Assembly: GCF_026210795.1 (NCBI RefSeq)
Contig: NC_089432.1
Coordinates: 5,084,001-5,148,000 of the forward strand
Direction: 5' to 3'
Length of the DNA stretch: 64,000 bases
From: Rhizophagus irregularis
Taxonomy: Eukaryota > Glomeromycota > Glomeromycetes > Glomerales > Glomeraceae
The notes under the pieces were generated by a model. It was not told the origin of the DNA. It did no database searches and was given only the letters and a program-made list of their open reading frames with translations. The first letter of the stretch is position 1, and each line of letters begins with the position of its first letter. The translations under genes were made by a program, and so were the position numbers. Shown here piece by piece: positions 1-64,000 of this stretch.

Positions 1-1482
1 GCCAAAAGTCAAACTATTGTGTAATAAAAAAATGACAGTTAATATTAAAATTAATATTGTTTGTAGTGTATAAAAAATATCACAATCAATATAAAAATAA
101 ATAAATAAATAAAAATATAAAAATAAAATTAATAAAATAAAATAACAACAATTAAAACCTTTTAACGAATAAAAAGTGGCAACAAGTTCTACAAATTATT
201 GTGATAAATAATAAATAACTAAAGCATAAAAATCCCACGATATATTTATATACAATGAAATACGAAGTAAGGGTTGAAAAAAAAGAAGCGTGAACGTGAT
301 AATAAAAAAGGTATTAAAATATTTTATAATATATTAGTAATATTTTATATTATATTAGTGATATAAAAGATTATTTTTAATTTCATTCTTGGTGTAAATA
401 TAAATAAAACTATACACAAAAAAAGGAAGAAAAAAAAGTTTACTCACTGTTTTTTCTTGCACAAAATAAATTGTGATCGCGTTGTCTTGCAAGGTACGAT
501 CTCAACAATAATATGTGTTACATATTATATAAAAATATATGGAAGTATATTTTAAACATATTTATTAAAGTCTTTACGTTCTATTCTTTGTATATATATA
601 GAGAATAAACTTGTATATTAAAAGTAAAAGAAAAACAGTTCGCTTATATCGTTCGTTACGCAATCTTAAAATAAAAGATTGATTGACTTCCGAATTTGAT
701 TAATTATCTATATATACAAGATTAAACAAGGTTATACAATATTACAGTATATATGCCTATTCTATCAAGCCACAATTTTAAACCGAAAAGGGTAATTTTT
801 CAATATGGTAACATTAACAATTGTCTACTTTAGGATTGTAAAAAATTTTGATATGTAAATTCTAAAATTATAAAATATTAATATTAATATTAATATTAAT
901 AATATATTAATAATAATATATATTAATAAAAAATAAAAAAATTTTTATTATAAGGAATTTTTATTTGGGTTGGCTAATTACGCCAAACACTAAAAGTTAA
1001 CCATTTCATACTATCATAATATTCGGTACAACTTATAATAAATTATGCAGTATATATATATATTTATTTTTAATTATTTGTGATCTGGATGTTACAACGT
1101 AAATTCCGATTCGTTAAGCAGCTATCTTTCCCTTTCACAATAATTCATCTTTTTTTTGTGAATCAAAAACTAATATATATATATGCGGTTAAATCTCAGC
1201 AAATGACCAGGTCACAAGTTGAACGGTACTGCTGCAATCAGTCTTCGGGAATACATATAAGGGTTAAATCTAAAAAACATTGATTGATTTTGGCAGTTTA
1301 TAACTTTACAAGGAATTTCGTGTAATTTCATGTAATTACCATACTTGGAAACAAAAACTTGATATAAATAGTTAAATATTATGATTTTTTTTTTCAAAAA
1401 AAAAAAATGTTTTTCATGCTCTCTTTTTTTCGTGCTCAAATAAATTAAAAATAATACTTGTAATAATAATATATATATAATT
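1..1482. other. AT-rich intergenic region upstream of the first kinase gene
   Basis: Very AT-rich sequence with A/T homopolymers and AT dinucleotide runs. The short open frames here (about 1080-1283 on + and 1212-1439 on -) have no ATG-based context, no recognisable domain and low-complexity composition, so I see no supported gene. The last 60 bases before the ATG at 1483 contain a TTTCGTGCTC-like stretch. It resembles the TTTCGTACTCGGATAAA motif ahead of the later kinase-Sel1 genes and may be a weak trace of a shared promoter. Confidence 0.5.
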
Positions 1483-3797
1483 ATGTCTGAAACGAACGAG
1501 TGGGCAAATTGGATAGAAGAGGCTATTTCTAAAAAACATATTAGATATTATGAGTATGAGTACTTTAGTAATATTCAAGAAATTGGTGTTGGTGGCTTCG
1601 GTAAAATTTACCGTGCTAATTACAAAAGTTCAGAACAATATCTCGTGTTAAAATCTCTTCTTAACCTTGATAATATCGCTATTAAAGAGCTCGTTAATGA
1701 GGTGATATTTTTGTTCTTCATAAAGTTAACATATTTTCATATTTTTTAAATTTTTTTTTTTTTTATTATATTTAGCTTGAACTACAACGTGATGTTACTT
1801 TCCATGATAACATCATTAGCTTTCATGGGATCACCACAGAGAAAGGTATTTAATTTAATGTTGCATTATTATAATTTAAATAATAATAATAATTTTTTCT
1901 TTTTTTTTTTTTTTTAGGAAATCAACATGAGGCCTTTAAGAAATACTTATTGGTGATGGAATACGCTGATGGTGGTTCCCTCAAAAAATTTTTAAAAGAA
2001 AATAAGGATATTACTTGGAAGGACAAATGTAAACTTGCGTATCAGTTGTCCTGTGCTGTAGCGTGCTTACACGATGAAGGAATCGTACATCGTGATTTGG
2101 TAATATAATTTATTTGTTTAATATAATCATTTAGTTATTACGTTATTCATATATATCGCATTATTTACTTAATTTGTTTTTATTTCTCGTTATTAGCACT
2201 CAAACAACGTATTAGTTCATCAGGGAAACATCAAATTGGCAGATTTTGGGTTGTCAAAAAAAGTTGGTGATGCATCTAAAACTCAAAGAGAATTATTTGG
2301 TGTAGTCCCTTACATTGATCCAAAAAGATTCGGCTCAAGAACATACTCTTTAAATAAAAAGAGTGATGTATATAGTATTGGCGTACTTTTGTGGGAGATA
2401 TCAAAAGGTCAGCCACCATTTTATGTAGAAGGCGAATCATACGATGCTAGTCTAGCTATACAAATTTTACAAGGTTCTAGAGAATCAACCGTTCCTGGTA
2501 CCCCTGCCGATTATGTTAAACTTTATAGTGGTAAGTATGACGTTTAATATTTAATTATATTTACTCTTTAATTTATTTTAGTAGTTAAATATATATATAT
2601 ATATTTTTTTATTTAGAATGTTGGGATGGTGATCCAGATAAAAGGCCATCTATTCAAGAGGTCGTTGATAGATTAAAATCAATGGTCTCACAATCGGATA
2701 CGACATCTCAACAACAAATTGAAAGTGATCAAATACCAAGTAAAAATATGACTATGAATAGCGCGGAAAATTATGCATCTCATGGAGATTTATCTCAAAT
2801 CATTCGAAGTTTTGATAAAATGAATATGGAAACTTTTACATCAACGAGTAATAAGCAAGGTTTTATTTTACCTGAAAATGAATTAAACTTGAATGCAGTA
2901 GAATCTGCAATGTCATCAAGTGATATTGAGCCACCTCAGAACGCGGAAGTTGAGGAAATTATAAAATTCATTTTTGAAGTAACAAATAGAATAAATGAAG
3001 TTAATGAAAAATCATTTAGAAAAAAACATATTCTTGATTTTCTTAAAAATAATAATATAAATTCTCAAGAAATTCATGATTGGTTATTGAAACATCAGTA
3101 CAGTAGTATGAATGCCACCTTCTTACTTGGATATTTCAACTATTATGGAATTGAAACTGTTGAGAATCACGATAGAGCATTCAATTTTTTCTCTAAAGCA
3201 TCAAAGCAAAATCATATGTTGGCTCGATATTTTGTTGGTAAATGTTATCAAAATGGTTATGGAACTACAAAAAATGAAAGTATGGCCTTTAGATATTTTG
3301 AAAAATTAGCGAATGAAAATTTTGCTATAGGTCAGTTAGAAGTTGGTTATTGTTATAATCTAGGATTAGGGGTTAATGAAGATCCAGAAAAGGCTATTCA
3401 TTGGTATGAAAAAGCTTCAGATAACGGAAATGTAGCGGCTACGTATAAACTTGGTCAAAAATATATAAATGGAATGGGCGTCAGTAAAAATTTAGAAAAA
3501 GCCTTTGAATTGTTCAAGAGATCAGCTGAAAAGGGGTATTTAGATGGAATGGTAATGTTAGGAGTTTGTTATAATGGTGGTATTGGTACTAATATTGATT
3601 GGACGAAGGGGTTTGAATGTTATGAAAAAGCTGCAAATTTAGGAAATATGATTGCTCAATATAATTTAGCTAACATGTATAAAAATGGTGAAGGAACTGA
3701 AAAGAATATGGAAATGGCGATTCATTGGTTCAAAGTATCTGCTGAACAAGGGTATTCAAATGCTCAAAAACAGTTGGATAGATTATTAAAAAGTTAA
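1483..3797 (+). CDS. TKL-type protein kinase with C-terminal Sel1-like repeats (copy A)
   Basis: Predicted five-exon gene encoding about 661 residues. Exons: 1483-1701, 1776-1845, 1918-2099, 2197-2530, 2617-3797. All introns are GT-AG, and the frame stays open through every join to the TAA. The N-terminal kinase domain has a glycine loop GVGGFG at residues 35-40, the ATP-binding lysine in LVLK at residue 57, HRD at 154-156 followed by LHSNN, and DFG at 173-175. In place of a classical APE motif it has PYIDPKRF, as the other copies here do. A low-complexity Ser/Thr/Asn-rich linker follows, then about six Sel1-like (TPR-type) repeats from roughly residue 435 to the end. Members of this family are expected to be Ser/Thr or Tyr kinases with a protein-interaction scaffold; the substrate cannot be inferred. 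It stands head-to-tail with copy B and has an intact coding sequence. Confidence 0.9.
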
Positions 3798-6655
3798 AAA
3801 AAAATTTATTTGTAAGCCTATTTTAAGATATCAAATCGAAATATAATAAAAGATATATATAAATAAATATTTTTAAGGTATATCATGGTTACTGGTGTTC
3901 TTTCCTTAAAGATGTGATCTGGGAGGTATAGTTTACAAATTGTAACGTAATTAACGTAATATAATTAATTCTTCTTTGTTTAATCTTCATACAAGTTACA
4001 ACAAAAACAAGGATCTCTAAGTTTCAAAGTTATAGATCTTGATAAAATACGTCCATTTTGTATCATTATATCTTGAGGATCAAAACTTGAAGCGTTGTAC
4101 TAGAGTATTTTGATGGTAAGTTTAAAGGAAGATTAATGGGAACCAAGAAAATCATTAAAACAGGTAAAAAAAAATTATGTACAAAAATGACGTACTAACA
4201 AGTGGAGTTATAAAAGTCATATATATTTTTTATGTAGACAATTAGCACATTTTTTAATGCAATTTTATTTAGGTAATAAGTATACATATGTTTATTAATA
4301 TGTAAATTTTATAGATATATTAATTATTATTGTTATTTTTTTTTTATTAATACTCTCACATTTCACGCTTAGGTAGTTAGATGCAATTTGCATAATTTTT
4401 TGTACAAAATCGCTTCACTTTTGGAGTCTACAAGTTTACATCATCCCATCCTTCGAGAATAATCTCCTTCATCTTTGGACTCGTCATCATCTTTGGATCA
4501 AATCATCCTCTGCATCACTTATGAATTGAGTCATCATTTTCTGTTTTGGACGTGACGCAAATAGAGTATATTTAAGTGAAGGTCTCAGAAAAGGCGACAT
4601 ACGTCTATGATTAATCCATCTCGACAATACAATATAGATTATTGATTAAAGAAATATTGCTAGTTCAGCAAATCAAAGTGCATCAAAGATAAATCTCAAA
4701 AGCTTTTCTCTCTTCCGTAGGTCGTCAACATTTTACCAAAAATCAAAAAATTGACGACAGCTTAGGATCGACGTTCTTTCTATTGAAAGTGAAAGGGTGT
4801 AAATCAAAGGTAATCAAAGGAAATATATCACAATTGAAATATTACAAGATTAAGCAAGAGACTCGGCCGGTTGTGGTACCAAATCAACGGACGGCCTAAT
4901 TGTGAACAAAATCCCAGAAATGCGAGTATTATATTACAAGGTAAAAGCAGAGAATCAATTCCCATTTCCGCTGGTATGCTTACTGAAAGCAATGGATATT
5001 TCCCCGAATTTAAAGTAGCGATGAGTGCAGAAGAAGCGCACCAACTTTTGTTCAATCCTATACAAAGAATTCATGACCTTATAATTTTTAACAGCTTCAT
5101 CAGCAAGCTTCTAAGTATAAGCTGAATCGTGTTTTCTTAAAATTAGCGCTACGGGTTCTATACAATCTCTACTCGCTATTTTTTCTGTCAGGGTCTTACG
5201 TTTATTTGAGGATACATTAAATATTCCAGATGATTATTTATTGCGTTAGGTTTTTCTAATTGTCTAACATCTTTACAAAGTTTAATAATATTGAAAACTG
5301 AAAAGTGATCGAACTTCTAAGCAGCAAAAAATTTATTCGAGTCCCGGTTGCACATGTATTACACCGTGATAAACATATGGTCAAATGACGGTGATCCATC
5401 TAAATTTTTAGGATGAACGATTGTTTTTTACACTTTAAATAAATCGATTAGTTATATTACGACTTTTAAGAATATTTGAAGGACTATGAAAATTACTTGT
5501 AAGTTAAATATAAATTCATTAATATATATTAAGTCATTAAAAAAAAAATATTATCATGTTTCCAATAAAAAAGCTTTATTATAAATTATCTGACAAAAAA
5601 TCATGATTTAATTTAATCAAAAAGAAGTATTTGTTATTTTTTTATTATCCTATATCAAGCATATAAAGAGAAAGTGAAAGTGAGATGTGATGGTAAAGGA
5701 GATGTTAGTAAGGATAGCAAAGATACAGTAAAGATAGATGAGATGATAGAAATTGTGGTGGATAAATTTATTCTCGAAAAACTATAGAATCATATGGCAA
5801 AATATAAGATCTAATTTAAATATAATACATAATTTATAATTATTTATAGTACTTATTTAGTCTTACGAGAGTATACCAAGGAAATCTGGAAGCGATGACA
5901 TCGACTTCATCAAATGATCCTTAGGTGAGCAAAGTAACTACAGTACTTTACACGACAAATTGTTACAAAGGGTTCTTTTAAACAGCTAATGATACCAATG
6001 ATAAAAAGAGAAACTGAATTTCAAGATGTTTTTTCGGAGGTTCATATAAAGAGGTTAAAAAGAGAAAAAATACAGAATCTACTTTTTAAACTTTATTCTT
6101 CAATAAACAGTTTAATTATAGATTATATCTTTTGTAGCGTGGGTTTTATATTAGAAAGATTGGAAAATCACAAAAATAATAAAATTTATAAAAAGATCAA
6201 AACATGTATTTAGCATTAAACCATACTAATTACAGTCTATTCTAGTATATCCCTATTGTTTGATGTGTAGAACGAACGGGTATATCCGTATATGTAGTTA
6301 GATAGATTCGTCCAATTATATGCTTGGTCTACATATTTTTGTAATATTCAGTTGTGAAAATGTAAAATTTTTTATATTTATACTTGTCTAATAAAGAAAT
6401 GCAATTATCAAAAAAAAAAAATTAAACAATCATAGTATTACGTTTTGCTTACTACGAAAAGTCTAACAGTCGAAAACGCAATAAAAGTCAGGTGCTCAAT
6501 GATCGACTTATGTACATTGAAAAACATTTTACAAATTTAGTTAGTGTAAAATTGTGTTATAAATTTAATCATTTCTTTTCTCAGAAAATCTAGAATTAAA
6601 ACAAAAAAAAAAATTTCCACGGTAAAAAATATATATAGTAATATTTATATACAGT
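3798..6655. other. Intergenic region with two unsupported short ORFs
   Basis: The 2.9 kb between kinase copies A and B is AT-rich. Two open frames stand out slightly: 4871-5125 (84 codons, more balanced base composition) and 5989-6213 (74 codons, Lys/Ile-rich). Neither shows a domain I recognise, a signal peptide or a conserved motif. The stretch around 4860-5080 is less AT-rich than its surroundings and could be an eroded exon. I do not assign a function. Confidence 0.4.
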
Positions 6656-8990
6656 ATGTCTGAAATGAATGAATGGATTAATTGGATTGAAGAAGAAGTT
6701 GTATCCAAGAAACATATTAAACATTATGAGTATAAATATTTTAGTAATATTCAAGAAATTGGTATTAGTAGTTTTGGAAAAGTTTATCGTTCAAGTTGGA
6801 AAAATTCGGATCAATATGTTGCTTTAAAATCTCTTCTTAAGTTTGATAATATTATCATTAAAGAACTTGTTCATGAGGTGATTACAAAAACTTTTTATTT
6901 TATTCTTTAATAGATATATTTTTTTATTTTTTGTATAAATAAATATTTTCTAAAAAAAATTATTAAAATTTATTCTTAGCTTGAATTTCAACGTGAAGTT
7001 GCTTTCCATAATAATATTATTAGCTTTTATGGGATTACTACTTCAGATCAAGGTATAAAACAATTACATATACATTTGTTATTATTATATACAAATAATA
7101 ATAAAATCTTTTTTTTAAAAAAAAAATAGAAAACCAAAATGATAAAAAATATTTATTAGTTATGGAATACGCTGATGGTGGTTCCCTCAAAAATTATTTA
7201 AAAGAAAATTTTAATAATCTTACTTGGATAGATAAATATAAACTAGCGTATCAGTTGGCTTGTGCTATAGCATTTTTACAAGATGAAGGGATTGTACATC
7301 ACGATTTGGTAATTTTTTAATTTATTTGATTAATATCGTTTGTTTAAAATTGTTTATTATTCATTTATATTAATTCATATTTTATTTATTCATTCTTATT
7401 ATAGCATTCCAATAATGTATTAGTTCATCAGGGTACAATCAAATTGACCGATTTTGGATTATCAAAGAAAATTGATGACGAATATAAAGCGCAATCAGAT
7501 TTATCTATTGTCCCTTATATCGATCCAAAAAGATTAAGTACAAGATCTTATCCTTTAAATAATAAGAGCAACGTATATAGTATTGGCGTTCTTTTATGGG
7601 AGATATCAAAAGGTCAACCGCCCTTTTATTCTGAAAGTGAATCATATGATAACGATTTGGCCAAGAAAATTTTACAGGGACTCAGAGAAAAAATTGTCCC
7701 CGATACTCCTGTTGATTATGCTAAGCTTTATACCGGTAATTATAACATTTTTATTTTTTATAGTTATTATTTTTTTTTAAATCGAATCAATAATTTATAG
7801 TTGTTATTTTTGTTTAAATCAAATCAATAATTAAATACATTTTTTTTTATTTAGAATGTTGGGACGATGAACCAGACAATCGACCATCTATACATGGGGT
7901 TGTTGAAAGATTAAAATCAATGATTTCACAATCAAGTACGACGCTTTATCAAAATGAAGATTTTAATTTAACGAGTACAAAATCTACAGAATATAATACA
8001 GAATCTACGTCATCAACTAATAATGAACAAATTATTAATCAAAATATTTTACATGAAAGTGAATTAAGCTTGAATATGAAAGAATTAGAATCTACAACAT
8101 CAACAATTACGAATGATTTAAGTATGGAAGTTGATGGAATTACAAATTTTATTTTTGAAACAACAAATAAAATAAATGATGTGAATGAAAAAACGGCAAG
8201 AAAACAATATATTCTTGATTATTTTAATAATAATAATATAAAATCAAAGGAAATTTATTATTGGTTATTAAAAAATCAAAATAATAATAATAATAATATG
8301 AATTCTATCTTCTTACTCGGATATTTTTATTATTATGGAATTGAAACTGATGAAAATTATGATAAAGCATTCAATTTTTTCGTTAAAGCATCAAAACAAA
8401 ATCATATTTTGGCTCAATATTTTGTTGGTAAATGTTATCAAAATGGTTATGGAATTATAAAAAATGAAAATTTGGCTTTTCAATATTTTGAAAAATTAGC
8501 TAATGATAATTATGCAATAGGACAATTAGATGTTGGTTATTGTTATAATTTAGGAATAGGAATTAAAGTAGATTTAAAGAAAGCTATTTATTGGTATGAA
8601 AAATCTTCAAATAATGGAAATATTGTAGCTATATACAAACTTGGTCAAAAGTATATAAATGGTATGGGCGTTAAAAAAGATTATGAAAAAGCTTTTGAAT
8701 TATTCAAGAAATCAGCTGAAGAAGGTTATTTAGATGGAATTGTTATGTTAGGAGCTTGTTGTAGTGGTGGTATTGGAACTAATGTTGATTGGAAGAAAGC
8801 AATTGAATCATATCAAAAAGCTGCAAATTTAGGAAGTATGATTGCTCAATATAATTTAGCTAATATGTATAAAAATGGTGAAGGAATTGAAAAAGATATA
8901 AGTAAAGCAATTTATTGGTTTAAAATATCTGCTGAAAAAGGTTATTCAAATTCTCAAAAACAATTGGAAAAATTAATGAAAAATGAATAA
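6656..8990 (+). CDS. Kinase-Sel1 repeat protein with altered catalytic motifs (copy B)
   Basis: Five-exon gene encoding about 646 residues with the same intron positions and phases as copy A. Exons: 6656-6877, 6980-7052, 7130-7308, 7405-7735, 7855-8990. The frame is open throughout and ends at TAA. The ATP lysine (VALK) and DFG (in LTDFGLSKK) are present. Two motifs are changed: the glycine loop reads GISSFG rather than GxGxFG, and the catalytic loop reads VHHDL, so HRD has become HHD at about residues 155-157. The catalytic aspartate remains. About six Sel1-like repeats follow an Asn/Ser/Thr-rich linker. It is probably a recent tandem duplicate of A. Reduced, regulated or absent kinase activity is possible, and the Sel1 scaffold looks intact. 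Confidence 0.88.
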
Positions 8991-9180
8991 TTTATTAAAT
9001 TAATTAAAATTAGATATTTATTTTATTTATAACACATCATAACTTTATATAAATGTATTATTTTTCAAATATAGACAATTTTCTGATTAATTTTTGTTTT
9101 GCGCTCGCCCACAATGCTGCGCTGTAATTTACACTGCGCCCTAGTGATAACCTGTACTAATCTTGTGACTCTTAATCAAA

Positions 9181-9258
9181 GATCTCATAGTTTGTACTGA
9201 AATTGCAGCTATAAAAATAATCAGTGATCTCATAGTTTGTACTGAAATTGCGGCTAAA
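9181..9258 (+). repeat. Short tandem duplication (45 bp period)
   Basis: The stretch beginning GATCTCATAGTTTGTACTG occurs at 9181 and again at 9226, separated by a few divergent bases. This local duplication lies in the non-coding gap between kinase copy B and the Crinkler remnant. No function is apparent. Confidence 0.7.
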
Positions 9259-9376
9259 ATAGTCATTTATCTAGAATAATTTTGAGAATCATGCACCTCA
9301 GCAATGGCAATTAGGATTTCAAGACGGGGATCACCATCGTTCGAGCATCAAAAGAATTTTAACATTTGTGCTACAA

Positions 9377-9672
9377 ATGGAAGACTTTACATTATTTTGT
9401 CTTGTTCAAGAGAACGTAATTACTCAAGCTTTTTCCTTAAGTATCAACAGAAATGAAAGTATTGGTCAAATCAAGAAAACCATCAAGAAAAAAATGCCCG
9501 AGTTTAATTTTTTCGATGCAGGTGGGCTTAAGTTGTAGAAGATTCAAGTTTGCGATGATAATGATCTAAATAAACTTACACTTCATGACAACGATCAACT
9601 TCTCATAAGTAGGAAAATTAACTGACAAACCGCTCGACAAATACATTCACATCATTATCGAACCACCTAAGC
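9377..9672 (+). pseudogene. Decayed Crinkler (CRN)-type N-terminal domain
   Basis: From the ATG at 9377 the frame reads MEDFTLFCLVQEN, then a stretch with NESIGQIKKTIKKK, then a segment ending GGLKL. This is the pattern of the ubiquitin-like leader of Crinkler proteins in oomycetes and Glomeromycotina. An in-frame TAG at 9536-9538 falls where the family usually has Trp in the LKLWK motif. The text then continues with DDNDLNKLTLHDND. After a frameshift near 9620, the end of the domain is visible as LDKYIHIIIEPP. At least one nonsense change and one frameshift break the gene. Family CRN proteins carry this leader in front of variable enzymatic C-terminal domains. The trypsin-like remnant just downstream may have been its C-terminal half, but they could be separate genes. 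Confidence 0.6.
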
Positions 9673-9921
9673 TGATACATATGAGTCTATTGAGGCAGGA
9701 CTTTTAAATGAAGGAAAGAGCGCGGAATATCTAGACAGAGGTTGTATTTATAAGGCAACATTACGACATTACGTGAAAGTTGTCTTGTACTAAAAATGGA
9801 AAATATCATTTGTTTATAGAATTTATACGAGTAGCAAGAGGATTAAAACCAGATGAAGTACCTACCCCTTATAGATTTTTTCACGAACTTCCCAATAAGT
9901 CATACCGTTGATTTTTAGGCG

Positions 9922-11433
9922 GTGAAAATCATAAGTTTGTTTCTTATAAAAATGAAGATAATCTTTTCATCGATCATTTTTCAATTTCTTACTTGGGGTG
10001 ATGATCTTGAGAAACGCCTCCGCCAGTTATATGTGAAGGAAAACATCGTGGACATATTCTGGGGTCGAAGTCTTAAAGATGATGATACAATTTGGAGTGT
10101 CTACGTAGTTCGCAATATTCCTTACCTATTCAAAAGGACAGAGAATGTCATGGAAGATCAAATGATTCGTTTCATAACAGAGGAGGAAGGGTTTGCTAAC
10201 ACTGAAATTCGACGACAAGGCTCCCATGATCCGCTGCCAACCCTTTAATAAGATCCCAAAAAAATTGCAGAAGGCCTTCGATGAAGCCTTAGACAATGAG
10301 TTGGGGCAGTCCTTCCGTGAAATACACTATAATCTGGTCAGCATGAGCACTGGTTATAAGCGAACTCAAGGCAAGATTACTGGAATCCCTGCTATTATAC
10401 TATATGTTCGCCAGAAGGATATTCTGCGCCGCGGATGTGACAAATTCCCGGATAAGATTCGTGGTATCTAGTAGATGTGGCTTGTGCTGCAGTTCCTATG
10501 GATTTGGTGTTGGTGTTTGTCAAGTTTATCAGAAGGACTTTGAGTTAGGATCAAGTATAGGAATTTTTGAATCTGAGGGAACATCTGGAACCCTCAGTGC
10601 TGTTGTGCGTGATAAAATCTCAGATCAGATTGGCATTCTCCCATGTGAACACGTATGCAAGTTTAATGAATCAAGTACTGGGACTAGTATTATAATCCAC
10701 CAGCCTTCGCATAAAGACCTAGATAATTTGCTTGTTGGTATAGCGAGTAAAAATAAAGCGTATGAAAAAATTTCAGAAGATATGTATAATATAATCAATA
10801 AACAAACAGAATTCAGTTCTAGCTTGTTATGAGGGTGATATGCGAAACAACTACTACTCCGAAGCATACCGGCATCGATGCTGCATATTGTACTTTTACA
10901 AACACAAATCGTACTTTATGTACAAACAAATGCTCAGTTCTCCCTGAAAAATTCAAAAAAGCAAACCTTCCTGGAAACACCTGTATAAATGGTTTTTATA
11001 AATGTGAAGAATTTGATAATGACATTGATGATTTTGATATCTTTAAAGTAGTAAGAGCTACAGGTTTTACCCTTGGAAAATTACTTCCTATTGGCGTTGC
11101 CATCTCCATTGATCTAACAAATGAAAGCATTAAAATTCGCAAAAGAGCAAGACAAAATTCCTACCTGTAGTGACAACGATGGCAAAGAAATATTCATCGG
11201 ATACATGAAGACACCGTTGATTCAGGAAGTCAATAAAAGCGTTAGCAGTGCTATCTACTGTGTGGTTTGATCAGCAATTGGTATTTGCATTCGACTTTGA
11301 ACCTGGAGACTCGGGTGGCTTCCTTCATGCAGCAATTGCAGTATGGATAACAGAACATTTCAGGTACGCCATTGCCTCTACTTATTTTGCTGTTTTTGTT
11401 ATGCGGGAGTATAATCGCATCAGAAATATATAA
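9922..11433 (+). pseudogene. Decayed trypsin-like peptidase-fold gene
   Basis: Recognisable protein segments occur in successive frames: about 9964-10248, 10193-10471, 10460-10832, 10829-11170 and 11248-11433. Together they resemble a Glomeromycotina family, recalled here without a search, with a chymotrypsin/trypsin-like fold. Landmarks in order are STGYKRTQGKITGIPA, SEGTSGTLSAVV, the putative His-bearing segment IGILPCEHV and the putative Ser-bearing segment EPGDSGGF. The end is RYAIASTYFAVF. The frame changes at least four times and stops interrupt the text, for example two TAG codons near 10469-10474. Small introns may explain one or two of the shifts, but not all. A cytosolic serine-peptidase role is only inferred from the motifs. 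The base composition is more balanced than the surroundings. Confidence 0.6.
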
Positions 11434-13218
11434 ATTATCGCATACTACATTTCTTTATTGTATAATATAGTACATCAGACTAATAAAAATTGATTTCATA
11501 TTAATTACTGCATTACAAGATCAATATATCAGCCGTAAGGCAGTTTGTTAAAATTTTCGCGCGCATGATTTTTTTATGTTGATCGACAACTAGCAAACGA
11601 TCTTTCTAACAAATTTTACTGTCACGGTATGCTAACATGATTTTTTTCAAATTTGCATTTAACTTCCAAGCAATTTTCAACTATCCTTGAAAGCCATTTA
11701 TATAACTAGTATTATTTAACAAGTTAATCGATTTACCACTACCATTTTTTGATGTTCTAATTATAAGAGAAATAATAATTTTGTTTGAATTTAATTTAAA
11801 TAACAAGTAAATACTATAATACTAAAATGGTTTTTTTGAATTAATTAATAAATTATTTTCATGCGATTTTTTTGGCAATTCGTACAGAATTTAAACTCAA
11901 TAGGGCGATAGATGTAGTCCGGCAGTGTTTTTTATGCCAAATACAGGAGAATCGTTATTATTAAAATAGCAGGAATTTTCAAATGTTTTTTTATAGTGTA
12001 ACAGATATGAAGGTCAAGAATGATAATTTGCTTCCTCCCGAATTTATATAATAATTAGTAAAGCTTTATGGAAAAGGTAATTGATTTAAAATTTTATAGG
12101 ATTTCAGCATGATCTTGTAACTTTTCTATTTCAATTCTACCGAATTGACAAATTATTATTTTATTTTTTTTTTATCATTCAGAAAGGCCAATTTATCCTA
12201 AAATTTCCATGGACGACCCCGAATATGAAATTTTACTTATGTCATCGTGTAAAAAGAAAATGATTAATTTATATTGAAATTTGTAAATTTATTTTAAAAA
12301 TTTATTTTGTTTTAATAAAATCATTGGTGCGTTAAAATATTTCCCAAAAAATGATTTTAAGGTCATATTTTTGACTTTTGTTAAGTTCATATTATGCATA
12401 TGAAATATTTATTTGAACCTTTTATTTGCTTTCTTTCTTAATCACGTATAGAAAATATTTAAATCTTTTTTTATTCCAAAATTAAAGACGATTATTAAAA
12501 TTTGATTAAGTTCCTTTATATTACAGATTATTTGAAAATTTTTTATCGTAATTACACAAGTAATTGGTTTAACTTAAACTTTATTTAAAAAGAATCTATA
12601 TAGAATATCAAGGAAATATAAACATAATTGATCTTGCTTATCTAAAGAATCAATACTAAAATTAATAAATTTAATAGTCTTGATTATTATTCTTTATCTA
12701 GATTACCAATTTTGATATATTCTCTTGTTTAAATTAAAAAAAATAAATAAATTGTTTTCGTGATAAATTATTACAAATATTATTCGTTATATGTAAATAA
12801 AAAAAAAGTTACTTACTATTTTTTTTATGTTTCAATCTTAAATTCTCCAATATTACGCTTTCTGAAGTGGTTACAATTGAGATTTGAGTAGCGGAATTTG
12901 TATTTGTATGGATGAACTTGATAGTACACATTATATTAATTAATTACTTTTGAATATTATTTATGTCATATCCATATTCTTTTGTAGTATATCTAAAATT
13001 AAATATAAAATCAAATTACTATTATCCGACCGTCTAATTAATTTTTCAAGTTTTTTCATTAATACTAGTAATTATATTTCATACCTTGTTTCACGTTAAA
13101 TAAAATCATTGATAGAGATCAAAGAACTAAAGACCAATTTTCTTCGATTGTATTAGTTTTAGTCTTTTTATTTCAGTTTGCTTAAATGTTTTGTAAATCA
13201 TTTGACAATAGATCATCT
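11434..13218. other. AT-rich intergenic region, nothing recognised
   Basis: About 1.8 kb without an open frame of note, made of A/T-rich non-coding sequence. I see no RNA gene, repeat family or domain remnant. Confidence 0.5.
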
Positions 13219-13226
13219 ATTTCACC

Positions 13227-13441
13227 CAGTGTTGTGACGGGGACTGGGACATGTCCTTGGATGGGACAGGACAGGACAGTCCAGGACTTGGACAAGATGT
13301 TGTTGATGTCCAGGACAAAAATTCATTATAAGAGGATATATGATTTATATATAATATTAATAAATTGGACAATATTTTGGACAGGACAGGACGAGACAAA
13401 TGAATCAAAATTTTGTGGGACACTGTCCCGCCACATCACTG
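13227..13441. mobile_element. hAT-type MITE, 215 bp, with 8-bp target duplication
   Basis: The element is flanked by perfect 8-bp direct repeats ATTTCACC at 13219-13226 and 13442-13449. Its ends are imperfect inverted repeats: the left end reads CAGTGTTGTGACGGGGAC and the reverse complement of the right end reads CAGTGATGTGGCGGGACA. An 8-bp duplication and CAGTG-type ends are the signature of the hAT superfamily. The inside carries many GGACAGGAC-like subterminal motifs on both strands and no transposase, so it must have been mobilised in trans. Open frames across it (13186-13458 and its complement) are products of these repeats, not genes. Confidence 0.85.
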
Positions 13442-13956
13442 ATTTCACCTATAGTTAGTCTTCTTGAAGGATTAGAATCTTATTAAGTTAGCAGTGCATA
13501 ATCAGCGCTTTTTATAGGGTCAGGCCTAATATAAAAATTCGCAGTGCCGATCACTTACTCGTGAATAATTTAAATTTAGAATTTAAATATTTCCTGATAA
13601 CGATAATTTTTATTGCATAACTTAAAAAGTAAAATATTACTATTATTAGAAGGTTTTTACAATTGTGAGGTGAGATTTTGTACCTTTTAATTTCTTGTAT
13701 CACTATGTCTAAAACTTATAAATGGTAAATTTAGCGCCTTATCTGAATCTTTTATTTCTAATATAATAAATTTAAATGGGCTTTTATGTTTGTTTCAGTA
13801 TCGTCATATTGTATTCGTGTATTATTTTCGGTGTGACCAACAATATAAATTCGAAAATTAAAACCAAATTCAGAACACGGCTTGATTTTTTATCAACGAA
13901 AAGATCCGTAATATATTACACTATTTCATTAAATATAGAAAAGATTATTATTTCAA

Positions 13957-14080
13957 ATCACCGGGGGTTATCATCACCGTTGCCCAGAATTATCAATTTT
14001 TACCGGCACTATATTTTTTTAATGCTGGCCGATCATCATAATTTCAGTCACCGGTGATCATCACCCCCGGTGATACCGGT
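13957..14080. mobile_element. Small palindromic-ended element (MITE-like)
   Basis: The left end reads ATCACCGGGGGTTATCATC and the right end contains the near reverse complement, with CACCGGTGATCATCACCCCC before 14074. The interior segment is found again at about 19290-19390. Inverted ends plus a second dispersed copy suggest a MITE. I cannot define a target duplication with confidence, so the superfamily is open. Confidence 0.5.
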
Positions 14081-16131
14081 AATTAGAAAAATTCTTAATA
14101 TAAAAAATTTTTTTTTTTATTATCTTTACATCTTTCTTATATCCTTTGTTTCGGTACGATTATGCTCAAATAATTAGTTTATTGTCTCGATTCGTTTTCG
14201 TTATTGAATTCGTTATATTGTATCGTTATACAATTTTTAAAACTTATCAAGAAAGTATACGCACTTTTTGTGGAAAAATCTTTTTAAGTTTTAGGTTACA
14301 CCTTATTGATTGATTGTTCGAATAATGCCAATTTTTTTTTTTCAAAAAAAAAATAATAATAATTTTGTTGCTTTGTTTCTTTCTCTTCAATATTAAAATG
14401 TTCTATTTCTTTAGGACTTGTTATTTTGTTATACAGATTTTATTAAAATAATCGGTCTCCATATATATATTTATATATCCCGAATATATTAATTTCGGTT
14501 TAAAAAATCATTAGAAATAAAAAAAATGAAAAAAAACTGATGACAAAATTGTTATCTATCCGCAACTTCCATTATGATCGGTTCTTTTAGCATAACAACG
14601 TAATTTCCTGAAAGAAATTTAAATTGAGTAACTTTGAAAATTCAAATATGGTTTTTTTTTATTTAGCTGCGCTGATTCAAATCATGTGATATGCTGTAAT
14701 ATCAGATGTCACACTCTGCACTGAGAAGGCTTGTTTAAGTAAAATAAGCTAATCCTCTCACATCACATCAGGTTTGTATTTTAACGTGTACACAAGGTGT
14801 GGTATGATGCACATCGACAAATAATACATTTAACACATGAATACATTAAATAATAAACTACTTGGAGTGATCAGTATGTGAACAATCGCTGCTGAAAATT
14901 GCTTGAGCGAGAATTTTGAATACTTAGAAGACAAATTTATTCCGTATTATTGCGTATTACGGTAGTTAATATCCTTTAGTGTAGTGTGGGTTTCAATGAG
15001 AATTTATCTGGAGAATTGTTTAGAGTTATGGTACATTGAATTTTTAGTTTAGTACCTTAATTGCATGTCTTCCAATTGAGTTAAAAGAAGTTTTTATTAA
15101 AATGGAGTTATTATGTAATATAGAATCATTGAAAAGGTTTTATAATCTTTCTTAGAAAAGAAAATTTGATTTGAAATTAAAGCAGTGAAATAACCTTTCT
15201 AAATTTATATAGGAAATCTCGCACTTCGTTTCATATTAAAAATTGAAGATATAAAGTCATAACCTCTTAATCTCGCATCGATGCTGAATGTAAATGAAAT
15301 AACATGGATTCTTGTATATGATTGTAATCTACTAAAGTATGTTCATTTATCGGTAAAACAAATCTTCATTGGGACTTGTGGTATTCATCATGAATTCTTG
15401 CTTTTACTTGAATAAGTATATCATTCGAAATATTATAATGATATAGTTATTTAATTTTGTGGTAAAGTATTATTAAAAAATTTAAAAAGGATTGATCATT
15501 TCGGTATATTATATTGGACACAATCATAATACTACTCTTAATGCTGAGATTAAAAATGAGTTTAACTATTATCGAATAGAAATGAATGTCTAGATAATTT
15601 TTTTTTCGGTAATTAACAATTACGATATCTGATATGTCGAATAACGTAATTTTAGTACTAAAATTTGTATATATTTATCTTTTATGGTAAATCCAGAAGA
15701 AAAAGATTTTATCATTATCGGTGTACTTATTAATTAATTAATATTGTCAAATATACTTACTGTATATTAAATCTTAATCAAGTTAAATAACATAAAAAGG
15801 TGACACAATACAGAGTTTGCGCGTGAATCCTTCTTTTTTTGGGCAATGACAGGATAAAGCGTTATAATATTTTATTAAAATGGTAGTTAAACAACTATTA
15901 ACATGTTATTTTATTTGTAAGTAAAAATTTTAAAATTATTCACTGTTTAGTACGCAAAAATTGAATAACTGATAATTGATCAGCGAATTAATTTATTACA
16001 CGTGATTACTAAAGTCAGATCTGAAATAATCGATCTGCATGCATGCTGTGTATACCTTATTTAAATAAAAAAATTTTTTCGTACTCGGATAAATATAACT
16101 TTTTCATAATAATATTATATACATATTCAAA
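14081..16131. other. Intergenic region and 5' flank of kinase pseudogene C
   Basis: Two kilobases of AT-rich sequence without a supported gene. The last 150 bases resemble the 5' flanks of kinase copies D, E and F: CACGTG at 15999-16004, a GCATGC-containing stretch near 16035, and the TTTCGTACTCGGATAAA motif about 55 bases before the ATG. Confidence 0.5.
15999..16004 (+). promoter_or_regulatory. Conserved CACGTG element upstream of copy C
   Basis: A palindromic CACGTG lies about 130 bases before the former ATG at 16132, next to TGATCAGCGAAT. The same arrangement precedes copies D, E and F. CACGTG is the core of E-box/bHLH sites in fungi. Conservation may only reflect recent duplication, so the regulatory role is an inference. 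Confidence 0.35.
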
Positions 16132-18345
16132 ATGTCTGAAATGAACGAATGGGTTAAGTGGATTGATGAAGCTATTGCTAAAAAGCATATTAAGCATTAC
16201 GAGTATAAATATTTTAAACATATTCAAGAAATTGGTACTGGTGGTTTTGGAAAGGTTTATCGTGCGAAATGGAAAATTCATATCAATATTTTGCGTTAAA
16301 ATCTCTTCTTAATATTGAAGAGGATGCTATTAAGGAACTTGTTCATGAGGTGAATATAAAATATGCATATTTATATGTTATTTCTGTTTAAAAACTTATT
16401 TTATGTATAATTTATATATTTAGATTGAGCTTCAACGTGAAGTTACTTCCATAATAACGTTATTAGCTTTCATGGAGTTACTATTTCAGATCAAGGTAAT
16501 AAATAAAATATTTTTTTAAAAAAATAATATATGTTATTATATTACAATAAATTTAAAATTTATTCTTTTTTTTAGAGAATCAAAGTGACAACATTAAGAC
16601 ATATCTTTTAGTGATGGAGTACGCTGATGGTGGTTCGCTTAGCAAGTATTTGAAAGAAAATTTTGAGAAACTTACATGGGAAGTTAAACTTAAACTTGCT
16701 TACCAGTTGGCTAGTGCCGTATCATGCTTGCATGATGAAGACATAATACATCGTGATTTGGTGATAATTTATCAAATTTATTTATAAAATAATTATTATC
16801 AATTATATTATTTTGCCATAACAATTTATTTATTTTCTTATTATAGCATTCTAATAATGTATTAGTCAATCAAGATACTATTAAATTGGCGGATTTTGGA
16901 TTGTCAAAGAGAATCGAAGCGTCAACTAAAAAGAAAAAAGATTTATTTGATGTAGTTCCTTATATGGATCCAAAGAAATTCAGCAATAGATCATATTCTT
17001 TAAATAAGAAGAGTGACGTATACAGTGTAGGCGTACTTTTGTGGGAGATATCAAGTGGTAAACCACCTTTTTATGTAGAAGGAGAGTCATATGATGGTTG
17101 TTTAGCTGTGCAAATTATGCAAGGCCATAGAGAAACTACTGTTCCTTATACTCCCATTGAATACGTTAAGCTTTATACTGGTAAGTTTAATACTTTTTTA
17201 TTTATTTGTAAAAATAGTATTATAATTGAAAATTTGAATTTTTTTTTAGAATGTTGGGACGACAACCCAAAGAATGGCCATCTATTCAAGAAGTTGTTGA
17301 AAGATTAGATGGTATAATTAATCAAAGAAACGAAAATATTGATGAGAAATGACAAATAAAAATATAGTTTTAAATAGTATTGAAGAATCATCACATGGAG
17401 AATTATCTCAGGTTACTCAAGAATTCAATAAAATGAATACAAAAGAAATAATGGGAACTATGACATCAAGTAATCAAATTATTAACCAAAATTTGTTAAG
17501 TGTAATAGTTAATAATATTACAGAATTTATTTTTGAAGTGGTAAATAATAAGAGAAATAATGATAAGTTAAGACAGAAAGTTATTGATTATTTTAATAAT
17601 CGAAACATAAATCCACAAGAAATTTATAATTGGCTATTTGATAATCAAAATTATAATTCAAATTCAATTTTCTTGGATTTTTTAATTTTTATGGAATTGA
17701 AACAAGTGAAAATAAAAAGATGGCTTTTGATTTATTTATTAATGCTTCTGAACAAGATCATATATTGGCACAATATTTTGTTGGTTTTTGTTATATGTTT
17801 GGAAATGAAACTTCATTAAACTATTCATTAGCTTTTAAATATTATGAAAAAGTAGCTAATAAAGATTATGCAGTAGGACAGTTGTTTACTGGGTTTTGTT
17901 ATGATTATGGATATGGCATAAGTAAAGAACCAAAACTTGCTTTTTATTGGTATGAAAAAGCTGCAAATAATGGAAATATAGTAGCCATGTATAACCTTGG
18001 AAGTTCTTATAAAGATGGAAAAGGTGTTGAAAAAGATATAGATAAAGCAATTTATTGTTATAAAAAATCTGCAGAACAAGGTGATGAAGATGCTCAACAT
18101 AAATTAGAAGAATTAACAAAAACCAACTGGGTATTGTTATAGTAATGGATATGAAAACTTACTCTTTATTGGTATGAAAAATCTGCAAATAATGGGAATA
18201 TAGTTGGCATGTCTAATTTTGGCTATTTTTATAAAATTGGAAAAGATGTTGAAAAGGATATAGATAAAACAATTTATTGGTATAAAAATCTACAGAACAA
18301 GGATATGAAGATGCTCAAGTATGATTAGAATAATGAAAACCAAGT
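16132..18345 (+). pseudogene. Kinase-Sel1 pseudogene (copy C)
   Basis: Close relative of copy D with the same exon pattern: 16132-16349, 16424-16495, 16576-16760, 16847-17180, and 17250 onward. Compared base by base with D it carries several disabling changes. One A is lost in the run near 16273. One T is lost near 16446, and one base near 17267 in the CWDDNP segment. A 13-base deletion near 17348 creates a TGA. A 4-base deletion near 17667 breaks the first Sel1 repeat. The kinase segment with DFG (16886-17180) and a Sel1 segment (17720-18142) remain readable. From 18125 to 18345 a further degraded copy of the last two Sel1 repeats follows, probably a partial internal duplication. This copy cannot give the full protein. 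Confidence 0.9.
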
Positions 18346-18689
18346 TATTTATGTAAATTTATTTGTAATCTGTAAACAATTTCAGTTATTTATTAATAAA
18401 TCATTTGTATTATAAATGTAGTGTATACATCTTGAAATGTTTAATTTATAACTATGTTAAATATATTTACAGATAAATTTATATGGCAAATCAGCATTAA
18501 TTAATATTATTAAAATTTCTTGTAATGCGACATTAAATGTTATTTTATGGGTAAAATCATCATGTATTTTTTTAAAGAGTTATATTTTTGAAGTTAGATT
18601 TTTAATTTATTACTAAACTATTGGGAAATTTACTTACCTAAATAAAGGATGAAATTAACTATAATTACTATATTTAATAATTTTATTCA

Positions 18690-19180
18690 TACATTATATT
18701 TTTTAAATTACCAGTACTCTCAAAATTGACCAGTAAAATTTAACACAGAACATTTGATTTTAGACTATTTATTTGCACAAAATAAGTCAACAAAATTCAC
18801 ACTACAAGTAATACATGATTTTCACTAAAAAAATTGATCATTGATCAGTTCATGTTTAATGTTATCTGATAATATGATCAGATGCATGTTCGCATGAACA
18901 TATTTTACCGTAGTTTTAGATTTGTAAGTTTTATCAGACAGTTAATGTCTAAATTAAAAATTGTAATACTGTATGGGAAAAGAATAATCATGATACTAGT
19001 TTTCATATTGACCAAATATTTTTATTCCAAAATTTTCTTTCTTTTTTTTTTTTTATGAAAAAGTGCATTTTTGTTCGGTCTCTGAAACTTAAGGAAATTC
19101 CAACCTTGTATTGTAATTTTAATTTTAAAAATATAGCTTAAACGCCAAAAAAATATCTAAATTTAATTGATATGAGATGT
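18690..19180 (+). repeat. Kinase-array flank block, copy 1
   Basis: This block includes CAAAATTGACCAGTAAAATT, the ATTTGCACAAAATAAGTCAA region and TTGATCATTGATCAGTTCATG. It recurs upstream of copy D (36735-37430), downstream of D (40060-40290), and in reverse complement next to copies E and F. It marks the boundaries of duplicated kinase units. No coding content is seen. Confidence 0.75.
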
Positions 19181-19286
19181 ATTTTGTACTGTTGATTACA
19201 TGTGATATAATGGGATATTTTTTTGCTTTTAAATTAATTGCAAAAGTAAATGCTATTACTAAATTTTTTAAAACTTCATTTGGCAG

Positions 19287-19395
19287 GTTTTGGCCAGAAA
19301 CATCAATTTTTACCGGCACTATATTTTTAATGCTGGTTGATCGTCATAATTTCAGCCACCGGTGATCATCACCCCGGTGATAGTTAGAAAAATTC
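19287..19395. repeat. Second, partial copy of the 13957-14080 element
   Basis: The stretch with ATCAATTTTTACCGGCACTA and CACCGGTGATCATCACCCCG matches the right two thirds of the element at 13957-14080. The left inverted end is missing. Short ORFs reading through both copies end in the same peptide only because of this repeat. Confidence 0.7.
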
Positions 19396-20837
19396 TATAA
19401 TAAACGTTTAAAGAAAGTTTAAAAAATTTCTTGGGGTGTATAAATTTGATGAGTAAACTTGAAAAGAAACTCTCAAATAAAAATCATGAATTAGAAAATG
19501 AAATCGATTATCGAAGATTTTTTCAACTGAAGTTAAATCAGTTTCAGAACACTGTGGAATATTGGACTGTAAAGTTTCAAATTATTTTTCATAACTTATT
19601 TGGATTTTTGAGGCTGATTCCTATAAAAAAGGAAAATTAAAAAAATTTAATTAAAAGCTTTGAATATATTTTTTTCAATATTTGGGATTTCCGGTTTTCA
19701 TGTTGAAGCCGATTTCCTAAAAAAGAAAAAAAGGTCAGAAATGATTTCTTTTAATAGTCTAGAATTCATTCTTTTGAAACTTACCTGGGATAAAAAAAAA
19801 ATTTTTTTTTAAACCATAACTTGGAAATCCAGCGCCCATTTCGGATCATTTCGGAGCTGGTTTCTCTACAAAGATGGATTTGGTAAAATATACTCAGCTG
19901 AATGGTCAGTTCCTTCTTTTTTTAAAAAAAGATAAATTATTTCAATATTACAGTATAAAAATCCTTTTCTTTCTATGCTTTTATTCAAAAATAAAAGTAA
20001 ATTGATAAGTAAAAAAGATGATAAAAAATTAAGAATTTCCGATTAAAAGAAAAAGTTTTTTTTTAAAAAAAATTTTGGTCATTGACATGTTAAAAAAGGA
20101 CAAAAATTAGTAATAAAAAAATAAAAAATCAAATCGTTTATTAAACGTTTCTTCGAAAAAGTTCAAAATTCTAAAAGAGGAAAAGTTTCGATAAAGTTTA
20201 AATTTTAAAAAGGGGAAAGTTTTGATAGTTTAAAATTTTATTAAATGCTATACATAGTGACTAATTTAATATAAATAGCGAAAGGTTTCAAAATATTATT
20301 TATTTATTTTATTTTATGTGAAGAATGGCAGGATCATCAAAAGGGCAAAACTAACTTATTAAGGAAAAAAACCCAAGGTTTCAAAATATTTATTTTATTT
20401 TATTTATTTTATGTGAAGCCAGACAGCCAAATAAACAGGATAAACTCCCATCGGAGTACAATCCTAATTCTTGTCATCATCCCGCCAGGAACCAATAAAA
20501 GCTCAAGGAAGGACCCTAACTTCTAATTATATAAGAGGGCCATAGCTTATCTTACCGCTACGGCCAACGTAAGGATAAGGAACATCCATGATAATAAAAG
20601 AAAACCATAACGAATGTAAATATATAACAATCTATATAAAAAAAGATCCATATTTTTCTTTTGACCAAAAGGCTACCAACCGTAAATACTGTCATGGTTG
20701 GAATGATTCACACTATTCTAAATTGTTATCTAAAAAAAAGATAAAAAAGAAAACCAAAAGCATGATAGCATATACAAATTAAGAAAAGAAACCTAAATAT
20801 AATAACGAAAATAATTGACTCTAAAACTAAAAAAAAA
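19396..20837. other. Low-complexity A/T region 3' of gene G1
   Basis: The region is rich in homopolymer A and T runs. A motif AAGGTTTCAAAATATT appears at about 20286 and 20378, and again near 23058 and 36360. It marks the edges of the two tandem G units. The segment 20640-20720 is similar to 23300-23390, which confirms that the G units were duplicated together with 3' flanking DNA. The ORFs at 19431-19640 and 20588-20782 are not supported. Confidence 0.5.
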
Positions 20838-22876
20838 TTATATATTAGCAGAGGAACCTGAAGGATCTGCTTCTGAAGAGTCGTCAGCTTTAGCAGGGAT
20901 GTAACGCCTTCATTTTAATCGATCAATGGAACCATATATGGGTATGGGTAAAGTGTGATGTAGTAAGACGTTTGTATGGACGTCTTTCGATTTCCTTGGT
21001 ATCATCAGAAGTAATGACATTCGAATCCTATTGCGAAGGATTGTTAATATAATATCTTCCGCCTTTAGAAGGAACGTAAAGTTCATCATTCGTCATAGGT
21101 GGGATAACAGATATGCTCTTTCCAAGATTAAAGGCATCGTTGAAGGTGGTCATTTCTTGGTAAAGTTTAAGTTGGAAGTTAATATTACCTTCCATCATGC
21201 TATATCGTGAAGCGAGATTCGACATATTTTGGTGGTGATACTCAGATCGTAAAGAATGCCATTTTATGGCTCAGTTATGGCATTCGTAATGTTTAACACT
21301 TGTGCCGTGTAGGGCAGCTTCTTGCTTTCCTTTCCCTTTAATAAGGTCTTGAATACGATCATTTTCTTTGACAAGCAATTGTTGACGTTCCTCAAGAGAT
21401 GAGCGTGAAGGAGGTGGTGTTGATTTACGTTCAAGATCCAACTTATACATATAAGTAAACCATTCGCGAGATCCAGGAATAATAAATTCACCTGAGGCCG
21501 TATAAAGAGGCTTCTTAGGAATAATGTCTTTGTATTTTGACGGAAAAAACCCATTCGGGATAGGGTTATATTGTTCGACCGTATAAATTAAAAGGTCTTT
21601 CTTGGGAGTAATCTCCTGATTGTAAGGAATCTTGAAGCCATAGTCGGGATAATCAAGACCATGGGTGTATTGAAGATATTTAATCGGCTTGTAGATATAT
21701 TGCGATGGTAAAAATAAAAACCGGTAGCGTTGAGCAGTAATCAGCTGGTGCTTCATTGTATCAAGGCGATTATGTTCCTTGGCATGAAAAATTCATCGGC
21801 ATGCCCTATGATGGCGTATTTTCTGCGCTTTCGCTATTTTAGCATTTTTACTACGCGTAACTGAAAAGGTGTCCAGCCATTTACGATACATTTGCTTATT
21901 CACATGATGTATAACTAAGCCTTTAGTACGAGCAAGATAAGATTCCTTATAACTAATTCCCAATCGTTGGGATACAACATCTTTTTTCCATCTGCAATTC
22001 CATCTGTCATGTAACAAATTAGCATGTGAGCGCTTGTCGTTGACCGGAGTAGTAATGGTTGAGGTGAGGTCCTGACGTCCATGATTTCGGACATTATTGA
22101 AAGTATCATTACGAAAGAAAAGTTGTTGATGCATAACACAGGAGCGTCTACATTGAGACATAACAAAGGGGCTAGGAACTTGACATTTATTACAAGGGTG
22201 TAAAACGGTGAATGTGATGGTTGTTGAGAACAAGGGATATATTCCAAAATGAAAATGATATTTCTTATATGTGAAATTAAAAAAAGTACGAGTCGTAGTA
22301 TTATGTTCACGTAAATTATTAGCACGTGATGAAATCATTTCTTTACGAGCCAATAATCTATCTCGAATAAAAGAAAAAAATTTTTGTTGTATTTTGCGAG
22401 GTAAAACTCTTTGTGAAGAAAAAAAGTGTGTAAGCATACAACTAATTCTATATTTGTCATTCAGTGTTGAGCTCGTGTTGTGATAAAAGATAGGGGTACT
22501 TTTCATATGATAATCATTTGTGTAAATTTTAAGATGAATATCATTGGTGTTTTGAGGTAGATCATTTAACTTGAAAAAGTAACTTCTTGATCGTCTGATT
22601 TCATAAATCTTGTTGTATCCAGCCCTATTTGGACGGGTCACGTGAAATTTAGAAAAACGGAAATTTTCCCACCGGCGAAGAAGAGGAAGAAGGTTTATTA
22701 AAAGGTTTTTTACTATGAGAAGTGTAAGAAGGAGTTGAAGGAGCGTGAGATATAATATCTTTACGAGTAGAAATTTTGTCTAAAACTCTTTTATTAGAGT
22801 GTTGGTTAAGGTTAGTGAAATCATTATTTGGTTTTTCGTAACTTTCATAATCGTCTATGCGAAGAAAAGAGGACAT
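20838..22876 (-). pseudogene. Unrecognised Glomeromycotina-type gene, decayed copy (G1)
   Basis: The probable start is the ATG at 22876; its context (CAT, then ATTTCCTTGGGTTTGGGTA on the + strand) matches the start of paralog G2. Readable segments are 22876-22649, then after a frameshift 22641-21793, 21756-21271, 21225-21028, and a last piece ending at 20838. Conserved features shared with G2 are RAGYNKIYEIRR near the N-terminus, HFFSSQ, TFFNFTYKKYHFHFGI, a Cys/His cluster with HPCNKCQVPSPFVM, FLFLPSQ, WFTYMYKLDLER and HGTS. Disabling changes include the frameshift near 22655, an in-frame TGA at 21793-21795 and a TAG at about 21027. I do not recognise the family. The Cys/His cluster could bind metal, and nuclease or transposon origin is possible but not shown. 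G1 lies in tandem with G2 on the same strand. Confidence 0.65.
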
Positions 22877-23505
22877 ATTTCCTTGGGTTTGGGTATAATA
22901 AGAACAGTAAAACCTCATCTTATGCCCGAGGCACCCTTCCGGGCTTCTACCTCTTAAGAGTGTTTATAAAATAAAACTTATAATGAAACCTACGCTATTT
23001 ACTGTGGAAAACTAACAAAAATAAAAAAAGGGGAAAGAGTTTTTTTTTTTTTCCTCCCAAGGTTTCAAAATATTTATTTATTTATTTTATTACTAAAAGA
23101 GTGTTAGAACCCAGACTATTACAAATAAAAGAAGGAAGAGTTCAAAAAGACTTGAAACTAATATATGTGTATAGACCTTTGTTCGTCATCCCCTACGGGA
23201 CCCCACTCTTCGATCTGTACTATTTGATAAAGTAGGACTACGCTAAAAAATCAAATGGGAACAATCAAAAAGCTAATCTAAAAAAAAAGAAAAGTTAGTT
23301 GATCCGTATTTTTCTTTTGGCCTAAGCCACCACCTGTAAATACTGTCATAGGTGGAATGGTAAACACTATTCTTATTGTATATACTATCATTGTAAGTTT
23401 AAAAAGATAAAAAAAAATAAGAAATAGACAACGTCTATATATAAAAATGATTCCAAAATAATGAAATACTAATCTATGAATTCAGATATGAGAACATTAA
23501 TAAAA
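22877..23505. other. Spacer between the tandem G units
   Basis: This spacer holds the 5' flank of G1 (GC-richer stretch GGGCTTCTACC near 22940, a GGGGAAAGAG box near 23030, then AAGGTTTCAAAATATT near 23058) and the 3' flank of G2. The same boxes occur upstream of G2 at 36230-36370. They may be promoter elements carried along by the tandem duplication. Confidence 0.5.
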
Positions 23506-25147
23506 TTATTTAGACGATCCTGCCTGCTCAGAATCAAGAGCTAAAGGAGTATCTAGGCGAGAGCGTTTACGTATGCCATAAGAACTCGAGTTATTATCAA
23601 AGTTGCGATCATTATGTTTCGAAGGACGGTATTCAATTTCTTTGGTGTCATCGGACGTGGATGACTCGGTAGGGAGTGTATTATCCTTATAAAAGAATAC
23701 TGATCGTGTGGTAATACACTTTAAACTAAGAGGAGCTAATACGCCAGGGTAGTTAATAAAAAAAGAATCTATTTCCGATTGTAAGAGTTTCTTCTTTTTG
23801 CTTTTCTTTTTCTTGGAAGGGGTAATAGGTTGAGAATTTTTCATATTAACATGATAAACATCGCTCCACCTCATTAAATCAGACACTTGACGTTGTCAAT
23901 ATTTAACGTTTTTAGAACTAGTGCCATGGTATAAGGCTAAATCATGAATTCTAATATCTTCTTGTATTATAAGATCGGTTATTTCCTTTGAACGTTCTTC
24001 TAGATGCTGTTGATAACGAACTCTAGAAGCTTCACCTTCAACAGTAAGTTCATCAATTCTAGCGGTAAATTTAGCATCATCTGCTTTTCTAAGGCGTTCA
24101 TCATGGGTATCTAAATCCAATTGATACATATAAGTAAACCATTCCCTAAAGCCAGGGCAATAAATGAACCAAAATGATCATAAATAGGATCAGGTGGTAT
24201 TATATCTCGATATTTGAGAGGAATAAACATGTCCGGAGTAGGATTATAAGGAGCGACCGTATATAATATTTCATTGTTAAGAACTGAAGCTGAAGTCGTA
24301 GCTGTGGCAATGGAAAAATTACTTGTAGCCTTTGGTCGGCTGGTCGTATTCGTATTAGTACCAAAATAATGAGGAATAGTAAAATTATAATCCTTTTGTT
24401 TGGGAATATCAACAGTTTTCTTATAACGTAAGTGTTTGAGAGGAGTCGTAAATTTTTGAGATGGTAAGAAAAGGAATCGTCCTTTTTTAGCCGTGGCCAG
24501 TTTCGTTGATGTACTGGAAACAGCTCCTGGTTTAGTAACTTCTTGTGATAAGATACGATGACAAGAGCGTTCGAATCTAATTTGCTGCTTTTTAGCTGTC
24601 CTCAGATTAGGACTTGGAGTTAGTTGGAAGTTATTCATAAGTTTGTGATAAATGTGAGTACGTCCAGGTCTGAGTTTACGATTTGAATTGCAAACAACAT
24701 ATTTTGAGTTATAAGAGATGCCCGTTCTTGAGGAGAATATCGATTTTGATTCTTTTTTTATCCATCGGTCAAATGTCAAATTAGCGTGGAACTGTTTATT
24801 TTGATGTTGATTACTACATGTAAAATCACCATGTTCGTTTCGTACAAAAGCTATTGCAGCTGGGTATTTGTGAAAAAAATGTAAGCCACATCCATATCTC
24901 TTATTAAACATTACTATAGGACAAGGAACCTCACAAGGTCGAGGTAGAATAGATAAGCCTTTTGTCTCAATCATATGGTCACAAGGGATAAAGATACCAA
25001 AATGAAATCTATATCTTTTGTACGAGAAATTAAAAAAAGTTTTCATTGTTGTATTCTTATTGTTGATTTTACTCTCACGTGACTTGATAAACGTGATTCT
25101 ATCTAATAACTTTTGGCGTATCATATCAAAATATTTTTTTTGAATAC
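23506..25147 (-). pseudogene. Unrecognised gene G2, 3' part, split by the retrotransposon
   Basis: This is the C-terminal two thirds of G2. It continues, across the retrotransposon, from the N-terminal part at 35680-36185; the peptide KVIPRRI on one side is followed by QKKYF on the other, matching VLPRKIQQKFF in G1. Conserved segments include TFFNFSYKRYRFHFGIF, RPCEVPCPIVM, FLFLPSQ and, after a one-base deletion near 24160, REWFTYMYQLDLD. A TGA near 23896, after GTSSKNVKY, is followed by a further in-frame segment with a Lys-rich stretch (possible nuclear localisation) and SDDTKEIEYRP, down to 23506. The retrotransposon insertion and the one-base deletion inactivate the gene. Function unknown. 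Confidence 0.65.
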
Positions 25148-25435
25148 TGTTAATCGAATAATCACATGACCAGTGATCATGTTACGAATGTTACGAATGT
25201 TACGAATGTTGCAAATGTTACGAATGTTTAATATGTTTAACATGTTAAACATATGCAACATATTAAATATATAACACATATTTAACATATTACATTTGTT
25301 AAATATATAGCATTTATTTAATATTCTTAACATGATTAGCATAGAATTTATTGTTATAAATACATGCGTTCTAAATCAATGTAATAATAGATAATTCTGT
25401 TATATTTTAATAAAAAGCATTTATTAAATAAATTA

Positions 25436-27744
25436 CATCAGGAAGTCACGGGAAAAATATTCATCAAATGTACATCGGTCACTTGATGTACATCATAAAG
25501 AAACGCTGAACATCGGACCCTGCAATGTACTACTGATGTCACAACATTTGATGTTCATCGCCAAATTAAAGATGTTCATCACCTGTACATTACGATTAAT
25601 TAACACATTTATTAATGATATTAAAATACATGCGTTATTTATTATTATACTATCATTATACTATACAAATGTATTATTAACTAATTAATATAATATCTAT
25701 GGCTATTTTAAATCTATATAATATGTTAAATACTAGATAAAAATTGATTTCCAAAATAAACCTATAAAGAAAAAAATGAAAATGTTAATAAAACTTTTCG
25801 TTAAAAATAAAAAAAAGTAAAATTCGAAGGGATATATATACCTTCGAAATAGGATCCAGTCGCGTCTTGGACCTACAAAAGAAAAAAAAATGAAACCGTT
25901 AGTAAAAACGTTTCGTTAGAAAAAATAAAAATTTGAAGGTACTGTATATACCTTCGAAATTCCATATAACTGAGTGATCCCAGATCCTACAAAAAAAAAG
26001 CAAACAAAAAACGTTAGTTTACGTTTCTAAAAGAAAAATAAAAAAATCCAAGTTTCGAAGTGAATTGAAATCTTCGAAACTTACCAATCCGTTAAGATTC
26101 GTCTTCTTTTTCCGTTCTTCAGAAACCCACCCAAGATCTAAAAGAAGAAAAAGAATTAGAAATAACAAAAAAAATTAAAAAAATTAAAGATTCGTATTGT
26201 CCTTACGAATCTTTGGGTTTTCTGTTCTTCAGAAGCCCACCCAAAACCTAAAAATCAAAGAAAAGAACGGTTAGAAACCGTTCATAATAATAAAATAAAT
26301 AAAAATAAACCAAAGATTCGTACTTACGAATTTTGGTTTTTTCCATTTTTCAGAAGACACCCGAGAAACCCAAAACCTAAAAATAAAATAAAAAGAACGG
26401 TTAGAACCATTCATAGTATTAAAAAAAATAAATCTAAGGTTCGTAATATAATACTTACGAACCTTAGTTCTCCATTTTCCGTTCTTCAGAAGACCACCCG
26501 ATGGAACCTATAAAAAATAAAATAAAAAGAACAGTTAGAACCGTTCATAGTATTAAAAAAATAAATCTAAGGTTCGTAATATAATGCTTACGAACTTTAG
26601 TTTTTTGTTTTCCGTTCTTCGGAAGATCACCTGACAGAACTTATAAAAAATAAAATAAAAAGAACGGTTAGAACCGTCCATAGTATTAAAGAAATAAATC
26701 TAAGATTCGTAACTGAATATAATACTTACGAACCTTAGTTCTCCATTTTCCATTCTTCGGAAGCCCTTTCGAGACACCGAACCTATAAAAAAAAGAAAGG
26801 AACGGTTAGTAAACCGTTTCATAATAATAAAAAAAATAAAAAAAAACCAAGATTCTTACGAATCTTGGTTCCTCTTTGCGAAATCCCCTTCCACCATCCC
26901 CCTTTCCCAGTTTTTTACCTTAAAGTCTGGTTTCGTGAACAAGCTGGCGTCCTACAAAAAAAAAACAATGAAAAAGAAACGTTAGATCGTTTCTTAAATT
27001 AAAAATAACAAAAAATCTTCCACTTTCCAGTTTCTTACTACCTTAAAGTCTGGTTTCATAGTATTCAAGCCAGCGTCCCCCTAGTAAACGTCCTACAAAA
27101 AATAAAATAATAAAGAGAAACGTTAGTTCGTTTCTTAAATTAAAAATAACAAAAAATCTTCCCCTTTTCAGTTTCTTACTACCTTAAAGTCCGGTTTCAT
27201 AGTATTCAAGCCGGCGTCCCCCTAGTAAACGTCCTACAAAAAATAAAATAATGAAAAGAAACGAAAAAAAAAGATAAAATTAAAAAAAAAATAAAAAAAA
27301 AATAAATTAAAAAAAAGTAACGAAACTTACAGGTGTGAGAAAAAGAAGAGAACGAAAGGGAAGTGAAGGACGAAAGGAAAGGGAAGGATATAGGAGAAGG
27401 ACGAAAGGACAAGGGGACGAAGGGAAGTGAAAGAAAGGGAAAAAAAAAGTTTAAAGTTTTTTATTAGACTTTTTTTTATCAAAAAAAAGATCGATCGGCA
27501 AACTGATCACATGATACCGATCAATACTAACTGAAATTTACTAGTTAGTAATTATATTTTTATTATAGCAAAGATATGTACATTGAATATTTATTATTAA
27601 ATGCTGCACATCATGATAAAAATTTCATTGATGATGTTCATTAATGTTAAATATTACTTGTACATTAAAAAGAATGAATATTGCAATGTACATGATTTGC
27701 ATAAATGTATATGTAATGTACATTTTTTTCGTAACTTCCTGATG
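25436..27744. mobile_element. 2.3 kb TIR element with TA target duplication, in the 5' LTR
   Basis: Comparison with the uninterrupted 3' LTR defines the insertion exactly. Flanking bases are TA on both sides (25434-25435 and 27745-27746), and the empty site has one TA. The ends are inverted repeats CATCAGGAAGTCACG and, from the right end, CATCAGGAAGTTACG (14 of 15 match). A TA duplication is typical of the Tc1/mariner (IS630) superfamily. Subterminal parts are rich in GTACAT/ATGTAC words. There is no transposase ORF; the centre is a hairpin-repeat array. It is a non-autonomous element that inserted after the retrotransposon. Confidence 0.85.
25780..27240 (+). repeat. Array of about a dozen diverged units, each with two hairpins
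   Basis: Units of about 110-150 bp start with CCTACAAAA-like words (for example near 25870, 25988, 26508, 26780, 26952, 27092 and 27232). Each holds a short inverted repeat around GTTAG, such as GAACGGTTAGAACCGTTC or GAAACGTTAGTTCGTTTC. Most hold a second one, such as CCAAGATTCTTACGAATCTTGG at 26854-26875 or arms of CTAAGGTTCG with CGAACCTTAG. Arms differ between units but mostly stay complementary. No reading frame is preserved, so selection or copying acts on structure, not on protein. Confidence 0.75.
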
Positions 27745-28030
27745 TATCTCATTGTTTATTTTATAGTTTGTTATATTTGTGAGTCAGTATTTGCGTCTGA
27801 GTGTATATGCCCGTGTGCAATACCGTATTCGCATTTGACTGAAATTTCATTTTATTTTATTGTGTAACCTTCGTAAATCGATCGACAGTGATACATTTAC
27901 TAATAATTTCATATAGTTTATTTCACTTTGCGTTCATTAACATTATTTAATATTTATTTTATTCATAATCCTTCTGCTTACCATACACCCATACGCTTAT
28001 TTTTATAAGCATACAAGAACTGGCATAACA

Positions 28031-28050
28031 AATTGGTGCCTTCTGCCAGA
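28031..28050 (+). promoter_or_regulatory. Putative primer-binding site of the retrotransposon
   Basis: Directly after the 5' LTR the sequence reads AATTGGTGCCTTCTGCCAGA. TGGTGCC is complementary to a tRNA 3' end carrying CCA, as expected for minus-strand priming. I cannot name the tRNA from the sequence alone. Confidence 0.6.
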
Positions 28051-28627
28051 ATCCCGATTTCCCATTATTTTAGTCCCCTTTTATGTTCTAAAACCATTTC
28101 AATCGCAATGATATACACGACGCTATACATAGACAATTAGGGCTAAATAACATAACCACTTATCATCGTGATCTATCGTGTAATAATTGTTACCCATCTG
28201 AGATCCCCTTAACCCCACTTTTCAACACTTTTTGGATTGGATTTCTTCTAATTATCCAGTTATAGAATATACCCGATACACTCAACAATACTTTGAAGAG
28301 GTTGCTTATTCAATCACTAACGCGGATATTGACAACGCCATACATAACCTATTGTTCAGTATCCGATACACTGATATAGAACCAATAGATTATACCCTTT
28401 TGCGTCATGATCTTATTAACGCCTATAATCTAACCAACAGTTTTTAGCAGGATCCTAACGAAGTCCTTTATCAAGTCAGTGAGACTACTACCTCACCAGA
28501 ACCTGAAGCTTTAAGTGATACAACATCAGAGAATTCTGAGGAAGAAATTCCCCATTTACATATTCCACTACCACCTATTTACAACACACCGAATAACCCA
28601 GCTCCAGTAATTCCACTGGTAATTAAT

Positions 28628-29695
28628 ATGGCCCAACCTAACCAGCAGGACTTTCAGCAATTACGAGCGGCAATCACAGCATTAACCCAGGTATTGCCGA
28701 ATACCAACAATGCTTTGGTCGGGAATACACAGGCCATTGCCAACCCGCCAAGACGAGGAGGAAAGGTGGCTGAACTGCCATCATTCTATGGAAGCAATCA
28801 GGACCCGGTCGCATGGTTCGAGGATTTTACTAGAGCTTGCAATGCTAATGGTATAGCAAATGGCCGTAAATTGGAAGTAGTGCCGGCCTATCTTAAGGGC
28901 GCTGCTTCTACATGGTGGAATGCTAATCAGGCGTTACCAAACAATAACCCTAATAAGATCACCGTGTGGACCGGCAATAATAACAATACCGATTTTATCC
29001 AGAATTTCCCAGCGGCTTTTAGGACTCAAACCCTAGTCAAAATCTGGACCACAGAACTAAAACAAAGGCGACAACAACCTGGCAAGGATGTAAATACCTA
29101 CGCCGCCGCCTTACAAGAACTATACCGAAGGGTAGAGACGAATGCTTTCGCCTATCTCGAAGCAATCAAGGCTTGGAAATTTGTAAACGGTCTATTGCCT
29201 GACCTATATGTCACCGTTAAGCCTCACAATGAACAAACATGGAATGGCGCGGTGGATAGAGCTAAAGCGTATGAGTTAACGCATAAGGATCAAGGCGCTG
29301 TCAGCGCATACCTCAATAAATTTACGCCGATGACAACTACTGACCATACCGGCGATTTACTTAAGGCCATCCAGGATTTATCTAAACAAGTGCAGTCGAT
29401 AGGTAATGGATATAGAGGCTATCGGAATAATAATAGTTTCCGAAATGCCAACCAGCAAACGGTCCAAACAACACAAGGTAGACCGAATCAGGTCGTATGT
29501 TATTCATGTGGAGAACCGGGACATATATCTAGGACTTGTCCGAATAGAAATAATGTTGCTGGACGTCCCAATAATATTCCGAGAAATAATAATACCCCAC
29601 AACCAACAAATACAAATGACCAACTTGCGCAGATACAACAATTGCTGGCCCAATTGGTATCGCAAGAAAGTACCGAAGACCAGCATTTAAACTAG
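28628..29695 (+). CDS. gag: Retrotransposon Gag with CCHC zinc knuckle
   Basis: A 355-residue ORF. The ATG at 28628 has a good context (AATATGGCC). Residues 43-220 form the retrotransposon-gag capsid region (GGKVAELPSFYGSNQDPVAWF, then WWNAN and LQELYRRVE). A CX2CX4HX4C zinc knuckle, CYSCGEPGHISRTC, is at residues 291-304. The C-terminus is Asn/Gln-rich. Upstream in the same frame, codons from 28232 are open except for one TAG at 28445-28447, so an older, longer leader may have existed. The stop at 29693-29695 follows a TTTAAAC heptamer and pol is open in the -1 frame. Gag packages element RNA in virus-like particles. This is one of the few intact ORFs of the element. Confidence 0.92.
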   Translation: MAQPNQQDFQQLRAAITALTQVLPNTNNALVGNTQAIANPPRRGGKVAELPSFYGSNQDPVAWFEDFTRACNANGIANGRKLEVVPAYLKGAASTWWNANQALPNNNPNKITVWTGNNNNTDFIQNFPAAFRTQTLVKIWTTELKQRRQQPGKDVNTYAAALQELYRRVETNAFAYLEAIKAWKFVNGLLPDLYVTVKPHNEQTWNGAVDRAKAYELTHKDQGAVSAYLNKFTPMTTTDHTGDLLKAIQDLSKQVQSIGNGYRGYRNNNSFRNANQQTVQTTQGRPNQVVCYSCGEPGHISRTCPNRNNVAGRPNNIPRNNNTPQPTNTNDQLAQIQQLLAQLVSQESTEDQHLN

Positions 29696-29744
29696 GAGGC
29701 GTACCTCAGGAGGGTGAGCGTACACGCCAGACAACAATTCCCTC
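29686..29744 (+). promoter_or_regulatory. Predicted -1 ribosomal frameshift signal between gag and pol
   Basis: In gag frame the bases read T TTA AAC at 29686-29692, a canonical X XXY YYZ slippery heptamer, directly followed by the gag TAG. After five bases a stem can form: 29698-29708 pairs with 29715-29728 (GGC/GCC, GTAC/GTAC, CTCA/TGAG, with two small bulges) around the loop GGAGGG. GAGGG of that loop (29710-29714) is complementary to CCCTC at 29740-29744, which would give an H-type pseudoknot with an A-rich connecting loop. The -1 frame is open through this site into protease. The frameshifting itself is inferred. Confidence 0.75.
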
Positions 29745-29748
29745 GAAT

Positions 29749-30909
29749 TTGACGCTATTGGAAACATATCCCGCTACAAGAACTACCCGAAGTAAATCTA
29801 GACTTGATCTGACTATTGGAACCGTAAAGGATAAACCTCCGGAAGAAGAGATAATAGTACGAACCATACAAAGCTCTGGTAAATCTAAACAACCAATAAG
29901 GTCAACTGGAGTAAAGAAAGTCGAACCTAAGAAGGTGGTCAAAAAGAAGTCTGCCGCAGTAGCCCCAATTTACAAAATGATAGAACCATATACGCCGCAG
30001 CAGTTCTTTGATCAAAAGGCCGATATTACGAATGGCCAGTTGCTGGCAATGAACCCAAAGTTCAGCTTAACAGTGGCCAAACAGCTAAGAAAACCGGTTG
30101 TTAGGACAAAAACTGAAGAACAAGATAAAAAACTGGTTAAGAAAGATGATGAAATTCTGAATAATGGAAATGTTTCTGAAGTTGAAAATCTCATGCAGGT
30201 GGCTAATACCGCCGGACCGAATGATGATCGAACTTCGGCATTATATTGTGAAGCCTCGATTAAACACATAAGATTCCCGCTGATCGTTGATTCTGGATCG
30301 GCTGGAAGTATTATTTCCTTATCATTATTGAAAGATTTAGATATGGAAATAACGAAAGCCTCAAAAACTATTATGGTGAATGTAAATGGAGAGCGTCGAC
30401 GACCATTGGGCGCTGTAACTGACATACCGTTGAAGATACATGAATGCATCATTCCGGTGGATGCCATTGTTACCGATGCTAATTCATATTCTGCTATAGT
30501 CAGAAATGATTGGCTGCGTAAGACCAAGGCCGTTCTGGACTATAACAACAATCGGATGACCATCAAGTGGAAAGATCAGGTTTTAGAAGTGACCACCGAA
30601 TGTAGAGAAATGCCCCACCACATAACTAGCATCGAGATACCGAATATAGAAGCCGAAGAAGAGGTTGAGGATGAATCCGAAAAGGAAGTTGATGAAGAAG
30701 CCGTAGAAGAATCGGAAGAAGAATATGAAAGTGACGACGAGGAGACACAAGAGCAGCTATTCTGTAACGCCGGATATATTACTCAGGAAAAGGTGCAAGA
30801 AATCGAAGAAGAATTAAAAGAAGGAAATTTCGTCAGTAATGAATATTACTACCAGTATGAAGAAATTGAAAAAGGAAAATTTTATACCAGAAAATTGGAC
30901 GAAGAATAA
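29749..30909 (+). CDS. pol: Retrotransposon Pol, protease part
   Basis: This ORF is in the -1 frame relative to gag. It is open from the slippery site at 29686, so it is probably made as a Gag-Pol fusion rather than from its own start. A Lys-rich linker (residues 50-140 from 29749) precedes the retropepsin core. DSGSAGSIIS at residues 181-190 has the catalytic Asp in a D-S/T-G triad, followed by hydrophobic strands typical of the fold. The segment after that is very acidic (many Glu/Asp). The frame ends at TAA 30907-30909, within what should be the link to reverse transcriptase. The TAA is probably a secondary nonsense change because the -1 pol frame clearly continues (RKFDDFMERY follows). 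Confidence 0.85.
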   Translation: MTLLETYPATRTTRSKSRLDLTIGTVKDKPPEEEIIVRTIQSSGKSKQPIRSTGVKKVEPKKVVKKKSAAVAPIYKMIEPYTPQQFFDQKADITNGQLLAMNPKFSLTVAKQLRKPVVRTKTEEQDKKLVKKDDEILNNGNVSEVENLMQVANTAGPNDDRTSALYCEASIKHIRFPLIVDSGSAGSIISLSLLKDLDMEITKASKTIMVNVNGERRRPLGAVTDIPLKIHECIIPVDAIVTDANSYSAIVRNDWLRKTKAVLDYNNNRMTIKWKDQVLEVTTECREMPHHITSIEIPNIEAEEEVEDESEKEVDEEAVEESEEEYESDDEETQEQLFCNAGYITQEKVQEIEEELKEGNFVSNEYYYQYEEIEKGKFYTRKLDEE

Positions 30910-32282
30910 CATCGGAAATTCGATGATTTTATGGAACGATATCAGGATCTGTTTGCCTGGGATCCTAATGACTTCAGAAGAACATCGGTAGTTACACATA
31001 AAATCAATACCGGAGAAGCTACCCCGGTTGGACAAAGATTCTACTGAACATCTTATCAAAACCAGCTGTTCATAAAAGAAGAAATACAACGATTATTGAA
31101 CGCCGGTTTAATAACTCCATCAAAAAGTCAATGGACTTCACCAGTTGTAGTGGTGGAAAAAAAAACGGCAAGAAACGTCTTTGCGTGGATTATCAGAAGT
31201 TAAATCAAGTAACGAAACGAGACTGATATCCCTTGCCGAGAATCGATGACATGCTGGAAACGTTATCCGGATGTCAATGGTTTTCCTCCCTTGATCTTGC
31301 CAGCGGGTTTTGGCAGGTCAAACTTAGTCCGAAAGACAGGGAAAAATCGACGTTTATCACCCGTTTCGGAACCTACGAGTTTACGGTTATGCCATTCGGC
31401 CTATGTAATGCTCCCGCCACCTTCCAGCGCTTGATGGATACAGTATTATGGGACATATTGTGGCAATATGTTGTGGTGTACATAGACGATATTAACGTGG
31501 GCTCCAAGACGTTCGAAGAACACCTACAACATTTGGAACAGGTTTTTCTTCGATTAAAATTAGCCGGACTGAAGCTGAGTCCAGAAAAATGTTTCTTTTT
31601 TAAGGATGAAATCCCGTTTCTAGGACACGTTGTAAGCTGGAAGGGCATACAAACCGACCCTGAAAAATTAAAAACCATTAGGGAATTTCCCATACCAAGA
31701 GACTTGATGCAGTTGCGAGGATTTATCGCTCTAGCGTCTTATTATCGTAAATTTGTCAAAGGGTTTTCATCGATAGCCGAACCCTTGAATAGACTTTTAA
31801 AGAAAAACACCCCGTATATATGGAGTGACGAACAACATGATGCTTTTGAGAAGCTTAAAACATGTTTGATGACGCCTCCTATATTGGCTTACCCAAATTT
31901 CGAGAAGCCATTTATTCTTTATACAGACGCATCTACCTTCGCTTTAGGTGCAATTCTATCCCAGAAAGACGAAGACAAACGCGAATGCGTTATAGCATAC
32001 GCAAGTCACACTTTAAACAAGCATGAACGAAACTATAGTATAACAGAACTCGAGTGTCTTGCGGTAATTTGGTCAGTGAGACACTTTCACCAATATCTGC
32101 ATGGTCAGAAATTTACGGTGATTACGGACCACGCTGCGTTACGATATTTAATGAATTTATCGAATCCTGTTGGCAAACTCAAACGATGGTTAATGACTTT
32201 GAATGGCTATGAACTTGAGATAATAAACTGCCCCAGAAAACTTCACTCCAACGTCGATACATTAAGCCGAATAAGAACTTAA
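30910..32282 (+). pseudogene. pol: Retrotransposon Pol, reverse transcriptase and RNase H, broken
   Basis: After the TAA at 30907 the frame continues with an RT N-terminus, a TGA at 31045-31047 and a one-base loss in the A run 31157-31165. Another TGA follows at 31224-31226, then a long open frame from 31233 to 32282. That frame contains the RT palm: LDLASG with the first catalytic Asp, FGLCNAPATFQRLMD, and YIDD. The Ty3-type RNase H follows, with TDAS, TELECLA and TDHAAL, and ends at DTLSRIRT. All catalytic residues are readable, yet three stops and one frameshift prevent a full product from this copy. Confidence 0.9.
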
Positions 32283-32369
32283 CGCATCTTCGTTGAAAAA
32301 CTCTATTAACCACCCGATTTGCATATATACGACGCCGATTTATTGGATTACCCATATTTTTGACTCAAC

Positions 32370-34445
32370 ATGGATTTAAACACCTACTTCTCACTCATAC
32401 ACTTTTTGATGACACACTCAATGCCAACACACCTCGATACGCAGCAACATGCTTCTATTAAACGAAAATCAAGATATTTTATTATCTTGAATGATCAACT
32501 TTATAAAAAGAATAAAGTTAACCCCAATAGACCGATACGAGTTGCAAAAGAAAATGAAATAGAGGATATTCTATATCATATGCACTCAGATCCATTAGCA
32601 GGCCACTTTTCAATAGATGAAATGTATCGAAGGATAAAAATTTGATACTACTGGCCGCAAATGTTCAATGACGTTCGCCGATATGTGCGAACCTGTGATG
32701 AATGCCAACGAAGGGGCAAAAATCGCCGCAATGAACCTCTCCATCCGATAAAGGTCGGACAACCATTCGATAGACTAGGAATGGATATTGTCGGACCGTT
32801 GCCTAAGACGAAAAATGGCAACATGTATATTGTCGTTGCAACCGAATACCTGACCAAATGGCCGGAAGCCCGCGCAATTCCCAACGCTAAGGCATCATCA
32901 GTTGTCTCGTTTTTCTACGAAGATATTATATGCCGCCATGGATGCCCAAAAGAGCTATTAACCGACCGTGGGACGCATTTTGTAAACGAAATGCTAAACT
33001 CCTTATGCGAAAACCTTGGAGTTAAGCATAAATTGTCTACGGCGTATCACCCGCAGACTAACGGGTTGGTAGAGCTAGAGCTCTGAACAGGTCAGCCAAA
33101 TTCAGGTAACCTGACCTGACCTGACCTGAAATTCAGGTCAGGTATGAGATTTTTAAAAAAAATTCAGGTCAGGTATGAAGATTGACCTGACCTGTTGACC
33201 TGAAACTATTGATTCTACTATATAATAAAAGTGAGTTGCAGTATTGCGATTCACTTTTTTATATTGATTTTATATAATAATAGTGAGTTGCAGTATTGCG
33301 ATTCACTTTTTTATATAGATTCTATATAAAAAAAGTGAGTTGCGGTATTGCGATTCACTTTTTTATATAGAATTAATATAAAAATGTGAATTGCAATACT
33401 GCAACTCACTTTTTTTATACAAAATCAATATAAAAAAGTGAATTGCAGTATTGGGATTCACTTTTTTATATGATTTTAATATAAAAATGTTGAATCGCAA
33501 TATTTCAAGAAAAAACATTGCGAAAACGTTTTTTCATAATATTATATTAAAAAAATGTTTTGTAACGTTTTTTTTTTTGATATTTCAATAATAGCATTGT
33601 GAAAACATTTTTTTCATAATGTTATATTAAAAAAAACGTTTTGCAATATTTTTTTTCAATATTTTAATAAAAAACGTTGCAAAAACGTTTTTTTTCATAA
33701 TATTATATTAAAAAAAAAAAGGTTTGTACCGTTTTTTTTCAATACTTTAATAAAAATTTTTCAGGTTTCAGGTCAGGTCAGGTCAAACAGACAACCTGAT
33801 ATAACCTGACCTGACCTGACCTGAAAAAAAATTTCAGGTCAGGTTTATCAATTAACCTGACCTGACCTGACCCATTCGGAGCTCTAGGTAGAGCGCTTCA
33901 ACCGAACGTTATGTGAAGCCCTTGCCAAATATGCCAATACAAATAAAGACGATTGGGATTTGTACCTATCATCTGTTTTATTTGCATACAGGACGAAAAG
34001 CCATAGCACCACACGGCATGAACCTTTCTACTTGATGTATGGCCGTGATGCTGTGCTTCCAATAGAATTCGCTGTTTCCACTGCGCAAAGTAAATGCGCT
34101 GGGGAAAATTTCCAGGATGATCTCTTTAATCAAATTCACACCCTTACTGGAAAGGTGATAGTTGATCGCCTTGAAACACAAGATAATATATGCAAGGCGC
34201 AACAAAGGCAGAAAGAGCAACATGATGCAGGTCTTTCCGAAGTGCATTTTAAAATCGGAGACCTTGTGTTGCTATACCAAAGTCAACTAAGAGGCAAGCA
34301 AAAATTCCAAGAAAGATGGAAAGGCCCCTATTATGTGCATGAAATATTAGGAAATGGCGCATATAAGTTGCGCACAATTGAAGGAAAGATTTTAAAAGTT
34401 CCGGTGAATTCGGAACGGTTGAAATTGTATCACCAACGCATATAG
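32370..34445 (+). pseudogene. pol: Retrotransposon Pol, integrase, split by an 811 bp insertion
   Basis: First segment 32370-32642: the start of the HHCC zinc-binding domain (HMHSDPLAGHF), ending at TGA 32643-32645. Second segment 32661-33075: CDECQRR, which completes the HHCC domain, then the catalytic core with MDIVGP, TDRGTHF and YHPQTNG. At 33075 an 811 bp transposon interrupts the codon string. The coding text resumes at 33887 and continues to 34445. The C-terminal part holds a GPY/F-type module (WKGPYYVHEILGNGAYKL). The insertion plus its 8-bp duplication adds 819 bases, a multiple of three, but brings in a stop. All other parts of a Ty3/gypsy integrase are present. Confidence 0.9.
33076..33886. 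mobile_element. hAT-like non-autonomous element in the integrase, 811 bp
   Basis: Perfect 8-bp direct repeats GGTAGAGC flank the insert at 33068-33075 and 33887-33894, and removing one copy restores the integrase frame. The left end reads TAGAGCTCTGAACAGGTCA and the reverse complement of the right end reads TAGAGCTCCGAATGGGTCA. Both subterminal zones are packed with CAGGT/ACCTG words. The centre (33220-33490) has about six imperfect copies of a roughly 65 bp unit holding GAGTTGCAGTATTGCGATTC-like stretches, and then T-rich units around AAAACGTTTTT. No ORF. The 8-bp duplication points to hAT. Confidence 0.88.
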
Positions 34446-34659
34446 ACTATCATGCATGAATGCATGATTGATGATATAATGAATGCATGCATTTAATGTA
34501 TGCTAAAAAAAAAAAAAAAAAATTTTTTTTATTTTTATATATATATATATATAGTTTATTTATTATTTTTTTTTGTTTGTTTATTTATTATTATTATTAT
34601 TTTTGTTTATTGTTTATTGTTTATTATTATATTTATATATTGTTTAATTTAAAAAAAAA

Positions 34660-35127
34660 ATGGCCAAAATAAATGCTTATCAAAGAATCTTGGAAGATTT
34701 GCGACAATTACAACCAACCGAAATTGTGGCATATCCGCCACCTTATACGATTACCGCAGGCTTGGAAGAAAAATTTGATTTAATCAATGCTGCCATAGAA
34801 AGGTCCAAGCGCATTGATGACCGAATATTAATGCTAGCAAATGTCTACTATTTAGGACATTTTCTGGAAGTAGAAATTCGGGATAATACAAGACGCGGTC
34901 AATTTCTACAACAATTATCTATACATTTCCGGACGATTGCTATCCGAACTTATTATATATTTGAGGTCTCCGGAGTTGAACAGATTATGAGAACAACCCA
35001 TACAACCCCCACTATGATCCGGAAGCTCAGTACGGCAGAATATAAGGATTTGGTCTTTAAATCCATCGAAATTTTCAACGGGATTGAAAATCTGGGAGGG
35101 AGTGGTGTTAATCGAATAATCACATGA
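34660..35127 (+). CDS. Extra ORF between pol and the 3' LTR, function unknown
   Basis: An intact 155-codon ORF in the position where some Ty3/gypsy elements carry an env-like or accessory gene. It follows a T-rich, low-complexity stretch at 34500-34650, and its last seven codons lie inside the 3' LTR. The protein starts MAKINAYQRILEDLRQLQPT and is predicted mainly alpha-helical. It has a moderately basic centre (ERSKRIDDRILM, RDNTRRGQFLQQL) and no transmembrane segment, signal peptide or zinc motif. I do not recognise it. Its intact frame, beside a pol full of stops, makes it worth attention. Confidence 0.6.
   Translation: MAKINAYQRILEDLRQLQPTEIVAYPPPYTITAGLEEKFDLINAAIERSKRIDDRILMLANVYYLGHFLEVEIRDNTRRGQFLQQLSIHFRTIAIRTYYIFEVSGVEQIMRTTHTTPTMIRKLSTAEYKDLVFKSIEIFNGIENLGGSGVNRIIT
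35094..35105 (+). promoter_or_regulatory. Putative polypurine tract
   Basis: GGGAGGGAGTGG lies immediately before the 3' LTR start TGTTAATCG. This is the position and composition expected of the plus-strand primer. It lies inside the extra ORF. Confidence 0.6.
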
Positions 35128-35679
35128 CCGGCGATCATGTTACGAATGTTACGAATGTTACGAATGTTGCAAATGTTACGAATGTTTAATATGTTTAACA
35201 TGTTAAACATATGCAACATATTAAATATATAACACATATTTAACATATTACATTTGTTAAATATATAGCATTTATTTAATATTCTTAACATGATTAGCAT
35301 AGAATTTATTGTTATAAATACATGCGTTCTAAATCAATGTAATAATAGATAATTCTGTTATATTTTAATAAAAAGCATTTATTAAATAAATTATCTCATT
35401 GTTTATTTTATAGTTTGTTATATTTGTGAGTCAGTATTTGCGTCTGAGTGTATATGCCCGTGTGTGCAATACCGTATTCACATTTGACTGAAATTTCATT
35501 TTATTTTATTGTGTAACCTTCGTAAATCGATCGACAGTGATACATTTACTAATAATTTCATATAGTTTATTTCACTTTGCGTTCATTAACATTATTTAAT
35601 ATTTATTTTATTCATAATCCTTCTGCTTACCATACACCCATACGCTTATTTTTATAAGCATACAAGAACTGGCATAACA
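35106..35679 (+). repeat. 3' LTR (574 bp)
   Basis: It starts TGTTAATCG and ends GGCATAACA. It matches the two halves of the 5' LTR with three substitutions and a GT indel. It contains the uninterrupted site (AAATTATCTC) that proves the 2.3 kb insertion in the 5' LTR. All three substitutions are CpG-type transitions. Confidence 0.92.
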
Positions 35680-36185
35680 ATACGACGTGGAATAACTTTT
35701 TGTGAGGAAAAAAAATGCTGAAGACCTTTGCTAATTTGATATTTGGCGTTCGGTAGTGCGCTTGTGGAATGATACTTAATAGGGGTAGTTGACATGAGAT
35801 AATCATTTGTGTGTATCTGTAAATGAAGTTGATTGGTGTCCAAATGGTGATCAACAATCTCAAAAAAGAAACTTTTTGAATGTCTAAATTCGTAAATCTT
35901 GTTATAACCGGCTTTGTGTATTCTGGTCACGTGAAATTTTTTAAAAGAAATGAGAAAAGAATTATCGACATTAGGTGGAGTCGTTGTTGAAGAAATGGGA
36001 GATATAGAAGAAAAATCTTTTAATGGATAACCATCATTATTATTATATGGAGAAACTTGAGAATCAATGTCTGTAGTTGAATAAGGAGAACTATCTTGTG
36101 AAAATGAAGGGTCATCTATACGAATAAACGCGTGTGTTGATGAAGATGAAGACCAGTCTATTACTATAGAATTTGAAGAAGTCAT
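35680..36185 (-). pseudogene. Unrecognised gene G2, 5' part, split by the retrotransposon
   Basis: N-terminal part of G2, starting at the ATG at 36185 and open for 168 codons up to the retrotransposon edge. It begins with a Ser/Asp/Pro-rich, probably disordered leader containing FIRIDDPSF (compare FLRIDDY in G1). Then comes FKKFHVTRIHKAGYNKIYEF, which matches the G1 segment around RAGYNKIYEIRR. The last codons before the insertion encode KVIPRRI. Upstream boxes CCCTTGGGTGTGGGTA and GGGGAAAGAG are shared with G1, so the promoter was probably duplicated too. Confidence 0.65.
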
Positions 36186-36734
36186 ATTCCCTTGGGTGTG
36201 GGTAAAATACTAACTAAAAACCTCGTATTCAACCAGAGGCGCCCTCTTGGGCCTCTTCCCCTTTAGCGTTTCAAATCAAAACTGAAAAAAACTAACTAGC
36301 GCAAAAATTACTGCGGAAAATTAACAAAATGTAAAAAAAGGGGAAAGAGTTTTTTTTCCAAGGTTTCAAAATAAACTTTAGCCGAAATTTATTGCAATAA
36401 ACCATAAAATTCCACGTGACCAAATTTATATACATTTCAAATACTAAGAATTGCAAAATATATGAATTAAGAAATACTGAAATACATACAAAATGAAACA
36501 ATTTTGCTATATTTTTTGCATATATCAATAATATATATATTTTATTAGTAGTTTATTTCAGTATATAAAATTAAATATCTGATATGTTATTTATATTACA
36601 AAAATATTTGTTAAATCATTAGTAATTTGGAAATTAGAATATATTAGTGATATGTTTAACGTATTTTATGAAAATCAAAAGATTCAGCAAAGTAATTATA
36701 ATTACAATACTTAGTATATTATTGTGTTTATTTG

Positions 36735-37430
36735 ATTTACCAGTATTTTCAAAATTGACCAGTAAAATTTAATCCTTTATTTTAAACTATTTATTTGCAC
36801 AAATACGTCAACGAAATTTACACTATAAGTAACTTAAGATTTTCACTAAAAAAAAATCGATCATTGATCAGTTCATGTCTGACAATATAATCAGACGCAT
36901 GGTCTTCTAATGTTTAATAGGGTTCCTTGCCTTTATCATATTTGTCTTTTACTTCCCAGATCCTCGGCTTTTCTTACTTTGCCTAATATTAGTCATCTTA
37001 CTCGCTTAATTTACTTTATTTTCTCTAGAGGTAACATCCGCCGCATGTATGGACATATTTTTTTTGTCTATAGGTTGTAGTTTTTTTAGACTGGTGGAAT
37101 TATTTCTAAGTTAATGTCTAAATTAATCATAATACTGCTAGCTTTCATATTGACCAATTATTTTTTTATTATAATTTTTTTTCTTTTTTTTATGAAAAAG
37201 TGCGTTTTTGGAGATCTAAAGGAAATTCCAAACTTGTAATTTTAATTTTAATTTTCTAAAAATGATTGATTTTCCAGGTAAACAGGAAGTAATTCCATGG
37301 AATAAGTAAAGTATTAAGCTAGTATAACCTTTTATGTATAATCTAAACGTTAAGGTGCTATGGAATCATATTGAGACACTAAAAGTGATTATTTTTTTTT
37401 CTTTAAAATCCGAAAGATAAAATGTTGTAA
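36735..37430 (+). repeat. Kinase-array flank block, copy 2 (upstream of D)
   Basis: It starts with the CAAAATTGACCAGTAAAATT stretch and passes through TCGATCATTGATCAGTTCATG, ATGAAAAAGTGCG and AATTCCATGGAATAAG. The same order is found downstream of C (18690-19180), around D's 3' side and, inverted, at 47860-48440. A tract with normal base composition at 36910-37100 seems to be inserted in this copy. Confidence 0.75.
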
Positions 37431-37477
37431 GTAAAAATTTCAACTGATCAGCGAATGATTACCTCACTAATTCAGTA

Positions 37478-37483
37478 CACGTG
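37478..37483 (+). promoter_or_regulatory. Conserved CACGTG element upstream of copy D
   Basis: CACGTG lies about 175 bases before the ATG at 37657. It is followed by a GCATGCA stretch and the TTTCGTACTCGGATAAA motif near -55. Same arrangement as in copies C, E and F. Confidence 0.4.
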
Positions 37484-37656
37484 ATTTAAGTCAGATTTTT
37501 TGTCTAAATAATCGACCTGCATGCACATGTGTGTAATTTGTTTAATTTGCGTAATTTGTGTAATTGTATACCTAAATTAAATAAAAACTTTTTCCTCTTC
37601 TTTTCGTACTCGGATAAATATAACTTTTCCATAACAATATTATATACATATTCAAA

Positions 37657-39707
37657 ATGTCTGAAATGAACGAATGGGTTAAATGGATTGATGAAGCTAT
37701 TGCTAAAAAGCATATTAAGCATTACGAGTATAAATATTTTAAACATATTCAAGAAATTGGCACTGGTGGTTTCGGAAAGGTTTATCGTGCGAAATGGAAA
37801 AATTCATATCAATATTTTGCGTTAAAATCTCTTCTTAATATTGAAGAGGATGCTATTAAGGAACTTGTTCATGAGGTGAATATAAAATATGCATATTATA
37901 AACTTATTTATATATTATTTCTGATTTAAAAATTTATTTTATGTATAATTTATTTAGATTGAGCTTCAACGTGAAGTTACTTTCCATAATAACGTTATTA
38001 GCTTTCATGGAGTTACTATTTCAGATCAAGGTAATAAATAAAATGTTTTTTTTTTTAGAAAAATAATGTATGTTATTATATTACAATAAATTTAAAATTT
38101 ATCTTTTTTTTAGAGAATCAAAGTAACAACATTAAGAAATATCTTTTAGTGATGGAGTACGCTGATGGTGGTTCGCTTAGCAAGTATTTGAAAGAAAATT
38201 TTGAGAAACTTACATGGGAAGTTAAACTTAATCTTGCTTACCAATTGGCTAGTGCCGTATCATGCTTGCATGATGAAGACATAATACATCGTGATTTGGT
38301 AATTTATCAAATTTATTGATGAAATAATAATCATATAAATTATATTATTTTTACTATAACAATTTATATTTTATTTCTTTTATTATAGCATTCTAATAAT
38401 GTATTAGTCAATCAAAATACTATTAAATTGGCGGATTTCGGATTGTCAAAGAGAATCGAAGCGTCAACTAAAAAGAAAAAAGATTTATTTGGTATAGTTC
38501 CTTATATGGATCCAAAAAAATTCAGCAATAGATCATATTCTTTAAACAAGAAGAGTGACGTATACAGTGTAGGCGTACTTTTATGGGAGATATCAAATGG
38601 TAAGCCACCTTTTTATGTAGAAGGAGAGTCGTATGATTGTAGTTTAGCCTTCCAAATTGTGCAAGGTCATAGAGAAACTACTGTTCCTGATACTCCCATT
38701 GAATATGTTAAGCTTTATACTGGTAAGTTAACACTTTTTTATTTATTTTTAAAAATAGTATTATAATTGAAAATTTGGATTTTTTTTTAGAATGTTGGGA
38801 TGACAACCCAGATAATCGGCCATCTATTCAAGAAGTTGTTGAAAGATTAGATGGTATAATTAATCAAAAAACCGAAAATATTGATGAGAAAACTGATCAA
38901 TCATTTACAAATAAAAATATAGTTTTAAATAGTATTGAAGAATCATCACATGGAGAATTATCTCAGGTTATTCAAGAATTCAATAAAATGAATACAAAAG
39001 AAATAATGGGAACTATGACATCAACAAGTAATCAAATTATTAGCCAAAATATTTTACCTGAAAATGATTTAAGTGTAATAGTCAATAATATTACAGAATT
39101 TATTTTAGAAGTGCTGAATAATAAGAGAAATAATGATAAGTTAAGACAGAAAGTTATTGATTATTTTAATAATCAAAATATTAATCCACAAGAAATTTAT
39201 AATTGGCTATTTAATAATCAAAATTATAATTCAAATTCAATTTTTTTACTTGGATTTTTTAATCTTTATGGAATTGAAACAAGTGAAAATAAAATGATGG
39301 CTTTTGATTTATTTATTAATGCTTCTGAACAAGATCATACATTGGCACAATATTTTGTTGGTTTTTGTTATTATTGTGGACGTGGAACTTCACAAAACTA
39401 TCCATTAGCTTTTAAATATTATGAAAAAGTAGCTAATAAAGATTGTGCAATAGGACAGTTGTATACTGGGAGTTGTTATAGCAATGGTCATGGCATAAAT
39501 AAAGAACCAAAACTTGCTATTTATTGGTATGAAAAAGCTGCAAACAATGGGAATGTATTGGGCATGTCTAATCTTGGTTATTGTTATAAAATTGGAGAAG
39601 GTGTTGAAAAGGATATAGATAAAGCAATTTATTGGTATAAAAAATCTGCAGAACAAGGATATGAACGTGCTCAAAAATACCTAGAAGAATTAATGAAAAC
39701 CAAGTAA
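37657..39707 (+). CDS. TKL-type protein kinase with Sel1-like repeats (copy D)
   Basis: Intact five-exon gene encoding about 575 residues. Exons: 37657-37875, 37958-38030, 38114-38298, 38389-38722, 38791-39707. The start fits the conserved MSEMNEW opening of the family. Kinase motifs are complete: GTGGFG loop, FALK lysine, [19 protein letters not shown], and PYMDPKKF in the activation segment, followed by [11 protein letters not shown]. The linker has GELSQVIQEFNKMNTKEIM. About four Sel1-like repeats end the protein, two fewer than in A and B. It is nearly identical to pseudogene C and a close inverted paralog of E. A signalling kinase with a repeat scaffold is the likely role; its partner is unknown. 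Confidence 0.92.
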
Positions 39708-40059
39708 TTCATGTAATTTTATTTTAATCTGTAATCAATCTATTTATTAAATCATTTATATTATAAATGTAGTGTACTATACCGACATTTTGAAATGTTA
39801 TTTTATAACTATGTTAAATTAATTTATGGATAAATTTCAATGGCAAATCAGTATTTTAAAATTAATATCATTATAATTTCTATATTAAATGTTATTTTAT
39901 GTACTGTATTTGAAATTGGTAAAATCATCATGTTCTAATATTCCCTTTTTTTTTTAAAATAGAGCTTATGTTTTTAAAGTTAGATTATTATTCATTCTTT
40001 AAATTAGTAAAACTATCGGAAAATTTATTATAAAGGACGAAATAATTATAATTACAATA

Positions 40060-40290
40060 CTTAGTATATTCGGTTATTGTTTTTTTATTTAATTTACCGG
40101 TATTTTCAAAATTGACCAGTAAAATTTAATCCTTTATTAAACTATTTATTTGCACAAATAAGTCAACGAAATTTACGCTATAAAAAAATCGATCATTGAT
40201 CAGTTCATGTTTAATGCTATCTGACAATATAATCAGACGCATGGTCGTATGGACATATTTTTTTGTCTAGACAGTAAGTTAACAGTGTAT
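40060..40290 (+). repeat. Kinase-array flank block, copy 3 (downstream of D)
   Basis: This copy has CAAAATTGACCAGTAAAATT and ATCGATCATTGATCAGTTCATG as in the other copies. The matching continuation (ATGAAAAAGTGCGGTCTCTG and onward) is displaced to about 42915-43110. The segment 40360-42840, including the hAT-like element, therefore appears to have been inserted into this copy. Confidence 0.65.
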
Positions 40291-40861
40291 GTTAAGAAAT
40301 ATGATGTAATACTTTATGAGAAAAGAATAATCATAAAACAAGCATTCATATGACAAATTATTAAAACACTAAAAGATTTGTTGGTTGCCGATCGTACTAA
40401 AATAGAAAAGCTTGATTTGAAATGTATTTATATAATCAGCAAATCAATACCAAAGATGGGGGATCAGCATCTTAAAATGGAAATCACTCAAAAACTAATC
40501 TTATGTTAACGTTAAGTTAACGTTAACCTATCATGACATGTCAATCATTTCAAGTCATAACAATAACGTGACGCGCCACCCACCCACCCATAGGGTGATA
40601 TTGCACTTATATAGAATGATCTTTCTTGCTTAAAAATTATGGGATAAAATTTTTAGCAAATCATGTGAAAACTGAATAATTTTTTTGTTAGCCAAAAATG
40701 ATCAACAACCGGATGACAAATTTTAATATTATGTAAATAAACAATTTGTTTGTATTACTTATTTAAATATAGATACATTTTTTTTTTATTTTGAACCAAA
40801 AAATAAACAATAATCAAATGGTAAATTTTCATTATCGTCGTCATTACATTATCGTTATAAT

Positions 40862-41941
40862 TAAAGTTCCCTGCCGAAATTAGGGAGTTTCGGCATGTCA
40901 AAATTGTCAAAACTATTTTGACATGTCAAAATTGTCGAAACCTAAAAATATTACATTTCACGTAATAACTCTGCGTCCAATGATCATAGAAAGATGCACT
41001 ATAGCTCGTTGGAATCGTCTCATAACGACGAGTCGAATGGTGGCTAAATCGTCTTTCTACGATCACTGGATGCCGAGATATTAAGCGAAACGTCAAAAAT
41101 CGGCATTTTGTATTTTGCGATACTGCGCCATTTGACGTTTCACTTAATAACTCGCCATCCAATGATCGTAGAAAGATGCACCATAGCTCGTTGGAATCGT
41201 CTCATAACGACGAGTCGAATGGTGGCTAAATCGTCTTTCTACGATCACTGGATGCCGAGATATTAAGCGAAACGTCAAAAATCGGCATTTTGTATTTTGC
41301 GATACTGCGCCATTTGACGTTTCACTTAATAACTCGCCATCCAATGATCGTAGAAAGATGCACCATAGCTCGTTGGAATCGTCTCATAACGATGAGTCGA
41401 ATGGTTGCTAATCGTCTTTCTACGATCACTGGATGCCGAGATATTGAGCGAAACGTCAAAAATCAGCATTTTGTATTTTGCGCTACTGCGCCGTTTGACG
41501 TTTCGTCTATTATCTCGGCATCCAATGATCGTAGAAAGATGATATTTAACCACCATTCGACTCGTCGTTATGAGACGAATCCAACGAGCTATGGTGCATC
41601 TTTCTACGATCATTGGATGCCGAGTTATTAAGTGAAACGTCAAATGGCGCAGTATCGCAAAATACAAAATGCTGATTTTTGACGTTTCGCTCAATATCTC
41701 GGCATCCAGTGATCGTAGAAAGACGATCTACCCACCATTCGACTCGTCGTTATGAGACGATTCCAACGAGCTATGGTGCATCTTTCTACGATCATTGGAC
41801 GCCGAGTTATTACGTGAAACGTAATATTTTTAGGTTTCGACAATTTTGACATGTCGAAACTATTTCGGCATTTCGGCATTTCTACAGGTTTTAGTTTCGA
41901 CATTTCGACAATAGCCTGTAGAGTTTTGGCAGGCAACTTTA
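40862..41941. mobile_element. hAT-like foldback element, 1.08 kb, of 182-bp units
   Basis: Perfect 8-bp direct repeats GTTATAAT flank it at 40854-40861 and 41942-41949. The ends are inverted: TAAAGTTCCCTGCCGAAA on the left and, from the right, TAAAGTTGCCTGCCAAAA. The next 100 bases on each side are also inverted copies. Inside, a 182-bp unit repeats directly (equivalent points at 40977, 41159 and 41341) and then continues in inverted orientation from about 41510. Each unit itself contains CCAATGATCGTAGAAAGA and its near complement. Several ORFs on both strands (40926-41936) arise from the repeats and are not genes. Confidence 0.88.
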
Positions 41942-42844
41942 GTTATAATGCTATCATGAAAATTTTTTCAGGGTAGTAATTCTAAAAATGATTAACAATC
42001 AGATAATAAGATTGTTGTTTTATTATAATGTTATCATAAAATTTTTTTTCTCAACAATTGGATGATAAAATTAAATAAATGTTATATCAAGTAATTTTTT
42101 ATTTTGAAACAAAACAATAAACAACAACTAAATGGTAAAATTTCATTATCATTGTCTTATTATTATGATATTCAGTTATCATAATTTTCCAGAACTAAAA
42201 ATGATCAACAATCGGATAGTAGAATTGTTTTATTACAATATAATCATGAAAAATTTTTTTCCAGAGCCGTAATTCCAAAAATGATGATAGTAAATATTAA
42301 ATAAATGCTTTATCAAGTAATAAACAATCTTTCTGTATTGTTATTTAAAGTTAATCATATATTCTGATATATATATTTTTTTATTTTTAAACCAAAAAAT
42401 AAACAACAATCAAGATAATTAACCTTAAAATGATTAACAAGTGAAATAACTAAGCCAAAAATGATTAACAAGCAAAATAAACCGAAAATGATCATCCTTT
42501 ACCAAATGAGAAAAAAATTATGTTAATAGCTAGTTAAGAGTAATTTCTCATTTTTTTTATAGATATGTTAAATATAATCAAAAATTTTGCAAATAAAGTG
42601 AAAGTTATGGTTTGGCTAGAAAAGCCCGGTGAGCGAAGCGAGCCAAATGAAATTGCATCATCATAATAAATCACATGAATATTTAATACACAATCACATG
42701 ATCTACCAGTAATTTTTCCACCAGTTAAAATTTAGAAATTCTCTTTAAATCTTAAAAACTATTTATCATAATAATTATGATACTGTATGGTAGTATAAAC
42801 CAACTTAATTAAAAAAAAAGTCAGAATTATTACAGTTCTAATTA

Positions 42845-43125
42845 TACTATGACTATAGCTCCCTGCCATGTTTAATGTTAACTTGTTTTTATACAAGATT
42901 TTCTTCTTCTTTATTTTATGAAAAAGTGCGGTCTCTGAAATCCAAATTGATTTTCCAAATAGGCAGGCAGTAATTTCATGGAATAAGGAACTGAAGGTAT
43001 AAAACTAGTATTAATCTTTTTAATAAGTATAACTTAAACGTAAGGATGCTATAGAATATTGAGACAATAAAAGCGATTATTTTTGTTTCTTTAAAGATTC
43101 GGTCCGGTTGCATACTAAAATGTCA
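42845..43125 (+). repeat. Displaced second half of flank block copy 3
   Basis: ATGAAAAAGTGCGGTCTCTG, AATTTCATGGAATAAGGA and the ATGCTATAGAATATTGAGAC stretch match 37190-37400 upstream of D, and match 47870-48110 in reverse complement. Confidence 0.7.
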
Positions 43126-43309
43126 AAATAAGAAGAAACCTTTTTTTTTTTTATTTTGTTTATCACATCTTCAAAAAAAATTGTTTTATGATTATCAAAA
43201 TATTTAATTAATTTTTCTTTTATTGGATATTCCTTTATTCGTTAATTTAGAATATAATTATTGATATCTGCTATAGAATCAATTTTTTGAATATTCATTT
43301 TATCAAAAT

Positions 43310-43570
43310 TTTGAATATTCCTGCCATTATATCCAATTTATGTCTTTCTCAGAGTATTGATTTTTTGTTTATTCGACACTTTGATAAATCCCAATTCAGT
43401 ACTATTTACCTCAAAGGCGGTCATATTTTGATCCTGGAGTTGAGTTACGAACGTCAATTACGTGAAGTATTTAGGTTTATGAACCTCTGAAGAAATTCTG
43501 ATCGTGCTTATTGCACAAGCGGTCGTGAAAACGAAATAATTAAACTACAGGTTACTTTGATCTTGCTTTG
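43310..43570 (+). repeat. Left arm of a 12-kb-spaced inverted repeat
   Basis: TTGAGTTACGAACGTCAAT, GAACCTCTGAAGAAATTCTG and ACTACAGGTTACTTTGA recur in reverse complement at 55740-55965. The two arms bracket kinase copies E and F. The short ORF at 43287-43490 lies in this repeat and is not supported as a gene. Confidence 0.75.
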
Positions 43571-46500
43571 TTTTATACTTTATTTTTACTTTATCAATAA
43601 AACTTTGAATTTTTGAGATTCCACGGCGTTATATATGTAATTCTGGCCCTGAAGAGACACGTAGAGCTAATAGTAAATGAGTACAAGTCCTTTGTTACCT
43701 ATTTACAGTTATATGTCCTTCCTGCCTTACAGCGCAATCCTGGTATTTAAATATACCTTAAATATAATAAGGCTAGGAAATGAAAGCCGCTGTAATTTTG
43801 AGTGAATGATATTTTTAATTTGATCAACAATCTATAAAATTGTATGTGAAGTAAAATGCCAATTTTTTTTAGAAATTGCATGAAAAAAAAATTTCATAAT
43901 ATATTGAGATATAAGAGTCAAAATATAATAATATTATATATTTTTATATATAACAAATAATGTAGTATAACGACTGTGACGACGTGCGAGGATCAACGGA
44001 AATTTTTACTTGACCTTCATTACTTTTGCATTAAACCATAAAAGTATAATGTCCCTTGCTGCGCAGCGTTTTGGACGATAACAAAATACTAATTAATATT
44101 GATTCATTTGAAATAGTAATAGTTATTGCATCAGTCAGACAAGAACATGCTGATATTTTAAAAATAGTATATAAAAAGCATGATTTTTATGACGTAAAAA
44201 CTTAAAATAATACATTTAATTTCAGCCGGAACTAGTCTGAAGTTCAGGATTAGTAATACCCCATTTTTCATCGAAAAATTTTCAGATTAATTGAGAAATA
44301 AAAATTTTTTAATTTATTAAACATTAATATTGTACAAAAAATTTTATACCTTCAAAAAAGAATCATTTTCTTGTTACGTTAAATTAAAATTTTATCCTCA
44401 AAAATGATTGTAAATGTGATCAATTCTTGAGGTCTAAGAAACTAATTTCTTTAATATATCTGAGGTAACATATTACTCATAAGCAAGTAAGTCTTACTTC
44501 ATAAATATATTGTAAATTAAAAATCTCTTTATATATATAATTTACTACTCATAATTATATTTCCAACTCAATATATTTTAAGATAAGAAAGAGAAATGTA
44601 TTCTGCTAATACATCTCGTACAATTATACTGATCAATTAGTTTATTTAAATCACTTTTTCACGCATGTAATATATATCTCTCTGGTCTCTGCCAAATTTG
44701 TATTAAAAATATGCAAATTAATAACATGAATTTAGTTAAAAGATCCATAGATTGTATACAAATCAAAAATCTAACGCTGTAAAAATATTACGGAGACGCG
44801 CCAGATGTGGGATCCTACATCAACATGAAATCTCGTATCAGAAAATATATAGAGACATTGTTTAATCACAAAAGAGAATTCCTAATAGTACGCAAATAAA
44901 ATATTTCCATCGAATGAGAACATTAATATTAAATCAAAGAGAAGCTACTTTAAGTTTTATTAAGAAAGAAGATACAAATATATACAAGGACTTTTATCCG
45001 TTTTTATTTATAAGAAACTGGATTTATTTTTGGATATACAAAGGTTGTAGATGTGGGTTACCAGTTGCTTATGTAAAGCCAGTTGGAGATGTCACCTTTA
45101 TGAGAAAGGAATCATATTTTCTTCGGGAATTAATATAGAAAAAGAATCACGGGAAACTGAACTCATATGGAGTACTTTAGGATTATGATAAATATTTAAA
45201 AGAAAGTTTATAATAAGAAATGTATTAGCTATAGTCTATAGAAAAGAGATTACATATTTAGATTGATTTTATATAATTAAATGTTATGATGCGAAATTTA
45301 ATAAGGATCATAGCAAAAGAATGAAAAACGTTAAAAAGAAGGTTAATATTGATCTGAATATGGCTTATTTTAATAAAATTATTAAAGTATTAATAATTAT
45401 TATTAAACAGACTTGAAGAAAAATATATTTCTCAAAAGAAGTGTACCCGAACTGATAGAATGCAGATACTAAAGTAGCAGACATTTTTGTTTTATTGATT
45501 AAAAAAAATTGTGAAATTTTCTTTTTAAACAATGGTCGTTAAAAAAAAATTCTTGCACTTTTCTTTAATTGTTAAATAAAATAATTTATTAAATTTTTTT
45601 AAGAAAATTCCAATTTTAATAATTTTTTTAAAAAAAAATTATTCACGATAATACACTAAAAAAATCGGATCATTTTTGGATTTAAACTTTTTTATTTTAA
45701 GCTTAGTCAAATTAAAATTGAAATCGAAAACGTGATTGAAAACAAAATTGGTTCGTTTCATTTTAAACTCACATATTAAGAAAATCACAATATATCTCAT
45801 GTAATCGTTTACTATAAACTATCCTACCTATCAATGTTACATTGAACTGTTAAGTATTTGCATGTTAATACTGTAATTACTGTATTATCAAGTTCAAATT
45901 TTGTCTCTACTTACTTATTTTAATAAATCATCTTAAAGATTGCCATTAATTTATTTTGGAGAATAAGACTGATAACGTGATCGAGATCGAAAATGAAATC
46001 GGAACTTTCTTTCTTTCAGTTCCGATTCAAAATACAGTATTTTTATAAAAAATTTTTTACTTTTTGAAGAAATTAGATGTTTTCTTCTTTTACTTTTTTA
46101 GGTATTGCTTCATAGGATGATTACTTGGATCGGTAAGTTTCAAAACAAAGCATCGAAACCTGATTTTTTTTTTCATCTTTATTTTTTGTAGGGGTCAGTT
46201 CCGATTTCAGGAAGATTTGGGTTGGACTACACGAACAAAAATTATTTTTAAAGAAATGTTAACTTTTCATCTTTGTTTTTTTTGTAGGTTTTGGTTTCCT
46301 TTAGGTGAATAATAAATATATTTTGAGATAAAATTTTAAATCTTGTTGGTTTCTTCTTTAAGTGTAGGTTTTGGCCGAATCCTTCCACAGGAAGCACTAA
46401 AATTTTTCTAAAAGTTATGGGTTGATGGTATATTTTGAAGTTATAATGTTGCAACTTTAAATTCTTATTTAATAGATGTCCACAAAATTTTCTTTCTTGT

Positions 46501-47020
46501 ACATAGAAGTAATAAATATATCATAATTACATTGTAGTATGTTTTTTTAATTTTCTTTACTTAAAATTCATAACAAAATAACTTTTGTAATAACATATAC
46601 TTTAACAACGGAAATTTTAAAATTTTCTTCAGAAAAATTTTTATATTTCTTTAGAATAAAATATTTTCTAAAAATTATTATACATGACTTGATTCTTTTT
46701 AGTTTTAAATTATAAGATAAGAGTAGTAATATTTTTAATTATTTATCTATTTACAATTAAAACGTCAATACTTCTTTTATATATTTCCAATAATTAATTT
46801 ACAATCCTTAAAATTACATAACATTAAACTAAATGTAAAATTTGAGGAATACATGATGAATGTAAATTATTATAAACTTTCACATGCTTGACTTACATTT
46901 TATACAACTTCATATAGCTGTAAATAATATTCAAAGTACCAATGGAAATCTTGATTAAAATATTTTCTAATTCTTATAAGGTTTCATTTCTACTTACAAA
47001 TACTGTAACGTATTTTATTT
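43571..47020. other. Long AT-rich intergenic region
   Basis: No supported gene in 3.4 kb. An open frame at 44914-45138 (74 codons) shows no recognisable motif. Segments 45960-46140 and 46190-46400 have repeated TTGTAGGTTTTGG and TTCCGATT words and low complexity. No RNA gene recognised. Confidence 0.45.
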
Positions 47021-47450
47021 TTGGACAATATTTGTAAATTGCCTGATTATATTCTTCTTTTTGATTATTATAATCATCTAAATTCTAATTTTAATTTTTC
47101 TTGTCAATATTTAGAAGCAATAGATACAGATAAGATAATTTTGGATGAATATGACCGTAACAAATTCCTGAATTTGATAATTAAATCAACTCTACTCGCA
47201 GTCTCGATTTATACATTCCTCATGTTCCTGAAGATTTTAATATAGAATCTTTAAAATCGTTTTTTAACAATTGGAATTGTAAAAATAAAAAATTTACAAT
47301 TATATCATTGTGAATTTGTATGGTATAAATTTATTAAAGAATTCAAAATAGAAGGACAGAGTTAATATATATGAATATTATGATGATAAATTTTGGAATT
47401 ATGAGATCAAATAGTAGCTAATTTATTGAATACCTAAGTAATAAAGAAAT
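47021..47450 (+). pseudogene. Eroded ORF of unknown family
   Basis: Coding-like text is readable at 47021-47245 (YLEAIDTDKIILDEYDRNKF), then in another frame with FNIESLKSFFNNW and then LQLYHCEFVWYKFIKEFK. The frame changes at least twice, so no product is expected. The Leu/Ile/Asn pattern faintly recalls the F-box-like families common in Rhizophagus, but I cannot confirm this. Confidence 0.25.
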
Positions 47451-47859
47451 TATTGACTGAATAGTTTATGTCTAATTCATATTTAGAAGCAATTAAATAT
47501 TTGTGTGAATAAAATAATATAAAGGATAATTAATAAAATTTTAACTGGCGATTAATAATAATGTAAATAAAATGCCAATAAAATTTTATCTAAAACTTTA
47601 AAAGTTCAACGTGCACATTTATAACAGATAGAAATGATATATTCAATATGTTATATGTACAGTATGTATTGCAAATTAAAGTAACTATAAGCTTCATGAA
47701 TAAAATGGCGACAGTCCCATATTTTAGATATATCTCAGATTATCATAATCTTAAAATTTTTTTTTTATTTTGAGCTTTTATGCTAAGACATGATCTTTTT
47801 TTAAAAAATTCAATAAGTTATGCCTTAATTGATAAACTAAGCTTCTTAAAAAAGAATGT

Positions 47860-48440
47860 TTTTTCTTTTCAGTGCGACCAGATTTTTAAAGAAACAAAAA
47901 GAAACACTTTTAGTGTTTCAATATTTCATAGCATCCTAGCTAACGTTTGTAAATTAATAATAGTCTAGTACTTTTCTTATTTACGAAATCATTTCCGCTT
48001 ATTTTGGAAATCAATCAATCATTTTAGAAATTAAAATTACAATTTGTCAATTTACAAGGTTGTAATTACTTTTAGATTTCAGAGACCGAATAAAATCACA
48101 CTTTTTCATAAAAAAAAAAAAAGAAAATTTGGAACAAAATAATTGGTCAATATGAAAGCTAGCATTATAATCATTATTTTCTCATAAAGTATTACAAATT
48201 TTAACTGTCGGTATAACTATATGAGCCTAACTGTCTATACGACCATGTGTCTGATCATATTGTCCAATCATGAACTGATTTTTTTAGTGAAAATCTTGTA
48301 TTACTTGTAGTGTAAATTTTGTTGACTTATTTGTGCAAATAAATAGTTTAAAATCAAATGATTTAAATTTTAATTGGTCAATTTTGATAGTACTGGTAAA
48401 TTAAATTAAAAAAATAATGTATGAATAAAATTATTAAATA
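47860..48440 (-). repeat. Kinase-array flank block, inverted copy (3' of E)
   Basis: On the minus strand this matches the block upstream of D (36735-37430) and downstream of C. Examples are TAGCATCCTAGCTAACGTTT, CACTTTTTCAT and TTATTTGTGCAAATAAATAG read on +. It shows that E and D were copied together with the same flank but in opposite orientation. Confidence 0.75.
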
Positions 48441-48789
48441 TAGTAATTATAGTTAATTTCGTCATTTATTTATGTAAGTAAATTTCCCGATAGTTTAGTA
48501 ATAAATTAAAGAGTGAATAATAATCTAACTTTAAAAATATAGCTCTTTAAAAAAAATACATGATGATTTTACCCATTTCAAATACATAAAATAACATTTA
48601 ATGTCGCATTACAAGAAATTTTAATAATATTAATTAATGCTGATTTGCCATAGAAATTTATCCATAAATTAATTTAACATAGTTATAAATTAACATTTCA
48701 AAATGTATACACTACATTTATAATAAAAATGATTTATTAATAAATAAATTGATTACAGATTACAAATAAAATTACATGAATTACTTGGT

Positions 48790-50807
48790 TTACATTAATT
48801 CTTCTAATCGTTTTTGAGCATATTCATATCCTTGTTCTGCAGCTTTTTTATACCAATAAATTGCTTTATCTATATCTTTTTCAACACCTTCTCCAATTTT
48901 ATAATAAGTGCCAAGATTACACATGCCCACTATATTCCCATTATTTGCAGCTTTTTCATACCAATAAAAAGAAAGTTTAGGTTCTTTATTTATGCCATAT
49001 CCATTACTATAACAACTCCCAGTAGACAACTGTCCTATTGCATAATCTTTATTAGCTACTTTTTCATAATATTTAAAAGCTAATGATTTATTTTCTGAAG
49101 TTCCAAGTCCAAGATAATAACAATCCGCAACATAAAATTGTGCCAATATATGATCTTGTTCAGAAGCATTAATAAATAAATCAAATGCCATATTATAATT
49201 TATACTTGTTTCAATTCCATAAAATTTAAAAAATCCAAGTAAAAAAATTGAAATTGAATTATAATTTTGATTAATAAATAGCCAATTATAAATTTCTTGT
49301 GAATTAATATTTTGATTATTAAAATAATCAATAACTTTCTGTCTTAACCCCTCCCTCTTTCTCTTATTTAGCACTTCTGAAATAAATTCTGTAATATTAT
49401 TAACTATTACACTTAAATCATTTTCAGGTAAAATATTTTGGTTAATAATTTGATTACTTGATGTCATAGTTCCCATTATTTCTTTTGTATTCATTTTATT
49501 GAATTCTTGAATAACCTGAGATAATTCTCCATGTGATGATTCTTCAATAGGATTTAAAACTATATTTTTATTTGTCAATGATTGATCAGTTTTCTCATCA
49601 ATATTTTCGTCTTTTTGATTAATTATACCATCTAATCTTTCAACAACTTCTTGAATAGATGGCCTATTATCTGGATTGTCGTCCCAACATTCTAAAAAAA
49701 ATCAAAATATTCAATTATAAAACTATTTTCATAAAAAAATAAAAAATGTTAAACTTACCAGTATAAAGCTTAACATATTCAATGGGAGTATCAGGAACAG
49801 TAGTTTCTCTATGACCTTGCACAATTTGGAAGGCTAAACCACAATCATACGATTCTCCTTCTACATAAAAAGGTGGCTTACCACTTGATATCTCCCACAA
49901 AAGTACACCTACACTGTATACGTCACTCTTCTTGTTTAAAGAATATGATCTATTGCTGAATTTTTTTGGATCCATATAAGGAACTACACCAAATAAATCT
50001 TTTTTCTTTTTAGTTGATGCTTCAATTCTCTTTGACAATCCAAAATCCGCCAATTTGATAGTATCTTGATTGACTAATACATTATTAGAATGCTATAATA
50101 AAAGAAATAAAATATAAATAATGATAATAAATAATATAATTAATATAATAATTATTTTATCAATAAATTTGATAAATTACCAAATCACGATGTATTATGT
50201 CTTCATCATGCAAGCATGATACGGCACTAGCCAACTGGTAAGCAAATTTAAATTTATCTTCCCATATAAGTTTCTCAAAATTTTCTTTTAAATAATTGCA
50301 AAGAGAACCACCGTCAGCGTACTCCATCACTAAAAGATATTTCTTAACGTTATCATTTTGATTTTCTAAATAAATAAAGAATTTATTATTTTCAATTGAT
50401 TGTATTTAATAATACAAAATATCATTTTATTTATTACCTTGATCTGAAATAGTAATTCCATAAAAACTAATAATATTATCATGAAAAATAACTTCACGTT
50501 GAAGTTCAATCTACATATTAACAATAAAAAATTTAAAACGGAAATAACATATAAATTATGTTAGTATAATACATCATATTTTAATCACCTCATTAACAAG
50601 TTCCTTAATTGCTCCTTCATCAATATTAAGAAGAGATTTCAATGCAAAATATTTAGGTAAATTTTTCCATTTCGCACGATAAACTTTTCCAAAACCACCG
50701 ATACCAATTTCTTGAATATCTTTAAAATATTTATATTCGTAATGTTTAATATGCTTTTTAGCAATAGCTTCATCAATCCACTTAAACCATTCATTCATTT
50801 CTGACAT
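48790..50807 (-). CDS. TKL-type protein kinase with Sel1-like repeats (copy E)
   Basis: Intact five-exon gene on the minus strand encoding about 570 residues. Exons, in reading order: 50807-50589, 50510-50438, 50365-50181, 50092-49759, 49691-48790. It starts MSEMNEWFKW. Kinase motifs are complete: [37 protein letters not shown] and [11 protein letters not shown]. The linker is close to that of D, and about four Sel1-like repeats follow. Stop at 48792-48790. Its upstream copy F is a pseudogene with the same flank. The upstream region carries the shared CACGTG at 50970-50975. Like D, it is a good candidate for a functional signalling kinase. Confidence 0.92.
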
Positions 50808-50969
50808 TTTGAATATGTATATAAATGTTGTGGAAAAATTATTTTATTCCGAGTATGAAAAAAAAAAGTTTTTTTATTTAATTAGTAATTTATGGACATA
50901 CAATTACACAAATTACACAAGTGCATGCCAATTATTTTAGAGATACACAAAAAAGAATGTGACTTTAAT

Positions 50970-50975
50970 CACGTG
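50970..50975 (-). promoter_or_regulatory. Conserved CACGTG element upstream of copy E
   Basis: CACGTG lies about 163 bases upstream of the ATG at 50807. Nearby are a TGCATG stretch and, near -60, the TACTCGGAATAAA motif, all read on the minus strand. Equivalent in C, D and F. Confidence 0.4.
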
Positions 50976-51035
50976 CAATGAACTAGTGAGGTAATCGCTC
51001 GCTGATCATATATTCATGTTTGCTTTATTTCACGT

Positions 51036-51626
51036 ATTGCCGGTCCGCCACTCAACGGTACAAAATGATCGGCAATCTATTTCGACGGACTTTTATATAT
51101 TAAATACTATTGCTCTGGAATGGTGTTTGCACTATCTTAAAAACACGTCACAACAACATAAATACTTCAAATATTTGCTAGAAAAAGGTATTACATTACC
51201 TGGGTGTGTTTTCCAAAACCGGTAGGATCAAGGTGTGCCAAAAAAAAACTAAAAAAGAAAAATAAAAAAATATTTTTTTTTTTTTGTTATTTTGTTAATT
51301 TGGTAAAGAAAATAATATATATTTTTCAATAGTGTTAAAAAAACCTCGTAAAATTTGCAAAATTCGTGTATAAAAAATCTTATCTTAACTAAAATATAAG
51401 GTGGAATGGTGACTTCCTCCAAGGTAAACTTGTTAAATTTTATATCGAACGATAAAAAAAATTTTTTTTTGTGGCTTATTCACGTTTAATGTTATTGATT
51501 GGTGAGTCATCGTTACATTTAAACGTGACCTTGTGGGACAAAATCGACATCAAAATATGCCAATTAACGTAATTCATATAAAATCTGCGCCGGATCTACA
51601 AATTAATTTTGTGACGGACTGGCAAT
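51036..51626. mobile_element. 591 bp TIR-bearing insertion upstream of copy E
   Basis: The matching flank of copy F has a short uninterrupted sequence here, so this segment is extra. Its ends are inverted: ATTGCCGGTCCGCCAC on the left and, from the right, ATTGCCAGTCCGTCAC (14 of 16). A target duplication is not clear; TA is possible. A 69-codon frame at its left edge (51016-51225) shows no known transposase motif. It is probably a non-autonomous DNA transposon. Confidence 0.6.
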
Positions 51627-51839
51627 TAAGTTTTTACGAAAATCAAAAGAAAAAATGCAATTTAAGTCTAGTTATTTTAACATTTTAAATAAAATATTAT
51701 AACTTTATCAATGAAATGGTGAAGCCTATAAAAAAAATTCTGGAAAAATTCCGATAAATGATCATTTTATTCCGAAGAAATTCAAACACGTGATCATTTT
51801 TCTGAAAAATTTTTTATAGGGTTTCATAAAAAAAAGCAT

Positions 51840-52250
51840 TATGACTCATAAAGTATTACAAATTTTAACTGTCAGATATAACTATACGAGTCTAAATCTA
51901 CTCTATGCGACCGTGTCTGATTATCAATGATCGATTTTTTTAGTGAAAATCTTGCATTAATTGTAGTTTAAATTTTTTATTGACTATTTGTGCAAATAAA
52001 TAGTTTGAAATCAAATATACTGTTATGAGTTAAATTTTATTGGTCAATTTTGAGAGTACTGTTAAATGAAAATAATGTGCGAATCAAATTATTAAATATG
52101 TAATTATAGTTAATTTCGTCCTTTATCTATTAGGTAAGTAAGTAAAAAAAAATTTCCCGATAGTTTAGTAATAAATTAAAGAGTGAATAATAATCTAACT
52201 TTAAAAAATATAGCTCTTTAAAAAAATACATGATGATTTTACCCACATTA
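51840..52250 (-). repeat. Kinase-array flank block, inverted copy (3' of F)
   Basis: On the minus strand it matches the flank downstream of E at 48180-48610: TATTTGTGCAAATAAATAG, TTGGTCAATTTTGA, and TTTCCCGATAGTTTAGTAAT read on +. It ends where the hairpin insertion at 52267 starts. Confidence 0.7.
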
Positions 52251-52266
52251 CAAGAAATTTTAATAA

Positions 52267-52447
52267 GTATTAGTTATTTACTAATCTAGATAGTAGTATA
52301 TAAATGGGTTATCATCCGAAGGATGATGGCCCATTTATATACTAAACTAGATCAGTAAATAACTTTTTTATCATCCTAGATATACTAATTGGTCCGCCAG
52401 TTTATAACTGGCGGAAAAAATCCTAAATACCAATTAGTAGCCAGGTG
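52267..52447. mobile_element. 181 bp double-hairpin insertion 3' of copy F
   Basis: The segment is absent from the matching flank of E (48610-48640). ATAA at its left edge is repeated at 52448-52451, a possible 4-bp target duplication. It holds one long foldback (52271-52364, arms of about 45 bases around a GAA loop; the arms include ATCATCC and GGATGAT). A second foldback has TAATTGGT and ACCAATTA as outer arms and CCGCCAGTT/AACTGGCGG inside. No ORF. It is probably a small foldback element. Confidence 0.55.
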
Positions 52448-52579
52448 ATAATATTAATTAATGCTGATTTGCCATAGAAATTTATCTATAAATAAATTTA
52501 ACATACTAATTATAAATTAAATATTTCAAGATGTATACACTACATTATAATAAAAATGGTTTATTATTAAATAGATTGA

Positions 52580-54583
52580 TTACAGTTTTAATCGTTTTTG
52601 AGCAGCTTCATACCCTTGTTCTGTAGATTTTTTATACCAATAAATTGCTTTATCTATATCTTTTGCAATACCTTTTCCAATTTCATAATAATAGCCAATA
52701 TTAAACATGGCTACTATATTTCCATTATTTGCAGCTCTTTTATGCCAATAAAGAGCAAGTTTTGGTTCTTTATTTATACCATATCCATTACCATAACAAA
52801 TCCCAGTAAACACCTGTCCTATTGCACAATCTTTATTAGCTACTTTTTCAAAATATTTAAAAGCTAATGAAAAGTTTTGTGAAGTTCCATATCCAAGCCT
52901 ATAACAAGAACCAACAAAATATTGTGCCAATGTATGATCTTGTTCAGAAGCATTAATAAATAAATTAAACGCCATATTATAATTTTCACTTGTTTCAATT
53001 CCACAATAATTAAAAAATCCAAGTAAAAAAATTGAATTTGAATTATAATTTTGATTATTAAATAGCCAATTATAAATTTCTTGTGGATTTATATTTTGAT
53101 TATTTATATAATCAATAACTTTCTGTCTTAATAAAGTTGACACATTTCTCCTATTTAGCACTTTAATAATAAATTCTATAATATTATTAACTATCACACT
53201 TAAATCATTTTCAAGGTAAAATATTTTGGCTAATAATTTGATTACTTAGTGATGTCATGGATCCCATTATTTCTTTTGTATTCATTCTATTGAATTCTTG
53301 AATAACTTGAAATAATTCTCCATGTGATGATCTTTCAATACTATTTAAAACTATATTTTTATTTGTCAATGATTGATCAGTTTTCTCATCAATATTTTCG
53401 TCTTTTTGATTAATTATACCATCTAATCTTTCAACAACTTCTTGAATAGATGGCCGATTATCTGGGTTATCATGCCAACATTCTAAAAAAAAAATCAAAA
53501 TATTCAATTATAATACTATTTTCATAATCAGATAAGAAATGTTGAACCTACCAGTATAAAGTTTAACATATTCAATGGGCAGTAGTTTCTCTATGACCTT
53601 GCATAATTTGCACAACTAAACAACCATCATATGATTCTCCTTCTGCATAAAAGGGTGGTTTACCACTTGATATCTCCCACAAAAGTACGCCTACACTGTA
53701 TACGTCACTCTTCTTATTTAAAGAATACTGAATTTTTTTGGATCCATATAAGGAACTACACCAAATAGATCTTTTTTCTTGTTAGTTGACGATTCGATTC
53801 TCTTTGACAATCCAAAATCCGCTAATTTGATAGTATCTTGATTGACTAATACATTATTAGAATGCTATAATAAAAGAAATAAAATATAAATAATTATAAT
53901 AAAATAATATATTTAATATAATAATTATTTTATCAATAAATTTGATAAATTACCAAATCACGATGTATTATGTCTTCATCATGCAAGCATGATACGGCAC
54001 TAGCCAACTGGTAAGCAAATTTAAGTTTATCTTCCCATATAAGTTTCTCAAAATTTTCTTTCAAATAATTGCAAAGAGAGCCACCGTCGGCGTACTCCAT
54101 AACTAAAAGATATTTCTTAACGTTGTCATTTTGATTTTCTAAATAAATAAAGAATTCATTACTTTTGATTGATTGTATTTAATAATAAAAAGTATTATTT
54201 TATTTATTACCTTGATCTGAAATACTAGTAATCCCATAAAAACTAATAATATTATCATGAAAAATAACTTCACGTTGAAGTTCAATCTACATATTAACAA
54301 TAAAAAATTTAAAACGGAAATAACATATAAATTATGTTAGTATAATACATCATATTTTAATCACCTCATTAACAAGTTCCTTAATTGCTCCTTCATCAAT
54401 ATTAAGAAGAGATTTTAATGCAAAATATTTAGGTGATTTTTTCCATTTTGCACGATAAACTTTTCCAAAACCACCGATACCAATTTCTTGAATATTTTTA
54501 AAATATTTATATTCATAATGTTTAATATGCTTTTTAGCAATAGCTTCATCAATCCACCTAAACCATTCATTCATTTCTGAAAT
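52580..54583 (-). pseudogene. Kinase-Sel1 pseudogene (copy F)
   Basis: Tandem copy of E with the same exon order: 54583-54365, 54286-54211, 54138-53954, 53864-53552, then about 53484-52580. The original start codon has become ATT; the next Met is at 54574. A 10-base deletion near 53727, in the activation segment after DPKKFS, leads straight to TAA. An 11-base deletion near 53580 partly corrects the frame. One extra A near 53214 breaks the linker. The C-terminus ends early (KRLKL). Kinase motifs HRD and DFG and the Sel1 repeats are still readable, so decay is recent. No full protein can be made from it. Confidence 0.9.
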
Positions 54584-54762
54584 TTTGACTATGTATATAA
54601 ATATTGTTATGGAAAAATTATTTTTTCCGAGTATTAAAAAAAAAAAAAGTTTTATTTAATTAGCAATTTACGGGTATACAAATACAATTACACAAATTAC
54701 AAATTACATAAAGGTGCATGGTGAATGCAGGTCAAGATACACAAAAAAGAATGTGACTTAGT

Positions 54763-54768
54763 CACGTG
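54763..54768 (-). promoter_or_regulatory. Conserved CACGTG element upstream of copy F
   Basis: Same CACGTG context as in E, about 180 bases upstream of the lost start codon at 54583. It is preserved although the gene is broken, which fits a recent duplication. Confidence 0.35.
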
Positions 54769-54972
54769 TAATGAATTAGGTAATCGCCCGCTGATCATAT
54801 ATTCATATTCGCTTTATTTCACGTATTAAACAAATTAAACAATTAAAGTTTTTACGAAAATTAAAAGAAAAAAAATACAATTTAAGACTAGTTATTTAAA
54901 CATTTTAAATATAATATTATAACTTTATCAATTAAACGGTGATGAATATTTTAATAAATAAAAAAAAAATCG

Positions 54973-55320
54973 ATGTTTGATTCAAGTTTATCGGCAAGAG
55001 AGATAAATAAGAGATTTTTCTGGCAAACAGTAAGAGAGATAGCGAAAGATAACGGGGCAATTGATGGAGTACTAATTATTAAAGATTATATTAAGAATTA
55101 CGGTGGTCATTTTGGAAAAATAATTAGGATAAACAAAATCAGATATATCTTGATTTATTTCAACAACGAAGATGACATTATGAACGCAGTTTATAAGTCA
55201 GCAATGGAGGGATGAAATAGGAAAAGGATTCAAATTGAAAGTCAAGACGAATTAATTTTGAAGGATGGTAAGTTTAGGACACGGAGTATCCAAAGGACGA
55301 TACTATCCTTTAGAGAATGA
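54973..55320 (+). pseudogene. Short broken ORF, unknown function
   Basis: Open from an ATG at 54973 to a TGA at 55213-55215 (80 codons). It then continues in the same frame to about 55320 with DELILKDGKFRTRSIQR. The sequence (FWQTVREIAKDNGAIDG, then RYILIYFNNEDDI) looks coding and could be a fragment of the RNA-binding ORF1 of a LINE-type element, but I cannot confirm that. Unlike its neighbours it has balanced codon use. Confidence 0.35.
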
Positions 55321-55739
55321 ACAATTTTACGAGGCAAAGGATAGTATAGACTGAGGGTTCAAATATTCTAACCACAGAAAAAGAACTAGAAAATTTTAAC
55401 AATTTAAATGAGAAATTTAGTGATAGAATAACTGAGATTAATGATAAATGATTGTGAAAAGGTAACAGAGATAGATGATTTGAACGTTAACAAGAAACGT
55501 ATTGCGCAAACTCAAGGTGCTAGGGAAAATAGTGATAGTTAGTAGACACATAATAGAGTTTTTTAGCGCTATAATAATTGTATCCCAATTTAGACAGGTT
55601 TTTATAGTATAGATTCAAATTTGTAGTAGATAGATACTTTATCGACGCAATGTATTTACTTACGTTGATTTTAGAATTGATTACGCTAGCAATTATTCCA
55701 ATACAAATAAAGTTTATAAAAAAATAAAATAAAAATAAA

Positions 55740-55965
55740 ATAAAGTAACCTGTAGTCTAATTACGTTTCGGACCTCTTGTTCAACACTCATATAAACATA
55801 TACGATCAGAATTTCTCAGAGGTCCATAACATAAGTACCTCACGTGATTGACGTTCGTAACTCAACTTCAGGACCAAAACATGATCGTCTCTGAGGTAAA
55901 TGAGTACTGAATTGAGATCTATTCCAGTAAAAACTCTGACATAAAATCGGATATAATGGAAGAAA
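55740..55965 (-). repeat. Right arm of a 12-kb-spaced inverted repeat
   Basis: Reverse complement of 43310-43570, as shown by ATTGACGTTCGTAACTCAA, CAGAATTTCTCAGAGGTCC and AAAGTAACCTGTAGTCTAAT on the + strand. With the left arm it encloses the E/F kinase segment. Confidence 0.75.
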
Positions 55966-58900
55966 TAGTATTTACAATTTTTATGAAATAAATACTCAAG
56001 AAATTATTACAATAAGTCAGTTAATGACTAAATTAAAAATTTGCAAGTTCTAAACTACAGTCTATAGACAAAAAATATGTCCATGTGAGTATTTGACTAT
56101 GCGTCTGATCATATTGTCAGATAACATCACTTGCAGTATAAATGTTGGCTTATTTGTGCAAATAAATAGTTCAATTTTGAGAGTACTGGTAAATTAAAGT
56201 TTTAGTTTTTAAGCACAAAGAGACGAAATATAAAAATAAATCAAAAATTATAACTTAATTATAAAAAATTTATAATTCTTATATGTTTTGAGTTTTGACA
56301 TTGTTTAAAGTTTAAACCTTTTCAATTTTGACTTCTAAAAACAAAAAGTCAAAAACGATCTAGACAAGTTACTTTAAAACTTTATAGTATTGTATATTGT
56401 TATTAAATCTCAGTAATAAATATTTGTTTTCACTGTTACACACTCTATAAACTCGTATCATAAGTTTCTGTAATATTTTTAAACAACTTATGATAATCTA
56501 TCCTATTAAAAAATTGTCATATTTAGATTACCCTGTATAAATAATGCGGTGAATTGTATAACATTGAAAAATGTGATATTCTTGCGTCCGATCTATTTCG
56601 TATTTATCATCATATCATAAATAATTAAGGAAATTTGATTCGATGTCGGACAACTTCCTAACTACGATAACCAATCTTTAAACTAATACATTTCCAGTTA
56701 ATTAGAATTTTAACTTATTCTGACGGATTAATACTAACAAAAAAAATTATAATTTTTCTTATTAATTGCATTTTATTTGCGGTTATTTCCGCTCTCTTAA
56801 TTACCACGACTAAATAATAATTTCTTTAGACCAAAACTACCTTTTTCTTATTAATTTTTATCCCTCCTTTTAATTATTATTATTTCTTTTGGTTAACAAC
56901 CAAAAATTTTTATTTATTTATTTTTTTTTTGTTTTATTTTTATTGGATATCAAAATTTTTTGGAATTTTTTAACCCAAAAGATATTGTTTATTCTTTTTT
57001 TGGTTTGGGTCAAGACTATAATCATTAGAACTATGTCCTACGGCTTTTTCGATGTTGTTTCTGACCAATAAATTCGCATGATATTAATTATATAGATACA
57101 TAACAATATTAATAATTTTGAAATTAAATCTATAATAAATTTTTTGATAAATCTATATAACTAAAAAATCTATATAACTAAAAAATTTGTCTGATGTTTG
57201 AATTAGTCTCCGCATAAATACTTGGAAATTGGAATTATGTAACTTGAATCCCATGCCATAATAATTAAACCCCATGACATACCCTCCGCCTGATCCATTT
57301 ATGGTCAAAAACTATTCGATCCGTGACCTTAATCGGAATTTTTTTTTTTATTATTAATTCAAATATTTTTAGCTTTTTTTTTGATTTCATTTTTTTTCAA
57401 TCTGAAAATAATTTTTTCTCCCTTTTCTTCTTTCGGTTTAGTCTTTTTTTCAAACCGAAAAATTTATTTTTTCTCATTCTTTTCCCATTTACGTTTAATT
57501 TTTTTTTCCCAAACTGAAAATTTTTTTTTATCAAATAATCCCATTGTCTCAGTCTTTTAAGACCAATTTTCTTTTATATTATTTTTTTTCGATCTTTTAT
57601 TTTGGACCGTATTGTTACTTAAAAAAAAATTTTTTCAGATTCCTTTTTTTCAGAAATTTCCCTTAGTTTTTTTGAGCCGATTTCTTCCTTTATCCTTTTT
57701 CTTTCTCCCAAATTTTTTTTTAATTTTTTTTTCTTTTTCTTTCAATTTTTTTTATTATTATTAAATAAAGTAATAAAATATTATATTAAATATATTTACA
57801 AAATTATTATTTTTTTTTTAAAAAAAAATCAATATAACATGTAGGAAAATTGATATTCAAATGGTTTAGTTACATCTACTGTATATGTACATATTTAATT
57901 TGTTTTTGCTTTCAGCAATTTCAGGAAGTACTTTACCTTCTTTATCTAAAATACTTGGATAAATTTTTTATATTAACCTGCATATTTGTACCAATTCGTG
58001 ATAAAAATTTTGAACACTTGCATTAATACAACATAACTCACATAGATTTGAAAAAGAATTTTTCATCTGGATATTGATATAATGGATATTTTACCATTTT
58101 TATAATTAACTAATAAAAAGCTTATAAGTTTCTTTCCTTCAATAACTTTAATCTCGGAAAAATTCGGTCAATATGATTGAGATGTTTGCAAAATCTAACA
58201 TAATTAAAAGAAAGTTTTGCTTTTGAGAATTTGTTTCAATGATATTTTCATTCTTTAAAATTTTAATTGAATTATATGATAAAAGTGAAATGAAAATATT
58301 AAGCAATAATCTTTTATTATAAGCGTATATATAAGGGCAACTCCAATCATAACTTCACACGAAAGATGCTTTTTAACTAGTAGTAAACACAAAACTAAAG
58401 ATTTTCCAACTTTATTCTCATCATATTTTGTGGATGAATAGATGATTGGTCATTTCAACAGCTGGAAGGATGTGATTTGAATCCTGGTTATAGGAAACAA
58501 GAATATTATATAATTAAATGAAAATTTTCAGCTATATTATATAAAACGGAAATTTGGGTATAAAATGAATGATAATTTATATTTTATACATACTTAAATC
58601 TAACGCTAATACGAGTTCTGTTCTTCGAAGTTCAAAGTTAAAGATAATGATCTTTGTTTTTTATCAAAATATGATAATTGCGGATACTATTTCATCTTTT
58701 TGGCGAACATAAAATCTATAATCATATAAATCACAGATGTAACTGATCTTGACATGATATCTCAGTTGTTTCATGTAATATGTCGATATCTACTAATTTT
58801 TTCAATTAAATTGTTCATTTTATTAACATGAAAAAATTATAATATTATAAAAAACATTCTCGTTATTGAAAACACAGTATGATTTTATTAATGAAGTTCA

Positions 58901-59913
58901 TCGTTTATTAATTTTTTTAGTTGTTGCTATGTCAATCTTACATTTCTGATACAACATCAATAACATTTCAGAAAATTGCAATTTACAACAACGTATATTT
59001 ATTTAGTTTGGCTATACCTGTGATAATAAAAAAGTTTGACTTACATGGTTGGCCACATCAGTAAAAATTTATAGCCGATCATCAATTAATCCATGTGATA
59101 TTGCCCACATACTATAATACCTATAATATTATTATTGTCTAGGCTATTAAAAAATAATCAATATCCGATATTAAATAATGTACAGTATATAGTTTATCCA
59201 TTTAACTGATGCTATAAGCTATGTCACGGTCAAATAATATATTCCCAAGTATGTAACACTTATTATGATACCTCTATTATCTGTAATGTATAAATCTGTG
59301 TCATTATATCTAATTGCTGGAAAAGCTTATACGGTAATAATTACATCGCTCAAAATTACTTGAAGCTAAATGTCCAAAGCAAAAATATAGTAAATATAGC
59401 AATATCTATCCTTTACCAATATTAATTTACTTTAAATTTTATTATTTTTGATTATGATATTTTAGAAAAAACTTGATAATTTTTTTTTTAATTAACTGTT
59501 AAGATTCATATTACAGTACAAGTTTCAGATCAATTAGCTTATGAATCAATTGATGTGACAAATGTGACTCATCTTTATAAATATAAATCTACAATACAAT
59601 AACCAAATACATAATATGCGATTTTTTACTGCAAAATATTATATAGTTTTATATTATATAAAGCTTATGTATAAGTGAATACATCAGTGCTACTGATTTA
59701 TAGGGGGTAAATCATATTGAAACAAATGTGACTCATACATGATAATCTTTATTTTTTTTATGATCTATCAAATGTTTTTACAAGTATATATATACCCTCA
59801 CTTTCTCAAGAAAAAATTCAAATTTCAAATATTATTTTTCAAACTTTCAAGTATTATTTTTCAAATCGCAAATATTATTTTTCTCAAATATTAATCTTCT
59901 ATATCAACTGAAA
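55966..59913. other. AT-rich intergenic region with a T-rich tract
   Basis: Positions 56040-56190 hold a short piece of the kinase flank block (ATTTGTGCAAATAAATAGTT). Positions about 57335-57770 are a strongly T-rich, pyrimidine-biased tract with loosely repeated CAAACCGAAAAATTT-like words. The open frames in it are low complexity and not genes. The rest holds no recognised feature. Confidence 0.5.
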
Positions 59914-60408
59914 ATGTCTTATCAATTGTGTGCAAATATTATCTCTACTGTTTTCAATGAAATACCAATCAATAAATGCTATAACCTTCCTCAACAAATC
60001 GAAACTCTTCAACAAATTGAAACTCTTCAACATCCATCATTATTTCAACATCTATCATTACTTCCATTACTTTTTTACATTCTTTTTATAATCCTTCTCA
60101 TAAATACCAATCTCCTCAATCATATAATTGTTTTGTTTTTTATTTCATTGAAATACATAATTATTATACTCTTTTTCATTCTTAAACATCTCCCTTCTCT
60201 TCCTTCATATCTCTATAATTTATTTTACGCTTTTAAAAATTTTTTGCTATATATATTATTATCATTTACTATTTATATATTATCTACCTTATCATCAATT
60301 CTTCTTCATCTTCTTTTTTTGCTTAATTGCATAATTTATATTCTCCACTTTTTTTATTCTTTGCTTTATAAATTAACCTATTTATTAAATAATATAATTT
60401 CCCAATAG
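59914..60408 (+). CDS. Predicted small multi-pass membrane protein, unknown
   Basis: Intact ORF of 164 codons. The start context is favourable (GAAAATGTC). A polar N-terminus of about 45 residues contains the near-repeat QQIETLQQIETLQ. From residue 48 on the protein is almost wholly hydrophobic (Leu, Ile, Phe, Tyr), giving about four or five potential membrane segments with short polar breaks such as KHLPSLPSY and KNFL. The upstream region has a TATATATATA stretch near 59785 and three imperfect copies of CAAATATTATTTTTC. AT-rich DNA can produce Leu/Ile/Phe-rich frames by chance, so the gene call is moderate. No family recognised. Confidence 0.4.
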   Translation: MSYQLCANIISTVFNEIPINKCYNLPQQIETLQQIETLQHPSLFQHLSLLPLLFYILFIILLINTNLLNHIIVLFFISLKYIIIILFFILKHLPSLPSYLYNLFYAFKNFLLYILLSFTIYILSTLSSILLHLLFLLNCIIYILHFFYSLLYKLTYLLNNIISQ

Positions 60409-60537
60409 CTTAGTTACTATCTTTTTCTTTTCTTTTTTTCTTTCTCAATAATCTTATATTACGTAGCTAGGTCCATTGCTTACCAAATATAGCATGGAGA
60501 CGTAATCTTTTACCCTTTGGTCAACTTGGGAATACTT

Positions 60538-60778
60538 GGCCATTCTTAGATAGATAATTTTTATAAGGGGATCGTTTGCATCGCCCATGAAGCATTGCAC
60601 AGCGCTGATTGGTGTCAGAGAGATCCTTTGTCTTATAAAAATTTACCCTTTTTTGATCATTTGACCATTCTTAGATAGATAAATTTTACAAGGGGATCGT
60701 TTGCATCGCCCAATGCTAATTGGTGTCAGAGAGATCCTTTGTCTTGTAAAATTTACCTTTCTTGATCATTTGATCTAT
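60538..60778 (+). repeat. Two-copy tandem repeat, 125 bp period
   Basis: CCATTCTTAGATAGATAA, GGGGATCGTTTGCATCGCCC and GGTGTCAGAGAGATCCTTTG occur at 60540-60640 and again from 60665. The second copy lacks about 15 bases. Base composition is more balanced than the surroundings; the origin is unclear. Confidence 0.8.
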
Positions 60779-61156
60779 CTCATGTGATTTCATTCTTTAC
60801 ATGTGATACCCTTTATTTCATTCCTTTGTTGAGTTCTTTCCTTAATAACTTATTAACTCAACATTATCCATCACCGTTGGTTCCACAATTTTTGTGTCCA
60901 AGTTCAATTCTTGGAGGTGATTTTCTTACTAATTAGTCTTTTTTTCAGTTTTCTATTGATGTGCGTGATATTTTAATAATGTTTAATGGGTGCAACAAAA
61001 AACATGGGGTCAAAAAATTGTAAGCTTTCTCTCTGGTTGCGTTAATTTTTGAAGTGTAAAAATATAAATTTTTAAATTTTCAATAAGTATCAAACGTATT
61101 TTGGATTCAGAGGACAAAGCCAACAAAGTAGAAATCATGACCAAAATTCCTTTAAA

Positions 61157-61360
61157 ATGAATAACATTGCACCAAAGGAAGCCGTTGAAGTCATAAAGAA
61201 GTATCGCGTGGATGGGAAAAAAATGTACATACAAAACAAAGTGACCGATGATGCATCAGGTCTAAAAGAGGTAAAGGAAAAGCTAATAGAACTGGAAGAG
61301 ATTAATACAACAGCTTCTATGGGAACACATCAGAACGGAGGTGCTAAAGAGAATTATTGA
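61157..61360 (+). CDS. Small hypothetical ORF
   Basis: 67 codons from an ATG, with balanced composition (APKEAVEVIKKYRVDGKKMY, then EVKEKLIELEEIN). It is predicted helical and charged. No domain recognised. It may be the last exon or a fragment of a longer gene. Its codon use is unlike the surrounding AT-rich noise, which is the only support. Confidence 0.3.
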   Translation: MNNIAPKEAVEVIKKYRVDGKKMYIQNKVTDDASGLKEVKEKLIELEEINTTASMGTHQNGGAKENY

Positions 61361-63440
61361 TGATGCAACTTTGCCGATCCTGATTGAATTTTGGTTTGAT
61401 TATCTATTAAAAGGCTCATTTAAACTGCTTCGTTATTGAAATCATGTTAAATTGCGCGTGACATCATATGTAAGTGAGAGCAGTCTTACTAGTGATATTT
61501 AAGTATATCATTGATCGATCTGTAACGTTCTACGTTATGATTGTTAAAATAAAAAAATAACATCATATTAATGAATGTCAATTCTTTGGTAAATGACTAA
61601 TCTGAAGCATCTCGTGGCTCGTGCAAATTGACTTTTATTTATCAGCAATTTTAATTTAAATTACAAATTAAGAAAATTGTAAGAATAGCTAAAATTTTAG
61701 TGTTTAAGTAATATAAATAGTAAAAAATAATAAAATAATGTATATAAATAGTGAAGAATAAAGAAAAAAATTATATAAAACTATAAGCAATGTTGATTTG
61801 AATTTATAATTCTTTCGCATCTAAATAATTATGTTGCAATGATATTTTTAATCTATAATTCTTTCGTATCTAATAAATAATTATGTAAAAAAAAAAACTT
61901 TTAGCGATAAAATTCGTCTTTCTAATTTTTGAATAAAAATTTAAATTTTGTCATTATCTACAACAAGTAAATAAAAAATAATTTTTGTTTTGTAAAATAA
62001 TTATTTTACTTACAAAATGACGCTTCTTATATTTTGTTGCACCTGTAGTATTATTTCTTCGTTAATTTGGACATCTGAAAAAAAAATTATTCATAATTAA
62101 TAAAATTTTTGTAACTGATGAATAACGATCATACATACCATGTTTTGAAGCTTTTCAATATTAAATAATTTGGAGCTACCTAAAATTATTAAAAATTTGT
62201 TATTCGTTTGTCTATTTCAACTACAAAAAAAAATTTTCATGTATTACGAATAAAATTATAATAATTTTAAAATTCCGACTACTTGATTTATTAAAATCTT
62301 CGACTAAAAAAAAAAAAAATTATCAACCAATTAATTTTAAAAAATATATTAAATATATTATTGTTATAAATTTAATAATTACTTACTATTATTATCAGGG
62401 ATTTCAAAATCATACGGTGTACTGTGAAATGCTGTTAAAGAATTAAAGATATCGTAAAAAAAAAAATTATATACTCAATATACAACCTATGATATTTCGA
62501 GACTATTACAATTAAAATATTTTCAAAATAGAAAATTTTCAATTATACCTTCTAGTTCTTATCAAATACAAAGTTAATTGTAATAACTTTAACAACTAGT
62601 TCTAACTAATTAATATTGTCAGATAAAATTCTTTTGAGTAATAAAATTCTACTGCATACCATAAACTTATTTAATAAAAAGTTTAAAAAGGTTTACGATA
62701 TCTTTACAATACATATTATGCAAAAAAATAACTAATTTCGGAGTTTTTTAAATTGGGAAAAGGTAATTTTGCCTTTACATATTTAGTAATATGATGAATA
62801 AATTTATCTAAAAGCACATTATGACTAAATGAAAATATTAGCGTTTGATTTTAGATAAAAATTAAAATAATATAATAACATTATCAACATAATATAATTC
62901 AGTATTAATTAATTGAAATTTTCAAGACATAAAATTTCAGATGATTGAAAGTCTTATCACAAAAGGCAAATTCATTTAATTTATATTGTATTTGAAATAA
63001 CCTTTGAATTCTTAATAATATTCATAAGATTTGTACAAAAAAAAAAATACATAATTATTAAAGAAATATACTATAAATTTTTAATTATTCATTCATAAAC
63101 TATTATATATTAAATTATCCAATATGTCAATATTCAATATTTCAGACATTTCTTTTTCAAATCCAAATGAGATAAATTTTTTACTGTATGAAAATAACGA
63201 CACGTTTTACAACAAAAGCATTGCAGATCGTGCAGGTCGATAATCTTGAATATCAAAAAATATCATGTGGTGCACTCACGTGTAAAGAAATTTATCAGAA
63301 CTCACCTGGAAATTTTAGCTAAAAGAAATTGTCAACATATCATATCAACAACAAAAGAAGAGTTGTAAAGGATGTCGAGCTATTTTGAATCACGCTCAAA
63401 AAAGATAACAACAGAAAAATCTGATGTAATGATTAATTAA
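61361..63440. other. AT-rich intergenic region, nothing recognised
   Basis: Two kilobases without a supported gene. Short A-rich and T-rich runs only. At 63120-63260 a frame reads ISDISFSNPNEINF before breaking, perhaps part of the eroded ORF that follows. Confidence 0.45.
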
Positions 63441-63740
63441 ACAGATATAAGAGAAACCATATATAATTCTTTAACTTTTTTAAGTAATATTAATAAGCTT
63501 TATGAGGGAGAAAATACTGAATTAAGCATGTGTTTTGATATTGAGTTATCAACATTAGTTAATGCGATTTTATAAAATAATGGTAGTGAAAATATTGAAA
63601 ATATTAATTCTGAAATTGGGCATTATATATTATCTCTTATATCAGAAGGTGATGGCTATATGTGGGTTTCCATTTTAGGAGTGAAAAAAAGGGCTCTCTT
63701 CTTCTTGAAAAACAAACAACAAACATTCATTGTTAGATAA
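63441..63740 (+). pseudogene. Eroded ORF near the window end, unknown family
   Basis: One frame is readable for 99 codons, interrupted by a single TAA at 63573-63575. Before it: IRETIYNSLTFLSNINKLYE and MCFDIELSTLVNAIL. After it: INSEIGHYILSLISEGDG. Coding-like amino acid use suggests a former exon. No family assigned. It may extend upstream in other frames. Confidence 0.35.
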
Positions 63741-64000
63741 ACAAAGAGATACTCCTGATTATTTAAAATGATACCGGCATTGTAATAGGTCAAATAGGTC
63801 AATAAACATTGAATTAATATCATTTTTAAGCTAAATGTCATCTTTGGTTAAAAAAATATTTGGCCAAGTTTTAAATTATTGGAAAAGATGAATGATGATA
63901 TTAAAGCACTAAAAAATCGTCAAACTACACTAAAAACTTGGAGAAATTGAACCATAATGCGTTGTATTAGGAATAATATTATATCATATTTGTAAAGTAT

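Follow-up and report, generated by a model that had tools for sequence, protein, structure and literature searches.

The retrotransposons Ty1-Ty4 of Saccharomyces cerevisiae use +1 frameshifting, and a 2003 survey discussed in the same account found the balance between +1 and -1 to be more even in fungi than in animals (PMC5009743). Tf1/sushi elements outside the fission yeasts are described as predominantly -1, and the grasshopper element of Pyricularia has been corrected to -1 (PMC10085805). In Verticillium, pol of VdLTRE2-4 is placed in the -1 frame (PMC3441728). A first-pass annotation of the locus described here had considered a -1 cassette notable given the +1 shift of Ty3. Ty3 does use +1, but this is not the fungal rule and Tf1/sushi elements are mostly -1 (PMC10085805); the surprise is therefore smaller than was claimed.

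The locus lies in a 64-kb stretch of the Rhizophagus irregularis genome, the whole of which is referred to below as the window. Its gag/pol junction, in a Ty3/gypsy LTR retrotransposon, very probably represents a programmed -1 ribosomal frameshift cassette with an H-type pseudoknot. A ribosome finishing gag would pause at the knot, which is predicted to comprise a stem 1 of approximately 11 bp with bulges, a loop 1 of 1 nt, a stem 2 of 5 bp and a crossing loop of 11 nt. In a fraction of ribosomes, tRNA-Leu on TTA and tRNA-Asn on AAC would then re-pair one base upstream, on TTT AAA. Shifted ribosomes would read the -1 frame (CTA GGA ...) to yield Gag-Pol, while unshifted ribosomes would stop at TAG to yield Gag. 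Slippage of the tRNAs, its efficiency and the formation of the knot on the ribosome are steps that we infer from the DNA letters.

The element and its gag/pol junction

The element is a Ty3/gypsy (Metaviridae) LTR retrotransposon, as had been proposed at first pass. It extends from the LTR at 25148 to an LTR end near 35680 and possesses the Ty3/gypsy domain order of Gag (CCHC), protease, RT-RNase H and integrase (Table 1). The best match of its reverse transcriptase among solved chains is the Ty3 RT 4ol8 (E 2.4e-74). Three repeat blocks relate the LTRs: 25148-25440 with 35106-35398 (99% alike, 293 nt), 27745-27817 with 35392-35464 (100%, 73 nt) and 27813-28031 with 35462-35680 (100%, 219 nt). 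Pfam matches to six frames of the window included no chromodomain, and an SH3_Tf2-1 match at 33888-34442 was sub-threshold. The window copy itself looks disabled, since its gag opens only after an in-frame stop (415 codons, compared with 541-543 in four close copies) and its pol is closed at 30909. The pol piece 29692-30906 aligned to Rhizophagus irregularis proteins with up to 89% identity along all of it (P0001) and 91% along one half (P0022); proteins of R. diaphanus and R. clarus were less close (e.g. 74% and 68%). These matches identify the host as a Rhizophagus, very probably R. irregularis.

Two further features were observed within the element. The insert that splits the 5' LTR (25436-27744, approximately 2.3 kb) carries terminal inverted repeats (CATCAGGAAGT.../...ACTTCCTGATG), a duplicated TA and tandem repeats of 133 and 141 nt. 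It looks like a non-autonomous TA-target DNA transposon. In addition, five tandem copies of a unit of approximately 52 nt (GTGAGTTGCAGTATTGCGATTCACTTT...) occupy 33227-33504, 3' of the integrase core.

Table 1. Coordinates of the retrotransposon and of its junction cassette, numbered from the first base of the window.
Feature	Position	Strand	Basis or remark
5' LTR, two parts	25148 to approximately 25435; 27745-28031 (whole 25148-28031)	+	split by an insert of about 2.3 kb; repeat blocks shared with the 3' LTR
gag frame, stop to stop	28448-29695	+	Retrotrans_gag and CCHC zinc knuckle; terminal TAG at 29693-29695
Slippery heptamer T TTA AAC, gag phase	29686-29692	+	sequence read; present in 44 of the 46 junctions examined
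pol, -1 frame, reached by putative slippage	29692-30909	+	linker, then retroviral-type protease (RVP_2); frame shut at 30909 in the window copy
Spacer, 5 nt, including the gag stop codon	29693-29697	+	families A-I: TAG or TAA adjoins the heptamer, further bases variable
Predicted pseudoknot stem 1	29698-29728	+	pairs 29698-29700/29726-29728, 29701-29704/29720-29723 and 29705-29708/29715-29718; bulges 29719 and 29724-29725; pair table and covariation counts
Loop 1, 1 nt	29709	+	
Predicted stem 2, 5' strand GAGGG (loop of stem 1)	29710-29714	+	pairing tally over 44 cassettes
Crossing-loop connector, 11 nt, A-rich, variable sequence	29729-29739	+	shorter by 3 nt in I and J (our own reading of the alignment)
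Predicted stem 2, 3' strand CCCTC	29740-29744	+	all 8 of families A-H retain the CCC codon
Reverse transcriptase and RNase H	31227-32282	+	domain matches; nearest solved chain Ty3 RT 4ol8
Integrase, zinc-binding and core domains	32646-33086	+	domain matches
3' LTR	35106-35680	+	repeat blocks

At the junction, TTTAAAC was seen in gag phase directly before the TAG, as the first-pass annotation had it, and T TTA AAC conforms to the X XXY YYZ form of a heptamer read in the upstream frame. The -1 frame is open across 29620-30909 and so overlaps gag. Beyond the gag stop, frame 0 remains open for 18 codons, +1 for 7 and -1 for 405. Since frame 0 and +1 close early, only -1 leads into pol, which confirms the earlier claim that pol is open in exactly this frame; a +1 shift of the Ty3 type fails here, the +1 frame being shut after 7 codons. 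The candidate structure begins 5 nt downstream of the heptamer. The layout of heptamer, stop-like triplet, GAGGG and CCCTC matched once in the window, at this junction, and in none of 100 dinucleotide shuffles.

The bulged stem of 11 bp that had been proposed here (29698-29708 with 29715-29728) was present, but its inner register required a small correction, with 29719 and 29724-29725 bulged. The complementarity of the GAGGG loop to CCCTC, across an A-rich connector of 11 bases, was found as claimed. Folding of the single sequence was unremarkable (stem, z -1.56; entire structure, z -1.03). In the window sequence an alternative inner register, GGCGU:ACGCC, is near-equal in energy (-11.5 vs -11.4 kcal/mol) and a nested fold is also possible. 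It is comparison across copies that leads us to prefer the inner register 29701-29704:29720-29723 with 29705-29708:29715-29718.

Copies of the cassette and changes in stem 1

Copies were sought in the same genome (146.7 Mb, 32 contigs). A set of 44 cassettes, a lower bound for the genome, was collected with a script that required the heptamer, and these fall into ten sequence families, lettered A-J by us (A 5, B 7, C 1, D 2, E 1, F 3, G 5, H 5, I 3, J 12); the copies are related, so that counts do not represent independent events. Left out before this count were duplicate readings of one place, L110 (no heptamer), and L097/L102, L093 and L094, whose sequenced stretches as read showed no junction. 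The genome also has Ty3/gypsy lineages with a single long frame (1453 or 1665 aa); these, and most other protease matches below 41% identity, lie outside the count. Ten of the 44 (L002, L004, L005, L006, L012, L013 and L079-L082) have long frames in the DNA read, gag running for 340 codons or more and pol, in -1, for 500 or more.

The families were reached by different routes. A-F were found by DNA similarity to the junction of the window, with 67-77% identity for the relatives that are not of family A. Family G was first found through the heptamer pattern itself, and H through DNA similarity to G. Family I (44-46% identical in the protease) and the first two J copies (30-32%) were found by protein matches inside the protease, independently of the cassette; of these protease-found copies, 3 of 4 in family I and 2 of 2 in J carry the heptamer. 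The remaining J copies came from matches to a 205-residue pol piece of L100 starting at the cassette. The stop codon directly follows the heptamer in A-I and lies one codon later in J, where the spacer is approximately 7 nt by our own reading of the alignment.

The motif was also searched genome-wide, where the pattern TTTAAACTAGGNGG gave 59 matches (control 11), of which only 11 had GGAGG, 47 GGTGG and 1 GGCGG. Of the GGTGG matches, 46 were discarded as one unrelated repeat (TAGGTGGCCAAC or a near variant) whose gag-side frame is open for just 12 codons; the remaining GGTGG match and the single GGCGG match were likewise discarded. Raw counts of the slip-site motif would have misled in this genome. 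The high-copy repeat concerned occurs at 46 genome places (e.g. L018, L020-L024) and bears TTTAAACTAGGTGGCCAAC or a near variant, a chance mimic of the slip-site pattern. The exact cassette pattern was found in no viral contigs and in no bacterial or archaeal genome contigs, collections from which records of near relatives are possibly absent. Protease-like matches of 25-28% identity with open frames of approximately 200 aa were seen at G000:C9:1644918-1645448 and at many similar places, in many copies; these may belong to another class of element or be protease frames that stand apart.

Other copies had been proposed as the test of the cassette, and it passed. The heptamer is present at 44 of the 46 junction places read, the exceptions being L110 (J) and L097/L102 (I), and changes in stem 1 are mostly compensated or re-registered. 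With single exceptions, stem 1 of families A-F reads GGC GUAC CUCA with UGAG n GUAC nn GCC. In family D an inner C-G has become U-A and the innermost pair is lost. In families G, H and I the middle helix shows U-A to C-G and C-G to U-G or U-A, and the inner helix is shifted by one base, with no bulge. Most copies of family J retain GCAC:GUGC and CUC:GAG.

These changes were assessed on an alignment of 29 of the 32 distinct cassettes (A3), L008, L014 and L109 being excluded for one-base deletions within the cassette. In the helix 29701-29704:29720-29723, 98.3% of 116 cells are paired, compared with 73.3% in the best slid register, and 13 cells are double-sided, compared with a shuffle mean of 5.2 +/- 1.7 (none of 500 shuffles as high). 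When all 29 rows are read in the A-F/J register, the paired share of the 232 cells is 87.9%, compared with 70.3% in the best slid register; for families G-I in their own register it is 96.1% of 77 cells, compared with 50.6%. Pairs altered on both sides numbered 2, 4 and 3 in the helix, 29-row and G-I sets, values equalled or exceeded by 258, 209 and 52 of 500 shuffles, and the number of further pair types was equalled or exceeded by 274, 425 and 130 of 500, respectively. Two of the five shuffle measures are thus unremarkable, and what stands out for stem 1 is the share of paired cells, the count of double-sided cells and the covariation score. By our own reading of the alignment, stem 1 appears to have undergone about five or six separate two-sided changes. 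RNAalifold returned stem 2 alone on 66 nt, and preferred a mixed stem or rival inner hairpin on 48 nt; in our view this mixed outcome reflects the presence of two registers and the inability of the program to represent a knot.

One Ty3/gypsy lineage with the same cassette (L100 1-615, minus strand; L101 330-950, plus strand) possesses a Nudix domain (PF00293, E 2.2e-10, above cutoff). Nudix is here the first Pol domain, ahead of the protease; the lineage has 20 genome matches, of which 13 junction places were read. The combination of Nudix and RVP_2 is likewise seen in proteins from R. irregularis records and from JGI. Among the papers listed for Nudix together with retrotransposons, none was of this kind by title or abstract start.

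Coding constraint, stem 2 and competing explanations

Synonymous change around the slip site was compared using one copy per family A-F (L005 for A); the pairwise comparisons share ancestry and no p-value is claimed. Synonymous third-base differences amount to 26/186 in pol codons 1-18 and 1298/2338 in later pol codons, and a sliding 17-codon window has its minimum, out of 232 positions, at pol codon 1. Extended to G and H, the same comparison gives 52/282 and 1862/3313. On the gag side, third bases differ by 27-64% per ten columns in the 80 columns before the last seven; in those last seven, 9/51 differ, and in TTA AAC 0/30. Beyond the cassette, in pol codons 19-46, pN is 0.09-0.25 and pS 0.53-0.98 in all 15 pairs of A-F. 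These codons precede the first ATG in five of the six families, the exception being D, whose ATG at codon 35 falls inside the tested stretch. In most families, protein constraint acts on the -1 frame before the first ATG is reached.

This last result bears on the suggestion that pol has its own start, through internal initiation, reinitiation or a second mRNA. An in-frame ATG does exist downstream, at pol codon 96 in family A. However, the first pol-frame ATG lies at codons 35-98 in eight families (approximately 92-98 in A, B, C and E; D 35, F 55, G 76, H 64), the stretch of that frame running from the upstream stop to the slip site has no ATG, and the protein constraint ahead of the first ATG disfavours internal initiation; we regard such a start as extremely unlikely. 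Splicing would require an intron that removes the end of gag and joins gag in frame to pol, with the heptamer incidental. Seven of eight public proteins (P0001, P0006, P0012, P0022, P0045, P0046 and P0048) do join gag-side residues directly to the pol frame, which points to introns in their gene models. Furthermore, P0001, P0006, P0022 and P0048 share an acceptor side (...TIAG...) located a little 5' of the heptamer, which for family A speaks in favour of splicing. The gag-side joins differ, however, and P0012, P0045 and P0046 differ on the pol side as well. In copies of B, D and E the shared acceptor would be unusable, because the pol frame opens just 4-5 codons 5' of the heptamer. An intron would also leave the invariant heptamer, the compensated stem and the suppressed synonymous change unexplained, and there is a precedent for an intron wrongly annotated over a frameshift, in Cryptococcus Tcn1 (PMC10085805). 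The pol-side join shared by four public proteins makes splicing slightly more likely, and the programmed shift slightly less so, than they would otherwise be; we rate splicing as quite improbable, and the programmed -1 shift with a pseudoknot as very probable. The joins in the public Rhizophagus proteins are probably annotation artefacts, introns having been predicted because of the frameshift, and the cassette would offer an explanation for why those joins differ.

The remaining alternatives accept the constraint and concern what it serves. Over the 44 cassettes (L008, L014 and L109 kept, with offsets set by hand), GAGGG:CCCTC is wholly Watson-Crick in 31, includes G-U in 7 and is broken in 6. 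Were the -1 shift stimulated by a stem-loop alone or by a switching fold, with GAGGG:CCCTC forming no working stem 2, several observations would be accommodated: no stem 2 pair is changed on both sides in 11 sequences, the loop can weakly pair with the 5' arm instead, and two of the broken copies (L104 and L105) lie in open frames of 272 and 264 aa with no inner stops. The other four are in shorter or interrupted frames, with pol open for 24-61 codons in the DNA read of L091, L014 and L109 and two inner stops in L108. Against the stem-loop stand the pairing in 38 of 44 (G-U counted) and the codons used, CCC being retained in all eight families A-H, and GAG being kept as well, although elsewhere in pol they make up 12.6% of Pro and 23.4% of Glu codons, respectively. 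The three copies of family I, counted among the seven with G-U, are pairable as GGAGG:CCTCT in a shifted register of our choosing. The search for compensatory changes among genome copies, advised at first pass, was thus borne out for stem 1 and not for stem 2, for which the support is invariance and codon choice, not covariation; a stem-loop acting alone nonetheless seems unlikely to us. A different RNA role (packaging or dimerisation), or the junction peptide by itself, might also account for the constraint, and the peptide is partly conserved (G-V/A-P/S-x-E/G-G). However, in codons 3-18 of A-F third positions differ in 0/99 cases where paired in the pseudoknot model and in 26/70 where unpaired, and the constrained block begins at the heptamer, the upstream gag codons being more variable. 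We consider such a role very improbable.

Relation to described frameshift signals

The Glomeromycotina signal and its covariation record appear to be unreported. Among the matches listed in open-access literature on Rhizophagus retrotransposons and frameshifting, and on fungal Ty3/gypsy slippery sites, no report of the signal was found by title or abstract start, and the word 'frameshift' occurs nowhere in the main text of a paper on R. irregularis transposable elements (PMC11075540). The cassette represents a very probable fungal LTR-retrotransposon frameshift signal with a compensated stem 1 and frozen paired third positions, in arbuscular mycorrhizal fungi. On balance we favour the view that one ancestral frameshift pseudoknot has been kept through Ty3/gypsy diversification in Glomeromycotina, down to approximately 30% protease identity, with its stem rebuilt by double changes, bulge loss and a register shift, and that it also serves a lineage in which a Nudix hydrolase is delivered by the frameshift as the first Pol domain. 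If true, the ten families would form a natural series of one frameshift element within a single genome, on which frameshift-pseudoknot evolution could be measured at constant function. The re-registered stem and the Nudix-bearing related lineage are the most interesting extensions.

The mechanism and the superfamily are already known, and the cassette is a well-documented further example. Saccharomyces Ty3 belongs to the same superfamily, and its RT is nearest to that of the window element, but Ty3 shifts +1, at GCG_AGU_U (PMC5009743). The sites of the Tf1/sushi group (grasshopper, VdLTRE2-4) share with the present junction an LTR retrotransposon setting, pol in -1 relative to gag and Gag-Pol made, here very probably, by a programmed shift; no pseudoknot is described for them in the relevant parts of PMC10085805 and PMC3441728. 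The closest likeness in layout is to the viral UUUAAAC sites with H-type pseudoknots of coronaviruses, arteriviruses and toroviruses, which use the same heptamer and in which, in the rows examined of PMC3835772, a spacer of 5, an S1 of 11 and an L1 of 1 are common. These signals serve RNA virus replicases and not a retroelement, and no homology is implied. The shortest S2 in those rows is 6, compared with 5 bp here, and the typical spacer given there is 6-9 nt, compared with 5. One torovirus row of the same source combines a spacer of 5, S1 of 11, S2 of 6, L1 of 1 and L2 of 11, and so has the same crossing loop of 11 as the Rhizophagus cassette.
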